Shown here: positions 1-64,000 of the stretch, in pieces
Layout: each line of letters opens with the position of its first letter
Numbering within the stretch: the stretch's first letter is position 1
Program-made: the position numbers and the translations under genes
Notes under the pieces: model-generated
What the model was told of the DNA's origin: nothing
Database searches by the model: none
Seen by the model: the letters and a program-made list of their open reading frames with translations, nothing else
DNA from: Nitrosomonas sp.
Lineage (GTDB): Bacteria; Pseudomonadota; Gammaproteobacteria; Burkholderiales; Nitrosomonadaceae
Reading direction: 5' to 3'
DNA: 64,000 nt
Assembly: GCA_020446045.1 (NCBI GenBank)
Contig: JAGRFM010000004.1
Location: 17,330 to 81,329 of the forward strand

Positions 1-1398
1 AAAGAAGATTATTTGTCATACGTCGACGGAAAACCACGTTACGAAGGTGCGCGCAGTTTTCTTGAATCGAGAAGCATCAGACTACCCTATGGTAATCCTT
101 CAGACAGCGCTGATATGGAAACTATATGTGGACTTGGAAATTCCAAGGACCGTTTTTTCGAACATTTATTACATGAAAAAGGACCGGAACTCTTTGATTC
201 CACTATCAGGTTAATTAAGCAACTTAAGCAACTGGGTATTGCTGTAGCCATAGTTTCATCAAGCAGGCATTGCCAGGTTGTATTAGAAATGGCTGGCATC
301 ACGTCGCTGTTTGAAGCGCGTGTTGACGGTAAAACTTCGGCTGCCTTGGGGCTCAAGGGTAAACCCAGTCCCGATATTTTTTGCAAAGCAGCTAAGTTGC
401 TCGGTGTTGCTAATCGGGATTGTGTCGTGGTCGAGGATGCCGTGTCAGGTGTGCAAGCTGGACGTAAAGGTAGCTTTGGCTTGGTTGTCGGCCTCAATCG
501 CGGACATAACCGTGATGCGCTTGAATCAAACGGGGCTGATATCGTACTCAATGATTTATCAGAAATTTCTGTTTCTGACATTGACGCCTTGTTTAGAAAA
601 AAGGTGTTACCCATCGCCCTGGATTATAAGGATCAAATTGCCGAACGTATCCAAGAGCGGGAAGCCGTCATTTTTCTCGATTATGACGGCACATTAACAC
701 CGATTGTCGCCCGGCCAGAACTTGCTGTGCTGTCGGATAAGATGCGTGCAACTATTCGCAAACTGGGCGAGATGTGTCCAACAGCTATTGTCAGTGGACG
801 TGCATTGTCGAATGTTAAAAACCTTGTGCAAATTGATGAACTGTACTATGCCGGTAATCATGGTTTTGAAATTGCCAGCCCACATGATTCAACGATTTTG
901 TATGAGAAGGGTAAAGAATTTGTTACTGCGGTAAAAGATGCGTGCCAGCGCATTGAGCTGCAGATTGCCGGTATTGACGGCGCTTTTGTTGAAAATAAAA
1001 TCTATTCGCTGTCCGTTCATTACCGTCTGGCTGCGCCTGAAAGTGTGGCTGAAATAGAGCGCATAGTGGACGAACAACTCGGAAACTATCCTAATTTACA
1101 AAAGCATGAAGGAAAGAAAGTATTTGAATTAAGACCTAAAATGGATTGGAACAAAGGTAAGGCCGTGCTATGGCTGCTGCAAGCACTCCATTTGGATCAC
1201 CCTGAAACTTTTCCAATTTATATTGGAGACGATCGTACCGATGAAGACGCTTTCCGCGTATTTAAAGGCCGGGGAATGGGGATTCTCGTGAGTGATATCC
1301 GGCAGGATTCTTATGCGGATTATGTTTTGCGCGATACGGACGAAACCCGTCAATTTCTCATGATGCTAACGACAATGCTCGAAGAGGTGCATGCATGA
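1..1398 (+). CDS. Fused beta-phosphoglucomutase-like HAD hydrolase / trehalose-6-phosphate phosphatase (5' end missing)
   Basis: The reading frame is open from base 1, so the gene starts upstream of the window and the catalytic DxD of the first domain is not visible. Counting from the first codon, residues 1 to about 200 are a HAD domain of the beta-phosphoglucomutase type; the late HAD motif EDAVSGVQAG is present. From about residue 220 a second HAD domain of the trehalose-phosphatase (OtsB) type begins, with nucleophile motif DYDGT at about 227 and the late motif GDDRTDEDAF. The family role is dephosphorylation of trehalose-6-phosphate by the second domain and conversion of beta-glucose-1-phosphate to glucose-6-phosphate by the first. 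Its stop overlaps the start of the GH65 phosphorylase by 4 bases. That enzyme would make the intermediate linking the two domains. Domain identity is firm; substrates are inferred from families and context. Confidence 0.88.
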   Translation, partial: KEDYLSYVDGKPRYEGARSFLESRSIRLPYGNPSDSADMETICGLGNSKDRFFEHLLHEKGPELFDSTIRLIKQLKQLGIAVAIVSSSRHCQVVLEMAGITSLFEARVDGKTSAALGLKGKPSPDIFCKAAKLLGVANRDCVVVEDAVSGVQAGRKGSFGLVVGLNRGHNRDALESNGADIVLNDLSEISVSDIDALFRKKVLPIALDYKDQIAERIQEREAVIFLDYDGTLTPIVARPELAVLSDKMRATIRKLGEMCPTAIVSGRALSNVKNLVQIDELYYAGNHGFEIASPHDSTILYEKGKEFVTAVKDACQRIELQIAGIDGAFVENKIYSLSVHYRLAAPESVAEIERIVDEQLGNYPNLQKHEGKKVFELRPKMDWNKGKAVLWLLQALHLDHPETFPIYIGDDRTDEDAFRVFKGRGMGILVSDIRQDSYADYVLRDTDETRQFLMMLTTMLEEVHA

Positions 1399-3791
1399 CA
1401 CACTGGTCACTGATTTACGAAACATTTGACCCGAAAGAAGAATCGCTGCGCGAAGCGTTGTGTACATTGGGTAATGGCTGCTTTGCCACCCGTGGTGCCG
1501 CCGAAGAGTCTCAGGCTGATGAAATTCATTACCCCGGAACTTATCTGGCTGGTGGATACAATCGTCTGGATAGCTGTATTGCCGGGCGGACTATTACCAA
1601 TGAAGATCTCGTCAATTTTCCCAATTGGCTGCTGCTGAAGTTTCGTCCGGAAGATGGTGATTGGTTTAACCTGATGGCCGTAGACATTATCACCTATCGT
1701 CAAGAACTGGACCTTAAAAAAGGGCTGCTGAAGCGTCTGGTTCGTTTCCGAGATCATAACCAGAGAGAATTTACTGTTGAGAGCCGGCGTTTTGTGCACA
1801 TGGCCAATCAGAATCTTGCGGCGATAGAATATTCGATCACAGCAGAAAACTGGTCGGGCCGTATTATTGTACGGTCTGCACTCGATGGTTCAGTTATTAA
1901 CGCAGGGGTTGCAAGATACCGGGAACTTAACTCAACGCATCTCGAAACACTAAGCTTATGTGAAGGGTCTGGCCCGGATATTGTATGCCTGCTGACAAGA
2001 ACCAATCAATCTCACATACATTTTGCTGAAGCCGCGCGAACCCGGATTTATAAAGGCGAACAACAATTCGAGCCCGAACGAAAAACCTATAAAGAAGAAG
2101 CCATTATCGGACAGGAACTCTCCTTTGAGTTAGAACAAGGAAAAACCATAACAGTAGAAAAAATAGTGTCAATTTACAGTTCACGTGATCGGGCAATCAG
2201 TGAGCCGTCTCTTGAAGCACGGTATACCCTGCAACAGTGTGAACGTTTTAGCGATCTCCTTGTTTCGCATGAATCTGCCTGGAAGTATTTATGGCGCAAA
2301 AGTGATGTTGTCATGAAACCCAGCGATTCCAATCAAATGATTGTGCGATTGCACATTTTTCATTTATTGCAATCGGTTTCACCGAATACCGTAGGCCTGG
2401 ACAGCGGAGTTCCCGCCCGTGGATTTCATGGTGAAGGCTATCGAGGGCATATTTTTTGGGACGAACTTTTTATCTTTCCTTTTTACACTTATCGCTTACC
2501 GCATATTACGCGCAGTCTGCTGTTATATCGCTATCGACGCCTTAATATGGCGCGCCATTTGGCATCTGCAGAAGGATATAAAGGCGCCATGTATCCGTGG
2601 CAAAGTGGCAGTAATGGACGAGAGGAAACACAAATCGTTCATTTGAATCCACGTTCTGGTACCTGGGGGCCCGATTACAGCCGATATCAGCGCCATGTCA
2701 ATATCGCGATTGTTTATAACGCCTGGCAATATTATATGCTGACTGGTGATCAAGAATTCATGGCGTTATATGGCGCAGAAATGATTCTGGAAATCGCTCG
2801 TTTTTTGGCGAATATAACGCATTACAATAAAACAACCCAACGTTATGAAATCATTGGGGTTATGGGGCCAGATGAATATCATGAAAAATATCCGGATGAA
2901 GAAGCTCCGGGGCTGCGTAATAACGCTTACACGAATGTTATGACGGTTTGGGTGCTCGAACGTGCACTGGAATTATTAGGTCAATTGTCACTGGAAAATC
3001 AGCGGGAGCTAAAAGAAAAATTATCCTTGCATGCTGAAGAACTGGAACACTGGCGGAATATAACGCATAAAATGACCGTGCCATTTCACGAAAACGGTAT
3101 TATCAGCCAGTTCGAGGGTTACGAGAACCTGCAGGAGTTTGATTGGGAATATTACCGCGGAAAATATGGCGATATCAAACGGTTGGATCGTATTTTAAAG
3201 GCTGAAGGCGATAATTGCGACCGTTACAAGGTTTCCAAACAGGCCGATGTGTTAATGCTGTTTTACTTGCTGCCGCCAAAAGAATTAAGAAGTATTTTTC
3301 AGCAGTTAGGTTATGAATTTGACGATGATATGGTCAAGCGAAATACCGATTATTATCTGGCCCGTACTTCGCATGGTTCAACGCTAAGCCGGGTCGTACA
3401 TGCTTCTGTGCTGGATCGTATCGATAGAACCGAAGCCTGGGAAATGTTTTGTGCCGCACTGAAAAATGATCTGTTAGATGTGCAAGGCCCCACACCCGAA
3501 GGCATTCATCTTGGCGCTATGGCAGGAACCGTGGATATTGTATTACGCCATTATGGCGGTATAGATACCAGCGAAGAAATTATTGCATTCCATCCGCGAC
3601 TTCCGGAAACCTTGCATGGATTGCATTTTAGACTCCGCTTCAGGAACTACTGGTTTGAGCTGGACATTAATAAACAGACATTTACATTGATTGTTGAGGC
3701 CGATGGAATGGATAGCGTTGTTGCGAATGTCAATGGTACACTACACAAATTGATTCCAGGAGAGCCGCACGAGTTTCCGTTGAAGGCTTAA
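1395..3791 (+). CDS. Glycoside hydrolase family 65 disaccharide phosphorylase (trehalose/maltose/kojibiose type)
   Basis: The 798-residue protein has the normal length for GH65 inverting phosphorylases. The N-terminal beta-sandwich (about 1-270) is followed by the (alpha/alpha)6 barrel and a small C-terminal sheet domain. The catalytic acid lies in MGPDEYHEKYPD, with the Glu at about residue 494. Family members split an alpha-linked glucose disaccharide with phosphate to give glucose and beta-glucose-1-phosphate. The 4-base overlap with the fused phosphoglucomutase/trehalose-phosphatase gene implies translational coupling and points to trehalose as substrate, but GH65 specificity cannot be read from sequence alone. 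The start is the ATG in the ATGA overlap. No transporter or regulator is adjacent, so the pathway probably works on internally made trehalose-6-phosphate. Confidence 0.85.
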   Translation: MTHWSLIYETFDPKEESLREALCTLGNGCFATRGAAEESQADEIHYPGTYLAGGYNRLDSCIAGRTITNEDLVNFPNWLLLKFRPEDGDWFNLMAVDIITYRQELDLKKGLLKRLVRFRDHNQREFTVESRRFVHMANQNLAAIEYSITAENWSGRIIVRSALDGSVINAGVARYRELNSTHLETLSLCEGSGPDIVCLLTRTNQSHIHFAEAARTRIYKGEQQFEPERKTYKEEAIIGQELSFELEQGKTITVEKIVSIYSSRDRAISEPSLEARYTLQQCERFSDLLVSHESAWKYLWRKSDVVMKPSDSNQMIVRLHIFHLLQSVSPNTVGLDSGVPARGFHGEGYRGHIFWDELFIFPFYTYRLPHITRSLLLYRYRRLNMARHLASAEGYKGAMYPWQSGSNGREETQIVHLNPRSGTWGPDYSRYQRHVNIAIVYNAWQYYMLTGDQEFMALYGAEMILEIARFLANITHYNKTTQRYEIIGVMGPDEYHEKYPDEEAPGLRNNAYTNVMTVWVLERALELLGQLSLENQRELKEKLSLHAEELEHWRNITHKMTVPFHENGIISQFEGYENLQEFDWEYYRGKYGDIKRLDRILKAEGDNCDRYKVSKQADVLMLFYLLPPKELRSIFQQLGYEFDDDMVKRNTDYYLARTSHGSTLSRVVHASVLDRIDRTEAWEMFCAALKNDLLDVQGPTPEGIHLGAMAGTVDIVLRHYGGIDTSEEIIAFHPRLPETLHGLHFRLRFRNYWFELDINKQTFTLIVEADGMDSVVANVNGTLHKLIPGEPHEFPLKA

Positions 3792-3826
3792 GTTGAAGGA
3801 GTGCTGGTGCAACAGTACAATTAAAG

Positions 3827-3842
3827 TTATAGATTACAGAAC
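3827..3842 (+). repeat. Left 16-bp direct repeat, candidate attachment site of the defence island
   Basis: The sequence ttatagattacagaac is identical to bases 15998-16013 in the same orientation. It lies 35 bases after the GH65 stop. The other copy covers the last codons and stop of zapD. The two copies enclose the ATPase, the hsd operon and an integrase stump, as expected for the core repeats of an integrated element. Confidence 0.55.
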
Positions 3843-3902
3843 ATAATCTAATGTAGATTAAATGGCATTGATTTATAAACATTAATTTATAAATATATTT
3901 AT

Positions 3903-3924
3903 GGCTACACAATTAGCTACACAT
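3903..3924 (+). repeat. Tandem gctacac motif near the left end of the island
   Basis: Two close copies of a gctacaca-type word sit here. A very similar tandem pair, tagctactca twice, is found at 15857-15877 near the other end. Such short repeated words inside both ends of an element resemble integrase or excisionase arm sites. That role is inference. Confidence 0.35.
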
Positions 3925-3989
3925 ATTTAAGATGGTGCTAGAGTTTTCTGTAAGCCACATAAATCTGCCATTCAAAGACAGGATAAGCT

Positions 3990-4037
3990 GATACGGGGGC
4001 TATGATTTGAAACTACAACCTTCGGGTTATGAGTCCA
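3990..4037 (-). pseudogene. Decayed 3' half of an initiator tRNA-fMet
   Basis: Read on the minus strand this stretch contains CTCATAACCCGAAGGT, then TTCAAATC, then GCCCCCG. This is the order and spacing of the anticodon arm, T-loop and acceptor side of bacterial initiator tRNA. The T-stem no longer pairs and the CCA end is altered, so it is not a working tRNA. tRNA 3' halves are common attachment cores for P4-type integrases, so it may be an old attachment scar. The rest of the 3792-4194 gap holds only the two repeats listed separately. Confidence 0.5.
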
Positions 4038-4194
4038 GTTTTGACACCTATGTAAGCACAAATGTACACCACCATGTTCAAAGAATCAATAGGTTAATTT
4101 GTGTCTGACATTTCCCGTTTGTGTGAATTTGGGCTCGTTAGTGTGATGAAATTGTGATGCCATTTGAGATACGTTCAAATTTGCAGATTAGACT

Positions 4195-7100
4195 TTAAGC
4201 TACAGTCTCACTAATTACTTGTTTAAAATTTTCGTGCGTCTCTTTAATTTGATCTCTAAAATACAAAGCCATCGGGGTAAACATGTAAGCAAGTGTATAG
4301 TCCATATGAAATTCCTGATCATTATGGTCATCATGACAAAAATATTTATGTTGAAATATGCTCATATGAGAACGACTTGTTCTATCGACCAGATTTGCTG
4401 AGCTTTCGAGAGATTCCCCCAAACGCAAATAGATATATTCATAATCAAAATAAGAAGGCGGAATTCTATCATGTGGCGCTAGTTTTTTATCTAAACTGAT
4501 GAGCTTTCTTTGTAATGCAAATGAGATATTGCGTATAGAATAAAATTCTCTGGTAGTATTTAAAGAATCTTTTGTATTGATTCGTACTAGGATGGCTGCT
4601 ATCAGATTCGTTAGCAACTTCCATTGAATATGGTAAATCTGGGATAGACGTGGAAAAATGAGGTCTATGTTCTTGCGTGAGATAATGCGGCTCTGGTGAA
4701 CAGAGAAATAAAGAAGTCTTGAAATTTCGTATACTTTTTTAAAAATTTCAGGAGGGGCTTCTGAATTGTCTATTTCTTCTTCTCGCAGTAGATAATCAAC
4801 AAGATTGCTTCCCGCATCAGTCAAACTCAGATTACTTCTTTTTTTCTCTTCATACTCTTTGTTTATTATTGATAAAATATCATCCACATCACATTTTTCG
4901 AAATCTTCATTGAATACTAATTTTTTTTCAATATGTTGATTTAGCATGAGACGTGCATGAGTCCAGCGAATTTGAATTGCTGGTCTTATAGCTATAAAAC
5001 TCAAATCTGGAAGGTAGTTTTCTTTAACTTCGGATTCATAGTTTGTTTCTTGTTTGCATAATTTTTTTCTGACATAGTCAAACCATAATAATGCTGATGC
5101 CAGTTTGTGTGTCCATAATGAATGTTGCCAAAAAATATTCTCATGGATTGGAATAATTTCTTTTTTTGAATGAAAACTTAAGAGCCAATCAATTAACTTA
5201 GTAAAATCTTTTTCAACTTCATCAATTAGGCCATTAAAATCATAAACCATTAATGTCTTAATGCTCTGTGAAGATTCAAGCTGGCGTGCTTTATCAATGC
5301 AACGCACCGCATTTTTAGCCATCTCAGCGACTAGTTCGCTTATCCTATCAACCAGTTTATCTAATTTATCTAATTTTTCAGGTTGTTCAGCAAACGTACA
5401 ATTGTCAAATGAATCCAGTATTGTTGTGAAATAGCTAATGGTTTTTATGCAAGTGATTACAGTGCTGATATATAAACGATTATTTTCATAATCGCTTGCA
5501 GAAACCTTTAAGATTTTACTTATTTTCGTATCAACAGGATTTTCTAGCGACAAGACTTCTTCTTTCAGAGCAAGATTGAGTAAACTATCTAAGAAAACAG
5601 AAAGTTTTTTTTTGTTATTCGTCGCCTGATCAGACAAATAACACTCAAAAAGCTTTCGTGAGCGATAAATTAAAGTGCTTTCGACAATTCCCACTATTGC
5701 ATAGTTACGCAAGAAGCTGGTTCGTTCATCGAAAAACATATTAGCAACTTGATTGGTGAATCTAATTGTAGTGTTGTAGGCATTTGCAGCTGACTTAGCA
5801 TCCCCCATAAAGAAAAATAAACAAGCGGCAAAATTATAAAATCTCGGGTCGTTATCACGATACAAATATACGGGCCTGTTAGGTCGTCTGACTTCATCGA
5901 GGTCGCCTTTAAATGGGCGGGGGCTGCGCTTCAATGATAAATATCGATTAGCCCAAAAGGGTTGTTTCAGTAAATCCCACTTTGAATCACCTTTCTTAAG
6001 ACGATCTGATAATTGAAAATCGTCAATGTGTTTTTTTACAATACTTTCTGCCTCAGAATAAAGTGCTGCGGCACGACCATAATTATGCCTGTGTTCTGCA
6101 AGATCGCCCTGCTTTAAAAGTACTTCAATATAATTAATTAAATTTACCCGACTTGCAACGGATTTTTTCTTTTTTAAGACTTTACGCAAAATGCGAGTTG
6201 CAATACTGTAATGTTCAGAAGCTGCATTATATGATTGCTCAATAGAACTCATATCTCCCAAGATTATATGGGTTCTGGATATAACACCAATTTCTTCGTC
6301 GTTGGTATTAGTCAGCACGTCATTGAAAAACCGCTTGACGTGCTTCATTGAATTGAGTGAAAAATTGTAAGAAGCCGACTCCAATTCAAACACATGACTG
6401 ATATATCGAAGTTCTTGTTCAAAACCACTATGGAAGCGGTATCTATACATTCCATTTCTTATCCTTCTTATGTAGGGCTTGAACACATTCGTTAATAAAT
6501 CATCAACTATTGTATTGAGCTCAGGAGAACGATAAATATTAATAGTTTCGGACATCCGATGCAGTGTCTCGCGTGAAAAGCCATACGAATGTAATTTCAG
6601 GATAAAATGTAGAGATGAAAAAGCAGAAACAGTAAGTTTGTCACTGATTCTTGTTACTTCGCGGCTAAGTTGATGTTGGAAAAGTGTTGTGATTTCAGAT
6701 GTTAATGCAAAGCTGTATTTATCGCTGTTATTGAAAAGAAGCCAATATTTAGGACATTCATCTTTTTCTTTTTTAGTCCAGCATTCTTCTACAAGTGTCC
6801 TGACTTCACCTTTTGCAAACTTATTGCTCAGGGTATCTCTTGGGACAATAAAGCTTTCAAATATTGTATTGAGTCGTTTAGGATTCCCCCAGGAATGAAA
6901 TGTAAGAAAATGAATAAAACTCCTTAAGAAGCTAATATAAAAACGGATCTCTAATTCCTCTTCTGTGTGTAATGATCCTTTTTTTATTTCATTGGTTTTA
7001 CTTTGTTCATCCTGGAACAAACACTGTAGAGTGTATTTTTTTTCGTTTTTACAGTAATCTGTATTACTCAGAGTAAATTTTCTTTCATTTTCACAACAAT

Positions 7101-8442
7101 TTCCTTTTTTAATTCGCCTACAAACATATTCTTCGATTAGTGAAGTAAGTTGCGTGCCTCTGGGAATCTCTCCTTCATCAGTCAGTAAGCTGGGAACTTC
7201 AAAGACCTGGTCAAACAGGCTTTCATATAGAGAATTTGGACTTCCTTTCTCGGAATAATATCTATCCAAAGTTTCTCGTCCTGATATAAAGAAAAAAGTC
7301 GCGTGAGCTGTTGTAACAAAGTTTTTTAATGATCCAAGTAAAGTGTTAATCCGATTAATTTTGTCATCACCTTCAATGTTTGAGGTATTATTGTAGTGAA
7401 TTTCTGAAAGTTCTTCATGATCTGAAAGCTTATCAATTTCATCCAGGACAAAAATTACTTTTATTCCCTTTTTATTTAATCGATCAAGAATTCTCGAAAG
7501 CTGATCCTCGGCTTCCCTAGCATTGATGGGTAGTTTTGTTTTGTGTTTATACCAACCAATGCCTGAATAGTGATAATTCAAACCTGTGCTACGTGCTTCG
7601 CTAATTTCGTTACTCATTCTTTCATTTAATTCGTCTATTTCCCTTAAAAAACCAAATTTAGGGTGTTTGCTAAGTGAAAACTTCCATATCCCTGCTACTA
7701 ACAAGATCGGTACAAAAAATAAAATAAACAACCACCAAATAAATTCAGGCTCAGAAGAATTTAAACGATACATCTGGTCTAGTATTAAATTGGTCACAGG
7801 CCCTGATTTTTCTGCTATTTTTAGGAATCCTATCTCTAGGAATCCTACTAATGTTAGGAATGTAATAGTGAGTACCGCTATATTTTGTAGTGATATAGTA
7901 GGTTTGGAAAAACGTAAAAATAACCGTTTTAGTAAACGTAGGAACGGACTTTTTTTGTTAGAAGACTGATCTTCTTTGCAATTTTCTTGTGAAATAGTGA
8001 GTTTAGATGAAGGTATAATTAACTGCTTTAGTGAATATCGGAACGGATTCTTGCTAAAAGACTGGTCTTCTTTGCAAATTTCATTACGCAGAATATTGAC
8101 AATCGTAAAGTAGATATTTAACGGAGTTAAGCGACTGTTATCACCCAGGTTAATACGTACGACTAGTGGTTTTTCCCCATTCTCATTTTCTTGCTCATTT
8201 TGGTATTGATTTAATGCTTTATTAATAACACTCGTCTTTCCGACACCTCGATACCCGGTAATTAGATAACTTCCTCTTTTTCGATTTTCACTGTTCAGTA
8301 ACGATAACAGTTTTTCTATGATTCTTTTGCGTCCAACAAATAAGTGCTTGGATTGTTCATTTTCATCATGTGTAGCGTGAACATATTCGAATTTTTCATT
8401 GAGCGGAATTGCAATGGGGCGATATACAGATTTGTTATTCAT
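4195..8442 (-). CDS. Large membrane-associated P-loop ATPase with TPR-like C-terminal region, function unknown
   Basis: This 1415-residue protein is not one I recognise by name. Residues 30-75 hold a VGR(K/R) lead-in and a Walker A (GYRGVGKTS, 63-71). The Walker B FVLDEID is at 331-337 and a sensor-like FFFISGRE follows at about 373. Two hydrophobic helices (about 188-208 and 234-255) lie between Walker A and B, a layout like KAP or STAND NTPases with membrane insertion. From about 750 onward the protein is helical with TPR-like stretches and no recognisable enzyme motif. The gene is clearly AT-rich compared with the flanking chromosome. It starts 81 bases after the hsdR stop on the same strand and may be co-transcribed with the hsd operon. 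Defence by a membrane-acting NTPase is an inference from context. No catalytic effector is visible. Confidence 0.85.
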   Translation of the reverse strand: MNNKSVYRPIAIPLNEKFEYVHATHDENEQSKHLFVGRKRIIEKLLSLLNSENRKRGSYLITGYRGVGKTSVINKALNQYQNEQENENGEKPLVVRINLGDNSRLTPLNIYFTIVNILRNEICKEDQSFSKNPFRYSLKQLIIPSSKLTISQENCKEDQSSNKKSPFLRLLKRLFLRFSKPTISLQNIAVLTITFLTLVGFLEIGFLKIAEKSGPVTNLILDQMYRLNSSEPEFIWWLFILFFVPILLVAGIWKFSLSKHPKFGFLREIDELNERMSNEISEARSTGLNYHYSGIGWYKHKTKLPINAREAEDQLSRILDRLNKKGIKVIFVLDEIDKLSDHEELSEIHYNNTSNIEGDDKINRINTLLGSLKNFVTTAHATFFFISGRETLDRYYSEKGSPNSLYESLFDQVFEVPSLLTDEGEIPRGTQLTSLIEEYVCRRIKKGNCCENERKFTLSNTDYCKNEKKYTLQCLFQDEQSKTNEIKKGSLHTEEELEIRFYISFLRSFIHFLTFHSWGNPKRLNTIFESFIVPRDTLSNKFAKGEVRTLVEECWTKKEKDECPKYWLLFNNSDKYSFALTSEITTLFQHQLSREVTRISDKLTVSAFSSLHFILKLHSYGFSRETLHRMSETINIYRSPELNTIVDDLLTNVFKPYIRRIRNGMYRYRFHSGFEQELRYISHVFELESASYNFSLNSMKHVKRFFNDVLTNTNDEEIGVISRTHIILGDMSSIEQSYNAASEHYSIATRILRKVLKKKKSVASRVNLINYIEVLLKQGDLAEHRHNYGRAAALYSEAESIVKKHIDDFQLSDRLKKGDSKWDLLKQPFWANRYLSLKRSPRPFKGDLDEVRRPNRPVYLYRDNDPRFYNFAACLFFFMGDAKSAANAYNTTIRFTNQVANMFFDERTSFLRNYAIVGIVESTLIYRSRKLFECYLSDQATNNKKKLSVFLDSLLNLALKEEVLSLENPVDTKISKILKVSASDYENNRLYISTVITCIKTISYFTTILDSFDNCTFAEQPEKLDKLDKLVDRISELVAEMAKNAVRCIDKARQLESSQSIKTLMVYDFNGLIDEVEKDFTKLIDWLLSFHSKKEIIPIHENIFWQHSLWTHKLASALLWFDYVRKKLCKQETNYESEVKENYLPDLSFIAIRPAIQIRWTHARLMLNQHIEKKLVFNEDFEKCDVDDILSIINKEYEEKKRSNLSLTDAGSNLVDYLLREEEIDNSEAPPEIFKKVYEISRLLYFSVHQSRIISRKNIDLIFPRLSQIYHIQWKLLTNLIAAILVRINTKDSLNTTREFYSIRNISFALQRKLISLDKKLAPHDRIPPSYFDYEYIYLRLGESLESSANLVDRTSRSHMSIFQHKYFCHDDHNDQEFHMDYTLAYMFTPMALYFRDQIKETHENFKQVISETVA

Positions 8443-8523
8443 GTGGTGGTTTGAAGATTAGTTAAATTATTTTTTCCGAATTAACAGGCAAATTTACCCG
8501 CACTGGAGTGTCTAACAAAAATT

Positions 8524-11500
8524 TCATATCCGTCTTTCCCGCAACATTTCATAAAGCCTCCCCGGCCCAAGCAGCGTTTCTTTTAATCCATTCCTCACCC
8601 GTTCCGAATCTAATGCCTGCTTGCTCATGGTGCTGTGAGCTGCCAGTGCATCCATGATGGCATTCATGAGTTCTTCAGAAAGATCGGGGGAATTTGCAAA
8701 CTGCTCTTTGGAATTATTCGCCGCCTGCTGAACAAGTATGTCTGATTCCAGCAGTTTTCCTTTGATGACATTATTCACGTAGATTAGACGGTCGTTTTCG
8801 GTTATGTCACCTTCAAACAGGTCATTCACTCTGGCAATAATCTCGTAGAGGTAAGCTTTCTCCTTCTCCTGTACAGAACCGCTGCCTGATTCGCTTAGTG
8901 GTTTCAGCTTGGGATAGTCACCATCGTTTAACGGAAGTGCTCTTTTACCTTGATTCTTCAGCGTATGGTGGGTGAGTATCACTTTCGAAAGATCAATGCC
9001 TTCACGTTCACGCCCAAATTCCAGCAACGGCAACAGGCGTTTGTAGAAAATGAAACGTTTTTCAATAGCGGTGTTGCCATAGTCAAATATCTGTGACAGA
9101 AATGCATACATTCTTTGGAATGCCGTCATATCATGCTTGAATAAAATGAGCGCATTTAATTCGTTCTGAGCTTCTTCAATAGCCTTGGGGTCATCTTTAC
9201 CCTTGGCAGCTTTTAGTTTTTGCTGAGCAGCTCTGTAGTGATTCAGAAGGCGGTATACTACGGGTTCCAAAGCTGCTGCCAGATCGCTTTGTCTGGATTT
9301 TGGATTAAGCTCGACTTCAACAACACGATTCACCTCAAAGTCATCGTAATAGCCAGCCGCATCCAGTTTCATGCGTAAATCGTACACAAGATGGGGATCA
9401 GTTACGTTCGAGAGTTCTGCAGTATCGTAGTAGGTTCTGAATGCCCCCAATATTTCTTCCGGGTCGTTCACGAAATCCACCACATAAGTGGTATCTTTGC
9501 CGGGATGAGCACGGTTCAATCTGGATAAAGTCTGTACCGCCGCAATACCCGCCAAACGCTTATCGACATACATGCCACACAGCAAGGGTTGGTCGAATCC
9601 GGTTTGAAACTTGTTGGCAACCAGCAAGATTTGATATTCGTCCGTAGCAAAGGCTTCCCGGATGTCCCGCTTCCTTAAATCGGGGTTCAGGTGATGACTG
9701 GTTTCGGTGAAGGAATCAGGGCCGGATTGTGAATCGTTGACTTCCCCCGAAAAAGCAACCAGCGTCTTGATGCTGTAGCCTTGTGATTTAATTTAGCTGT
9801 CGATGGCCAGTTGCCAGCGAACGGCTTCAAGGCGGCTGGATACGACCACCATGGCTTTGCCTCGTCCATCCAGTAGCGGTGCCACATTATCACGGAAATG
9901 TTCCACGACCACCTGAACTTTCTGACTGATATTGTATGGATGCAGTTTGACCCATCGCATAATGCCTTTGAGTGCTTCGCTGCGTTCCACTTCCTTTTCA
10001 TCGAATTCCTTACCGTCATGGGCCAGCTTGAATGCCAGCTTATACGGCGTGTAGTTCTGCAATACATCTAGAATAAAACCTTCTTCAATCGCCTGACGCA
10101 TGGAATAGACATGAAACGGGGCTGGAAGGTTATCATCACTGGCGGGCAAATCGGGATTGGGTCGTCTGCCAAACAATTCCAGTGTTTTTGCCTTGGGAGT
10201 GGCGGTAAAGGCCACATAACTAATGCAATTGTCTTCAGTCCGTGCCGCCATTTGTGCAGCCAGTAAATCTTCAGTACTGATTTCCCCGCCATCGTTGAGT
10301 TCTTCAAGTTCCTGAGCTGATAAAACCGCTTTGAGCTTGGCTGCAGCTTCCCCCGTTTGTGAAGAATGAGCTTCATCGGCGATTACGGCAAAACGTTTGC
10401 CTTGTGTCGCTGCCAGTTCCTGCACTGCTTTTAATGCAAAAGGAAAGGTTTGGATAGTACAAACCACTATTTTCTTGCCACTGGATAAAGCTGTTGCCAG
10501 TTCTCCACTTTTACTGACACCTTCGCCTTTGATAGTCGCCACAACTCCGGCGGTGCGTTCAAAATCAAAAATGGCTTCCTGCAGTTGGCTGTCGAGCACA
10601 TTACGATCCGATACCACCAACACGGTATCAAACAGTTTTCGGTGGTGTTCATCATGCAAATCAGCCAGAAAATGCGCCGTCCATGCAATCGAATTGGTTT
10701 TGCCGGAACCGGCTGAGTGTTGTATCAGATATTTTCCACCGGGGCCTTCTTCTAGTGCTGCCGCCAATAGCTTTCGGGTGGCGTCGAGTTGGTGATAACG
10801 TGGAAAAATAATGCTCTTGATCTGCTTTTTGTCATCCTTACGGGTGACCAGATAACGCCCCAGAATTTCCAGCCAGCTATCCCGTGCCCAGACCTCTTCC
10901 CACAAGTATGCAGTACGGTGGCCGCCTCGTTCATTGGGTGGATTGCCTGCTGCACCCTGATTCCCACGATTAAATGGCAGAAAAGTCGTGTGTGGGCCTT
11001 CCAGTTTGGTGGTCATGCGTACTTCGCTATTGCTGACCGCAAAATGTACCAAGGCACCATTCGGAAAAGACAGTAATGGTTCAGCAGCACTCTGGCCTTT
11101 GGAGCGGGGCAGGCGGTCAAAACGGTATTGATCGACGGCATCATCCACCGATTGCGTAAAGTCGCTCTTGAGTTCTACCGTTGCAACTGGTAGACCATTC
11201 AGAAACAACACCAGATCAATGGCATTCTCGTTATGCAGCGAATAACGCAGCTGACGCACCACCCGCAGCCGGTTTGCAGCATAGCGGGTCAGAATATCGG
11301 GATTCATTGCCAAGGCCGGTTTGAATTGGGCCAATTTAAGCGGTTGCCGTAAACCGATCATTTCAATGCCATGACGCAACACATTCAGTGTGCCCCGTTG
11401 ATTGAGGGAGTCACGTAATCGCTCCAATAACACATCTGCTGCCTGTATGCCGTGATTCTTTTGCAGCATTTCCCAGGCTTTGGGTTGAGTGGTTTTTACC

Positions 11501-11640
11501 CACTCTAATATATCTATTGGGAATAATGCACTTGCCCGGTCGTAGGCTTGTGCATCGCCTTGCCCATAAAGCCAGCCGTGATCAGCAAGATAGTCACAGA
11601 TTTCAGTTTCTAAGTTGATTTCTTTATGCAGGTCGCTCAT
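8524..11640 (-). pseudogene. hsdR: Type I restriction enzyme R subunit with an in-frame stop
   Basis: Two open frames in the same phase are separated by one TAA at 9793-9795. Before it lie the nuclease domain (Asp at about 142, ELK at 156-158), helicase Walker A GSGKT (311-315) and the DEAH box. The protein would stop at about residue 615, inside the second RecA-like domain. Reading on past the stop gives the normal sequence (IKSQGYS, then FQTGFDQP and the helical C-terminus) for another 422 residues. The family normally has Tyr at or near this point, and Tyr to TAA needs one base change. The ATG at 11640 is preferred because the peptide MSDLHKEINLE is the usual beginning; it overlaps the upstream HEPN gene by 17 bases. 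It may be a true loss of restriction, a sequencing error, or two separately made fragments. Confidence 0.85.
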
Positions 11641-12256
11641 GAGATTTCGGGTTATTGCGATACATGTAGTCAATCAAATCACGCACAATTTCGAGAAGAC
11701 CTGACCAAGGTAAAGCGTCAAATGGATCGCCGTGGGCTAAAGAATTTCTAATGCCCACGAGCGTTCCAGTCTGATCTATTTTACCTTCTTGATTAATCTG
11801 TCTAACACGATACAAGTTTGAAACAACAGGGCCACCATACTTTTGAAAAATTGGGAGCTTTTCATCTACAAGCTCATCATGCTTAACCATATATTCTAGG
11901 CCTTGCTTCAAAAATGCATGTATTTGTTTTCTGGGATTTTTATCTTTATAGGCATTCATATAAATATCCTTAAGTGCTAGCTCCAATGCTGCTAAAGCAG
12001 TCAGTTCTCCAGCCTTAATAATATCCATATCAAACCATGACAAAAAATATAGTCGCATTGCTCTTTCATATTTTTGTGCAACAACTTGAGGTACTTGGCG
12101 GTTCAATGATAATTTAGCCACAAAGTTACACCATTCGTTTATCTCATAGAAAATATGTGGCTCTACTACACTTTTTGTACCAGGCCAGAATATTTGTAAT
12201 GGGTTAGCGGATCGGTCTATAGAAGTGCTGAAAATATCGTTATTATCGCTTTTCAT
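11624..12256 (-). CDS. HEPN-motif protein encoded inside the hsd operon
   Basis: The 210-residue, mostly helical protein has the motif RNSLAH at residues 170-175. This fits the Rx4-6H signature of HEPN ribonucleases, with the usual Asn after Arg. No other domain is apparent. It is translated from an ATGA overlap with hsdS and overlaps the hsdR start by 17 bases, so it is an integral operon member. In the EcoprrI locus of E. coli the anticodon nuclease PrrC, which has a C-terminal HEPN domain, is encoded at the same place between hsdS and hsdR. This protein lacks the N-terminal ABC ATPase part of PrrC. RNase activity is inferred from the motif. It could also be a non-catalytic HEPN protein. 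Confidence 0.75.
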   Translation of the reverse strand: MKSDNNDIFSTSIDRSANPLQIFWPGTKSVVEPHIFYEINEWCNFVAKLSLNRQVPQVVAQKYERAMRLYFLSWFDMDIIKAGELTALAALELALKDIYMNAYKDKNPRKQIHAFLKQGLEYMVKHDELVDEKLPIFQKYGGPVVSNLYRVRQINQEGKIDQTGTLVGIRNSLAHGDPFDALPWSGLLEIVRDLIDYMYRNNPKSHERPA

Positions 12257-13530
12257 ACTGTTGCGCCTCTGATATCGATTTTACCTGTAACAGCGGCTGA
12301 AATTAGAGCAGTACGGCGTTCCTTGAGTAATTCGATGGCTTGTTTGGCTTCAGTAATCAATTCCTCAATTTTGGTGGTTTCTCTGTCTAGGAAAGTTGCG
12401 ATGGATTGTTGCTCTGTGAATGGTGGTACAGGGAATGGAAGATTGGAAACTATCTCAACGGAAAGACCAGGTTGTGCTGCAGATACGGAATATTGGTTTA
12501 AATTCATTGCTCGAAGTGTTTCTCCTAGCCATTTTATGATCAATGGTTTGATTAGTGACACAACAACAGCATGTTCTGATGCCCAGAATTTCCCTTTAGC
12601 ATAATTAATGTTGCCACAAAGAGCTCCTTGACGACCAATCAACGGATATTCTCCATCATGAGTATATCTGGACGTGTAGCCACGCAAGCCATTACCTCCA
12701 TAAACAGGGTATTCTCCAGTTTCTTCAATATGGTTTGATGTGATTGTCTCCCCACTTTTAAGAGAAGCAATTCTTTTTAATGCCATTACGTTCCAATGCT
12801 CCGGCACCTCACCCAGCCATTGAATTCCAGAATCCTTCATAGGCACATCAGGATTCAGTCCTTTGGTAACCGCATGAGAAATAACCGCCTGCCGTTTTTC
12901 TTTCAGTAGTTCGATAAGCCGTTGCTGTTCGCCAATCAGTTCATCAATTTTGGTGGTTTCACAATCAAGGAAGGAAGCGATTATTTTTTGTTCTGGAACA
13001 GGTGGTGCTGTCAAAAGAATAGACAATATAGCTTCTTGATCTATAGTGGTCATCGTAGTGATTTTAGCTCGAGCAATCAATTGATAACGATACAGAGCAG
13101 AGTTTAAAAGATAGCTTCCATATCGAGCATCTAGTAGCGTTTTATCTGGCCTAACACGAATCAAATGACATTCGAAAACAACAGGTTCTATATGATCTCC
13201 AGCTACTGCAACTACTGCGACTCCTTCTTGTTTTAAAGATGAACGGACAAAAAATAAATCTCCAGATAACACTTGGTAAGTGTTTATTTCATTTGCCTCA
13301 CACCTTACACGATCAAGATTGTCAGGTTTGATCTTAAAATCGTCTTGATAAATATCGAAAACATTTACTAACAATACACCTTTTCCAAATTCTCTTTTTT
13401 TCTTAAAAATTCCGTTAATTAGTGGAGCTGATATAACTCGACGTATTTTTTTTATTTCCCAATGCTCCGGCAATTCCCCCAACCATTCCACACCACTATC
13501 CTTGTAGCTTTCATACCGTGGAAAACTCAT
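12253..13530 (-). CDS. hsdS: Type I restriction-modification specificity subunit S
   Basis: This 425-residue protein has two target-recognition halves. Each opens with the same type of block ([15 protein letters not shown] near the N-terminus, [15 protein letters not shown] near the middle). Each closes with a conserved helix containing FLD-ETTKI and KR-A-IS-AVT. These helices space the two half-sites and bind HsdM. I chose the ATG at 13530 because it forms an ATGA overlap with hsdM and begins at the conserved [13 protein letters not shown]. It sets the DNA sequence methylated and restricted by the complex. The recognised sequence cannot be predicted here. Confidence 0.92.
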
Positions 13531-15269
13531 GCCGACAAGCCTTTGATCATGGTCAGGATGCGGTCGGTGCATTGTTTTAGATCGGCATCAATTTCAGCCA
13601 AGGGGCGGGGTGGTTCAAACACATAGAAATGCCTGTTGAACGGGATTTCATAGCCGACTTTGGTTTTGTTATGATCAATCCAGGCATCGGGTACATGTGG
13701 CAGTACTTCCCGTTTGAAATAGTCTTCTATGTCTTCACTCAGTGGCACATTCTCGGTATCCCGTAAACTGCTGTCCGGTTGCGGTTTGCCTTTTTGCTTG
13801 CCTTTGGTGGCTAGCACGATTTGTCCGTTTTCGTCCCGCAATGGCCGTTCCACGGTAATGGTATGGTAACCAAAATCGGTATTCTTGAAGATTCTTGATA
13901 TTGGTTTTTTTCCTTCACTGGCTTCAATAAATTGCCCAAACAGGCGGGTGATTTCGGTGATATGTTCGTCGGACAGTTCCTTACGCTTGGAACCGAGGCT
14001 TTTACGCATTTTTTGCCAATAACCTGACGCATCGATCAACTGTACCAGTCCTTTGCGATGTTCCGGCTTGCGGTTGGACAGTATCCAGATATAAGTGGAA
14101 ATACCGGTGTTATAGAACATGTCCGTCGGTAGTCCGATAATGGCTTCCAGCAGATCATTTTCCAGCACATAGCGACGTATTTCACTTTCCCCCGAACCTG
14201 CCGCACCGGTAAACAGGGGTGAGCCGTTCAATACGATACCAAAGCGACTACCGCCATCGACAGCGGGGCGCATTTTGCTGATCAGGTGCAGCAGGAACAA
14301 TAACGAACCATCCGAGACACGGGGCAGACCGGGGCCAAATCGGCCACTGTAGCCTTGTGTTTCATGTTCCTTGCGAACTTCCTTCTCAACTTTCTTCCAT
14401 TCCACACCAAACGGTGGGTTGGACAGCATATAGTCGAATTTTTTGTGCAGGTGTCCGTCATCGGAAAACGTATTGCCAAACGTGATATTGGCAACATCCT
14501 GCCCCTTGATCAGCATGTCGGCTTTACAAATCGCATAGGATTCGGGGTTGAGTTCCTGACCGAACATGGTCAAACGGGCATCGGGATTGTGCTCATGCAG
14601 GTATTCCCCCGCCACGGACAACATGCCACCAGTTCCTGCCGTTGGATCATAAATGGTACGCACTACACCGGGTTTGGCCAGCACATCGTCATCTTCGATA
14701 AACAACAAGTTGACCATGAGGCGAATCACTTCACGAGGGGTGAAGTGTTCACCGGCGGTTTCATTGGAAATCTCGGCAAACTTACGAATCAGTTCCTCGA
14801 ATACCAATCCCATCTGGCTGTTACTGACTTTGTCCGGGTGCAGATCGACATTGGCAAAGCGTTCGGTGACTTGATATAGCAATCCGGCTTTGGATAGCCG
14901 TTCAACCTGGGTATAAAAATCGAAACGCTCAAAAATATCCCGCACCGCTTCAGAGAATCCCTGAATATAGGCAAACAGATTTTCCCTGATGTGATCCTGA
15001 TCCCCCATGAGTTTTTTCATATCCAGCGGCGATATGTTGTAGAAGCTCTGTCCGGCTTTACGCAACAAGAAGGGTTCGGGATTGATGTCGGCTTTCAGTT
15101 TGTTGGCATGTTCAGCCAGTACTGCTTCCTTGGTGGTTTCCAGTACACAGTCCAGGCGGCGTAAGACAGTGAACGGTAAAATAACCTTGCCGTATTCCGA
15201 TTGCTTGTAATCGCCACGTAGCAGGTCGGCAACCGACCAGATAAAGGCGGAAAGGGATTGATGATTCAT
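13527..15269 (-). CDS. hsdM: Type I restriction-modification methyltransferase subunit M
   Basis: This 580-residue N6-adenine methyltransferase has an N-terminal helical HsdM domain (about 1-140). The S-adenosylmethionine motif DPTAGTGG is at about 198-205 and the catalytic NPPF at 274-277. All motifs are intact, so methylation should work together with HsdS even though hsdR is interrupted. It is the first gene of the operon. The 728 bases upstream to zapD hold mobile-element debris, so its promoter should lie just above 15269. Confidence 0.93.
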
Positions 15270-15405
15270 GCTTTCTTAGTTTTTATTGTTGCTATTGATT
15301 GATTTTCTATTTAACCAGAATGGTATAGATAACATGAAAACACTGAAATATGAAGCTATAAGAGAACAACGAGTCTAATATTTTTCTAAAGCGTTACACC
15401 AGTGG

Positions 15406-15555
15406 TTATGGTCTTGGGCGTGCCGATGGATCGGTTAAACTTTCCGCGTCCATACGTAGCTTTGCAAACCATTCTTCGCCTATTTTTCTATGGTAGGGTC
15501 TGAGCTTTCGTAGAATGGTTTGTTGTCCACGTTCTAATGCAGTTTGAAGCTGGAT
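15406..15555 (-). pseudogene. 49-codon C-terminal-like fragment of an unidentified protein
   Basis: A short frame opens right after a stop and has no usable start codon. It ends in LTDPSARPRP and contains the soluble stretch RKIGEEWFAKLRM. The composition looks coding, not random, so it may be the tail of a lost gene of the mobile element. I do not recognise the family. Confidence 0.3.
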
Positions 15556-15563
15556 CTAGACAT

Positions 15564-15632
15564 GCCGCTTTAGCGGCTAGCAAGCAGCCCCTTTGAGGGG
15601 CTCAAGCAATAAGCCTCCGGCTCTGCCGGAGG
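15564..15632 (-). terminator. Three successive perfect hairpins behind the integrase stump
   Basis: Stems at 15564-15577 (6 bp), 15586-15602 (7 bp) and 15614-15632 (8 bp) are GC-rich and separated by only 8 to 11 bases. They begin right at the stop codon of the integrase fragment on the minus strand. No clear U-run follows any of them. They could be a compound terminator, an insertion-limiting structure or recombination sites. Confidence 0.5.
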
Positions 15633-15800
15633 TCATTTAACTTCTTTTTGTGATTTAGCGCCCGAAGTTCTATAACGCAATACCCATGATGAAGTTCCTT
15701 TAGCTGACAAAGTAAAAGTTAATCCATCCCCATCTGATCTGATTATGGGTTTTCCAGTTTTAATCCAATTGGATATTTGAAGATTAGTTAATTTTCCCAT
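15633..15800 (-). pseudogene. N-terminal stump of a P4-type tyrosine integrase
   Basis: The 55-residue frame starts with ATG behind a good ribosome binding site (agagagg). It reads RSDGDGLTFTLSAKGTSSWV and then LRYR, typical of the DUF4102 arm-binding domain of P4-like integrases. Intact family members run to about 400 residues with a catalytic R-H-R-Y domain, which is absent. Its position at the zapD-side end of the island is where the integrase of an integrated element is usually found. The truncation implies the element can no longer move by itself. Confidence 0.65.
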
Positions 15801-15856
15801 ATGCATCCTCTCTTGACTGAGTAGCTAGATAATGAATTCCTGCCAATGGATATTCT

Positions 15857-15877
15857 AGCTACTCATGTAGCTACTCA
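15857..15877 (+). repeat. Tandem tagctactca motif upstream of the integrase stump
   Basis: Two direct copies of tagctactca lie here, with an inverted copy of gagtagcta at 15819-15827. They resemble the tandem motif at 3903-3924 near the other end. This is the arrangement of integrase arm sites or of an operator for the integrase gene. The function is inferred. Confidence 0.35.
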
Positions 15878-15997
15878 AAAAAGTGAGATTTAATGATGCA
15901 ACAAGGAATAATATGAAATAAACAATATTTATAATATATTGTAATCAAGGTATATTTGTTGTCGTTTTGGGGTGTTGTGGGATAATATAAGACTATA

Positions 15998-16013
15998 TTA
16001 TAGATTACAGAAC
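15998..16013 (+). repeat. Right 16-bp direct repeat over the zapD stop codon
   Basis: This is identical to 3827-3842. It spans the zapD stop and its last codons, so integration here would leave zapD intact. Integrating elements often choose such gene 3' ends. Confidence 0.55.
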
Positions 16014-16768
16014 GTCAGCTCAAATGCCACATCTTTTTCATAAACTTTCACGCGCTGGCCGGATTGTGACGGGATGAAGCGTATATTCAAGGCGTATTTG
16101 TTTGCGCTGATTTCTGGCACGCATGGGAAGTCTTCGCTGAGGCTGACACGTAACATTTGTGCCATATAGTCGGCGCCAGGCTGTTGAAAAATACCGTGTC
16201 GGGCGATATGTTGAACAGTTTTACCGCTGCTTCTGAGTAAATACAGCACAATACCGAAAGCATTACGGATAGGTAGCAGCGGCGCCAGCCACTCATTGAA
16301 ATCCTTGCGCCGCAAAGCCGGGTCAAGATTAAGCCAGTAATGATACGAAGGCAGATCGAATTCGCAAACTCCGCCAGGGATGTTTGCGCGCTGTTTGATA
16401 GTCATGAGCCATTCAGTGTCACGCAAATGTTCTCCCACTTTGCCGGAAATTTCCAACATGGACCGAAACGTGGTCTGAATATTTTCCAGCACATTATCCA
16501 ATGCTGATTCAGAAATATTCGGGTTCCTGCGCATACCTTCAAGAATTTGTTTTTGGCGTTCCAGTTCCTGAAGTAGATCCGATTTGATATCCGCACGGCC
16601 GGTAATTTCCAGAATCTCAAACAGGGTTAATAAAGACGCATGGTGCTGCATCGGGGAGTCTTTCGCAGAAAAAAAATCGATTTTTTTAAACAAATCCTCA
16701 AGCCGCAACAGAGTGCGAATACGTTCATTAAGCGGGTGTTCGTAACTGATCACGATGGCTTTTTTCAA
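15998..16768 (-). CDS. zapD: Cell division protein ZapD
   Basis: The 256-residue protein matches the ZapD (DUF1342, formerly YacF) family in length and sequence. It has a helical N-terminal domain with the start MKKAIVISYEHPLNERIRT and a C-terminal beta domain containing CEFDLPSYHYWL. ZapD cross-links FtsZ filaments at the division ring. In relatives it lies with coaE, pilD and yacG. Here the downstream partner is missing: a 12-kb island begins at its stop codon. Upstream lies a 240-bp inverted-repeat element and then the Wadjet genes, so it appears to be expressed alone. Confidence 0.9.
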   Translation of the reverse strand: MKKAIVISYEHPLNERIRTLLRLEDLFKKIDFFSAKDSPMQHHASLLTLFEILEITGRADIKSDLLQELERQKQILEGMRRNPNISESALDNVLENIQTTFRSMLEISGKVGEHLRDTEWLMTIKQRANIPGGVCEFDLPSYHYWLNLDPALRRKDFNEWLAPLLPIRNAFGIVLYLLRSSGKTVQHIARHGIFQQPGADYMAQMLRVSLSEDFPCVPEISANKYALNIRFIPSQSGQRVKVYEKDVAFELTFCNL

Positions 16769-16973
16769 TCAAGAGTAGAAAAATACAATGTTGCCTTAAG
16801 CCGACAAAATATACAAATGAAAAATCATGGTGATTGACGAAATTAAAGGGCAATTTTATGCAAAATACAATAAATAAACAGTCGATGAATTTTGGAAGGA
16901 GTAAAAATCGATGTCATGTAATACTCAGCGCAATGGACTTCACCTTGCCTGCATTGCTTTCATCGCTTATTTC

Positions 16974-17213
16974 AACCTAAAAACCTCAGTTGGATGGTAT
17001 TTAGAGTGCTTTGTTTTTTATTTTTGGCAAGGCACAATGAGGTTGTAATAACCAGTTATTACAACGAATTGCAACACCGCAAAAGGTAAAAAACAATGTG
17101 CTATAAATAGCATAGTGTTGCACACCATTCAGGTTAAGGAATTTTCCTGAAATGTATATTTTAATTCATCAAGTTTGTACTTCTTTCTAACGGTCAACTG
17201 AGGTTTTTAGGTT
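16974..17213. mobile_element. 240-bp MITE-like element with perfect 19-bp terminal inverted repeats
   Basis: The ends are exact inverted copies: aacctaaaaacctcagttg at 16974-16992 and its reverse complement at 17195-17213. There is no coding frame inside. A second inverted repeat of 11 bp (gttgtaataac and its complement) lies near 17042-17066. The right end stops inside the jetD stop codon. Size and structure fit a non-autonomous miniature element or a deleted insertion sequence. No target duplication is evident. The remaining bases, 16769-16973, hold the zapD upstream region and nothing else I can identify. Confidence 0.7.
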
Positions 17214-18415
17214 CAATCAATTACTACCGCTATCTGCCGCAGTGACTTCAGTATATGATTAAAACCGATCCGTTCCTGCTCGAGCCGGATTTGATCACCG
17301 AAAGTATTGTTGCCTAACATTTCATAAAGCTGCCGTTCGGTGCCGGTGAGGCGGGCTAGGGGACGGGTTTCGGGTTTCATTTCATGCGTCCAGAACGACT
17401 GGTGCGCTAACAACGTGTGTTTATCCATCAGCAGGCTGCGCACCTGTGGCTGATGGTTACGCAGTTGGTCGAGTATGGCGAATCCGTGCGTGTCGATGTC
17501 ACCCCAGTAATGAATTTCCGGACGTGCTAACCAAGGTATGCCGGATAGGGCGTCAAACCCGTAACCAGCACCAAACAAAACCAGACTGTTGCAGATTTGC
17601 GGAAAGGCGAGGAAGTTGGTTTCGTTTTCGGTGATGAAGATATACTCAATCCGACTGGCTATTTCCGGGTGGTGGCCCAGGTCATGAAATCCCTGTTGTG
17701 TCAGCGAGATATCGCTGTTGCTACCCGGAAGCAGGTTAAAATCAGGGTCGAGGATTCTGAATCGTACACGTAGCGGTTTTTGGCGGAAACCGTAGCGTGC
17801 TTCGAACTGATTGACGCCGGTAGCGTCAGGGTTGATACTGTTGTCTGGTAGGCAACGATCCAGCAGGGTAATCAGAACGCTGCGGTAGTGTTCGATAAAT
17901 TTGGTGTCGACACCGAGTATGTCGGCTTGCCGCAGATAAATGGCGGGCTTCGGGTGCGCCTGCAGCCATTCGATTACCGCCAGCAATTGCCGCCATTGTC
18001 CGGCCAGTTCAAGTGCTTTTAAAGGGTGTGAACCGAGCCAGGGCAAAAGGGCGGGTTGCTGTTGCCGGGTTTGTTCGATCAGATCGACAAACTGCCGGTA
18101 TGGTTTCTGCTTTCCGATGATTTGTACGGCATTGTCCAGGTTGTCCAGCCATACGGCGTGCGGGACGGTATTTTCACCCAACACGGGATGCCGGACAGTG
18201 CGTGTTTCGATGCGAAAATTATTTGTTTTATATAGTCCGGCAATCCAGTCGCGGACTTCGGCGAATCGTTCGGACATTTCCTTACTGGTTGGTGTTTTGA
18301 ATTTCAGCCGGTACGGAAAAAATGCTTCATTGTTCAGCAGCGAGGCGAGCAAGCGGCCTTTGTCCCATAATTGCTGCACCTGTTGGCGTAAATTCGTGTG
18401 AGTTGTCCAGTTCAC
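17213..18415 (-). CDS. jetD: Wadjet subunit JetD (Toprim nuclease)
   Basis: The 400-residue protein has a DUF3322 N-terminal region and a C-terminal DUF2220 Toprim-like domain. The Toprim Glu is in ITENE (261-265) and the DxD in WGDIDTHG (D306, D308), so the active site looks complete. In characterised Wadjet systems JetD is the nuclease that cuts small closed circular DNA delivered by the JetABC SMC motor. The start is GTG in a GTGA overlap with jetC. Its stop codon coincides with the end of the inverted-repeat element. Confidence 0.9.
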
Positions 18416-21400
18416 TGGCTGGTTTGTGTGGTTTGCGCTGTGGAACCCAGTAACTGGGTTTTTTCTTCGCGGTAGGTTTCGATGCTCAGGTTGCGGATTT
18501 TTGAGACGCGTCCGTCTTCGTTATGCACAAAGCCGACATGAGAAACATATGGTTCAATAATGTGGATTTTCTGCAAGGGTGTGACAATCAGCAATTGCAG
18601 ATTGAGTTGCTCGAACAGTTTCAACCCGTATTCGGCCGATTCGTCGGAGCCGCGCCCAAAGGCTTCGTCAATCACGACAAAACGAAACGAACGCGAACGG
18701 GCTTCACCCCATTCGAGACCGAACTGATATGCCAGACTGGCTGCCAAGATGGTGTACGCGAGTTTTTCCTTCTGACCGCCGGATTTTCCACCTGAATCGG
18801 AATAATGTTCATATTCGCTGTTATCCTCGCGCCAGCGTTCCGATGCGCCGAAAATAAACCAGTTGCGTACATCGCAGACTTTGTTGGTCCAGCGTTTGTC
18901 GAGTTCGGACAGTCCTTCACGGCCGCGGAAGCGCTCAATAATTTTTTTGACCTGAAGGAATTTGGATTCGGAATACTGTTCGTCCTCTGAGCCGGTCAGG
19001 GCGCCTTCGGTACACGCACGCAGTTCAGTCTGGAAATCACGGATATCGGCATCCTGGGTGATTTGCGCTTCGAGCTGGATATAGCGCCCGCTGTTGTAGT
19101 CGATATTGTTTAGCGAATGATTGATTTGTTCGATACGGTCGCGGATGGTTTCGCGCTCGCGGTGCAGCTGCGATTGAAAGTTGGCCACTTCGCGGATGGT
19201 GTTTTCGTTGAGCAGCTCCTTGAAACGCGCTTCGAAGCGCGGCAGGCCGTCAGCCAGTAATTCATTCAGCATTTCGCGGTAATTATTTGCCGATTCAACG
19301 GCGGCGTCGACTTCCTTGGTGTCGAGCGGATAGTTGTTGTTGTAATTACTCATGTCGCGGATGATACGTTCATGCAGCGATCTGATTTTACGGTCTTCCG
19401 CGTCAATTTTGTCCTGCAGCCATTTACGCAATTCCTGTTCGCGGTTGTCGCACGATTCCACAGTGAGTGTATGTTCGCCCAGCGCTTGTGTGCGTAGCGA
19501 TTCAATGGTGTTGAAATGTTCCTGGTGCGGTTCATTCTCCGGCATGGCCAGAAAATCCTGGGTTTCACCATGCAGGCTTTGTGCCTGTTCGATTTTTAAC
19601 TCGGTGCGATTGAGTTCTTTTTTGATGTCGTCAAAACGCAGTTCATTGGATTCACGATCCGTTTCAATTGTGTGCAGCTTTTGCGTCAATGTTTGCAGCA
19701 GATCGGAAGCCGATTTCAGTTTGTTCAATTCGTCGTGCAATGCTTCGATGCGCTGGATTAGCGGCTGCCAGTTGATGTCATTGTAATCCTGATAGACTTC
19801 AAGTTTGTTCAGCGCCTGTAGGGAAACGGTGATTTGTTTGAGCGTTTTGTCGATTTCGCTGATTGAACCGGCCAGGTCGGCAATTGCAGTTTCCAGTAGG
19901 CGGGCCTGATTTTCCAGTACGGTGATTTTGTCTTTATTGTCCCATCCCAGTACATAGCGGCTACGATCGTGAATAGCATGCCGGTCGTCCTTTTCATGCC
20001 GCTCTCCGGCTGCCTTGATTTGACCGCTGCGGGTAATGGCGCGTTTTTCACGACGAAACTGCTCCTGATTTTCACAGCAGGCCAGATCGAACCGATGCGC
20101 CAGTTCGGATTCAAGCCAGGCATAAAAGGGTGAATCGGGTTTAATGGACAGTTTGCGGGTTAACGAATGCGCATGTACTTCGGGCAGTGGGCGTACTTTA
20201 TTTTGCCATACCCGGTAATATACCAGGCGGCCCTTTAGATGCGTGGCATCCACCCAGGCAGCGATTTTGCCGTAATACCCATCGGGTACCAGCAGCGATA
20301 GGCCGAAATTGCGCAGCAGGCGTTCGGCGGCGCCTTCCCAGTCTTTTTCTGCTTCATGCACCTGAATGAGTTCGCCGGCAAAGGGAAATTCAGTCTCATC
20401 GACTGCCAGTGCCTGGCACAATGCGCTGCGGATGTTGACCTGCATTTGTTCGATATTGCTGCGGCGTTTTTTCAACGCGTCCAGTGTCTGTGTTAATTGC
20501 TGATGTTCTTCGCGTTTGATTCGGAATTGATAGTTGATTTCCTGGTGACGGTTTTGCAGTTCAGCTTGTTGTTGGTCCAATTGGCTTTGCCGGGTTTGCA
20601 ATTCAGTTTTCAGGTTGAGAAACGCATCTTCGCTATCCGGGAAAACCGCTTCAACAGTTTGCAGCAATTGAGCATAACTTTGCGCATTTAGCCGGCGCTT
20701 GGCGCTGTCCTGTCGGAGTTGTTCAATTTCATGTTGTAATCGGTCGATCCGGTCTCCGCCATTGTCGGCAATCTGCTGTTTCAGTTCGGATTCCTGTGAA
20801 CGTTGACTGCGTATGGTTTCATCCAGACGGGTAACTTTGGCTTGTTGTTTGACGAGTTCATTGTGCAACCGGTTAATCCGGTCGGTCACCAATGCCAGTT
20901 TTTGTGTGGAAAAATACGGTTTCAACGCTTCCCGGCAATGACGCAGGTTCAGTACTTGCGTACTGAGTACTGTATGTTGATCGCATTGGTCGACCAGCGG
21001 GGTGAGCCGTTCGATTTGCTGCTTGGCTTTCAGGACGGCCTCATGTGCACGGTTCAAATCGTCGAAGTGATCGATCAATGCCTTGATACGCGGTGCGGTA
21101 TCAAAAGGTTCGAGCATATGACTGCGCACGAAATCGGTAAGATTACCCACCGATTTCATTGAAACGGTCTGGTGGAACAGATCAAGCGCCTGTTCATTCG
21201 CGATACCGAAACGGCGGCGGAACCAGGCGCCATACGGCGGAAAACGGTCGAATACTTCAATACCCTGGCTGCGCAGACGTTTGCGCAGGGTATTCATGTC
21301 GCTGCCAAATTTGGAGAAATCATCGACAATCGTTAATGCCTGTTCCGCGCAGACGAAAAAACGTTCGGGTTGCCCTTGTATATCCTTGTGCCAGAAAACC

Positions 21401-21822
21401 TGCGCCAGCGTTACGGTTTGCCGGTAGCCCTGATTGTGAAATACGCCGAGAATGACCGAGTAACTGTTCTGGTCGCGCAAAGGAACCGGTTTGGCTTTGC
21501 CGGCAAGATCGTTACGTTCGGATTTGTAATAACCTTGCACATATGAGCGCAACGAGCGCTCCCTGTTCTCGGCGCCGGCCGCTTTGTTATAGGCCACGCG
21601 ATGCGCCGGCACCAGCAGTGTGGTAATCGCATCGACCAGTGTTGATTTGCCGGAACCGATGTCGCCGGTCAACAGCGCATTTTTGCCGTCCAGTTGCAAC
21701 GTCCATACCTGTTTGTCAAAAGTACCCCAGTTAAGCACTTCAAGGCGCTGCAGCCGAAATCCCGATAAATGTTCAGGATTGAAAATCAACGGTAGTGTGG
21801 GTTGCGCTTCAGTGTCCTGCAT
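18412..21822 (-). CDS. jetC: Wadjet subunit JetC (SMC/MukB-like ATPase)
   Basis: The 1136-residue protein has an N-terminal ATPase lobe with Walker A GDIGSGKS (53-60) and long coiled coils around a central hinge. The C-terminal lobe carries the ABC signature SGGKSGGQ (about 1010-1017) and Walker B VVIDEAF (about 1048-1054). It is the DNA-translocating motor of Wadjet and forms the complex with JetA and JetB. I use the ATG at 21822, which overlaps jetB by 14 bases. A longer frame reaching 21957 would begin with unconserved residues deep inside jetB. Confidence 0.92.
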
Positions 21823-22486
21823 TCGATTGTGATTCGGCCAGATGAGTTTGATAGTGTTCCAGTCTTTTATCAAGATCAGCAAGCCACTGTGCGTCGACAA
21901 ACGATTTGATAATACGACGGACTTCGTAATGTGGTGGGCCTGAATGATTGTCGGCATTCAGTTTGCGCAGAAACCCCAGTTCAATGACTTTATTGATATG
22001 CCTGTCCACCTGATCGGTGAGTTTTGCTTCATTACTGGTATTGGGCATAAATACCCGGATCAATTCGAGCATATCGTCACGGCTTAGAATCAGGCGTGTA
22101 TCGCCGCCGCCGGCATCGGTCTCTGCCAGTTTTTTGCGTAGCAGGGCAAGCAGCAGGCTGACCGGAAACGATAAGGGGCGGCGAGCGACCAGGCGTGGCA
22201 GGGTTTGGGTTGTGCCGGATGAACCACTTGAATCGCCTGAATTCCCATCATTCACGGATTCCAGCTGTCGGCTGCGCAAGAATGCATAGCCTTCCGCTTC
22301 GTCAAGGATCAGTTCCAGTCCCAATACGGCGACATAATCACGCACGCTGCTTTGCTGTGTGAGTAATTGATTCCAACGGCTGGTATCATCTTCCCGGTAA
22401 ACCACGGTTTTGAGTAATGTAATCAGCAAAATGGACAGTCCGTCCTGCAATGTAGCGCTATCTTCAGATATATCCATGGTTTTCAT
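21809..22486 (-). CDS. jetB: Wadjet subunit JetB (MukE-like, DUF4194)
   Basis: This 225-residue, winged-helix-rich protein is of the DUF4194 type, the MukE equivalent of the Wadjet SMC complex. It contains an acidic, Ser/Gly-rich linker (about 77-91) and [19 protein letters not shown], typical of the family. It overlaps jetA by 4 bases (ATGA) and jetC by 14, so all four jet genes are translationally chained. Confidence 0.88.
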
Positions 22487-23964
22487 CCGGATAGATGACG
22501 CAAATAAATGATGCGGGGCAGGCTGGCGCTACGGAATTGACGAATACCGTCTTCTGCATGGCATTGCCAGCTTATTTTTTCTTCGACAGTCTCGTCAACA
22601 TGTATTGTAAACCCTTTGTTGACGGGTAATTCCAGATAAGCAATTAATTCTGCGAGTCCTTGCGTCAACGGGCGGATAATACACAACTCTCGCAATGTAA
22701 CCTGGTTTTTTTTCTGTAAGGACTGTCGGATATGGCGCGCAATCGCGGCTTTATCGATGACAAACTGGGTAAAAAGTTTGCTGGAATCCAACGATTCATC
22801 TCCTTGTATTAATGCGATCTGGGCAATCCTGGTTTTGATGGGCGGCTGATATAGGGTGCGTTCCATGGGCAAATCGATGTTAACTTTCAGATCGTCAATA
22901 ACACCGAATTCAGCGGGTACGGCGCTTGAAAAGAGTTGTTCGCGCATTGTCAGTGTCCGGTTTTCTATGTTGTGCAGCAAACCCATGATGCGCTTGTTTT
23001 CAAGCCAGGCCTGGTCGTCCAGAAATCTTCTGAGTTGTTGCGACAGCTGTGCAACCGTTCGTTGCGTATGCTCGCCAGCTTCAAGCCAGTCATAGTGAAT
23101 ACGGCGTGTGCGGCGATCCGGATTTAAAGCATCGACTGCGGGGATCGCCATGACTTGTTCGAGCATCTGGCTGAATTCGGATTGCCGTTGCTGAGACATC
23201 AAAAAATCCCAGAATGCCCGGAAGCTGCTGCCCTGATCGGAATCCGCAATGGCATCGCGTTCACCCATAATGGTTTCCAGCAGATCGCCCTTGTTGCCAC
23301 TCCACTGGGTGATTTGCTCCCGGACGCTACGATCCAGCTGGCGGAAATTGTATTCCACCTCGCGAAAATCGGATAGCAGTTCACGGGCTTGCTGACTGAA
23401 TTGCATAAAACGGTCTTTGAGGGCGGTGTCATCGAGCAGGCTGACATTGCCCTGTGCCACCTGAGCAATTTCAGCGTCGATTTCTGCGCGGCGTTTTTGC
23501 AGTTCCTGCAGGCGCTGTTCAGGATTAGTGGTACTGCCCTGGCTGATCTGGCGCAACAGATCAAAGAGGATGAGTAGGCGCGATTCGGTTCCGACAAAAC
23601 TGCGTTGGCTCAGGGATTCCAGCCAGGTAATGGTTTTCTCGCTGGCCGGAGTCAGGTCAAAATAAGCCTCATCCGAATCCTGACGGTAGAATTTTCGTAA
23701 CCAGCCTTTTTCAGGGGCTGCCCAATCGTTCAAATATTCAAGTGCAGATTTAGGGAATCTATTGTCCTCGTCGGTTTCCCGGATTGAGAAGAGTTCATCT
23801 TCCAGCGCTTCGACCAGATCGGCTTGAGCTATGATGCGTACATTGCTTTCGATAAAGGTTTGATAAAAAAAGCTGACAATCAACGGCGCATACGGACTGT
23901 TAAGCAGACGCCAGGCGGGGTGTCTTTGACGTAAGATGTCCAGTGTTTGAAAGTTTAGCGCCAT
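22483..23964 (-). CDS. jetA: Wadjet subunit JetA (MukF-like, DUF3375)
   Basis: The protein is 493 residues when started at the ATG at 23964, where the conserved DUF3375 beginning (LDILRQRHPAWRLL) follows at once. A start at 24003 would add 13 residues. It has an N-terminal winged-helix part, a helical middle and a C-terminal domain with GFTIHVDETVEEKISW. It is the kleisin-like subunit joining JetB and the JetC heads. The gene begins 64 bases after the purD stop on the same strand with no hairpin terminator between them, so it may be read from the purine operon. Confidence 0.88.
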   Translation of the reverse strand: MALNFQTLDILRQRHPAWRLLNSPYAPLIVSFFYQTFIESNVRIIAQADLVEALEDELFSIRETDEDNRFPKSALEYLNDWAAPEKGWLRKFYRQDSDEAYFDLTPASEKTITWLESLSQRSFVGTESRLLILFDLLRQISQGSTTNPEQRLQELQKRRAEIDAEIAQVAQGNVSLLDDTALKDRFMQFSQQARELLSDFREVEYNFRQLDRSVREQITQWSGNKGDLLETIMGERDAIADSDQGSSFRAFWDFLMSQQRQSEFSQMLEQVMAIPAVDALNPDRRTRRIHYDWLEAGEHTQRTVAQLSQQLRRFLDDQAWLENKRIMGLLHNIENRTLTMREQLFSSAVPAEFGVIDDLKVNIDLPMERTLYQPPIKTRIAQIALIQGDESLDSSKLFTQFVIDKAAIARHIRQSLQKKNQVTLRELCIIRPLTQGLAELIAYLELPVNKGFTIHVDETVEEKISWQCHAEDGIRQFRSASLPRIIYLRHLSG

Positions 23965-24028
23965 AAAATTGCAAAACCAATAAAGAATACTATGATGATG
24001 CAAAAGTAACCGAAGATGAACAGTTTTT

Positions 24029-25348
24029 TTACTTGGATTGATGAATATACTCTATACCCTGATAACCGATGTCATGGCGCATGTGAGCACCTCGAAATTC
24101 GATTTGTCCGGCTATTTCATACGCATTTTGCTGGGCAATTTTCAAACTGTCGCCTAAAGCGGTAACGCAAAGCACTCGCCCGCCGGAAGTGACCAATTTG
24201 TGAGCTTGTTCATTATTTTCATCAGTCAAGACGGTTCCTGAATGAAAAATATGAAAATCTTCACCGGCATTATGATGTTCCATCAATTCAGCCAGTCCGG
24301 TAATGGCATCGCCTTTGACCGGACTCTCAGGATACCCCTCGGCGGCCATAACAACACCGAGTGCAATACGCCGGTCCCATTCGGTTTCACTTTGATCCAA
24401 AGTGCCGTTCAGGGCATGTTCTATCAGTACCGATAAATCACTTTTCAGCCGCAGCATGATGGGCTGCGTTTCCGGGTCGCCCATGCGGCAATTGAATTCC
24501 AGTACTTTCACCTGCCTATCCGGCGTTATCATTAAGCCGGCGTAGAGGAAGCCGGTATACGGCGTATCTTCTTGTGTCATGCCTTGAATAACCGGATAAA
24601 TGACTTCACGCATGATTTGCGCATGCTGACCGGGTGATATAAACGGTGTCGGTGAATAAGCGCCCATGCCGCCGGTATTGGGGCCGGTATCGCCGTCGTT
24701 CAGACGTTTGTGATCCTGGCTGGTAGCGAGCGGTAAAACATGTTGCCCGTCGGACATGACGATAAAGCTGACTTCGATACCTTGCAGAAATTCCTCAATA
24801 ATGACTTCGGATCCGGCAGTGCCAAAACGGTGTTCGACCAGGATATCGTCAATCGCAGCATGGGCTTCTGCTAAAGACATGGCAACGATGACGCCTTTAC
24901 CCGCAGCCAAACCACTGGCTTTGATGACAATCGGCGCGCCTTGCTGGTCAATATACTGATGCGCTGCTTCCGCCTCGGTGAAGCTTGCATAAGCTGCAGT
25001 CGGAATGTTATGCCGCTGCATGAAGTCTTTGGCAAAACTTTTGGAGATTTCCAGTTGTGCCGCTTTCTGACCGGGGCCGAAGATTTTCAGTTCATGAGCT
25101 TGAAAAGCATCAACAATACCTTCTGCTAGTGGCGCTTCCGGCCCAACCACAGTAAATGCGATGGTTTCTTTTTTTACAAATTCAATCAGGTCGGGAATAG
25201 CGGTAATAGCAATATTTTCCAGGCCATGTTCTTGTGCCGTTCCGGCATTGCCGGGCGCGACAAAAACTTTTTGAACACGCGGTGACTGGATAAGTTTCCA
25301 GGCTATGGCATGTTCTCTGCCGCCGCTACCGATAACCAATAATTTCAT
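24029..25348 (-). CDS. purD: Phosphoribosylamine-glycine ligase
   Basis: This 439-residue ATP-grasp enzyme makes glycinamide ribonucleotide in purine synthesis. It has the N-terminal KLLVIGSGGREHAIAWKL motif and the conserved block KVLEFNCRMGDPETQP. The ATG at 25348 is preferred over the TTG two codons upstream. It follows purH by 13 bases in the classical dusB-fis-purH-purD order. In related bacteria another housekeeping gene usually follows purD; here the Wadjet operon does. Confidence 0.95.
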   Translation of the reverse strand: MKLLVIGSGGREHAIAWKLIQSPRVQKVFVAPGNAGTAQEHGLENIAITAIPDLIEFVKKETIAFTVVGPEAPLAEGIVDAFQAHELKIFGPGQKAAQLEISKSFAKDFMQRHNIPTAAYASFTEAEAAHQYIDQQGAPIVIKASGLAAGKGVIVAMSLAEAHAAIDDILVEHRFGTAGSEVIIEEFLQGIEVSFIVMSDGQHVLPLATSQDHKRLNDGDTGPNTGGMGAYSPTPFISPGQHAQIMREVIYPVIQGMTQEDTPYTGFLYAGLMITPDRQVKVLEFNCRMGDPETQPIMLRLKSDLSVLIEHALNGTLDQSETEWDRRIALGVVMAAEGYPESPVKGDAITGLAELMEHHNAGEDFHIFHSGTVLTDENNEQAHKLVTSGGRVLCVTALGDSLKIAQQNAYEIAGQIEFRGAHMRHDIGYQGIEYIHQSK

Positions 25349-25361
25349 CGTCAATCTAAAA

Positions 25362-26921
25362 TCAGTGTCTGAAATGCCGTACGCCGGTGAAGACCATAGT
25401 CACATCCTGTTCGTCTGCGGCGGCTATGACTTCAGCGTCGCGTATACTGCCGCCGGGCTGAATGACAGCCCGTGCACCGGCTTGTACAACAACGTCAAGT
25501 CCGTCGCGGAACGGGAAAAAAGCATCCGATGCCACCACAGAATCCGTTAAATCAAATCCGGCTTCCTTGGCTTTAATTGTTGCAATTTTAGCACTGTCGA
25601 CACGGCTCATTTGACCGGCGCCAATACCTAAGGTCTGATTGTTACGGCAAAACACAATCGTGTTGGATTTGACAAATTTCGCCACACGCCAGGCAAACAG
25701 CAGATCCTCCATTTGTTGTCCGGTTGGCTTTTTCTGCGTGACTACCTTGAGTTCGTTGCGGGCAATATTGTAATGGTCCGGTGTTTGTACCAGCAAACCG
25801 CCACCGATGCGTTTCAGATCAAATGCGTTGCTGCCTTGTTCCAGTGGCAGAGCCAGAACCCGGATATTGCGCTTTTGTGCGAGTAAAGTCTGGGCTTCAT
25901 CAGAAATATCGGGAGCGATGATCACTTCAACAAACTGATTCAGTACCGCAGCAGCCGTTTCGGCATCGAGTATCCTGTTAAACGCGATAATACCGCCGAA
26001 TGCAGAGGTTGAGTCGGTTGCAAATGCACGTTGATACGCATCGTGTATCGTATCAGCAGCGGCAACACCACAGGGGTTGGCGTGTTTGATAATAACGCAG
26101 GCCGGATTTTCGAAAGACTTGACACATTCCCAGGCAGCGTCGGTATCGGCAATGTTGTTGTACGACAGTTCTTTGCCCTGAATTTGCCGGTAATTCGCCA
26201 GGCCACCCGGAACGGATTCAATATCGCGGTAAAATGCCGCTTTCTGGTGCGGGTTTTCACCATAGCGCAAGTGTTGCAACAGATTGAAATTAGCATTGAA
26301 TACTGTCGGAAAGTCATCGCGGTTGCCATCATCGTTAATTGCAGTTAAATAATTGCTAATGGCACTGTCATAAACCGCAGTATGCGAAAATGCTTTACAG
26401 GCAAATTTGAAACGGTTGGCCAGACTGACTTTTCCCTGATTGGCGGTAATTTCATCGAGCAGCTGCGGGTAATCTGTCGGATCGGTGATGACAGTGACTT
26501 TTTTATAGTTTTTGGCAGCGGCGCGCACCATGGTAGGGCCACCGATATCAATATTTTCTATGGCTTCTTCCAGACTGCAATCCGGTTTGGCGACAGTCTG
26601 TGAGAAAGGGTAGAGATTGACGACAACCAATTCGATATCGTTGATGCCGGCTTTTTCCATTGCAGCGGTGTGTTTGGGTGAGTCGTTGCGTGCCAGAATT
26701 CCGGCATGTACTTTCGGGTGCAGCGTTTTGACGCGCCCGTCGAGCATTTCGGGAAAACCGGTGTAATCGCTGATTTCTATTACCGGAATTGCGTTTTGTT
26801 GCAGTAAACGGGCTGTGCCGCCTGTCGAGATAATGGTGATGCCGGATTGATGCAGCGCTTGTGCCAGATCTATTACCCCGGTTTTATCGGAAACACTGAT
26901 TAGTGCCTGTTTAATGGCCAT
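25362..26921 (-). CDS. purH: Bifunctional AICAR formyltransferase / IMP cyclohydrolase
   Basis: The 519-residue protein has the full length of PurH. The N-terminal IMP cyclohydrolase domain (MGS-like fold, about 1-195) begins [17 protein letters not shown]. The C-terminal AICAR transformylase domain contains the conserved KHANPCG stretch, whose His is catalytic in the family. It carries out the last two steps to IMP. It lies 1 base from fis and is followed by purD, so it is part of one operon. Confidence 0.96.
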
Positions 26922-26922
26922 A

Positions 26923-27171
26923 CTATTCCTTATTGATTTGATACCGTTTTATTTTCTGCCGTAATGTGTTTCGGTTGATGCCAAGCAGTTCGGCTGCCAG
27001 CGTCTGATTACCTTGTGTATGTTGTAAAACGACTTCGATGAGTGGTTTTTCAACGCTGAGAATAACCATATCATGGATGCAGACTGGTTTTTCACCGTCC
27101 AGATCATTCAAATATTTGTTGACGGAGTTACGTACACAGCATGCAATTTCATTTTCATTGATTGTATTCAT
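26923..27171 (-). CDS. fis: DNA-binding protein Fis
   Basis: The 82-residue protein carries the Fis-type helix-turn-helix at its C-terminus ([20 protein letters not shown]). Fis bends DNA and regulates growth-linked genes. It overlaps dusB by 4 bases, the usual dusB-fis arrangement. It is somewhat shorter than the 98-residue E. coli protein, with a reduced N-terminal arm, as is common in betaproteobacteria. Confidence 0.92.
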
Positions 27172-28184
27172 ACAGTAACAACCTTCTCTTCCTGAATGTA
27201 ATGTAAATGTGGGTTGTAATCAGCCAGCTGAGTAAAGAAATCATGGGTTGCATCAAGCTGTTCTTCACACGCTTGCAACTGGTTCATTCTGTGCCGGAAT
27301 CCGGCCGAGCCTGCCAACCCTTTGGTGTACCACGAGATATGCTTGCGTGCGATGCGTACACCAGAATATTCTCCATAAAATGCATATAAATCATGTAAAT
27401 GATCGACTAGTACAGTATGTATTTCGCGCACTTCAGGTGGTGGCAGATGGCTGCCGGTATTCAGATAATGCTCGATTTCTCTGAAAATCCAGGGCCTGCC
27501 TTGTGCAGCGCGGCCTATCATGACGGCATCGGCATTGGTGTAGTCTAACACCTGTTTGGCTCTTTCAGGCGTAGTAATGTCGCCATTGGCAATGACCGGA
27601 ATACTAACGGCGGCTTTAACGCTGGCGATAGTCTCGTATTCGGCTTCGCCGCGATAAGCACAGGCACGTGTGCGGCCATGAATGGCTAATGCTTTTATTC
27701 CTGAATTTTCGGCAATTCTGGCAACGGTTAAGGCATTTTTGTTTTGTTGATCCCAACCGGTTCTGATTTTAAGCGTTACGGGCGTATCGACAGCGCTGAC
27801 CACGGAAGTGAGTATCTTTTCAACCAGTCTTTCATTCTTTAATAATGCTGAGCCGGCCATGACATTGCATATTTTTTTGGCTGGACACCCCATGTTGATA
27901 TCGATAATCTGAGCGCCCTGATCTACATTGTGCCTGGCAGCAGCTGCTAGCATGTTTGGATCAGCGCCTGCTATCTGAACGGATATGGGCGATACTTCGC
28001 CATCATGGTTGGCGCGGCGCTGTGTTTTTTTCGAACCCCAAAGTAGTGAGTTGCTGGCAACCATTTCTGAAACGGCCATACCTGCTCCCATTTTTTTGCA
28101 TAACTGTCTGAAGGTGCGGTCGGTAACACCGGCCATGGGGGCGACGATCAGTTTGTTTTTTAGCGTGTGATTACCGATTTGCAT
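27168..28184 (-). CDS. dusB: tRNA-dihydrouridine synthase B
   Basis: This 338-residue FMN-dependent enzyme has the family start VAPMAGVTDRTFRQLCKKMG and the block INMGCPAKK, whose Cys is the catalytic residue. It reduces uridine in the tRNA D-loop. It heads the dusB-fis-purH-purD operon. The promoter should be in the 274-base gap above it, where I could not identify a clear -35/-10 pair. Confidence 0.94.
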   Translation of the reverse strand: MQIGNHTLKNKLIVAPMAGVTDRTFRQLCKKMGAGMAVSEMVASNSLLWGSKKTQRRANHDGEVSPISVQIAGADPNMLAAAARHNVDQGAQIIDINMGCPAKKICNVMAGSALLKNERLVEKILTSVVSAVDTPVTLKIRTGWDQQNKNALTVARIAENSGIKALAIHGRTRACAYRGEAEYETIASVKAAVSIPVIANGDITTPERAKQVLDYTNADAVMIGRAAQGRPWIFREIEHYLNTGSHLPPPEVREIHTVLVDHLHDLYAFYGEYSGVRIARKHISWYTKGLAGSAGFRHRMNQLQACEEQLDATHDFFTQLADYNPHLHYIQEEKVVTV

Positions 28185-28384
28185 GTAAATCTGTTGTTTT
28201 CAGGATAAAAAATAACAATTGAAGATGATGCGCAAAACTGATTCAGGAAAATTAAGTACGATCCAGGTCTCTTATTTCCATGCTGCTGAAGTGCTTTATA
28301 TTTCCTAGACTGCAAAAGACATATTATATAAAGATAATTTTTATATGCGTAAGAAATTTGTGTAATTATTAATTAGGGGGTGTT

Positions 28385-28450
28385 AACAATGACTGAACTG
28401 TTGCTACTGAAACTCATTTCAGGAGCAACCAAAATAAATCACTCATTGTT
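28385..28450. terminator. Nested inverted repeat between ubiH and dusB
   Basis: An inner stem at 28400-28429 pairs 12 of 13 positions around a 5-base loop. An outer 8-bp pair (aacaatga at 28385-28392, tcattgtt at 28443-28450) encloses it. It lies 9 bases beyond the ubiH stop on the minus strand, fitting a transcript end. There is no following U-run, so it may instead be a folded 3' end or a small palindromic element. Confidence 0.45.
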
Positions 28451-28458
28451 CACACTTC

Positions 28459-29631
28459 CTAGCCTCTTGCGCCAAAAATCATACGCCGCGCTACAAACCG
28501 TTTGATGGGCGGTAAGTTATCCAGAAGTGTAAGTCCGGTGCCGCAGAGATGTTGCAATAGTGGATTATCGTTGGAAAACAATTTGATGAGTGAATCGGTA
28601 AAGAGTCGTCCACCATTACTGTCCATGCGGCGATTTTCCCGGTAGCGTTGCAACATCGCTGGTGTGCCAATTTCTTTGTTTTCAGTTAAGGTATCCTGAA
28701 TGATTTGTGCGAGCTCGTAGGTGTCTCTGAGTCCAAGATTAAAGCCCTGACCTGCAACAGGGTGCAGGGTTTGAGCAGCATTGCCAATCAATGCAATGCG
28801 TTGCGATGTAGTGGGTTTTGCGTATTTGAGTGCTAAAGGAAAACCGGAGCGTTTTCCCGCATGAACGAATTGACCTAACCGGTCTCCAAAGTGACTATGC
28901 AGCCGCGTGAGAAATTGCTCTTCGTTTAACGCGAGAATTTCTTTGGCTGCCTCGGCGGGGGCTGTCCATACCAAGGCAAAATGATTGCCGGATGGGAGTA
29001 AAGCGATCGGCCCTTCCGATGTAAAACGTTCATAAGCGATCCCCGTTTGTTGTGTTTCAGCCTGTACATTGGCGGCAATCGCCCATTGATTGTATTCGTT
29101 GATATGGTAAGTGATATCTTCAATCTGGCTGCCGAGTCGACCCCCATCGGAAAGGACTAGCAATTTGGCCGAAATCTTTTTTTCTGTACCGTGATGGGTG
29201 TAGCTGACATGACCCAATTGTTCATCCGTTGAAAAATGTTGAACAACTGCACCGGTTTGATAATCGATGTCGCTTTCCACCGTGACATCGTAAAGTGCCC
29301 GAAACAGATCATGATAGTTGACGACGTAGCCCAAAACAGGAACGCCTGCATCTTTGGTGGTCAATACGGAACGTCCGAAGTAGCCCTTGTTTGAAATATG
29401 GATGGTTTTGATTGGCGTGAATTGTGGAAGTCTTTGCCAAGCGCCCAGGCGGTTCAAAATAAGGTGACTGCCATGCGATAAAGCCAGTGGTCGAATATCG
29501 TCCACTTTGTCAGGTAAACCACGTGCTTCAAGCAGAAGAACTGACAGATTATTGTCGCGAAGGGCAAGTGCCAACGCCATACCGACCGGACCGCCACCTA
29601 TAATTGCTATGTCGTAATTTACTGCGTTCAT
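28459..29631 (-). CDS. ubiH: UbiH/UbiF-family FAD-dependent ubiquinone biosynthesis hydroxylase
   Basis: This 390-residue flavoprotein monooxygenase has an N-terminal FAD motif (IIGGGPVGMALALAL) and the second FAD motif RIALIGNAAQTLHPVAGQGFN. The family hydroxylates the ring in aerobic ubiquinone synthesis. It cannot be told from sequence whether the target is C6 (UbiH) or another position; the symbol is the best general guess. ubiX is in the same window but not adjacent. Confidence 0.82.
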   Translation of the reverse strand: MNAVNYDIAIIGGGPVGMALALALRDNNLSVLLLEARGLPDKVDDIRPLALSHGSHLILNRLGAWQRLPQFTPIKTIHISNKGYFGRSVLTTKDAGVPVLGYVVNYHDLFRALYDVTVESDIDYQTGAVVQHFSTDEQLGHVSYTHHGTEKKISAKLLVLSDGGRLGSQIEDITYHINEYNQWAIAANVQAETQQTGIAYERFTSEGPIALLPSGNHFALVWTAPAEAAKEILALNEEQFLTRLHSHFGDRLGQFVHAGKRSGFPLALKYAKPTTSQRIALIGNAAQTLHPVAGQGFNLGLRDTYELAQIIQDTLTENKEIGTPAMLQRYRENRRMDSNGGRLFTDSLIKLFSNDNPLLQHLCGTGLTLLDNLPPIKRFVARRMIFGARG

Positions 29632-29693
29632 GGATAGTGTTTATCAAAATTTCAGTCAGTATTTGGCAAAGTGCTTTTTGTGCCGACCTGAAA

Positions 29694-29846
29694 TTAGAAC
29701 TTTGTCAACTTGAAATTGTCACCTACAACGTTGCGCCTTTTGGTAATAGAACAACTGTTTCCTGCGAGACATACCTTGCCATGCATACTGACAAACTCAT
29801 TAAACCCGGCAATATCAAATTGATAAAGTATCAGGTTGCCCATCAT
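29694..29846 (-). pseudogene. 50-codon RidA-like fragment, copy 1
   Basis: The minus-strand frame contains DIAGFNEFVSMHGKVCLAG. Bases 41959-42083 encode DIAGFSELVSVHGKTYLAG. The wording (SE-V-VHG--YLAG) resembles the N-terminus of RidA-family proteins, of which the catalytic rest is missing. Matching protein words with many base differences suggest two old paralogous remnants. The rest of the 29632-30213 gap shows no other supported feature. Confidence 0.4.
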
Positions 29847-30213
29847 TGTATCAAAATGTAAACCGGTTTCATGTGCGCGGTTGCAAAGTAATTATTTTTC
29901 TCCATTACGGTCGCAAATTAATCGGTATCGTTCCGGTTTTCATTTGAAGACATTTAATTGCATTATAACTTGAAATATTAAGTTGCAGGTTGGACATATC
30001 CGGCTATGCGCGTCAGAATAATAACGAAAGTAATATTGGCGCAATTTAAGATAATCTGCTTGGAAGACCAAGGTTTTGCAAGGGTTATCTTGAATAAACA
30101 AATGTTTTTAAGATTGAACACCGAAATTTTCCCGGTAGCATGGAGAAATTCATGCAGAATCTATCTTAAAATGCGTGTTGTTAATTCAATAAAGAAATTT
30201 TGAGGAACAGGTG

Positions 30214-30990
30214 ATGACAGGGTTACAATTAAAGAGCCGAATTAATTTAAAATGTTTGTGCGTTTTGCTTATGTTGATGCTTTATGGTGCGTTTGTTCAT
30301 GCAGAAAGCGTTGAAACAATTGACGAACAATTAATTGCTGGTGCGGAAAAGGGGAATTTACCATTGGTGAGGCGCATTCTTGAGGCAGAACCCGAATTGT
30401 CTCCAGAAACCATTAATACGGCACTGTTTGCGGGTGTCAGAAAGGGCAGTAAACCTATTGTTCAATTGTTGCTGGATAGAGGGGGCGATGTAAATTATCG
30501 CGGAGACAATGGGTATACCGTATTAATACAGGCTGCAAGGGATGGCCGTGCACATCTAGTTGCGCTATTATTGCCGCTTGGTGCGGATGTGAACGCAACC
30601 GCAAGCGAGACAAATGAAACAGCGTTGATTCTGGCCGCAAAACGCAACCGGCGTGAGGTGATTGATCTGCTGTTGGCGGCCAATGCAGATATACATGCCA
30701 GAAGAAGCGATGGGATGACGGCTTTAATGCTTGCCTCGCGCGGTGGACATCAGCAATCGGTGCTTAAATTAATCGAGGCGGGAGCCGAGATTAATGCGCA
30801 GCTTGAGAACGGAGCGACACCGCTAATGCTTGCTGCTCAACATGGTCACATTGGTGTGATTTATGTGTTGTTACAGGCTAATGCGGATCTGGATATCAAA
30901 GCGAGTAATGGTGCTACAGCCCTGACACTGGCCAATGTATACCGGCATACTGAGGCAGCAGAAATGCTTAAAAAGGCTGGGGCGCGATGA
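30214..30990 (+). CDS. Exported ankyrin-repeat protein
   Basis: The 258-residue protein opens with a cleavable signal peptide (hydrophobic CLCVLLMLMLYGAF, then HAES). About six ankyrin repeats follow, with the typical G-T-L--AA--GH---V--LL--GAD-N pattern up to the C-terminus. I prefer the ATG at 30214 over the GTG 3 bases upstream because gagg lies 8 bases before it. Ankyrin arrays bind other proteins and no enzymatic domain is present. It is followed after 49 bases by a Sel1-repeat lipoprotein on the same strand. Two exported protein-interaction scaffolds in a row suggest they act together in the envelope, but their partners are unknown. Confidence 0.85.
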   Translation: MTGLQLKSRINLKCLCVLLMLMLYGAFVHAESVETIDEQLIAGAEKGNLPLVRRILEAEPELSPETINTALFAGVRKGSKPIVQLLLDRGGDVNYRGDNGYTVLIQAARDGRAHLVALLLPLGADVNATASETNETALILAAKRNRREVIDLLLAANADIHARRSDGMTALMLASRGGHQQSVLKLIEAGAEINAQLENGATPLMLAAQHGHIGVIYVLLQANADLDIKASNGATALTLANVYRHTEAAEMLKKAGAR

Positions 30991-31039
30991 AGATCAAAAA
31001 GAATATTAATGTTATAGATTTTAAAGGAAAAATGATTAA

Positions 31040-31711
31040 ATGAAAGGGAAAACTGTTTTATTGCTTGCTGTTCCATTGATGTTTCTGTATGGGTGTGGCG
31101 AAGATACATCGAGTGATAATGCAGCGACGGGTTCAAAGTCGCAGACAATGAACGAGGTCACAAGAGTCGATGAATTGCCATCTTTTTTAAGTGAAGGTAT
31201 GTCTGAGGAAGAAATGGCCGAGCTTAGAGAACAGATCATGCCAGGCAGTTCGGATGGGCCGACACCGGGCGAAAAATTTCAGGCTTTGCTTGAACGAGCT
31301 CAAGAAGGCGACCCTGAGGCTCAGACCAATCTGGGTGTCATGTATTACACCGGAGAAGCGGTATCTAAAACAGCAACGGGCCAGGTGCTCGATAATGATC
31401 CGGGACTGGCTGCAGGATGGTTTTATCGTGCGGCTGAGCAAGGCTATGCAGATGCACAGTTTAATCTCGGATTATTGTATGCCAATGGTGAAGGTGTAGC
31501 CCAGGATATGACTGAAGCTGTGTCTTTATTCAAACTGGCTGCCGAGCAAGGGCATGTTGATGCACAAAACAATCTGGGTGCGCTTTATTATATGGGTGAA
31601 GGCGTAGAACGGGATGAACAGGAAGCAATAGAATGGTTTGAGAAAGCTGCTGCTCAGGGTAATGAAGAAGCGATTACCAATCTTGAAGCTATCAGGGCCG
31701 CTCAACACTGA
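31040..31711 (+). CDS. Sel1-repeat lipoprotein
   Basis: The 223-residue protein has a lipoprotein signal with the lipobox ending FLYGC (Cys19). An acidic linker is followed by four Sel1-like repeats (A-EGD-EAQTNLG-MYY-GEGV type) from about residue 83 to the end. Sel1 repeats form alpha-solenoids that scaffold protein complexes at the membrane. It probably forms an operon with the ankyrin gene upstream. Its last 10 bases overlap the end of the convergent ubiX. Confidence 0.87.
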   Translation: MKGKTVLLLAVPLMFLYGCGEDTSSDNAATGSKSQTMNEVTRVDELPSFLSEGMSEEEMAELREQIMPGSSDGPTPGEKFQALLERAQEGDPEAQTNLGVMYYTGEAVSKTATGQVLDNDPGLAAGWFYRAAEQGYADAQFNLGLLYANGEGVAQDMTEAVSLFKLAAEQGHVDAQNNLGALYYMGEGVERDEQEAIEWFEKAAAQGNEEAITNLEAIRAAQH

Positions 31712-32340
31712 TCGTCAGAATGTGACAAATTTTGTTCGCCCCAGCGTGGCATTAATTGATGATCAATCTTAAGATGATCGAGTATGCGTGCCACAATAAA
31801 GTCAATGATTTGTTGCAGGGTTTGCGGATGGTGGTAGAAACCGGGATTAGCTGGCAAAATAACGGCTCCCATTCTGGATAATCTGAGCATATTTTCCAGA
31901 TGAAGGGTTGAAAGGGGTGTTTCGCGCGGGACCAGTATAAGCTGCCGTTGTTCTTTCAGCATCACATCGGCTGCACGTTCGATCAGGTTTTGACTCATGC
32001 CGGTAGAAACTGCGGCGAGTGTGCCCATGGTGCAAGGACAAATAATCATGGCGTCGGCAGCATTTGTGCCGGATGCAACCGGGGAGAACCAGGCTTCACG
32101 CCCAAAAACCTGCAGTGACGCATCAGGAATCTGGAAATGGTGTTTAAAAAAGGATTCCGCTTCTTTGGGTTGAGATGGAAGCGGTAGATCCATTTCCTGC
32201 TGTGCGACAATCTGTGCGACTTTGGAATAAAGCAAATAAACCGTGTGGTTACTACGCAGTAACATTTCCAGTAATCGCATGCCGTACGGCATACCTGATG
32301 CGCCTGTAAATGCCAGCGTTATCGTTTTGGGTTTACTCAT
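31702..32340 (-). CDS. ubiX: Flavin prenyltransferase UbiX
   Basis: The 212-residue flavoprotein begins with the family motif AFTGASGMPYGMRLLE and retains the FMN-binding region around ASGTNAADAMIICPCTMG. UbiX makes prenylated FMN, the cofactor of the decarboxylase UbiD in ubiquinone synthesis. It is convergent with the Sel1 gene and has a 208-base upstream gap before hprK in which I see no structure. Confidence 0.93.
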   Translation of the reverse strand: MSKPKTITLAFTGASGMPYGMRLLEMLLRSNHTVYLLYSKVAQIVAQQEMDLPLPSQPKEAESFFKHHFQIPDASLQVFGREAWFSPVASGTNAADAMIICPCTMGTLAAVSTGMSQNLIERAADVMLKEQRQLILVPRETPLSTLHLENMLRLSRMGAVILPANPGFYHHPQTLQQIIDFIVARILDHLKIDHQLMPRWGEQNLSHSDDQC

Positions 32341-32548
32341 TGGCGATATGTAACGCTATTGGCCACATAATAAATTGGAATCTTTTTCTTTAATTTCAGG
32401 GTGTCGCTAGAAATCCGTCAGTTGCGTATACCCGTTTCACTGATTGCCTGCTTGCCCTGTTCCGTTACAATGCTTTGTTGTTCAAATTGAAATGGCACTA
32501 GTAAAAAATCATAAAACATCTTTATTTTATTGATTGCTGGCATTTAAA

Positions 32549-33508
32549 TTATTCATTTTTAAGATTGGGGGGTTGATTTAACATTTCCTGTTCGTGCCGT
32601 TCAATAAACTCTTTTGTACTGTCAATGCCGCGTAATTGAAGCACATAATTCCTGACTGCCGCTTCAACCAGAACAGCGAGGTTGCGGCCAGCAGCAACGG
32701 GGATAATGACTTTGGGAATGTCGACATTGATGATTGTTTCAGTCAAGTTGCTGATCGGAAGCCGTTCCATTTGATAAATGTCCGAAGTGGCCGTATTCTG
32801 TAAATGTACGATCAGCTTCATGTTTTTGTAGCGGCGTACAGCGGTTTCACCAAAAATGGTGCGGATATTCAACATGCCTAACCCGCGTACTTCCAGGTAA
32901 TCACGCAGAATCGGCGGACATCTGCCTTCCAGAGTTTCAGGCGCAATACGACGTAACTCCACAACATCATCGGCGACCAGTCCATGTCCTCTGCTGATGA
33001 GTTCGAGTGCAAGTTCACTTTTTCCAACACCACTTTCACCCGTGATCATAACACCCATACCGAGAACATCCAGTAATACGCCATGAAGTGAACACGAAGG
33101 CGCCAAAACACGTCCAAGATGAGAGCGGAATAACCAGATCACTTCCAGGCTCGGAAAAGGAGAACTCAAGAGTGGTGTGCAGGTTTCGTCCGCCATGGCG
33201 CATAGTGTTTTGGGAGGTTGAGCGCCATCGGCAACGATGAGACATGCAAGGTTACTTTGTTTTAATAGATTGAAATTTTTTTCAAGAATGCCTTGATTTA
33301 GATTGTTGATATAGTTGACTTCATTACTACTGAGTACCTGAATCCAATTCGGATGGATAAAATTGAGGTGGCCGATCATTCCCTGATTGGATTGCGCAAT
33401 ACGGTCATCGCTAAGTACTTTATTTTCTTTATCTTGACCGGCAATCCAGGTCAGTTTCAGCTTTTCTTTTTTGTCTTCAAACAGTTCGCTAATGCTAATT
33501 TGAGACAT
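32549..33508 (-). CDS. hprK: HPr kinase/phosphorylase
   Basis: This 319-residue bifunctional enzyme has the P-loop GESGVGKS and the HprK signature EVRGLGMLNIRTIFGE. It phosphorylates HPr on Ser and reverses the reaction with phosphate. In proteobacteria it usually belongs to a regulatory phosphotransferase chain with PtsN, not sugar uptake. It overlaps ptsN by 14 bases and ends the rpoN-hpf-ptsN-hprK operon. Confidence 0.95.
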   Translation of the reverse strand: MSQISISELFEDKKEKLKLTWIAGQDKENKVLSDDRIAQSNQGMIGHLNFIHPNWIQVLSSNEVNYINNLNQGILEKNFNLLKQSNLACLIVADGAQPPKTLCAMADETCTPLLSSPFPSLEVIWLFRSHLGRVLAPSCSLHGVLLDVLGMGVMITGESGVGKSELALELISRGHGLVADDVVELRRIAPETLEGRCPPILRDYLEVRGLGMLNIRTIFGETAVRRYKNMKLIVHLQNTATSDIYQMERLPISNLTETIINVDIPKVIIPVAAGRNLAVLVEAAVRNYVLQLRGIDSTKEFIERHEQEMLNQPPNLKNE

Positions 33509-33962
33509 TCGGTGTCCACTCGGTAATCAACTGATGGATTTCTTCCGCATTTTTACTGTTTAGAATACTGTCCCTAAATTTTTTGTCACTGAACATCTGT
33601 GCCAATTCACTTAAAATCTGTAAGTGCTGATCGGTTGCTTTTTCGGGAACCAGCAGTATGCAGGCAATATTGACGGGTTGCCCATCGGGTGCATCAAAGG
33701 GAATAGCTTCTTTCATTCTGACCAGGGCTGCAACTGCTTCTCGTAATCCTTTAATACGCCCATGCGGTATAGCGACACCTTGTCCTAGCCCTGTTGACCC
33801 TAGTTTTTCCCTGGCAAACAGGCTGTCAAAAACTTGATTGCGTGCTATCTGGATTGTATTTTCAAACAGTAATCCGGCTTGTTCGAAAACACGTTTTTTA
33901 CTAGCCACATCAAGATCAACAATAACATTTGATGGTGGCAGTAGTTGTGAAATGAGATTCAT
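33495..33962 (-). CDS. ptsN: Nitrogen-regulatory PTS protein EIIA-Ntr
   Basis: The 155-residue EIIA domain of the fructose/mannitol type has the phosphorylated His in GVAIPHGR. I use the ATG at 33962 (MNLISQLLPPSNVIVDLD), the usual family start; a longer frame to 34004 adds 14 unconserved residues. Phospho-state of PtsN tunes potassium uptake, sigma-54-linked and stress pathways in proteobacteria. It lies 50 bases after hpf. Confidence 0.92.
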   Translation of the reverse strand: MNLISQLLPPSNVIVDLDVASKKRVFEQAGLLFENTIQIARNQVFDSLFAREKLGSTGLGQGVAIPHGRIKGLREAVAALVRMKEAIPFDAPDGQPVNIACILLVPEKATDQHLQILSELAQMFSDKKFRDSILNSKNAEEIHQLITEWTPNVSN

Positions 33963-34012
33963 GATGATACTTTCAAATAGTAAATGCCTGATAAAGACAG
34001 ACAACGATCATA

Positions 34013-34342
34013 TTATTCAAACTCCTGATCCTTTAATGAACCATGGTTTCTTTTTTCAAGATTTTTTTCTTTATGTTTGAGTACTTGACGATCTAACTTG
34101 TCAACCAGGCTGTCTATCGAAGCATACATGTCTGTGCCATTTGCTTCAACGAAAATATCCTTGCCGCGAATATGCAGGTTAGCTTCGGCTTTTTGTTTGT
34201 GTTTTTCAACAGATAGAATCACACTAACATCGATAACGTGATCGAAGTGACGCGTAATTTTATTAATTTTTGTGGTGACATAATCGCGCATGGCTGGCGT
34301 GACTTCTACATGGTTACCGGTAAGTTTTAAATTCATGTTCAT
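34013..34342 (-). CDS. hpf: Ribosome hibernation promoting factor
   Basis: This 109-residue HPF/YfiA protein starts [21 protein letters not shown], the usual beginning. It is the short form without a dimerising tail. It binds the small-subunit decoding region in resting cells. It follows rpoN by 14 bases, a very common arrangement. Confidence 0.94.
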
Positions 34343-34356
34343 TCCTTTTTTATAAG

Positions 34357-35787
34357 TTATAAAGTTTTTCGTAGATTGGCGGGGGGGATCTGTAATAATT
34401 CTCTATATTTGGCGATTGTTCTGCGCGCTACAACAATACCTTGTTCTTCCAGAATACCGGCGATTTTGCTATCGCTCAACGGTTTTTTGGAGTTTTCTTT
34501 TTGGATGAGCTGTTTGATTAATGCGCGAATAGCTGTTGCTGAACATGCGCCGCCTGTATCTGTTGTTACATGGCTGCCAAAGAAATATTTGAGTTCAAAG
34601 ATGCCGCGTGGTGTGTGCATATATTTTTGAGTGGTGACACGCGATACGGTCGATTCGTGTAACCCGATCGTTTCTGCAATTTCACGTAATACCAATGGCC
34701 GCATAGCGACTTCACCATGTTCAAAAAACTGTTGTTGACGCTCAACGATCGCGTTCGATACGCTCAAAATGGTGCTGGCACGCTGATGTAAATTTTTAAT
34801 CAGCCATTTTGCTTCATTCAGTTGATGGGACAATTCTTCTGTTGTCTCGACATTTTTCTGTTTAAGTATATTCGCGTAGAATTGATTGATATTCAGACGG
34901 GGTAGTGCATCCTGATTTAATCTTGCCTTCCAGGTTCCATTTATTTTGCTGACGATAATGTCCGGTATGACATAACGCGTTTTTGTCGAATTGAATGCTG
35001 AGCCGGGGCGGGGATTCAGGTTGACGATCAATTTCTGAACGGCTCGTAAGCCATGATCATCACATTTTAAAATCCGCTTGATAGCTGTATATTCATGAGA
35101 TGCCAGAACATCAAGATATTGTGTTACCACTTTGATAGCGCGTTCCCGATGCGGCGTATCGACAGGTAATGCTTGTAACTGCAATACAAGGCATTCTTGC
35201 AGATTTCGCGCGCCTATGCCGGGGGGATCAAGATGCTGCAAAATGACTAGTGCACGTTGAAGATCCTCAATCTTTAATTCCAGTTCCTTGGGTAATATTT
35301 CTAATAATTCCTCAAGATCCTGCGTTAAATATCCGTCATCATCCAGACTATCAATGAGCAGACTTATGATTTTTTTCTCTTTATCGGTTGTTTGACTCAG
35401 ACTGATTTGCTGATTAAGGTATGTTCTTAAATTGAGTGGTTCAGCGGCCAGTTGCGGCATGTCATACTCATCATCGTGCGAATCATATGTTGAAAATCCA
35501 CTGTCCTGATACCACTCTAAATTTTCACCCGTTTCCATCTGCAAGGCTTCATTTTCTTGCCCCGTTACATCTTTTTCATTGTTTTGTGCTGAATCTGAAT
35601 TTTTTTGCGGGTCATGGGATTTTGGATCCCATTGATCATAGATTTCCAATAATGGGTTTTCTTGGATAATACGTTCAATTTCCTGATTCAGATCGACAGA
35701 AGATAACTGCAATAACCGGATGGATTGCTGCAATTGAGGTGTGAGGTTGAGTTGTTGTGTTAGTTTTAACTGGAGCGTCGGTTTCAT
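34357..35787 (-). CDS. rpoN: RNA polymerase sigma-54 factor
   Basis: The 476-residue protein has the glutamine-rich region I ([20 protein letters not shown]), an acidic region II, the core-binding domain and the C-terminal RpoN box [12 protein letters not shown]. It needs AAA+ activators, none of which is encoded in this window. It lies 55 bases after lptB in the usual lptA-lptB-rpoN order. Confidence 0.96.
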
Positions 35788-35842
35788 CGTTTCAAGAAAC
35801 AGAAAACGGGTTGTTTAAAAGCAAAAAACTCAATTCTACTTT

Positions 35843-36565
35843 TCACAACTGGAAATGCTCTCCTAAATAAACCTTCCTGACATGCTCATTATAAATGATT
35901 TCGTCAGGAATGCCTTGCGCTAATACAATACCGTCACTGATAATGTAAGCATGATCGCAGATACCTAATGTTTCACGAACATTATGATCGGTAATGAGAA
36001 CACCTATGTTTCTTTCCTTTAAAAAAGTTATCACACGTTGTATATCCATGACAGCAATAGGGTCTACTCCTGCAAACGGTTCATCCAGCAAAATAAAGCG
36101 AGGCCTTGTGGCAAGTGCGCGCGCGATTTCAACACGCCGCCGTTCTCCTCCCGATAGACTAATCGCAAGGTTGTTGCGTAAATGGCTGATTTGTAAATCA
36201 TGTAACAAGTCATCGAGCAATCGCTGCTGTTCATCATTGTCTTTGCAATGCAGTTCTAGTATGGCCAGTATATTATCTTCAACGGATAATCTACGGAAGA
36301 TTGAAGCTTCCTGCGGTAAATAACTTAATCCCATTTGTGCTCTTTGATGCATAGGTAATCTGCTTAATTCATGTTCATCCATGAAAATATTACCTTGATC
36401 CAATGGAACTAAACCAACAACCATATAAAAACAAGTTGTTTTTCCTGCGCCATTGGGGCCCAGCAAACCAATAACCTCACCGCTTTTCAATGAAAAAGAC
36501 ACATCGTGTACTACAGTACGCGATTTATAGCGTTTTTTCAGATTCTGGGCTTTTAATACACTCAT
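35843..36565 (-). CDS. lptB: LPS export ABC transporter ATPase LptB
   Basis: The 240-residue cytoplasmic ATPase has Walker A GPNGAGKT, signature [15 protein letters not shown] and Walker [14 protein letters not shown]. It powers LPS transfer to the LptC-LptA bridge. The ATG at 36565, 10 bases after the lptA stop, gives the normal length; an extension to 36682 would run inside lptA. Confidence 0.95.
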
Positions 36566-36575
36566 AAGAGCTTGG

Positions 36576-37136
36576 TTATTCTGAGATAGATGGGTCGGTA
36601 TTGTCGTTGCCGTTTGATTTGTTCTTGGGCTGAAAAATGATTCTGACGCGATTATCGTCACTGGTTTCCCCACCGCTGTCATGACTGCCGATCACCTGAA
36701 AAAACTCAGTAGTTATGTTGTAGGAAATATAATCACCTTTTACTTCGTCTTCACCGCGTTTCAAGCGTGCCTGTTTAAATAATTCTATTTTTTCTAATTT
36801 GTTGTCGTATTCGGCACGTTCACTCCAGCCTTCAATGTATTCATCAACGCCGTCGCGTTTCTGCCGAAAAGTTACCAGATTGCCGGTAGCTGTTGCATAG
36901 CGAAAACCGTCAACATCTTCTTTTAAGATAACCTTGTCCGCAGTAATCCGAAGTGTCCCTTGCGTCATAATGACATTACCGGTAAATATACTGACACGTA
37001 TCGAATCTTTTCTTTTGACATCTTCAACTGTCGCACGGTCTGCCTCAAGATAAATGGGTTGATCACGATCCGCGCGTTCAGCATATGCAGAACCAATGAG
37101 AAGACAAGTCAGTGCACTAAAAAGTATTGCTTTCAT
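36576..37136 (-). CDS. lptA: LPS transport periplasmic protein LptA
   Basis: The 186-residue protein has a signal peptide ([19 protein letters not shown]) and an OstA/LptA beta-jellyroll with the usual DKVILKED and [10 protein letters not shown] words. It forms the periplasmic bridge for LPS. It overlaps lptC by 4 bases. The C-terminal end is polar and low-complexity. Confidence 0.9.
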
Positions 37137-37702
37137 GGGTTTTGATTAATAGCGCGTACATGTGATAACAATTCGACCATGCCGGTATCATTGTTCAGTT
37201 CCAGTCCGACGGCCTGTATTGTTGTATTAAGCCTAGTGATTTTGACAACTTTATCTGTTTTGACTAAATTTTCGTCAGGTATCAGATGCAATTTATCGGT
37301 TTTTAATGTGATTTTACGTTCGTCGGTATTAAGCCCACGGATTGCAGTAACATCGCCAGTGAGAAAAATTTCTTCTCCACTGTTCATGATTTTAGCGTTA
37401 TTGGCAAAAACCTCCAGAGGTGGATTTTTCGGGTCGGTATTGACAAACTGTATATCTTCCAATTGTGTTAGATCCTGATTGGTGTAATGGAGCAGTTTCC
37501 TGGCATGAAAAAAGCGGTGCACCGATTTGTCGTGTTCTACACGAAAACCTGAGATATTCTCAATGATATAATCGGGTTCATGAAAGAAATCGAAGTTGTC
37601 TGTGCCAGATATCGGTTGTGTTATTTTATCTAACCAGATTGTTACCGCAATGAGGCTGGTTAATAAAATAAAGATCATACTGAAATATGAGCGGTGAATC
37701 AT
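37133..37702 (-). CDS. lptC: LPS export protein LptC
   Basis: The 189-residue protein has one N-terminal membrane anchor (about 8-22) and a periplasmic LptC jellyroll. I prefer the ATG at 37702; a frame up to 37759 adds 19 residues with a second hydrophobic stretch. LptC passes LPS from the inner-membrane transporter to LptA. The usual upstream partners kdsD and kdsC are not here: the neighbour is the divergent nadA. Confidence 0.85.
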   Translation of the reverse strand: MIHRSYFSMIFILLTSLIAVTIWLDKITQPISGTDNFDFFHEPDYIIENISGFRVEHDKSVHRFFHARKLLHYTNQDLTQLEDIQFVNTDPKNPPLEVFANNAKIMNSGEEIFLTGDVTAIRGLNTDERKITLKTDKLHLIPDENLVKTDKVVKITRLNTTIQAVGLELNNDTGMVELLSHVRAINQNP

Positions 37703-37947
37703 CGGAAATAGAGCGCAGTTCGCGATTGTCAAAAAAGCATAAAAGTGGTTACGTATCAAAAATGGTTATTTGTGCTTCAATGTCGGTATTGCTTGATAAT
37801 CTGTGGATCAGTAATGAAAATGTCCTGCGAACATTATGAATACCCGTGGCATGTTAAGTTATGAATTGTACGTTCGCCCATTATAGCAGAACTTACTTCT
37901 TCGATTGCATATCCAGTCATTATGATTTGTTAAGGAGATTTGCAATC

Positions 37948-37977
37948 ATGTTTTGGATTTTATCAACAGAGTGCTGA
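37948..37977 (+). CDS. Possible 9-codon leader peptide upstream of nadA
   Basis: ATG at 37948 is preceded by the strong ribosome binding site aaggag at 10 bases spacing. The frame reads MFWILSTEC and stops at 37977, 59 bases before the nadA start, which itself lacks a good binding site. A regulatory upstream frame is possible. Chance cannot be excluded for so short a frame. Confidence 0.25.
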   Translation: MFWILSTEC

Positions 37978-38036
37978 ATTAGTTGAAGTGAAATGTTTAA
38001 ACGATCACAATTATATTTCTCATAATCAGATTTTAA

Positions 38037-39155
38037 ATGGAAGTGACATCGAGAATGCGTGCAGAAGCAATAGATTTTGGATATTTTAATCAAATACGGG
38101 ACGAAGACTGTGTAGAGCGTATACAGGCAGCCAAGGAAACGCTAGGAAGACGTGCGACTATTTTGGCACACCATTACCAACGTGCTGATGTTTATCGACA
38201 TGCCGATTTGACGGGTGATTCGCTGAAGCTTGCATTTCAGGCGGCACAAACGGATGCAGATTACCTGGTGTTTTGCGGCGTCCATTTCATGGCAGAAGTG
38301 GCGGATATTCTGTCAAGTGACGAACAAACTGTAATTTTGCCCGATATGGCGGCAGGTTGTTCGATGGCGGACATGGCCAGCCTCGCCAATGTTGAGCGCG
38401 CTTGGCGCGAGTTGAGGAAAATATTGAATCCGGACGAAGTGGTAACGCCGGTTACCTATATCAATTCTGCTGCGGATTTGAAGGCGTTCTGCGGTGAACA
38501 CGGTGGTATAGTATGCACTTCAAGTAATGCGGGAAAAATCCTCGAATGGTCGTTTCAGCAGCGAGAAAAAATTCTGTTTTTTCCGGATCAGCATCTTGGA
38601 CGATGGAGTGGCTATCAGCTCGGCATCCCCCTTGATGAAATGGTGGTTTGGGATTTTGACGAGCCGATGGGTGGCTTGACACCTGAACAAATCAAAAAAG
38701 CAAAAATACTGTTATGGAAAGGGCACTGCTCGGTGCATCAGATGTTTCAGGCCCAGCATATTATCCGATTTCGTAATAAATACCCTGAAGGCATTGTCAT
38801 CTCACACCCTGAATGCAGCTTTGAAGTTTGTAATGCATCGGACTATGTTGGGTCTACGGAATATATTATTCGCACCATTGCCGATGCAGATGAGGGTTCA
38901 CGCTGGCTGGTAGGTACCGAACTGAACCTTGTCAGCAGAATAGCCGAGGAATTCAGATCGCAAGGAAAATTTGTTCATTTCATGTCGCCCCTGGTTTGTA
39001 TGTGTTCTACCATGGCGCGTATCGATCCTCAGCATCTGACTTGGGCGATGGAAAATCTTGCTAATGGCACCACGGTCAATCGGATTCAGGTTCCAAAACA
39101 TGAAGCAGAACTTGCTAAACTTGCATTGGATCGAATGCTCGATGTTTCAAAATAA
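38037..39155 (+). CDS. nadA: Quinolinate synthase A
   Basis: This 372-residue iron-sulfur enzyme condenses iminoaspartate and dihydroxyacetone phosphate to quinolinate in NAD synthesis. The three cluster Cys regions are present: FCGVHFM (C80), HPECSFEVC (C260) and VCMCSTM (C321 or C323). The substrate-binding AHHYQRADVY word is intact. An alternative ATG at 38055 would also fit. nadB and nadC are not in the window. Confidence 0.95.
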   Translation: MEVTSRMRAEAIDFGYFNQIRDEDCVERIQAAKETLGRRATILAHHYQRADVYRHADLTGDSLKLAFQAAQTDADYLVFCGVHFMAEVADILSSDEQTVILPDMAAGCSMADMASLANVERAWRELRKILNPDEVVTPVTYINSAADLKAFCGEHGGIVCTSSNAGKILEWSFQQREKILFFPDQHLGRWSGYQLGIPLDEMVVWDFDEPMGGLTPEQIKKAKILLWKGHCSVHQMFQAQHIIRFRNKYPEGIVISHPECSFEVCNASDYVGSTEYIIRTIADADEGSRWLVGTELNLVSRIAEEFRSQGKFVHFMSPLVCMCSTMARIDPQHLTWAMENLANGTTVNRIQVPKHEAELAKLALDRMLDVSK

Positions 39156-39201
39156 GCGTGTTGTGCAATGTGATTCGGCATTACGCATTGAGTCGTGATT
39201 T

Positions 39202-40782
39202 ATGAATGAACGTGCTGAAATTAATGAACTCTCAGCCCTGTTTCGGGCCAGAGTGCCGTTGATTTTAATAGAAACGCATGAAGAACCCCGTATTCTGAAA
39301 TTGCTGACCCAAGCTTCTACCCTTGAGAATCAACTAATGATGCGCTGGAGTATAGTCGATGGGTTGGGGCGTGTTATGGGCACAGGCGGTGGTTTATCAG
39401 GTGGGTTGCATGATGCCTATTCAGGAGACGAACATGGTAAAGGAATTTATCAGACCAACGATTTGATTGATTGTCTGAGACACATCGATAAATCTTCGCA
39501 GAACGGTATTTATGTGTTGTGTGATGCACATCCCGGATTTAAAGATGCCATCTCGGTCAGACTGATTCGTGAAATTGCGATGGATCATGCAAAATGCGCA
39601 CGTACATTGGTTTTTGTCAGCCCTATAATGGAAGATGTTCCTTCCGAATTATTACGTTTGGCCGCACATTTCAAACCGCGCTTGCCCACACGTAGTGATA
39701 TCCGGTCGATCGTCATCAATGAAGCGCAACTGTATCAAACGCAGAATGGCGATAAAGTACGCGGAGATCGGCGTACAGTTGATTTGCTGATCATGCATTT
39801 GATGGGACTTGAGTTTGAAGATGTGCGGCGTTTGGTCCGTCAGGCATTGCGTGCAGATGGTGAAATTAATCAGGATGATATCCGGCGTATTCTGGCAATA
39901 AAACACAAAGCGCTCGGTGGTGCAGGGGTGCTTGGTTTTGAAGAATCAACAGTCAGGTTTGATTCGGTTGGCGGATTGTCGCGAATGAAGCACTGGGTGG
40001 CGTTGCGGCATAAACCGTTTCTCGATCTCAAACATCATTCAATTGACCGGCCAAAGGCTATGCTGCTGCTCGGTGTTATGGGCGGCGGTAAAAGTCTTGC
40101 AGCCAGAGCGATTGCAGGTGAATGGGGTGTGCCACTGATGCGGCTGGATTTTGGTGCAATCTATAACAAATTTTATGGAGAAAGTGAGCGAAATCTGCGG
40201 GCCGCACTTGAAGCCGCAGAAGGAATGGCGCCATGCGTGTTGTGGATTGATGAACTCGAGAAGGGTTTGGGGGCAGATAGTGGTGAACAGGATGGTGGCG
40301 TGTCGCGCCGTGTATTGGGGACATTTCTGACGTGGCTGTCAGAACGCAGCAATGCGGAGAGGCCTGTGTTTATTGTTGCGACAGCAAATGATATTTCGAG
40401 TTTGCCACCGGAATTGATCCGTAAGGGTCGTTTTGATGAAATCTTTTTTGTTGATTTCCCAAATGCGGCAGCACGTGAACAGATTTTTGCCATTCACTTG
40501 AAAAAGCGCGGGCATAATCCTGAAGATTTTGACTTGAAAAAACTTGCGAACAATGCGAAGAATTTTTCCGGTGCTGAAATTGAACAGTCAGTTATTGCAT
40601 CGATCTTTGAGGCTAAAGCACGAAATAATCAAAACGGCCAAAGTGTACTCGACACAGTGAATGTTTTGCATGAACTCGAACGTACACGACCTTTATCTAT
40701 AGTCATGGCAGAACGAATCAACAGATTACGCTCCTGGGCGCATGATCGCGCAGTGCTGGCGGATGAGAAGGAAGCGGATTGA
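39202..40782 (+). CDS. Ycf46-like AAA+ ATPase
   Basis: The 526-residue protein has an N-terminal domain (about 1-190), a helical linker and one AAA+ module. Walker A is GVMGGGKS (about 291-298), Walker B VLWIDELE (about 346-353), and the C-terminal lid contains NFSGAEIEQ. The pattern matches the Ycf46/slr0374 family known from plastids and cyanobacteria, where a link to inorganic carbon use has been reported. Its substrate is unknown. It starts 46 bases after nadA on the same strand and ends at a strong hairpin. Confidence 0.8.
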   Translation: MNERAEINELSALFRARVPLILIETHEEPRILKLLTQASTLENQLMMRWSIVDGLGRVMGTGGGLSGGLHDAYSGDEHGKGIYQTNDLIDCLRHIDKSSQNGIYVLCDAHPGFKDAISVRLIREIAMDHAKCARTLVFVSPIMEDVPSELLRLAAHFKPRLPTRSDIRSIVINEAQLYQTQNGDKVRGDRRTVDLLIMHLMGLEFEDVRRLVRQALRADGEINQDDIRRILAIKHKALGGAGVLGFEESTVRFDSVGGLSRMKHWVALRHKPFLDLKHHSIDRPKAMLLLGVMGGGKSLAARAIAGEWGVPLMRLDFGAIYNKFYGESERNLRAALEAAEGMAPCVLWIDELEKGLGADSGEQDGGVSRRVLGTFLTWLSERSNAERPVFIVATANDISSLPPELIRKGRFDEIFFVDFPNAAAREQIFAIHLKKRGHNPEDFDLKKLANNAKNFSGAEIEQSVIASIFEAKARNNQNGQSVLDTVNVLHELERTRPLSIVMAERINRLRSWAHDRAVLADEKEAD

Positions 40783-40784
40783 TC

Positions 40785-40821
40785 GAAAACAAAATCCCTT
40801 TCCTAAAAGGATTTTGTTTTC
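40785..40821. terminator. Bidirectional hairpin terminator between the Ycf46-like ATPase and Lpp-like genes
   Basis: A perfect 13-bp stem (gaaaacaaaatcc and its complement) with an 11-base loop sits 2 bases after the AAA+ ATPase stop and 15 bases before the convergent lipoprotein stop. T-rich tracts follow in both directions, so it can serve both genes. Confidence 0.8.
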
Positions 40822-40836
40822 ATAAAGAATGGTGAA

Positions 40837-41118
40837 TTATTTTTGCATAGTTTTTTTGAACATACGGTCAATTTTTTCCGCAGTGTCTCTTGACCGGTTA
40901 TTCGCTTCATTAGCGATACTAACAGCCTCATTTGCCTTCGCATTGGCAGCGGCAGCGTCAGATTTGGCTGAAGCTACATCAGAACGCAATTGATCAATTT
41001 GGGATTGTAAATCTGCCCGGGTTGCACTTAAGTCGTCGGTTGTTGCGCAACCTGTTAAAACTATGAATGCGCCAGCTGTTATAGCTACCGCCAGTGTACG
41101 TTTGATGCTTTTAACCAT
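40837..41118 (-). CDS. Lpp/OprI-like outer-membrane lipoprotein (alanine-zipper)
   Basis: The 93-residue protein has a lipobox (IVLTGC) and then a heptad coiled coil with many Ala (SAKSDAAAANAKANEAVSIA), ending in MFKKTMQK. This matches the build of Braun lipoprotein and OprI. The C-terminal Lys is the residue that is cross-linked to peptidoglycan in Lpp. A clear ribosome binding site (aggag) precedes the ATG. An L,D-transpeptidase gene lies 204 bases upstream on the same strand, supporting a wall-anchoring role. Confidence 0.8.
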   Translation of the reverse strand: MVKSIKRTLAVAITAGAFIVLTGCATTDDLSATRADLQSQIDQLRSDVASAKSDAAAANAKANEAVSIANEANNRSRDTAEKIDRMFKKTMQK

Positions 41119-41322
41119 TATTTAACTCTCCTATTACATGAAAACCGTTTGTTAATTGGTGAACCTTATCCTTTAATATTGTCACTTCTGATTTTTGATC
41201 AGTAGCTATCTGAATATTAGCTGATTTATATCTTAAAATAAATGGTTTCAATGCAGATTTTATATTTTTGTATAAAACCAGTGTGAGCGATAATGGCGGG
41301 TTAAATCGGGGTGTTTTAACAT

Positions 41323-41892
41323 TCAATGAATCTTAACCCATACACCGGGCTTTAACCACTGGCCAAGCTGATCAATTTGTTCATTGGTTAGTGCGATGCA
41401 ACCATTGGTCCAATGAAATTGATCATGAATTTCAGGGTCGCCACGTCCTATGCCATGAATACCAATATAGCCGCCAAGCACTGTATTCTGAGGGGGTGTT
41501 TTTTCCCGATTAGTGGCATGGAGGATTGACAGCCAGGTTTCTTCAGTAATCACTTTGTCTTCGAATGCGCGCTGAGCGGTTTCCCGGTTGGGATAGTCCA
41601 GACCGAAGAAACGGTAATAGCGGCTTTTTTCATTAATCCAACCGATTCTAAATGTTCCCAAAGGCGTTTTATCGTCTAGCGTTCTTTTGTGCCATGTTGT
41701 TCCAAACCGTCCTATGGCAATATTTTCAAAGACTTCTTTTATCTGCTCATTTTGCATAACCGTTAAAGTATGTGCTTCGGTGTCAACTTTGATCCATATG
41801 TCATTAGCTGAGACGCATGTTGATATCGTTAATGCAAGATAAATACAGATAATGATCCATGTTGTGCGGGATAGTCGTGAGAGTTTGAGCAT
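41323..41892 (-). CDS. YkuD-type L,D-transpeptidase
   Basis: The 189-residue protein has a signal peptide (about 1-29) and an L,D-transpeptidase catalytic domain. It has HG at 146-147 and the active-site Cys165 in HWTNGCIAL. Family members either make 3-3 cross-links in peptidoglycan or attach Lpp-like proteins. There is no peptidoglycan-binding LysM domain, unlike ErfK/YbiS. The close Lpp-like gene suggests the attaching role, which remains an inference. Between them (41119-41322) is a likely promoter region for the lipoprotein. Confidence 0.85.
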   Translation of the reverse strand: MLKLSRLSRTTWIIICIYLALTISTCVSANDIWIKVDTEAHTLTVMQNEQIKEVFENIAIGRFGTTWHKRTLDDKTPLGTFRIGWINEKSRYYRFFGLDYPNRETAQRAFEDKVITEETWLSILHATNREKTPPQNTVLGGYIGIHGIGRGDPEIHDQFHWTNGCIALTNEQIDQLGQWLKPGVWVKIH

Positions 41893-41958
41893 ATAAACTT
41901 TCCGTTTTGATATTTTTGTTTAACGTGTGCAATGATTATACGAATCCACCTTGTGTGA

Positions 41959-42083
41959 TTATGTCATGATAGTAGTTTGTGTGTTGAAAGAGCGTTTATT
42001 TGGAATAATTCCTGCAAGGTACGTCTTTCCATGCACACTGACAAGTTCACTGAACCCGGCAATATCATATGTGATAGGGCGCT
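41959..42083 (-). pseudogene. RidA-like fragment, copy 2
   Basis: This minus-strand stretch reads DIAGFSELVSVHGKTYLAG and stops at 41959. It has no start codon and is bounded upstream by a stop. It matches the fragment at 29694-29846 at protein level. It lies just beyond the GGDEF-EAL stop. Confidence 0.4.
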
Positions 42084-42087
42084 ATTT

Positions 42088-44907
42088 CTAGTTGTCGACA
42101 TTGGGATATCCGATATAAAAGCCTTGTGCAAAGTCAACATTCAGGTCTTTTAAGATGGTTAATGTTTCATTATCTTCAACGCCTTCTCCAACAACTTGTT
42201 TGCCGAAGGCGTGCACCATGGTTGTGATTGCATTGACAAAATCACGCTCGTCCTTGTTAATGGCTATATGTTTGACCAGTGACCGGTCGAGCTTGACATA
42301 AGCAACCGGCAGTTGTTTTAAGTAATATAGTGAGCTAAATCCTGCGCCAAAATCATCTACCGCAAATTTGAATCCATGTTGAATGATGATACTTGCTATT
42401 TTTGTTGCTTTTTCCATGTCGGCAATTATTGCCGTTTCTGTTATTTCAAATATTAAGCGATTAGGATCAAGATTGTGTTGAACGACTGCCTCTATTAATA
42501 ACTGAATCCAATTATCGTTTGCAAAAACTGATGTTGAGAGATTAATGGAAAGTCGTTTGATTTTATCGTTCGTCAGTGTTTTTAATGCTAGACGGATGAC
42601 GTATAAATCTATTTCATAGGACAATCCGGCACGTTGGCCACTGTCAAGAAATTCGCAAGGCAAAGCGATACGGCCGTCATTTAAACGAAGTCTTAACAAG
42701 GCTTCATGGTAAATTATTTTTTCCGTTGGGATTTCGATAATCGGTTGCAAGTGGAAGAATAATCCTTCTTCATTGAGTGCATGAAGTAGAATATCTTTCC
42801 AGTATACATTCCGGGTTAGTTGATCGGCATGCCCCTGGTCATAGGTGAATAGTTGAACTTGTGATCTGCCGGCGCGTTTAGCTTCAAACATGGCCATATC
42901 GGCATTGGCCATTAATTCATGTACGTTATTGCCATGATGCGGAAGAAGTGCAATGCCAACACTTACACCAATTCTGTGGCGTTTTGTACCATAAGGAAAA
43001 ACCATATTCCTGACGAGTTCAATAAGTTCCTGTGCAAATATTGTTGCGCCGTTACCATGAGTGTGCGGCATTAAAATGCCAAATTCATCTCCACCCAAAC
43101 GCGCGACAATATCTGATTTGCGCGTTCTTTTCTGAATTTCATGGGTGATAAGTCGCAAAAGTGAATCGCCTGCGGCGTGGCCGCTAGTATCATTGATTTC
43201 CTTGAAGTGATCCAGGTCAAATACTAATAACGCGGATGAATGATTACTGCGTTTGCATTCAAGCATGACACGTGAAATTTCTTCTTGAAAGCGGCGCCGG
43301 TTAACAAGACCGGTTAATTGATCGTGATCGGCCAACCAGCGCATTTTTGACTCTGCTTCGACGCGTTTGGTTACATCGAGTCCAACGGATAAAATTGCAG
43401 AGCCATCCGCATGTTCGGTATTTAAAGGTGCATGGACCCAAACAATCTGGTGTTTTTTACCATTGCCTGAAATCAATGTGTGTTCATGCTCAAATCGTCT
43501 TTGTCCATATTTGCTCATATTTCTGAGCTGTTTGTTTATCATTTCACCAGTTTTTTTGTCCGATATTAAATCGGAAAAATTTTTTCCATCTATTTGGCTT
43601 GCGGTGAATCCGGTTAATTGCATAGCAAATTCGTTAGCCATGCGTATGATGCCGTCTCGCGTTTGTGTTACGACTAATACCTGTGCTGAAGTTAGCAAAC
43701 CTTGAATAAAGTCTCTTTCCATTTCAAGTTCAAGGTTCTTCTTGGCTATTGCTTTACTGTTTTCATCAAGTTTTTTTGATAGTGTCAGTGCGTTGTCATA
43801 TAAAATGTCAACTTCGTCACGGAGTAATATAGATCTTTGTTGTAAACCGAAATAATCACGGATCTGATTATAATTACCGGCAGCAAGCAAAGGTAATCGG
43901 TGAGCGAGTTCTTTAATTCGCCGGGTTGGAACGCCGACCAGATAAATTAAACCGAGTTCTGCAATGAATAACGAAATGATTGTTATGATAAACCCTTGCT
44001 GTACTGAACTGTCGATTCGGTTTAATCGGTCTGTTACGTCGGAAATAAAAAAGATGGCGCCTTCTCTAGTGTCCAAGAAATTGGCTAGTGGAATATAGTG
44101 AATATCGTAACTGGCTTCATTCCATTTAACGATTAAGCCATTTTCAAATACTTGTGGGCCGTGGAAACGTTCTGTCATATTTTGTAGCAGTGGCGTTATT
44201 CGATCTGCATTGGTAATGCCTGCTATACGAGTCGACCACTGATTTAATACGTCTTGTTGGATGCCTGGTTGAATCGGCATCGTTAAAACAAAATCCGTAT
44301 TGGTTACCGCATTGAATTCAATAATAAAATCGGCTATGGATTGGCTGATTGTCATTACTCCGATTTTACGACCATGATCCAGTATTGGAACAAATGCATA
44401 AAGTAAACAGTTCGGTGTACAAACTAACAGGCTTGCTGGCTTTTCTTCATGTTCCACTGCTATTATTTTTTTATGAAGCCAGTTTTCCGTTGCAATGCTG
44501 CCGAGATTGCCCGATTGACTCCAATGCCAAATCAGATTGGAACCGGCCGTAAAAAAGCCAATTTCATGGATATCCAGTTCAAAACCTAACTTTGCGTAAT
44601 TTGCATTAGCGGGGTTGAATTCGACTGTTTCTGGCGAATGATGGTTTTGTGTATCATCGGTATCAAAAATAGACGCTAGAGCACCGCTCAGTCGTACAAG
44701 TCGTTCTGTTGATCGATTTAATAGGACGTCGACTTGACGTTTAAGATAGAAAACTTCGGTTTGCCGTTGACTGCGGAATTGGGAAATCAAATAATAATGA
44801 TTTAATATGTAAAATACAGAACTGAGTCCGATCAACAATATACTGACCCATAAGAAACCTTTCCAGTGCAGGCCTAAGAATAGATGTTTCCGGAGGCGAC
44901 TAAACAT
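42088..44907 (-). CDS. Membrane sensor with PAS, GGDEF and EAL domains
   Basis: The 939-residue protein has a first membrane helix (about 18-38), a periplasmic sensory region up to about 303 and a second helix (about 304-325). A linker, a PAS domain (about 400-510), GGDEF (605-609) and EAL (EALL at 735-738) follow. The GGDEF motif is intact and has an inhibitory RxxD site (596-599) just before it. The EAL domain keeps the key Glu. Both synthesis and breakdown of cyclic di-GMP are therefore possible. The signal is unknown. It stands alone, with a 684-base gap upstream. Confidence 0.9.
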   Translation of the reverse strand: MFSRLRKHLFLGLHWKGFLWVSILLIGLSSVFYILNHYYLISQFRSQRQTEVFYLKRQVDVLLNRSTERLVRLSGALASIFDTDDTQNHHSPETVEFNPANANYAKLGFELDIHEIGFFTAGSNLIWHWSQSGNLGSIATENWLHKKIIAVEHEEKPASLLVCTPNCLLYAFVPILDHGRKIGVMTISQSIADFIIEFNAVTNTDFVLTMPIQPGIQQDVLNQWSTRIAGITNADRITPLLQNMTERFHGPQVFENGLIVKWNEASYDIHYIPLANFLDTREGAIFFISDVTDRLNRIDSSVQQGFIITIISLFIAELGLIYLVGVPTRRIKELAHRLPLLAAGNYNQIRDYFGLQQRSILLRDEVDILYDNALTLSKKLDENSKAIAKKNLELEMERDFIQGLLTSAQVLVVTQTRDGIIRMANEFAMQLTGFTASQIDGKNFSDLISDKKTGEMINKQLRNMSKYGQRRFEHEHTLISGNGKKHQIVWVHAPLNTEHADGSAILSVGLDVTKRVEAESKMRWLADHDQLTGLVNRRRFQEEISRVMLECKRSNHSSALLVFDLDHFKEINDTSGHAAGDSLLRLITHEIQKRTRKSDIVARLGGDEFGILMPHTHGNGATIFAQELIELVRNMVFPYGTKRHRIGVSVGIALLPHHGNNVHELMANADMAMFEAKRAGRSQVQLFTYDQGHADQLTRNVYWKDILLHALNEEGLFFHLQPIIEIPTEKIIYHEALLRLRLNDGRIALPCEFLDSGQRAGLSYEIDLYVIRLALKTLTNDKIKRLSINLSTSVFANDNWIQLLIEAVVQHNLDPNRLIFEITETAIIADMEKATKIASIIIQHGFKFAVDDFGAGFSSLYYLKQLPVAYVKLDRSLVKHIAINKDERDFVNAITTMVHAFGKQVVGEGVEDNETLTILKDLNVDFAQGFYIGYPNVDN

Positions 44908-45224
44908 AGTTTTTGTGTCGTCACATGTCGTTTAATTGAGATTCGGTATGAACACATTACATTAAATATGCTTTAATTTGTATTTTAATATCGAAGCCAA
45001 GAAGATAGATCGTATTAATGAGCAACCGTTCATCCATTTAGAAAATTGTCCGTATCGCCTAACGCTGCCGCTTTTGCATATGATATCTTATTAATAGCGG
45101 GGTATGGATTCCGATAGAGACCTGATTTGTGGCGCAGTAGGGTAAGTCGGACTGTTTAGCATGCCTATGGTGATAACCTGTAGTCATTTTTCTATTTCTT
45201 GCTTCAATATTTATACTGAAAGTG

Positions 45225-45251
45225 ATGCTGTTTTCAACAGCATATTTTTTT
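45225..45251 (+). terminator. Orphan intrinsic terminator in the gap before the BCCT gene
   Basis: An 8-bp hairpin (atgctgtt, loop ttc, aacagcat) is followed by a run of seven T on the plus strand. No plus-strand gene precedes it for more than 4 kb. It may end a small RNA transcribed in the 44908-45225 stretch. The rest of this gap (45252-45591) shows only a weak inverted repeat near 45392-45416. Confidence 0.45.
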
Positions 45252-45591
45252 ATTACTTTCAAGGCGGTTAATCTAACCATGCGTGTCGTTGTAGAAGCTA
45301 ATGGAAATCGATAATTCGTATGTGATAGCTGATGTTTTATATATGTCTATTTTCTTTTTCTCATTATCCTGCAAAGGATGCAGGCTGCAATAAAACACTC
45401 CTTCATGCTTCATGAGTGTACCCAAGAATCGCCTGTTTTTCCAGATGTGATTTGATGGAAAATTTAGAGGGTTTTTAAATTATGCCAAATAGTTCAAGTC
45501 AAATGGGCAGACGATATGCCACCTATTGTCAAACAATGAATAACATTCAAACGCTATTATTTTTGTACAAATTTTGTACAAATTTTCATTT

Positions 45592-47118
45592 ATGAAAAAG
45601 TACATTGAACATTCGATATATCATCTGCAGGAATGGCGCAGAGGAATCTCTCCACCTGTTTTTTTCACTGCAGCGGGACTGAATATTATTTTTATTTTTT
45701 TTGCAGGCTTCTGGAATAAAACTGCTGAGCAACTGTTCGGTAGCATTCTGGATACTATTACGCAAAAATTCGGCTGGTGGTATATTGTCATTACAGCAAT
45801 TTTGGTTGTCTTCACATTTTGGCTAATGGTTAGTCGTTACGGAAAATTGCGGCTTGGGAAACAGGGCGAACATCCACAATTCTCATACACAGCATGGCTT
45901 GCGATGTTGTTTGCAGCGGGTATGGGCATGGGGTTGGTATTCTGGGGTGTTGCCGAACCACTTTTTCATTATCAGCTGCCGCCAATGGCCGAATCGCGTA
46001 GCCATGAAGCAGCTGCCGAAGCCATGCATTTCAGTTTTTTTCATTGGGGATTGCATCCCTGGGCGATTTATGTCGTATTTGGGCTGTCAATTGCACTGCT
46101 TCATTATCGATACGATTTGCCGCTGGCGCCACGCACACTACTGTACCCGGTTTTGGGGTCGCGCATTAATGGCTGGCTGGGGCATGCAACTGACGCTTTT
46201 TGTACGGTAGGCACATTGCTTGGCGTGGCGACATCGCTGGGACTCGGAGCAATGCAGATCAATGCAGGACTTACACATATTGCAGATGTTGATTATTCGA
46301 CTGCAGTGCAGATATGGATTATCACGCTGATCACTGCGGTGGCAACGTTTTCCACGGTCAGTGGTGTATCAAAGGGGATACGTTATTTAAGCGTGTTGAA
46401 TTGTTTGCTGATGGGGTTGTTTCTGGTTTTTGTGTTTGTGGCGGGGCCGACCACGTATCAAATGGCTACTTTTTTTTCAACATTTGCTGATTATGTGCAG
46501 GAATTTGTGCCAACCAGTTTGTGGTTGGACTTGCGGCCAGACGTTGATTGGCAGGCGCACTGGACTTTTTTTTTCTGGGGCTGGTGGTTTTCCTGGGCAC
46601 CGTTTGTCGGCATTTTTGTGGCGCGTATTTCCAAAGGTCGCACCATCAGGGAGTTCGTGGCATGTGTATTATTTATTCCAACGCTTGTTAATTTTGTGTG
46701 GTTTTCAGTATTTGGCGGAACGGGTCTTTACATGGAGGAACAAAATGGCGGGTTGGTTGAGCCGGTCATGGACAATGTGGCTATGTCGCTACAGATTTTA
46801 CTGACATACTTGCCCTGGACGACACTAATGCAATGGGTCGGTATTATCATGGCCGTCGTTTTTTTCATTACTTCTTCTGATTCAGGGTCGTTTGTCGATG
46901 ATATGGTTACTTCTGGCGGTAATCCCAATCCACCGATAGCCAACCGCATATTTTGGGGTGTTTCGGAAGGTGCGGCGGCCGCTGTTTTGCTGCTTGCAGG
47001 TGGCCTTCAGGCACTCCAGGCAGTCTCAATTTCGGTAGGGTTGCCGCAAAGTATCTTGTTATTACTCGGTTGTTTAGGGGTGATCAAGGTGTTGCGGACT
47101 ACTGACAGTAGTTTGTAG
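45592..47118 (+). CDS. BCCT-family betaine/choline/carnitine-type transporter
   Basis: The 508-residue protein has about 12 membrane helices. It has the BCCT signature words MGMGLVFWGVAEPLFHY, a Trp-rich segment (FFWGWWFSWAPFVGIFVARI) and SSDSGSFVDDM. The family takes up osmoprotectants with sodium or proton. The ATG at 45592 is chosen over an in-frame TTG 18 bases upstream. The C-terminal tail is short, lacking the long osmosensing extension of BetP. Two copies of ttttgtacaaa lie just upstream and may bind a regulator. Confidence 0.88.
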   Translation: MKKYIEHSIYHLQEWRRGISPPVFFTAAGLNIIFIFFAGFWNKTAEQLFGSILDTITQKFGWWYIVITAILVVFTFWLMVSRYGKLRLGKQGEHPQFSYTAWLAMLFAAGMGMGLVFWGVAEPLFHYQLPPMAESRSHEAAAEAMHFSFFHWGLHPWAIYVVFGLSIALLHYRYDLPLAPRTLLYPVLGSRINGWLGHATDAFCTVGTLLGVATSLGLGAMQINAGLTHIADVDYSTAVQIWIITLITAVATFSTVSGVSKGIRYLSVLNCLLMGLFLVFVFVAGPTTYQMATFFSTFADYVQEFVPTSLWLDLRPDVDWQAHWTFFFWGWWFSWAPFVGIFVARISKGRTIREFVACVLFIPTLVNFVWFSVFGGTGLYMEEQNGGLVEPVMDNVAMSLQILLTYLPWTTLMQWVGIIMAVVFFITSSDSGSFVDDMVTSGGNPNPPIANRIFWGVSEGAAAAVLLLAGGLQALQAVSISVGLPQSILLLLGCLGVIKVLRTTDSSL

Positions 47119-47154
47119 AAAATGATGCCGAACCACGGTAATCATTCCTTTTGT

Positions 47155-47323
47155 AGGGGGTGTCGTCATGAGTTATGTGCATTTCTGCGCGAGCAGATTT
47201 TCGAACAAAATTGTCGGCGTTTTTGTTCCTTGAATATGCCTTGGCATGTCCTGCGGAACAAAAACTAGATCCTTTTGCCCGAAAAGCAAACAGAATTGTT
47301 CATAACTCATGACGACACCCCCT
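47155..47323. repeat. 169-bp nested palindrome abutting the msrB ribosome binding site
   Basis: Perfect 23-bp inverted repeats form the ends (47155-47177 and 47301-47323). An 11-bp pair (47219-47229 and 47255-47265) and a 5-bp pair in the centre nest inside. The right end touches the msrB ribosome binding site. The minus strand contains a 45-codon frame (47173-47310) starting inside one arm, and the plus strand a 21-codon frame from 47168; both begin MSY behind aggggg. It may be a miniature mobile element or a structured leader. Confidence 0.75.
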
Positions 47324-47336
47324 GGGAGAATTTTTT

Positions 47337-47849
47337 ATGAAAAGACGTGTTGTGTTGCGAAGTTTGGCGACATTGACTATTTTGCCGTTGGTTCCGGCTT
47401 GCTCGCAAGTGGTCGGTGAAGCGGCTACACCGATTACACCACTTAACAAATCGCGCAAGGAGTGGCGCGATCTGGTTTCGCCCAGAGCTTATCAGATATT
47501 GTTTGAAGAGGCGACCGAGCGTCCCGAATCCAGCAATCTGGTTTATGAAGAGCGTAAAGGTACTTATCTCTGTGCGGCATGTTATTTGCCGTTGTTTGAA
47601 AGTATCCATAAATATGAAAGCTGGACGGGATGGCCCAGTTTCACTCAGCCTATCTCCGGGCACATTGCAACTAAGATTGACTTCAAAATGATCTGGCCGC
47701 GTACGGAATATCATTGTGCGCGCTGCGGCGGCCATCAAGGGCATGTTTTCAAAGATGGCCCGCCGCCGCGAGGGGAACGCTGGTGCAATAATGGCTATGC
47801 ACTCAAGTTTGTGCCGATAGAAGATCAACTGCCTGCATTGAGAGAATAA
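47337..47849 (+). CDS. msrB: Exported peptide-methionine (R)-S-oxide reductase
   Basis: The 170-residue MsrB domain has two zinc pairs (C79/C82 and C127/C130) and the catalytic Cys150 in GERWCNNGYALKF. The N-terminus has twin Arg (MKRRVVLRSL), a hydrophobic stretch and a lipobox-like LVPAC (Cys22). It is probably a periplasmic lipoprotein, possibly exported by Tat. It repairs methionine-R-sulfoxide in proteins. The active-site surroundings (NNG in place of the common INS) are seen in some MsrB subgroups. It lies directly behind the nested palindrome. Confidence 0.88.
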   Translation: MKRRVVLRSLATLTILPLVPACSQVVGEAATPITPLNKSRKEWRDLVSPRAYQILFEEATERPESSNLVYEERKGTYLCAACYLPLFESIHKYESWTGWPSFTQPISGHIATKIDFKMIWPRTEYHCARCGGHQGHVFKDGPPPRGERWCNNGYALKFVPIEDQLPALRE

Positions 47850-47958
47850 TGGCAGCATCAATAACATATTGCGTTTTGATAATGGATAGAGTTTAAATTT
47901 TGACTCAAATCCTCATTTGGTTTAATCTTGAATTGTGTGTCATTTATCAAGATGAATT

Positions 47959-48549
47959 ATGATGAAAAAGCCAAAGTGGGGTGGACAGCGTGTTGGTGCA
48001 GGTCGAAAACGTGCCGCGGAGCCGACGGTTACTGTCCGTGTGCCTGTCAGCAGCAAGGAAACCGTTATGCAGTGGGTGCGGCAACTTAAGGTTGCATCGC
48101 CCATGCAACCTGTTCGTATTCCGGTATGGATGGAAGTTTCACAACTGGCGTTGCAGACTGCACCCCGATTATTTCCGTTGATGAGTCATTCCGTGCGCGC
48201 CGGTTTTCCTTCCCCGGCAGATGATTATGTGGAAAAGCGTATTGATCTGAATGAAGAGCTCATCCAGCATCGCGAGGCTACTTTTTTTCTGCGTGTCAGT
48301 GGACATTCGATGGTCAATGCCGGTATAGACGATGGTGATGAATTGATCGTTGACCGTGCGATTACTCCTGGGCATAACCGTATCGTCGTCGCTGCGGTCG
48401 ATGGCGAGTTGACCGTTAAACGCTTTTACCGGCGCAATGGCGTCGTCAAACTGATTGCAGAAAACCCGGATTATCCGGATATCGAATTCAAAAACGAACA
48501 GGAAATGATGATATGGGGTGTCGTCACCCGGGTGATTAAATCGGTATGA
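47959..48549 (+). CDS. umuD: UmuD-like self-cleaving polymerase V accessory protein with N-terminal extension
   Basis: The 196-residue protein has an S24 peptidase fold with cleavage site AG (81-82), catalytic Ser117 (SGHSM) and Lys154 (LTVKRF). UmuD of E. coli has 139 residues. The extra part here (about 1-57) includes GGQRVGAGRKRAAEPTVTVR, a basic motif seen in small DNA-binding or phage-type proteins. No CTGT-N8-ACAG LexA box is seen in the 109 bases upstream. It overlaps umuC by 4 bases. Confidence 0.88.
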   Translation: MMKKPKWGGQRVGAGRKRAAEPTVTVRVPVSSKETVMQWVRQLKVASPMQPVRIPVWMEVSQLALQTAPRLFPLMSHSVRAGFPSPADDYVEKRIDLNEELIQHREATFFLRVSGHSMVNAGIDDGDELIVDRAITPGHNRIVVAAVDGELTVKRFYRRNGVVKLIAENPDYPDIEFKNEQEMMIWGVVTRVIKSV

Positions 48550-49826
48550 ATATATTCGCGCTGGTTGACGGCAACAATTTTTACGTTTCCTGCGAACGGG
48601 TATTTAATCCCGCTTTGATCAATCGGCCCGTTGTCGTATTGTCCAATAATGACGGTTGTGCAGTCGCGCGTTCTGAAGAAGCCAAAGCATTAGGCATCAA
48701 AATGGGGGTGCCCTGGTTTCAGGTGAAATCGCTGGCAAAAAGGCATGATGTTATTGCGTTGTCGTCAAATTATGCGCTCTACGCCGATATGAGCAATCGC
48801 ATGATGACGTTGCTGGGGCAATTGGCGCCGCATCAGGAGATCTATTCGATTGATGAATGCTTTTTGGGGTTCGATGGTTTGAATACGGATTTAACCCGGC
48901 ACGGCCAGATTATCCGCCAGCGGATAAAGCACTGGCTTGGGTTGCCGGTATGTGTCGGCATTGGTCCGACAAAAACGCTGGCGAAACTCGCCAACCATAT
49001 CGCCAAAAAACAACCACATTGGAACGGTGTATGTGATCTGGGCGTTTTGTCCGGGCCGGTATTGGATCGGCTGTTGGCTGTTGTTGATGTGGGTGATGTC
49101 TGGGGGATCGGCCGCCGTACCCGGGAAAAATTGAGCCGGTTGAATATCAACACAGCTTTGGCGCTCAAGCAAGCGGATACCGATTTAATCGGCAGTCTGT
49201 TTCCAGTAACGATCAAACGTACCGTAATGGAATTACGCGGTGTTTCCGTATTGCGGCTCGATGAAGTCATTCCGCCTCGGCAGCAGATTCTATGCAGCCG
49301 TACTTTTGGTATGCCGGTTACTCAACACACCGAACTCCGGGAGGCGGTAACCAGTTATATTACCCGGGGGGCGGAAAAGCTGCGCGGGCAATCATCGCTG
49401 GCCCAGGCCGTTCATGTTTATATTCGAACCAATCCGCATCGCAAAAAAGATGCGCAGTATCATCAAGGCATTACCATTGCGTTGACAGAACCGACCAGCG
49501 ACACAATCAAACTGGTGCAAGCGGGTTTATGGGGGTTGCAGCGTATCTACCGTCCCGGCTATCGTTATAACAAAGCGGGTATTATGCTGATGAATCTGAT
49601 TCCCGTCAGTTTGCGGCAGGCAGCATTAGTGACGGATGACAAATCCGGAATGCACAAAACCGCGTTGCTCACGGAAACAATTGATGCCGTCAATCGGAGA
49701 ATGGGTAGAGATGCCTTGTTTCTGGCGGGAGCGGGAATAGCAAAATGCTGGCATATGAGGCGGCAGTATAAATCCCTTGGTTACACGACCGACTGGAAAG
49801 AACTGGCGGTTGCGTATTGTCATTGA
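48546..49826 (+). CDS. umuC: DNA polymerase V catalytic subunit UmuC
   Basis: The 426-residue Y-family polymerase has the start FALVDGNNFYVSCERVFNP, metal-binding YSIDECFL and a C-terminal clamp-binding region. It carries out error-prone lesion bypass with cleaved UmuD. All catalytic residues are visible. It is translated by ATGA coupling from umuD. Confidence 0.95.
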   Translation: MNIFALVDGNNFYVSCERVFNPALINRPVVVLSNNDGCAVARSEEAKALGIKMGVPWFQVKSLAKRHDVIALSSNYALYADMSNRMMTLLGQLAPHQEIYSIDECFLGFDGLNTDLTRHGQIIRQRIKHWLGLPVCVGIGPTKTLAKLANHIAKKQPHWNGVCDLGVLSGPVLDRLLAVVDVGDVWGIGRRTREKLSRLNINTALALKQADTDLIGSLFPVTIKRTVMELRGVSVLRLDEVIPPRQQILCSRTFGMPVTQHTELREAVTSYITRGAEKLRGQSSLAQAVHVYIRTNPHRKKDAQYHQGITIALTEPTSDTIKLVQAGLWGLQRIYRPGYRYNKAGIMLMNLIPVSLRQAALVTDDKSGMHKTALLTETIDAVNRRMGRDALFLAGAGIAKCWHMRRQYKSLGYTTDWKELAVAYCH

Positions 49827-49862
49827 TGCAGCAATCTCGGTTTCGACTAAAAGAAGAGGAAG

Positions 49863-51011
49863 TCAGGTTGGTTCGTCATCCTGGAAGCGCTGTTGAATCT
49901 CAAATACCTTTTCCGGGTATTTGAGTAACGCGTTCACACAATCACGATCCAGTTTCGTGTTGGATAACTGCTTTAACAAGGCAAATGCTTTCTCATTACT
50001 CCAGGGCACCTTGTATGCACGGCGCGAAGTCAATGCGTCGAACACATCGGCGACTGCACTGATGCGTGCTTCAATTGGGATTTCATCGCCTTTCAATCCT
50101 TTCGGGTAGCCGCTACCATCCACTGCCTCATGATGATACTCAGCAATATTACGCATGATATTGACATGGCCCAGCGCGTATAAACTGAAATCATCCAGAA
50201 TCGAATCAATAATTTCACGCCCTTTTTCCGGGTGTGTTTTCATTATATCGAATTCTTCGTCGTCCAGTTTTCCTGGTTTGCGCAAGATACTGTCTGGTAT
50301 GCCTATTTTGCCGACATCATGTAATGGGGAGAACAGGAAGATATGTTCGATTTGTTCGTCAGTGATGTTGTAGTCTTCTGCTAATTCTCGTGCGATCAGG
50401 CGTGCGTAGTGTGCAGTGCGGTCAATATGTTTGCCGGTTTCGATGTCGCGGTAATGAGTAATACTACGTGCGGCCTGCACTGCGGCAACAAGTGTGCGAA
50501 TGGCTGTCAGTTCATTGATAACCATGAGTGCAATCAAGTGGCCATAGATATCAATTTGTCGCAAAACAGCAGGTGTGAAAGGATGTTCCTGTAGAGAATT
50601 GAAAAACAAAAAACCGACAAAGGCGCCACTCTGATAGAGTGGCATGGTGTAGCTGGATTTATAACCTTTGGAAGCAATGCGTTTGGTATGTTCGTGTGTG
50701 CCTTTGGCAAAGATATTTAAATCCTGTACCAAACGCGGACGACGGTGCTCGATAATTTCGCGCAGTGAAGGCGCTGCGCTCAATGGTGCTTCATAAGTGG
50801 AAATAGGACTATCGCTATCATCAGTGCTATGCGTATAGGTTTTGAGCATGTCTGTTTTTTCATCAAACAGCGCAATAGCCAGGCGATTAATAAATGGGAA
50901 ATCCTGCAGGATAATCTGGTGTATGAAACTCAGCTTATCGGACAAGGGAATATCATCATGTAGCTGCGCCAGTGTATCCTGATGCGCAAATAAATCAATT
51001 TTCTGTGACAA
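49863..51011 (-). CDS. GAF/HD-GYP cyclic di-GMP phosphodiesterase
   Basis: The 382-residue cytoplasmic protein has an N-terminal GAF domain (about 25-175) and an HD-GYP domain (about 185-375). The metal-binding HD is in PLHDVGKIGIPD and the GYP in DGSGYPKGLKG. It hydrolyses cyclic di-GMP, presumably under control of a small ligand at the GAF domain. It lies next to the flagellar cluster, a common place for motility-linked turnover enzymes. Confidence 0.9.
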   Translation of the reverse strand: MSQKIDLFAHQDTLAQLHDDIPLSDKLSFIHQIILQDFPFINRLAIALFDEKTDMLKTYTHSTDDSDSPISTYEAPLSAAPSLREIIEHRRPRLVQDLNIFAKGTHEHTKRIASKGYKSSYTMPLYQSGAFVGFLFFNSLQEHPFTPAVLRQIDIYGHLIALMVINELTAIRTLVAAVQAARSITHYRDIETGKHIDRTAHYARLIARELAEDYNITDEQIEHIFLFSPLHDVGKIGIPDSILRKPGKLDDEEFDIMKTHPEKGREIIDSILDDFSLYALGHVNIMRNIAEYHHEAVDGSGYPKGLKGDEIPIEARISAVADVFDALTSRRAYKVPWSNEKAFALLKQLSNTKLDRDCVNALLKYPEKVFEIQQRFQDDEPT

Positions 51012-51106
51012 ATGAAATGACTCTTTTTAATTTATCAGGCCATTGACATGACCAATAATACAAAAAAGAATAAAACAGAAAAACTTGATAGGGTACTAGT
51101 GCTTTG

Positions 51107-51430
51107 TCAAACCTGCATATTCATGATTTCTTGATAGGCAGTCACCAGTTTATTACGGACCTGAACCGTAGTCTGAAAAGTGATATTTGCCTTTTGTAAG
51201 GAGATCATGACTTCATGCAAGTCCGTATCATTTTCACCACTGACAAAATCCTGGGTCATTTGTTGGGCAGTCAGTTGTAAGTTATTCGTTTTATCCACTG
51301 CAGCTTTCAAAGTTTCACCAAAATCAACCTTGATTGCTTCATTCTCTGGTTCCTGTTTCTTGATACCGGATGCAAGCGTTGAAGTTGCCCGCAATTGATC
51401 AAGGATAGCATTCATTCCGGAATTTTCCAT
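51107..51430 (-). CDS. fliE: Flagellar hook-basal body protein FliE
   Basis: The 107-residue protein has the FliE C-terminal pattern (DLHEVMISLQKANITFQT, then VRNKLVTAYQEIMNM). FliE joins the MS ring to the proximal rod. It is divergent from the fliF-fliG gene with a small hypothetical gene between. An ATG 5 codons downstream (MNAILDQL) is a possible alternative start. Confidence 0.92.
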   Translation of the reverse strand: MENSGMNAILDQLRATSTLASGIKKQEPENEAIKVDFGETLKAAVDKTNNLQLTAQQMTQDFVSGENDTDLHEVMISLQKANITFQTTVQVRNKLVTAYQEIMNMQV

Positions 51431-51518
51431 GATACAGCCTTATTTGCAAAATTTGTAGATATAGATGTAAAACAAAACTCATGCATGGCTGATCTTACTT
51501 TACTTATGGAGAAGAATT

Positions 51519-51782
51519 ATGAGCGAAAAACGGCCTAAATTACAGCTTATTCAAAAGTGGCTTCTCGTTTTAATGCAGTTTTATTTGATTAACACTATGA
51601 GCAGGGGATTACAGGAGAATAAAGACGGCGGGGATTGTTATCGTCAGAATAGAGCGGTCAAATTCGCTTTATTTAAACATTCACAGTATATGAAAATTAT
51701 TAATAATGCATGTGTCGATACGCCATTTACATTTTGTACGGAGATGCCTCATCGTTCCGAAGTTGTTTACGGCCAATCATAG
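51519..51782 (+). CDS. Small hypothetical protein between fliE and fliF-fliG
   Basis: This 87-residue frame has a good ribosome binding site (ggag, 8 bases before ATG). The protein is basic, with one amphipathic N-terminal helix and no recognised domain. It lies in the direction of the flagellar operon. It may be a real small gene or a leader frame. Confidence 0.4.
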   Translation: MSEKRPKLQLIQKWLLVLMQFYLINTMSRGLQENKDGGDCYRQNRAVKFALFKHSQYMKIINNACVDTPFTFCTEMPHRSEVVYGQS

Positions 51783-51877
51783 AATAACTTAAGAAATAAA
51801 AATTAACTGAAAGGAAGAATACTGAAGTTCATTTTATAAATGGCATGTAGTAAAAGATTTCAGGCAGGAGAATATTT

Positions 51878-54592
51878 GTGGCCAGCGTACCAAACGAAAT
51901 TAATACAGAAAATACCGCAACAGTGCAAGCTGATACGCCATCAACCCGGGTGCTCGGGTTAGATAAATTCAATCAATTACCCCAGGAAAAGAAAATAGGC
52001 ATTATGGTTGTTGCTGCGGCAACCATTGCGATGTTGGCCGGCGCTTGGATGTGGAGTCAGTCACCTGATTATCGGGTTTTGTTTGCTAATATCTCAGACC
52101 ATGACGGCGCATCGATCATGAATGCACTGGAACAATCCAATGTGCCGTATAAATTGTCAGGCGGTGGTAGTGCTATTCTGGTGCCGGGCGACCAGGTGCA
52201 TGAAATTAGGCTGCGGCTTGCAGGACAGGGATTGCCACGTAGTGGTTTGGCCGGGTTTGAGTTAATGGAAAACCAAAAATTCGGCACCAGCCAATTTCTG
52301 GAGCAGATCAATTATCAGCGTGCGCTGGAAGGTGAGTTGTCACGTTCGGTTCAGTCATTGGCGGCAGTTCAAAGTGCACGCGTTCATTTAGCCATTTCAA
52401 AACCATCGGTTTTTGCCAGAGAACGACAACAACCTACCGTTTCTGTATTGCTCAATCTATATCCAGGACGTGTGCTTAACGATGAACAAGTGAGTGCCAT
52501 TGTGCATCTTGTTTCGAGCAGTATTCCCAATTTGCCGACCAAAAATGTCACGGTTGTTGATCAAAATGGCAATTTACTTAGTGAACAGGCAAGCAAAAAA
52601 GAATCAAAGTTCAACGCTCAACAGCTGGAATATGTACATGACATTGAAAGAAACTACGCGAAGCGTATAGAAACGATATTATCGCCCATTACCGGAAGCG
52701 CCAACGTGCGCGCGCAGGTAACGGCTGATTTGGATTTTTCCCGTATTGAACGAGCTGAAGAAATTTACCGGCCAAACAATACTCCGGATGATCCGGCTTC
52801 AATTCGCAGCCAGCAAACAATGGAATCGTTATCCACCGGCAATAAGTTGGACGGCGGCATCCCAGGTGCGTTGACCAATCGTCCACCGGAACCAGCTATT
52901 GCGCCCATTGAACTTGGCGAAGAAGATGGTGAAAAAGAACCTGATCCGTTACCAACCGATAAACGTAAAGAAGCGACGATAAATTATGAAGTTGATAAAA
53001 CGGTTCAGCATACACAATTGCCGACAGGTAATATTAAACGGTTGTCAGCGGCAGTTGTCGTCAACTATCGCAGAACTGTCGATGAGGAAGGTAATGCCAT
53101 CCATATACCGCTTTCCGAAGAGGAAATCCAGGAAATCAATCAACTCGTCAGAGATGCCATGGGTTATAACGAGGAACGGGGTGATACGTTAACGGTGACT
53201 AACAGTTTGTTCAGTGATGTTGATGACGGTTTGATTGTTCCACTATGGAAAGATCCTGACGTCATTACGATAGGAATGGAAATCGGAAAGCAATTAATCA
53301 TTGCAATTATAGTGCTGTTTTTCCTGCTGAAAGTGTTGAAGCCATTCCTGAAATCGCTGACACAGGATCCGGAACAGGAAAGAAAAGAAGCGGCGCAATT
53401 AACGGATAAAACGGGAGCAGGGGAAGGCGGTGGGCAGAATGTACAGTTTGCACCGGACGGTACGCCTTTGTTGAATCAGGAATCTGCAGAAGAAGCCATG
53501 AAAAAAGAGCAGCTTGAGAAGGAATTGCAAAAAATCAGGCAAATGGCTGTTGATGAGCCGGCTATTGTGGCCAGTGTCGTAAAAGAATGGGTGAATATGG
53601 ATAATGACGGTGTAAAAAAGAGTGCCATTTTGCTCATGTCACTTGGTGAGCAGGAAGCTTCATCGGTATTCAAGTTTCTGTCGCCAAAAGAGGTTCAGAA
53701 ATTGGGAACGGCCATGTCAACGCTGAATAATATTAATCAGAACGAGATTGTGGACGTCGTTAATGAGTTCAACGAGCAGGCAGCTGGGAAAACAGCATTA
53801 GGACATGATGCTAGCGAATATATCCGCAAAGTGTTGACTAATGCACTGGGGGATGAGAAAGCGGCGAACCTAATAGATCGTATCTTGCATGGAGGCGATA
53901 CCAGTGGTATCGAAGGGCTCAAGTGGATGGATGCGCCATCTATTGTTGAATTAATCAAAAATGAACATCCTCAGATTATTGCCACCATCCTGGTACACCT
54001 TGAGCGTGATCATGCCAGTGAAATACTCAGTCTATTTACGGAACGGTTACGTAACGACACGTTATTACGTATTGCCACTTTGGATAGCATCCAGCCGGAT
54101 GCGTTAAGAGAATTGAACGACGTGCTTACAAAATTATTATCCGGTAGTACTAATATTCGTAAAGCGCCAATGGGTGGTGTACGAACGGCGGCTGAAATTC
54201 TTAATTTTGTACCTACGGCACAAGAAACCAGTGTTATCGATAATATAAAGAAATATGACGAGGATCTGGCACAACAAATCATGGATGAAATGTTTGTGTT
54301 CGATAATCTGGCTGATGTTGACGATCAGGGTATTCAATTGTTGCTGAGAGAAGTTCAATCCGAATCACTGGTAATTGCATTGAAAGGTGCGCAGGAAGAG
54401 GTTCGAGAGAAAATCTTCAGAAATATGTCCAAGCGAGCTGTTGAAGCACTTAAAGAAGATCTCGAAGGACGGGGGCCAGTACGTATATCCGAAGTTGAAG
54501 CAGAGCAGAAAGAAATTCTTAAAGTACTGCGCCAATTGGCTGAAAGTGGGCAGATTGTTTTGGGTGGAAAGGGTGAGGACAGCTATGTTTAA
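51878..54592 (+). CDS. fliF-fliG: Natural FliF-FliG fusion (MS ring and rotor switch protein)
   Basis: One frame of 904 codons covers both proteins without a stop. Residues 1-573 are FliF: first membrane helix about 39-59, ring-building motifs with GLPRSGLAGFE and SLAAVQSARVHLA, second helix about 465-485, and a cytoplasmic tail ending VVKEWVN. Residues 574-904 are a full-length FliG starting MDNDGVKKSAILLMSLGEQEA, with the EHPQ motif (NEHPQIIATIL) and the C-terminal torque domain. The joint is exactly where the fliF stop and fliG start normally lie. The ATG at 53597 could still allow internal initiation, but no clear ribosome binding site precedes it. The start is GTG with aggag 7 bases upstream. 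Confidence 0.93.
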   Translation: MASVPNEINTENTATVQADTPSTRVLGLDKFNQLPQEKKIGIMVVAAATIAMLAGAWMWSQSPDYRVLFANISDHDGASIMNALEQSNVPYKLSGGGSAILVPGDQVHEIRLRLAGQGLPRSGLAGFELMENQKFGTSQFLEQINYQRALEGELSRSVQSLAAVQSARVHLAISKPSVFARERQQPTVSVLLNLYPGRVLNDEQVSAIVHLVSSSIPNLPTKNVTVVDQNGNLLSEQASKKESKFNAQQLEYVHDIERNYAKRIETILSPITGSANVRAQVTADLDFSRIERAEEIYRPNNTPDDPASIRSQQTMESLSTGNKLDGGIPGALTNRPPEPAIAPIELGEEDGEKEPDPLPTDKRKEATINYEVDKTVQHTQLPTGNIKRLSAAVVVNYRRTVDEEGNAIHIPLSEEEIQEINQLVRDAMGYNEERGDTLTVTNSLFSDVDDGLIVPLWKDPDVITIGMEIGKQLIIAIIVLFFLLKVLKPFLKSLTQDPEQERKEAAQLTDKTGAGEGGGQNVQFAPDGTPLLNQESAEEAMKKEQLEKELQKIRQMAVDEPAIVASVVKEWVNMDNDGVKKSAILLMSLGEQEASSVFKFLSPKEVQKLGTAMSTLNNINQNEIVDVVNEFNEQAAGKTALGHDASEYIRKVLTNALGDEKAANLIDRILHGGDTSGIEGLKWMDAPSIVELIKNEHPQIIATILVHLERDHASEILSLFTERLRNDTLLRIATLDSIQPDALRELNDVLTKLLSGSTNIRKAPMGGVRTAAEILNFVPTAQETSVIDNIKKYDEDLAQQIMDEMFVFDNLADVDDQGIQLLLREVQSESLVIALKGAQEEVREKIFRNMSKRAVEALKEDLEGRGPVRISEVEAEQKEILKVLRQLAESGQIVLGGKGEDSYV

Positions 54593-54643
54593 ACAGTTCT
54601 ATTCATGCAATCGGACGTAATCTGAATAACCGGATTAATACTC

Positions 54644-55426
54644 ATGGAAACGACCACAGTCATACCAAAAGACAAATTGAAGTCATGCCAGCTGTGGCAG
54701 TGGGATACTTTGGAATCATCGGAATCTAATGCTGTTTCGAAGCGTCATGAAAAAGAGGGGTCGGTAGAGAAGTATCCCATGGATCATATAAATGAGAATG
54801 ACCATGCAGATAAAGAAAAATCAACCGAACCTTCAGAAGCAGAAGTTACTGCCATTGTTCAGCAAGCCAGGGAGAGTGGTCATAAACAAGGGCATGATGA
54901 AGGATTAAATAAAGGATATCAGGAAGGCTATGGTAATGGGTATCAGGAAGGGCACAACAAGGGGTTTCAGGAAGGCCGGCAGCAAGGTGAAATCGAGATA
55001 AATAATGTGATCACGCAGGTAAGGGGAGCATTTGAAAATCTGGATGAACAACTGCAAACATTAGATCAGCAAGTTGCACAAAACCTTTTAGCACTGGCAA
55101 TTGACTTGACCAAGAAAATGACGACACAAGCACTTGTGATACAACCCGAATTGATTTTGTCCATTGTGCAGGATGCCATTTGCCAGCTTCCAAATACTAT
55201 GCAGCACTTACGCCTATTTTTAAATCCCGGAGACGCCAGGATTGTGCGTCAGTATCTGAATGATCAACTTACACAGGAAAACTGGGAGATCTGTGAAGAT
55301 GACCAGATGATTCAGGGGGGGTGTCGAGTAGAAGCGGGTGGTAGTGAAGTCGATGCGAGTATTGAAACGCGTTGGCGCCGGATTTTAGCAACTATAGGTC
55401 AGAAAAATGACTGGATTGAGAAATAA
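54644..55426 (+). CDS. fliH: Flagellar assembly protein FliH
   Basis: The 260-residue protein has an acidic N-terminal part and a glycine-repeat helix (about 84-118, GxxxG units such as [19 protein letters not shown]). A C-terminal V-ATPase-E-like domain follows. FliH dimers bind FliI and tether it to the export gate and C-ring. It overlaps fliI by 20 bases. Confidence 0.9.
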
Positions 55427-56840
55427 CGCCGATCAGCGTAACCACAGTGAGAATTGGTGCAATTATTTAAAAAATTGCAATCAGCTCATTGCTTCATCTG
55501 CACCTATCCTGTCAAGTGGTACAGTTACAAAAATCACCGGATTGGTCATGGAGGCGGTTGGACTTAAACTTGCGGTTGGCAGTAGTTGTACTATCTTTTT
55601 GTTGAACGGCAACAGTATATCGGCTGAAGTGGTCGGTTTCTCGGAAGAAAGACTGTTTTTGATGCCGACGGGTGAAATCTATGGTTTGACGCCGGGTGCC
55701 AAAGTAATTCCTACAGAGGTGGTTGCACAAGCACCTAAAATTGGAACCATGCAATATCCAAGGAGACGCGCATCAGATCAGGCTAAACATGTTAACGTCG
55801 GGCATGGTTTGCTAGGCAGGGTGCTCAATGGTATTGGTGAGCCACTCGATAACCTGGGACCGGTTAAGGCGGAAAAAAATGTACCGCTTTACAGCAGGCC
55901 ATACAATCCGCTCGAACGGATTCCGGTGTCCGAACCTCTGGATGTTGGCGTTCGTGCAATCAATACACTGTTAACTGTCGGTCGTGGTCAGCGTATGGGT
56001 TTGTTCGCGGGCAGTGGTGTGGGTAAGAGTGTATTACTTGGCATGATGGCGCGTTATACCAGTGCCGATGTTATCGTTGTCGGTTTGATCGGTGAGCGCG
56101 GGCGCGAAGTTAAAGAATTTATAGAAAATATACTAGGACAGGAAGGACTTGCACGATCCGTCATTGTGGCGGCGCCAGCTGATACTTCACCATTGTTGCG
56201 ACTGCAGGGGGCTGCCTACGCAACGGCGATCGCAGAATATTTTCGCGACGAAGGAAAACATGTGTTGCTGATTATGGATTCGCTCACGCGATATGCCATG
56301 GCACAACGGGAGATCGCATTGGCTATCGGTGAACCCCCGGCAACAAAAGGTTATCCGCCATCGGTTTTTGCCAAATTACCCCAGTTGGTTGAGCGCGCGG
56401 GTAATGGTAGCAATGACAGTGGTTCTATAACGGCTTTTTATACGGTACTGACTGAAGGTGACGATAACAATGACCCGATAGCTGACAATGCTCGCGCGAT
56501 ACTGGACGGGCATATTGTTCTATCACGCCGGTTGGCGGAGTCCGGGCATTACCCTGCTATTGATATTGAAGCATCAATCAGTCGTGTTATGTCGAGCGTC
56601 GTATCACCTGAACAAATTGAAGCGGCCAGGCAATTCAAAAGTACTTTTTCACGTTATCAACGCAGTTATGATTTGATCAGTGTAGGCGCTTATATGCCAG
56701 GATCGGATCCGGTGCTGGATCAGGCGATACAGCTATATCCCAAACTCGAGAGTTTCCTGCAACAAGGCATGACGCAGCAGGAAAACTATACGGATAGCAT
56801 TCAAAAAATGATGGCTTTGTTTGATACAGACAACGCGTAA
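55407..56840 (+). CDS. fliI: Flagellum-specific ATP synthase FliI
   Basis: The 477-residue type III export ATPase has Walker [16 protein letters not shown], Walker [18 protein letters not shown] and the DELSEED-like C-terminal helix region. It unfolds export substrates at the flagellar base with FliH and FliJ. The start inside fliH gives the usual length. Confidence 0.95.
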
Positions 56841-56860
56841 TAGCTTAAACAGATTTTAAA

Positions 56861-57316
56861 ATGGCAAATACTGAATCATTACAAAAATTATTGGAACTTG
56901 CTCAGAAGCAAAGTGATGAATCCGCTAAGAAATTGGGAAAATTAAGTTTGCAATATCAGGAAGCGGAGAAAAAACTCAAGTTACTCGTGGACTATCGTGA
57001 AACGTATCAAAAACAATTGCAGGACGCTTCGCAAAATGGAATTAATCATGTTGAATGGCATAATTTTGTTAGTTTCATTAACAAACTGGATACTGCCATA
57101 GCTGAGCAAAAACTTGCACTTCAATATGCAGAACATAATCGTAAGACAGGCAATGAAGATTATCAGTCTTGCCAGCGTAAATTAAATACATACGACACGA
57201 TATCGCAGCGTTATCGCAGAATAAAGGTACTGGATCAAAAAAGGCGTGAACAAAAAGAAATGGATGAATTTGCATCTAATCAGTTTACCAGGAAGACCCC
57301 GGGCATAATGAAATAA
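56861..57316 (+). CDS. fliJ: Flagellar export chaperone FliJ
   Basis: The 151-residue protein is nearly all coiled coil and rich in Gln, Lys and Glu, as is normal for FliJ (about 147 residues in E. coli). It fits the central shaft of the FliI hexamer. It follows fliI by 20 bases. Confidence 0.85.
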   Translation: MANTESLQKLLELAQKQSDESAKKLGKLSLQYQEAEKKLKLLVDYRETYQKQLQDASQNGINHVEWHNFVSFINKLDTAIAEQKLALQYAEHNRKTGNEDYQSCQRKLNTYDTISQRYRRIKVLDQKRREQKEMDEFASNQFTRKTPGIMK

Positions 57317-57374
57317 AGTGGCGAAATTGTTCACTTGTTAGTATGAAATGATACTGTTTTTATAGGATACGACC

Positions 57375-58688
57375 ATGTTAAATCAAGTTTTCCCTCAACA
57401 AATACAACCACAAGTCCAATCGTCTGGGCAAGGAAAAAATGATAATGTTCATTCAAACAAATCTGAATCAGAGCAGTTTGATAATATTTTGTCACGTGAA
57501 ATTTCAGCAAAGGAATCAACATCAGCTACTGAAACGAAAAAGGATGCATCCGACAGGAATAATAAGTCGGAAGAAACATCTACTGTTTCTGAGAAGGCAA
57601 ACACTGACAATACTACTGATGCAGCACATACCAATGAATCAGCTGAGACGAATGTAACGGCAACCACAACCACAACCACAACCACAACCACAACCACAAT
57701 CAACAAGTCAGCTGACAACACGCATGCTGCAAATGGAGTGGAAAATCAGCAACTTCAGGGGGCTCAGGTAACATTTACAGAAAATAGTATCAGTGTCGAA
57801 ATAATGCCGCCATTTGCACCTGCAGAAAATTCAACGGTGTTAAAGACTCAAGTTGGACTAAATGATAAAAGTACAGGGATTATGCCAGGCCTTGGGTTAG
57901 CCACCAGCGCATTGATGCAACCTATTCAGGCTGGTTTGCAGCAAGGTTCCATGCAAGATCTGGCTAATGGTGGAAATAATCCATGGCTGGCGTTGCAAGC
58001 TGGACATTCCGGTGACAAATCGGAGTTATCGTCATTCGATGCGGAGAACGGAAGAAATATATTTTCTCGAATAGGAGAAATTGATTCGTCTATAAACGCC
58101 GATTCCGAAATATTTTCCCGAATAGGAGAAATTGACTCGTCTATAAACGCCGATTCCGACATGCCGCAATATATCGGTCAGCCCGGCCTGAATGGCGTAA
58201 CACATAGTGCAAATCAATCTGCACTGCAAACAGCTTCGCACTCCGTCAGTTTGGACACTCAAATGGGACAACCCAAATGGGGTAATGACTTTGCACAGAA
58301 AATTGTATGGCTTGCGCATCAACAGCATCAGGTCGCAGAGCTTAAACTGAACCCGGCGCATTTGGGGCCAGTTGAAATTATGTTGAGTCTTGGTGGAGAT
58401 AATGGAACACAGGCGGCAGCGCAATTTGTATCACCGCATCTGGCAGTGCGTGAGGCGATTGAAGCTGCGTTGCCCCGGTTGCGCGAGATGATGGCGGAGA
58501 GCGGGATTCAATTAGGTGATGTAATGGTGGGTGCCGAGTCATTTCAGCACAATGACAAAGGAGAACAATATGGGCATCAGCATGCCAGACACTCAAATCA
58601 AATTGGCGGTCAGGATGAGCCAAATGCCGTTGTTGATGCGCGACTTGTTTCAACCAGACACAACGGAATCGTCAACACATTTGCTTGA
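57375..58688 (+). CDS. fliK: Flagellar hook-length control protein FliK
   Basis: The 437-residue protein has a polar, Thr/Ser/Asn-rich N-terminal ruler part and a conserved C-terminal FliK domain with LKLNPAHLGPVEIMLSL (about 318-400). It sets hook length and switches export specificity. The ruler part contains a (CAACCA)6 array and a 51-bp tandem duplication, listed separately. It ends 15 bases before the convergent sensor kinase. Confidence 0.9.
   Translation: MLNQVFPQQIQPQVQSSGQGKNDNVHSNKSESEQFDNILSREISAKESTSATETKKDASDRNNKSEETSTVSEKANTDNTTDAAHTNESAETNVTATTTTTTTTTTTTINKSADNTHAANGVENQQLQGAQVTFTENSISVEIMPPFAPAENSTVLKTQVGLNDKSTGIMPGLGLATSALMQPIQAGLQQGSMQDLANGGNNPWLALQAGHSGDKSELSSFDAENGRNIFSRIGEIDSSINADSEIFSRIGEIDSSINADSDMPQYIGQPGLNGVTHSANQSALQTASHSVSLDTQMGQPKWGNDFAQKIVWLAHQQHQVAELKLNPAHLGPVEIMLSLGGDNGTQAAAQFVSPHLAVREAIEAALPRLREMMAESGIQLGDVMVGAESFQHNDKGEQYGHQHARHSNQIGGQDEPNAVVDARLVSTRHNGIVNTFA
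57661..57696 (+). repeat. Hexanucleotide (CAACCA)6 array inside fliK
   Basis: Six perfect copies of caacca encode a run of Thr residues. Copy-number change would add or remove two residues per unit without breaking the frame. Confidence 0.9.
58059..58160 (+). repeat. 51-bp tandem duplication inside fliK
   Basis: Two units (58059-58109 and 58110-58160) differ at only three bases. Each encodes the 17-residue word IFSRIGEIDSSINADS plus Glu or Asp. It lengthens the ruler region. Confidence 0.9.
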
Positions 58689-58703
58689 ATTTTTCGGGGC
58701 AAA

Positions 58704-60005
58704 TTAAATTTTGCTTGATTGTATTTGAGATGGAAAAATAATACGAAAAGTTGTTCCGTGGCCGACCTGGCTCTCAACGTTAATTCGCCAGCCGTAATGG
58801 TTGCAGATTCGCTTAACGATCGGGAGCCCAATTCCGAGGCCATCTACACGGGTGGTGCCACGAAAGAAACGCTCAAATAACAAGGGCAGGAAAGCAGGCT
58901 CAATACCCATGCCAGTATCTATGATTGATAGAATACCATTGTTGTAATCCACCCGGATAAAGCCTTCATCGGTATATTGAATCGCATTGCGCAGCAGATT
59001 TGTGAGTGCTGTATGCAGTGCTTGGCGGTTCAGGTGAATGATTACATCCGGCTGGATATTAATAATTAATTTCAGTTTTTTGCGATGAATTTCAGGATAA
59101 TGTGGTTCAACTGCATCGTTGACACATTCGGCAATGGCTACAGGTTCCATTACCCCCAGTGCTTGTTCCCGCGCAAGAAATAATAAAGCTTGAAGTTGTT
59201 CGCCCATTCGGGTTGTCGCTGATTCGATTCTTTTAATACGCAATCGAATTTTGTCGGACAAATCAGGCTCTGAATCCAGCAATTCACAACTGGTTAAGAT
59301 GGTGGTAACCGGTGTTCTCAGTTCATGACTGATATTGGCGGTAAATTCCTGTTCTCTCTGGAGCATGCGGCGTATCCGATTCTGATAGCCATCCAGTGCG
59401 GATGCCAATTGGGCCACCTCGTTATCCATGTCGGATTTCATTAAAGGTACTCCCTGGACGTCGCCGGGGGCGAGTAGTTTTACTCTTTCGGCAAGATCGG
59501 TCACCTGTTTAACCAGTACGCCCGCCAATACGTAACCCACAATAAAGGCTATCGCAACAACAGCTACCCACGACAGTAATATCAATAAACGTAATTCACT
59601 TAATCGCTTGTTATGCAAAATGGCTCGATACGCCACGACAAACTTGACATCTTCAATGGTTTGCACCAGGACATAAATATCTTCAAAATCATAGTAAACC
59701 CGGTGGTAACCGTTATTTAATCCACGATAATAAGAAGGAACATGCAATTCATCATCGACATGATGAATAACATAACTTTTCAGATGCGAGCCGATTTGAG
59801 AATAAAAATCCGAGTGTTTGCGGTAACGGTGAACCAAGTGATCCATTTCCATTTTGATCACTTGTCTGATATGGTCATGTTCAATATTGTCGGAGATTAC
59901 ATAGAGAATAACGCCTAATGTGCCGACAGTGATAATACAGAAATTTGCCAGTGCATTCGCGACACGCAGGCGCAAGCCATGTTCAATTCTAAGTAGCTTA
60001 ATCAC
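58704..60005 (-). CDS. Sensor histidine kinase
   Basis: The 433-residue protein has two membrane helices (about 18-38 and 140-162) enclosing a periplasmic domain of about 100 residues. A HAMP, an H-box with phospho-accepting His227 (NISHELRTP) and a complete ATPase domain (NLLRNAIQYT, DTGMGI, GLGIGLPIVK) follow. Its layout is like QseC/PmrB kinases. It overlaps the response regulator by 8 bases and surely works with it. The signal is unknown. Confidence 0.92.
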   Translation of the reverse strand: MIKLLRIEHGLRLRVANALANFCIITVGTLGVILYVISDNIEHDHIRQVIKMEMDHLVHRYRKHSDFYSQIGSHLKSYVIHHVDDELHVPSYYRGLNNGYHRVYYDFEDIYVLVQTIEDVKFVVAYRAILHNKRLSELRLLILLSWVAVVAIAFIVGYVLAGVLVKQVTDLAERVKLLAPGDVQGVPLMKSDMDNEVAQLASALDGYQNRIRRMLQREQEFTANISHELRTPVTTILTSCELLDSEPDLSDKIRLRIKRIESATTRMGEQLQALLFLAREQALGVMEPVAIAECVNDAVEPHYPEIHRKKLKLIINIQPDVIIHLNRQALHTALTNLLRNAIQYTDEGFIRVDYNNGILSIIDTGMGIEPAFLPLLFERFFRGTTRVDGLGIGLPIVKRICNHYGWRINVESQVGHGTTFRIIFPSQIQSSKI

Positions 60006-60675
60006 GGATAGTCAGGCAATATCCAATGCCATGTACTGTCTCGATAGGGTCATAACCACCGGCTTTTAACAAAGCACGGCGTAAAACATGCATGTGGCTG
60101 CGCAGTGTGTCACTGGTTTCCTGCATATCTTCCCAGGCTTCTGATTCCAGTTCTTTTCGACTGAAAACACGTCCGGGCTCACTCATCATCAATGCCAGCA
60201 GACGAACACATTTTGGGGGCAGTTTGACGTCATTGTCTTCAAAACGTATTGAAAAGGTTTTGGGGTCGTAGGTCAATTTGCCAACTTCAAGAGTTCGGCT
60301 TGCAACTTTACCTGAATGGCGCTTATGTAGTGCATTTAAGCGCGCTTCAACTTCCTTGAGTGCAAATGGTTTTACCAGATAATCATCCGCTCCGTTTTCA
60401 AAACCGATGAGTTTGTCTTCCAGTGTATCCCGTGCAGTCAGCATAAGAATCGGCGTATCAATTCGTAATTCCATTCTCAGTTTCTGGCAAAGCGCCAATC
60501 CATTCATGCCGGGCAGGCCCAGATCAAGCAAAATGGCGTCAAATTGTTGGGTGACCGCCAAGTGAAGTCCTTCCGCTCCGTCAGCGGCAGCATCCACACT
60601 GTGTCCGTGTGATTCTAGAAAATCATAAAGATTAGCGGCTATGGCCATATCATCTTCAATGATCAAGACATGCAC
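59998..60675 (-). CDS. OmpR-family response regulator
   Basis: The 225-residue protein has a receiver domain with Asp51 (LLDLGLPGMNG) and a C-terminal winged helix. It resembles QseB/PmrA regulators. It is the first gene of the pair with the downstream kinase. Target genes cannot be read here. Confidence 0.93.
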   Translation of the reverse strand: MHVLIIEDDMAIAANLYDFLESHGHSVDAAADGAEGLHLAVTQQFDAILLDLGLPGMNGLALCQKLRMELRIDTPILMLTARDTLEDKLIGFENGADDYLVKPFALKEVEARLNALHKRHSGKVASRTLEVGKLTYDPKTFSIRFEDNDVKLPPKCVRLLALMMSEPGRVFSRKELESEAWEDMQETSDTLRSHMHVLRRALLKAGGYDPIETVHGIGYCLTIRD

Positions 60676-60724
60676 GGCAATACCTTTTTATATTAAATCC
60701 TGACGGATACCCCAATTTGGGATA

Positions 60725-61786
60725 TTAATGATACTGGCGGCTTAGTGTATGAACGGCTTCGACCAATGCAGCAGCATTTTCCGGAGGCGTAAACTGAGAT
60801 ATACCATGACCCAGGTTAAATACATGACCGGAACCATTTCCGTAGCTGGACAGTATTTTATCTACTTCCTTGCTGATGACCGCTGGAGAGGCAAATAAAA
60901 TTGAAGGATCGAGATTGCCTTGTAGAGCAACCTTTTCACCTACTCGGCGACGTGCTTCACCAATATCGATGGTCCAATCCAGTCCTACTGCATCACAGCT
61001 AATTTCAGCAATCGACTCCAACCATAATCCCCCCCCTTTAGTGAATACGATATTGGGAATACGTAAATTATCTTTTTGTTTGATAAGCCCATCGATAATC
61101 TGGTGTATATAGCGTAAAGAGAATTCACGATAAGCTGAATGTGACAATGCGCCGCCCCAGGTGTCAAAAATCATGATGGCCTGTGCACCGGAATCGATCT
61201 GTGCATTGAGATAAGTTGTCACAGCCTGTGCATTTTTATCCAATATCCGGTGTAACAAATCAGGTCGGTCATACAGCATGGTCTTGATTTCACGGAAATC
61301 GGTTCCGCCGCGTCCTTCAACCATATAGCAGGCCAATGTAAAAGGGCTGCCAGAAAATCCGATTAAAGGAACTCGATTATTTAATGCTTTCCTTATTTCA
61401 GCTACGGCATCCATGACATAGCGCAAATCAGTATTCGGATCGGGAATATTTAAGTTGTTGATAGCTTGTTCATCCCTGAGCGGGCGTTCAAACATTGGCC
61501 CCTCACCTTGGGCAAAATAAAGGCCAAGGCCCATCGCATCGGGTATGGTTAGAATGTCTGAAAACAATATCGCCGCATCCAGAGGAAAACGCTCCAACGG
61601 TTGCAGTGTTACTTCAGTAGCTAAAGACGGTGTTTTGCACAAAGTCAGGAAATCACCGGCGCGTGCACGGGTTTCGTTATATTCCTGCAAATAACGTCCC
61701 GCTTGTCGCATCATCCAGATAGGCGTGTATTCAACGGGTTGTTTTAGCAAAGCACGTAAAAAAATGTCATTTTTAAGATTTGTCAT
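60725..61786 (-). CDS. hemE: Uroporphyrinogen decarboxylase
   Basis: The 353-residue enzyme converts uroporphyrinogen III to coproporphyrinogen III. Family motifs [15 protein letters not shown] (near the N-terminus) and [16 protein letters not shown] are intact. It lies 49 bases upstream of the two-component genes on the same strand but is probably a separate unit. Confidence 0.96.
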
Positions 61787-62368
61787 TCGGGCAAGCCTGT
61801 ATTTATTTTTATTGGATTTAATCCGGGTGAAAAGTATAAAAGAAGAGCAACGCTATACAGCACAATTTTATTACCCAACTTTTTCAAAATTTCTTTGTGA
61901 TCATTATTATACTACTATGATCTCGAAAAATAGATTATCCAGGTAAAAATGTAACGATAGTCCTGGATTTGTTGAGTTTCTAATATAGATATTTTGATTC
62001 AGATTAGTCAGCCAGGGAGACGCGAAAAACCCTGACTGACAGGGAAAAAGATGCAAAATCCACTTTCACCCAAAACTAAAATAAAAAGGCAAAATTGTTG
62101 AAGTTATTAAAAGAGAGGTTTTAACTTATGTTATCTTAAGTTAGATTGACATAAATTGCAATTTAGTAGAAGCTATAAGCGAAACTAATGTTTTTTTATA
62201 AAATCAATATGTTTGCCTGACGTGCAAATAAGTGTAAAACAATGCGGTGTTAGTAACTCCAAAAATGAAGCATATATTCCACTGCGTTGTAGTCAAGAGA
62301 ATTAAATTTGATAATAATTTATGGGGTGTGTGACCGAATTACTTTAACCAATTTGTAAAGGAAGAAGT
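61787..62368. other. 582-bp intergenic region with one hairpin
   Basis: This stretch separates hemE from the pseudogene and must hold both promoters. The only clear structure is a hairpin at 62007-62040 (gtcag-c-caggg paired with ccctg-a-ctgac around a 12-base loop). No reading frame of coding quality and no riboswitch pattern is seen. Confidence 0.4.
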
Positions 62369-63287
62369 ATGGCTACTTTTACTGTTTATGATCCTACGGT
62401 GCATTTATTTGAATCTTTGCCGGGGGCGCTAATGTCGCCTGCTTTGGGGATTTCAATTGATGTTTCCAGTATTCACTTAAGTATGGTGAAGCGACTGACT
62501 TCGACAGCTTTGATCTTGAAACGCCTGTTTTGAGTTGCTTACAAAGGCTTCATTATCGTTTTATGATGGCAGCATAGCAGAACTTGGAATTGGTGCAGGT
62601 TTGTTTCTGACATCAGGTGATGCTGATCCGACGAGAACAAATACTGATTCCGGCTACGGTCTGATTCTGGATCTATCTGAAAGCGATGCAGATTTTACCA
62701 ATTACGCTAATACAGCATTTCCTGATGCCGGTTTGACGTTGACGACATTGGGCACAGATGAGAATGATTCTCTTGCACAAAGTAATGAATTTAATGAAAT
62801 CTTTGAGCATGGCGACGGTAATGATAATGTGGTGGGTAGTCTTGGAGATGATGTTTTAATGGAGGGAATGGTTTCGATGCGGCCATTTTTAGCGGGGATT
62901 TTTTTGCAATAGAGTTTGGCGAATACACCCAGTGGAAATACCGTCGGCGGTCCGGATGGCAATGGTGTGTTGGTAGAAATTGAGTTCGCATGGTTTGGGA
63001 AAGACTTATTTGCACTCGATACTCAAGCGGAGGACGCAACATATAATACTTATGCGTTATTACACGCTGCATTTGACACAGCGCCAACTACGGGGCAATT
63101 GAGTCAATGGATTGTTCAGGAAATGACCGGGGTCAATGCTGCAGCACTTGCCCAGAACATGATTGATACATTGGCGCCAGGCATTTCTAATGAGATCTTG
63201 ATTACGCATATTTTTAAGACGGTTGCAGGCATAACGCCAACGCAAGTACAGGTTGAAAAATTATCCGCACTGAATAGGGCCGGGTAA
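62369..63287 (+). pseudogene. Frameshifted RTX/choice-of-anchor-like secreted protein
   Basis: The ATG at 62369 has a good ribosome binding site (aaggaag) and starts MATFTVYDPT. The protein sequence then moves between frames near 62480, 62535 and 62870-62915. Pieces include LGIGAGLFLTSGDADPT (choice-of-anchor L-like), HGDGNDNVVGSLGDDVL (calcium-binding nonapeptide-like) and a C-terminal helical part resembling DUF4214. At least three frameshifts make it non-functional if the sequence is right. It may have been a type I-secreted adhesin-like protein. Confidence 0.7.
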
Positions 63288-63473
63288 TACATTTCCAATG
63301 CAGGACGATCTTTTTGCATTTGCTTCTCAGCTTGAGCTCAATACGAATGAATTGACTTCAATTGTATGTGCTCCATTAGCACTTATTTGAGCTTTTTTGT
63401 TTAGCGTGTGCTGATGTGTACCAGGTTGATTATTATAAATACAGACTAAACAACATAACACACCAATAAAACA

Positions 63474-63511
63474 GGCGCTTGGCAAGTTACTATTTTTGCC
63501 AAACGCCTGTG
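63474..63511 (-). terminator. Intrinsic terminator of the chemoreceptor gene
   Basis: A 14-position stem (acaggcgcttggca with tgccaaacgcctgt, one mismatch) lies 26 bases beyond the stop of the minus-strand chemoreceptor gene. It is followed on that strand by a T-rich tract. Confidence 0.75.
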
Positions 63512-63536
63512 TTGTTTTAGTGCCGATGTATATTGT

Positions 63537-64000
63537 TTAATTCGCATCCTCCTGCTTGAACTGGTGCGCTAATCCCGTCAGCAGTTTGACTTTTTGTGTC
63601 ATTGCTTCACTTGCGGCGGCTGATTCTTCTACCAGGGCAGCGTTTTGTTGGGTTGTTTCGTCGATTTGCGCGACAGCCTGGTTGATTTGCTCAATACCGT
63701 TGGCTTGCTCCTGGCAGGATTCCGAGATCTCGGCAACAATTTCCGATACTTTCTTGACGCTTTCGGTAATCATTCTGAGCGCTTCGCCGGATTCGTTGAC
63801 GAGTCTGGAGCCGCTCTCGACTTTGGCGACACTGTCATTAATCAGTACTTTGATCTGTTTGGCTGAATCGGCGCTGCGCCCGGCCAGGTTACGCACTTCA
63901 TTGGCGACTACCGCAAACCCGCGTCCCTGTTCACCCGCTCTTGCTGCTTCAACGGCTGCGTTGAGCGCCAGCAGATTGGTCTGAAAAGCAATGCTGTCGA
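63537..64000 (-). CDS. Methyl-accepting chemotaxis protein, C-terminal part
   Basis: The frame runs off the right edge of the window. The visible 154 codons hold the signalling hairpin tip ([20 protein letters not shown], then [18 protein letters not shown]) and the C-terminal coiled coil with adaptation-like Glu/Gln sites. The sensory part lies outside. There is no C-terminal CheR-binding pentapeptide. It signals to the flagellar motor through CheA. Confidence 0.93.

What the first reader, a model, noticed from the sequence alone, without database searches (positions are those of the whole stretch)
51878..54592. Natural fusion of FliF and FliG into one 904-residue rotor protein
The MS-ring protein FliF (residues 1-573) continues without a stop into a complete FliG (574-904). 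FliF and FliG normally bind each other through exactly the two ends joined here, and spontaneous fusions in Salmonella are known to give working motors. A natural, full-length fusion fixes a 1:1 ratio of ring to switch subunits and bears on the debated symmetry match. The retained Met at residue 574 leaves open whether free FliG is also made.
Basis: partly seen in the sequence, partly recalled or inferred. Interest (0 to 1): 0.8.

Follow-up and report, generated by a model that had tools for sequence, protein, structure and literature searches.

The report
FliF and FliG fused by one-base deletion
In this Nitrosomonas-like genome two neighbouring flagellar motor genes read as one long gene because a single base is missing where they normally overlap; the relatives compared keep the two genes apart, so this is either a rare natural version of a fusion known from the laboratory or a one-base sequencing slip.

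Summary
In detail: 51878-54592 (+) is one open frame of 904 codons, FliF (1-573) running into a complete FliG (574-904), with no other copy found in the genome. In the closest relatives (ACE_PRO54, slu-bin5, G002) fliF ends 8 nt inside fliG in another frame; the window lacks one base just before the fliG ATG at 53597. None of 84 loci examined (61 distinct) is fused; in the printed rows of three FliG_N surveys only the window's frame exceeds 479 aa. For a real change: no other broken gene seen in 36 kb compared, no homopolymer at the site, intact neighbouring fli genes. Against: a singleton, no compensatory changes, no reads. Laboratory fusions (the Vibrio one made by the same one-base deletion) rotate, but E. 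coli's is clockwise-biased; Chlamydia has a natural partial fusion. So the kind is known. I think the fusion is probably real (about 0.6); a base error is the main rival.

The parts
51878..54592 (+). fliF-fliG fused open reading frame, 904 aa, GTG start, TAA stop
   Evidence: NCBIfam fliF and fliG equivalogs in one frame
52058..52582 (+). YscJ_FliF domain (residues 61-235)
   Evidence: Pfam PF01514, E 8.3e-69
52679..53212 (+). FliF C-terminal Pfam domain (residues 268-445)
   Evidence: Pfam PF08345, E 6.1e-44
53540..53596 (+). FliF C-terminal tail (residues 555-573; the FliG-binding end in other species), two residues shorter than in the sister FliF proteins
   Evidence: aligned tails; FliG-binding role from paper passages, not tested here
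53589..53599 (+). junction: GGGTG Shine-Dalgarno-like stretch (53589-53593), last FliF codon AAT (53594-53596), retained fliG ATG (53597-53599); one base fewer than the sister loci
53597..54592 (+). FliG part (residues 574-904): FliG_N 578-676, FliG_M 688-758, FliG_C 789-895
   Evidence: Pfam PF14842, PF14841, PF01706
51107..51430 (-). fliE, divergent neighbour
   Evidence: Pfam PF02049, profile 7-89/89
54644..55426 (+). fliH
   Evidence: Pfam PF02108, profile 3-128/128
55407..56840 (+). fliI (export ATPase; the gene name is recalled from the family, Pfam gives T3SS/ATP synthase ATPase)
   Evidence: Pfam PF00006, PF18269
56861..57316 (+). fliJ
   Evidence: Pfam PF02050, profile 1-123/123
57375..58688 (+). 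fliK
   Evidence: Pfam PF02120, profile 2-83/85

Best explanation
A single-base deletion in the short overlap of fliF and fliG, on the lineage leading to this Nitrosomonas-like genome, took the fliF stop out of frame and joined the two genes. Shown: one 904-codon frame holding both proteins, and sister lineages that are unfused with one base more at that point. Inferred: the cell translates one protein of about 100 kDa (estimate from length) whose FliF part builds the MS ring while the attached FliG_N folds onto a FliF tail, as in fused laboratory rotors; MS ring and FliG layer then have equal subunit number, and FliM/FliN and the stators attach as usual. By analogy with E. coli and Salmonella I expect a rotating motor with altered (clockwise) switch bias unless compensated elsewhere. 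Some free FliG may still start at Met574, but without the overlapping stop that could allow re-initiation.
For: One open frame with both proteins' domains; no second fliF or fliG found. L039, L040 and L004 end FliF with VNNG and overlap fliG by 8 nt in another frame; the window has one base fewer there. The tree puts the window as sister to these three (4-row clade 100/100), so the deletion lies on the window's own branch, 0.17 changes per column long. A frame-changing indel at this junction is seen in one other same-genus genome: L028 (G024) has one extra base and stays unfused. 440 relative ORFs covered 36,167 window bases and flagged no other gene broken in the window; of two flagged rows one is the antisense shadow of this junction, the other traces to a gene split in G002 and whole in the window. 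No run of three or more equal bases lies at the deletion point; nearest are GGG at 53589 and AAAA at 53581. Against L039, changes by codon position are 86/49/287 in FliF and 27/14/149 in FliG, the pattern of purifying selection. fliE, H, I, J, K have near-complete domains; FliM and two flagellin-N-domain genes are present.
Against: Singleton: 0 of 84 loci (61 distinct) fused. FliG_N was found in 95 of 125 family genomes, 321 of 398 phylum genomes (row list cut) and 102 of 150 order genomes (E 1e-10); in every printed row except G000 the frame was at most 393, 479 and 414 aa. No reads and no second strain. FliG has 2 private residues (controls up to 23 in 53 rows) and FliM 9 (controls 0-44 in 29 rows): no sign of compensation. 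An out-of-frame TAA still sits where the sister fliF stops, compatible with recent loss or error, though FliG codons 2-3 constrain it. Next to the junction the selection signal is weaker: 17 synonymous and 17 nonsynonymous codon differences in the last 60 FliF codons, 17 and 12 in the first 60 of FliG. The frameshift scan asks E 1e-10 of each piece, so breaks near gene ends, such as this one, can escape it. Frame-broken FliG occurs in other held genomes (G017 and the one-contig G040; short frames in G345, G612, G628 not examined), so errors or decay in this gene are not unheard of.
Confidence: 0.6

Rival explanations
1. The fusion is a one-base sequencing or assembly error; the organism has ordinary overlapping fliF and fliG like its relatives.
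For: Single-base difference in a single draft genome of 242 contigs; all 61 other distinct loci unfused; the sister stop triplet still present out of frame. In each of the three closest relatives 14 single-base deletion positions would give a fused frame in silico, so the target is small but not unique. Frame-broken FliG in other held genomes.
Against: No other gene flagged as broken in the window over 36 kb compared (breaks near gene ends can be missed); no homopolymer at the site; a frame-changing indel at the same junction exists in G024 without fusion.
Confidence: 0.33
2. The deletion is real but recent or deleterious (one strain, culture or population variant) and impairs switching or motility; not a settled trait. 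This overlaps with the best explanation, which does not require fixation.
For: Singleton on one branch; no compensatory changes in FliG or FliM; the E. coli full-length fusion is strongly clockwise-biased (passages).
Against: Neighbouring flagellar genes, FliM and flagellin-like genes are present; laboratory fusions still assemble and rotate.
Confidence: 0.25
3. Free FliG is still made from the internal ATG at 53597 and enters the motor, so that fused and free FliG coexist. This is an addition to the best explanation rather than an alternative.
For: ATG retained; predicted anti-Shine-Dalgarno pairing -6.1 kcal/mol, against -7.4 for the fliF start, -3.3 for fliH, and -6.5, -7.2 and -10.2 for the fliG starts of L004, L039 and L040.
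Against: The overlapping stop that would allow re-initiation is gone; GGGTG is part of the codons for the conserved W-V, so its retention is not evidence of selection for initiation.
Confidence: 0.25

Closest known systems
Spontaneous and engineered FliF-FliG fusions of Salmonella / E. coli
   Same: Whole FliF joined to whole FliG in one chain (full-length type); fused motors assemble and rotate (passages in PMC7355467, PMC10128058, PMC6445934). The primary papers (Francis 1992, Thomas 2001, Kim 2017) were not read; Thomas 2001 is not held.
   Different: Those are laboratory strains, with a clockwise bias reported for the full-length fusion; here the fusion is in a deposited genome and motor behaviour is unknown.
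Vibrio alginolyticus FliFG fusion used for cryo-EM
   Same: [quoted passage not shown] PDB chains 8z4d/8z4g (945 aa, named as both proteins) match the junction region; that they are this construct is my inference.
   Different: Deliberately engineered, His-tagged and overproduced in E. coli.
Chlamydiaceae FliF-FliG fusion (Bergeron 2016, PMC4768692)
   Same: A naturally occurring FliF-FliG fusion (passages).
   Different: Short FliF lacking part of the periplasmic region, fused to a FliG M-like region, in bacteria not thought to be flagellated; the window's fusion has all FliF and FliG domains inside a flagellar cluster.
Overlapping separate fliF and fliG of Nitrosomonas relatives (ACE_PRO54 L039, slu-bin5 L040, G002 L004)
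   Same: Orthologous proteins, 78-81% (FliF) and 88-90% (FliG) identical.
   Different: Two genes overlapping by 8 nt in different frames; FliF ends two residues later.

Membership tests
FliF (MS-ring protein) | YscJ_FliF and FliF_C domains, fliF equivalog score over cut-off | tested here: met
   Pfam; TIGR00206 421.8 bits against cut-off 129.75, model 10-554/555
FliG (switch protein) | FliG_N, FliG_M, FliG_C domains, fliG equivalog score over cut-off | tested here: met
   Pfam; TIGR00207 364.8 bits against 226.7, model 11-337/338. A second FliG model, NF004260, is below its cut-off (90.7 against 550)
Full-length FliF-FliG fusion (as in laboratory strains) | Both proteins in a single open reading frame | tested here: met
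   FliF two residues shorter than in the sisters
Full-length FliF-FliG fusion (as in laboratory strains) | Made as one polypeptide that assembles into rings and a rotating motor | not testable with these tools
   needs protein detection and motility assays
Natural, evolutionarily kept fusion | Shared by more than one genome of a lineage | tested here: not met
   0 of 84 loci (61 distinct) fused; only G000 with a long frame among printed rows. No second strain of the same species was available, so sharing within the species is untested
Natural, evolutionarily kept fusion | Supported by reads across the junction | not testable with these tools
   reads and coverage not held
Chlamydiaceae-type FliF-FliG fusion | Truncated FliF fused to a FliG M-like region | tested here: not met
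   full FliF and all three FliG domains present

The most novel reading that the evidence does not exclude
A free-living, flagellated ammonia oxidiser runs on a naturally fixed, full-length FliF-FliG rotor protein: ring and switch layer are obligately 1:1 and no separate FliG is needed, showing that the motor tolerates in nature what was thought a laboratory construct, possibly with a retuned switch bias.
Probability: 0.35. Interest if true: 0.55.

Novelty: new variant of a known kind. Interest (0 to 1): 0.38.

Why it matters
If the base call is right, this is a natural counterpart of a well-known laboratory fusion. It would show that a one-base change can weld the MS ring to the switch ring outside the laboratory, and would offer a natural test of whether fused rotors can switch normally and whether the reported 33:34 ring mismatch can exist in vivo. 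It also shows that tightly overlapping operon genes lie one indel from a fusion, so single-genome 'fusions' need read support before they are believed.

Tried and rejected
Other candidate fusions: one search listed long frames in G052 (1036), G040 (838) and G017 (893); reading the DNA showed stops between fliF and fliG or a broken fliG in all three, so they are not fusions; the open_frame column there runs across stops.

Compensation: private residues of FliG (2) and FliM (9, within the control range) gave no signature.

Structure: an AlphaFold model of window residues 513-759 was only moderate (mean pLDDT 71.1, pTM 0.46); its best PDB matches are FliG chains with TM-scores (by query length) of about 0.2-0.3. 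It predicts a FliF helix ending at the junction Met and a FliG helix starting two residues on, but does not settle how FliF_C packs on FliG_N in the fused chain. Alignments A1 and A2 were discarded because FliF-only rows were placed wrongly.

Mobile origin: no near match in the plasmid collection. Literature searches for a natural full-length fusion in a flagellated bacterium gave listings in which I saw only the Chlamydia case and laboratory fusions; of the 6 papers listed I read passages of 4, and one search returned only unrelated papers. Only passages, no whole papers, were read.

Full report
OBSERVATION. The frame 51878-54592 (+) translates to 904 residues without an internal stop. Pfam finds the FliF domains and all three FliG domains in it, and NCBIfam scores the fliF and fliG equivalog models well above cut-off, at residues 25-575 and 578-903. 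Family searches of the held genome G000 (3.57 Mb, 242 contigs, 97.5% complete) found one FliF and one FliG_C match, both in this frame.

CAUSE. In the relatives fliF and fliG are separate and usually overlap by 8 nt, with fliG in another frame. The three closest sequences (L039 = Nitrosomonas sp. ACE_PRO54, L040 = Nitrosomonas sp. slu-bin5, L004 = G002) end FliF with ...KEWVNNG and start fliG at an ATG inside the last FliF codons. The window has one base fewer immediately before the ATG (an A, in the simplest alignment to L040), so that ...KEWVN runs into MDNDG... A maximum-likelihood tree of FliF+FliG (45 rows) makes the window sister to these three with 100/100 support, so the change sits on the window's own branch. 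The other six rows of the ten-row clade end in VNGNG or VNGGNNG, so the junction had probably lost a codon earlier. G024 (L028) carries one extra base at the same junction and remains unfused.

HOW COMMON. None of 84 loci with both genes (61 distinct sequences, 54 of them with FliG at least 66% identical) is fused: 53 have frame difference 1, 3 have 2, and 5 have 0 with a stop between the genes or a broken fliG. FliG_N surveys: 95 of 125 family genomes, 321 of 398 phylum genomes (the row list is cut) and 102 of 150 order genomes (E 1e-10) carry the domain; the frame holding it was 912 aa in G000 and at most 393, 479 and 414 aa in the other printed rows. These surveys overlap in genomes and cover only this phylum. 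In two MAGs (L041, L048) fliF TAA is followed directly by fliG ATG in the same frame.

REAL OR ERROR. For a real change: 440 ORFs from 21 fetched loci of three relatives, compared with the window, covered 36,167 bases (best match at least 50% identical) and flagged no other gene broken in the window; of two flagged rows one is the antisense shadow of this junction and the other comes from a gene split in G002. The scan can miss breaks near gene ends, so it limits the error rate inside genes only. The site has no homopolymer of three or more. By codon position both halves look under purifying selection over their length; next to the junction the signal is weaker (17 synonymous against 17 nonsynonymous codon differences in the last 60 FliF codons against L039, 17 against 12 in the first 60 of FliG). 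fliE, H, I, J, K have near-complete domains, and FliM and two genes with a flagellin N domain are present. For an error or a transient mutation: a single draft, one base, no relative sharing it, no compensatory burst in FliG or FliM, the sister stop triplet still there out of frame, and frame-broken FliG in other held genomes (G017 and the one-contig G040; short FliG frames in G345, and G612 and G628 were not examined). Reads, coverage and a second strain were not available. I weigh these at about 0.6 for a real fused gene; this is a judgement, not a computed value.

MECHANISM. From paper passages: FliF_C forms two helices bound to FliG_N; fused FliF-FliG motors assemble and rotate; the E. coli full-length fusion has a strong clockwise bias, relieved by changes at the FliG_N-FliG_N interface or, in the account of PMC7355467, by changes in FliM_M and FliG_N or a flexible linker; [quoted passage not shown] Inferred for the window: one chain supplies ring and switch subunit, a FliF tail pairs with FliG_N, ring numbers are equal, and switching may be biased. 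Met574 keeps an ATG and a Shine-Dalgarno-like stretch (-6.1 kcal/mol), so some free FliG cannot be excluded, but the overlapping stop that could allow re-initiation is gone. My structure model was not good enough to test the packing.

COMPARED WITH WHAT IS KNOWN. The kind is known: laboratory fusions in Salmonella, E. coli and Vibrio, and a natural but partial fusion in Chlamydiaceae, not thought to be flagellated. What would be new is a natural, full-length fusion in a flagellated bacterium; seven searches of the open library showed me none, but most subscription papers are not held and I read only passages. The symmetry argument is mostly covered already: these papers treat FliF:FliG as 1:1, while one cryo-EM paper reports 33-mer MS rings in 34-mer C rings and no consensus.

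VERDICT. Observation confirmed; interpretation partly supported; a new variant of a known kind if the base is right, an ordinary overlap with a one-base error if not.

Noticed in passing
57375-58688 (+), fliK: A six-base repeat CAACCA x6.5 (57661-57699, a threonine run) and a 51-base tandem duplication (58059-58159) lie inside fliK; they might vary the length of the hook-ruler protein between strains.
   Followed up: no
47959-49826 (+): An S24-peptidase plus Y-family polymerase pair (umuD/umuC type; Pfam) sits next to the flagellar cluster.
   Followed up: partly
L035 (G017:C18:47500-51200): fliG of this same-genus genome is split by a frameshift into two frames; error or decay not resolved.
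   Followed up: no
L034 (G040:C1:614500-618800): fliG is frame-broken in a one-contig genome of the order.
   Followed up: no
L041 and L048: In two MAGs fliF TAA is followed directly by fliG ATG in the same frame.
   Followed up: no
L088 (G002:C14), counterpart of window 9793-11673 (-): The relative's copy of this gene is split in two frames while the window's is whole.
   Followed up: no
L028 (G024): One extra base at the same fliF/fliG junction changes the overlap to TAATG without fusing the genes.
   Followed up: yes
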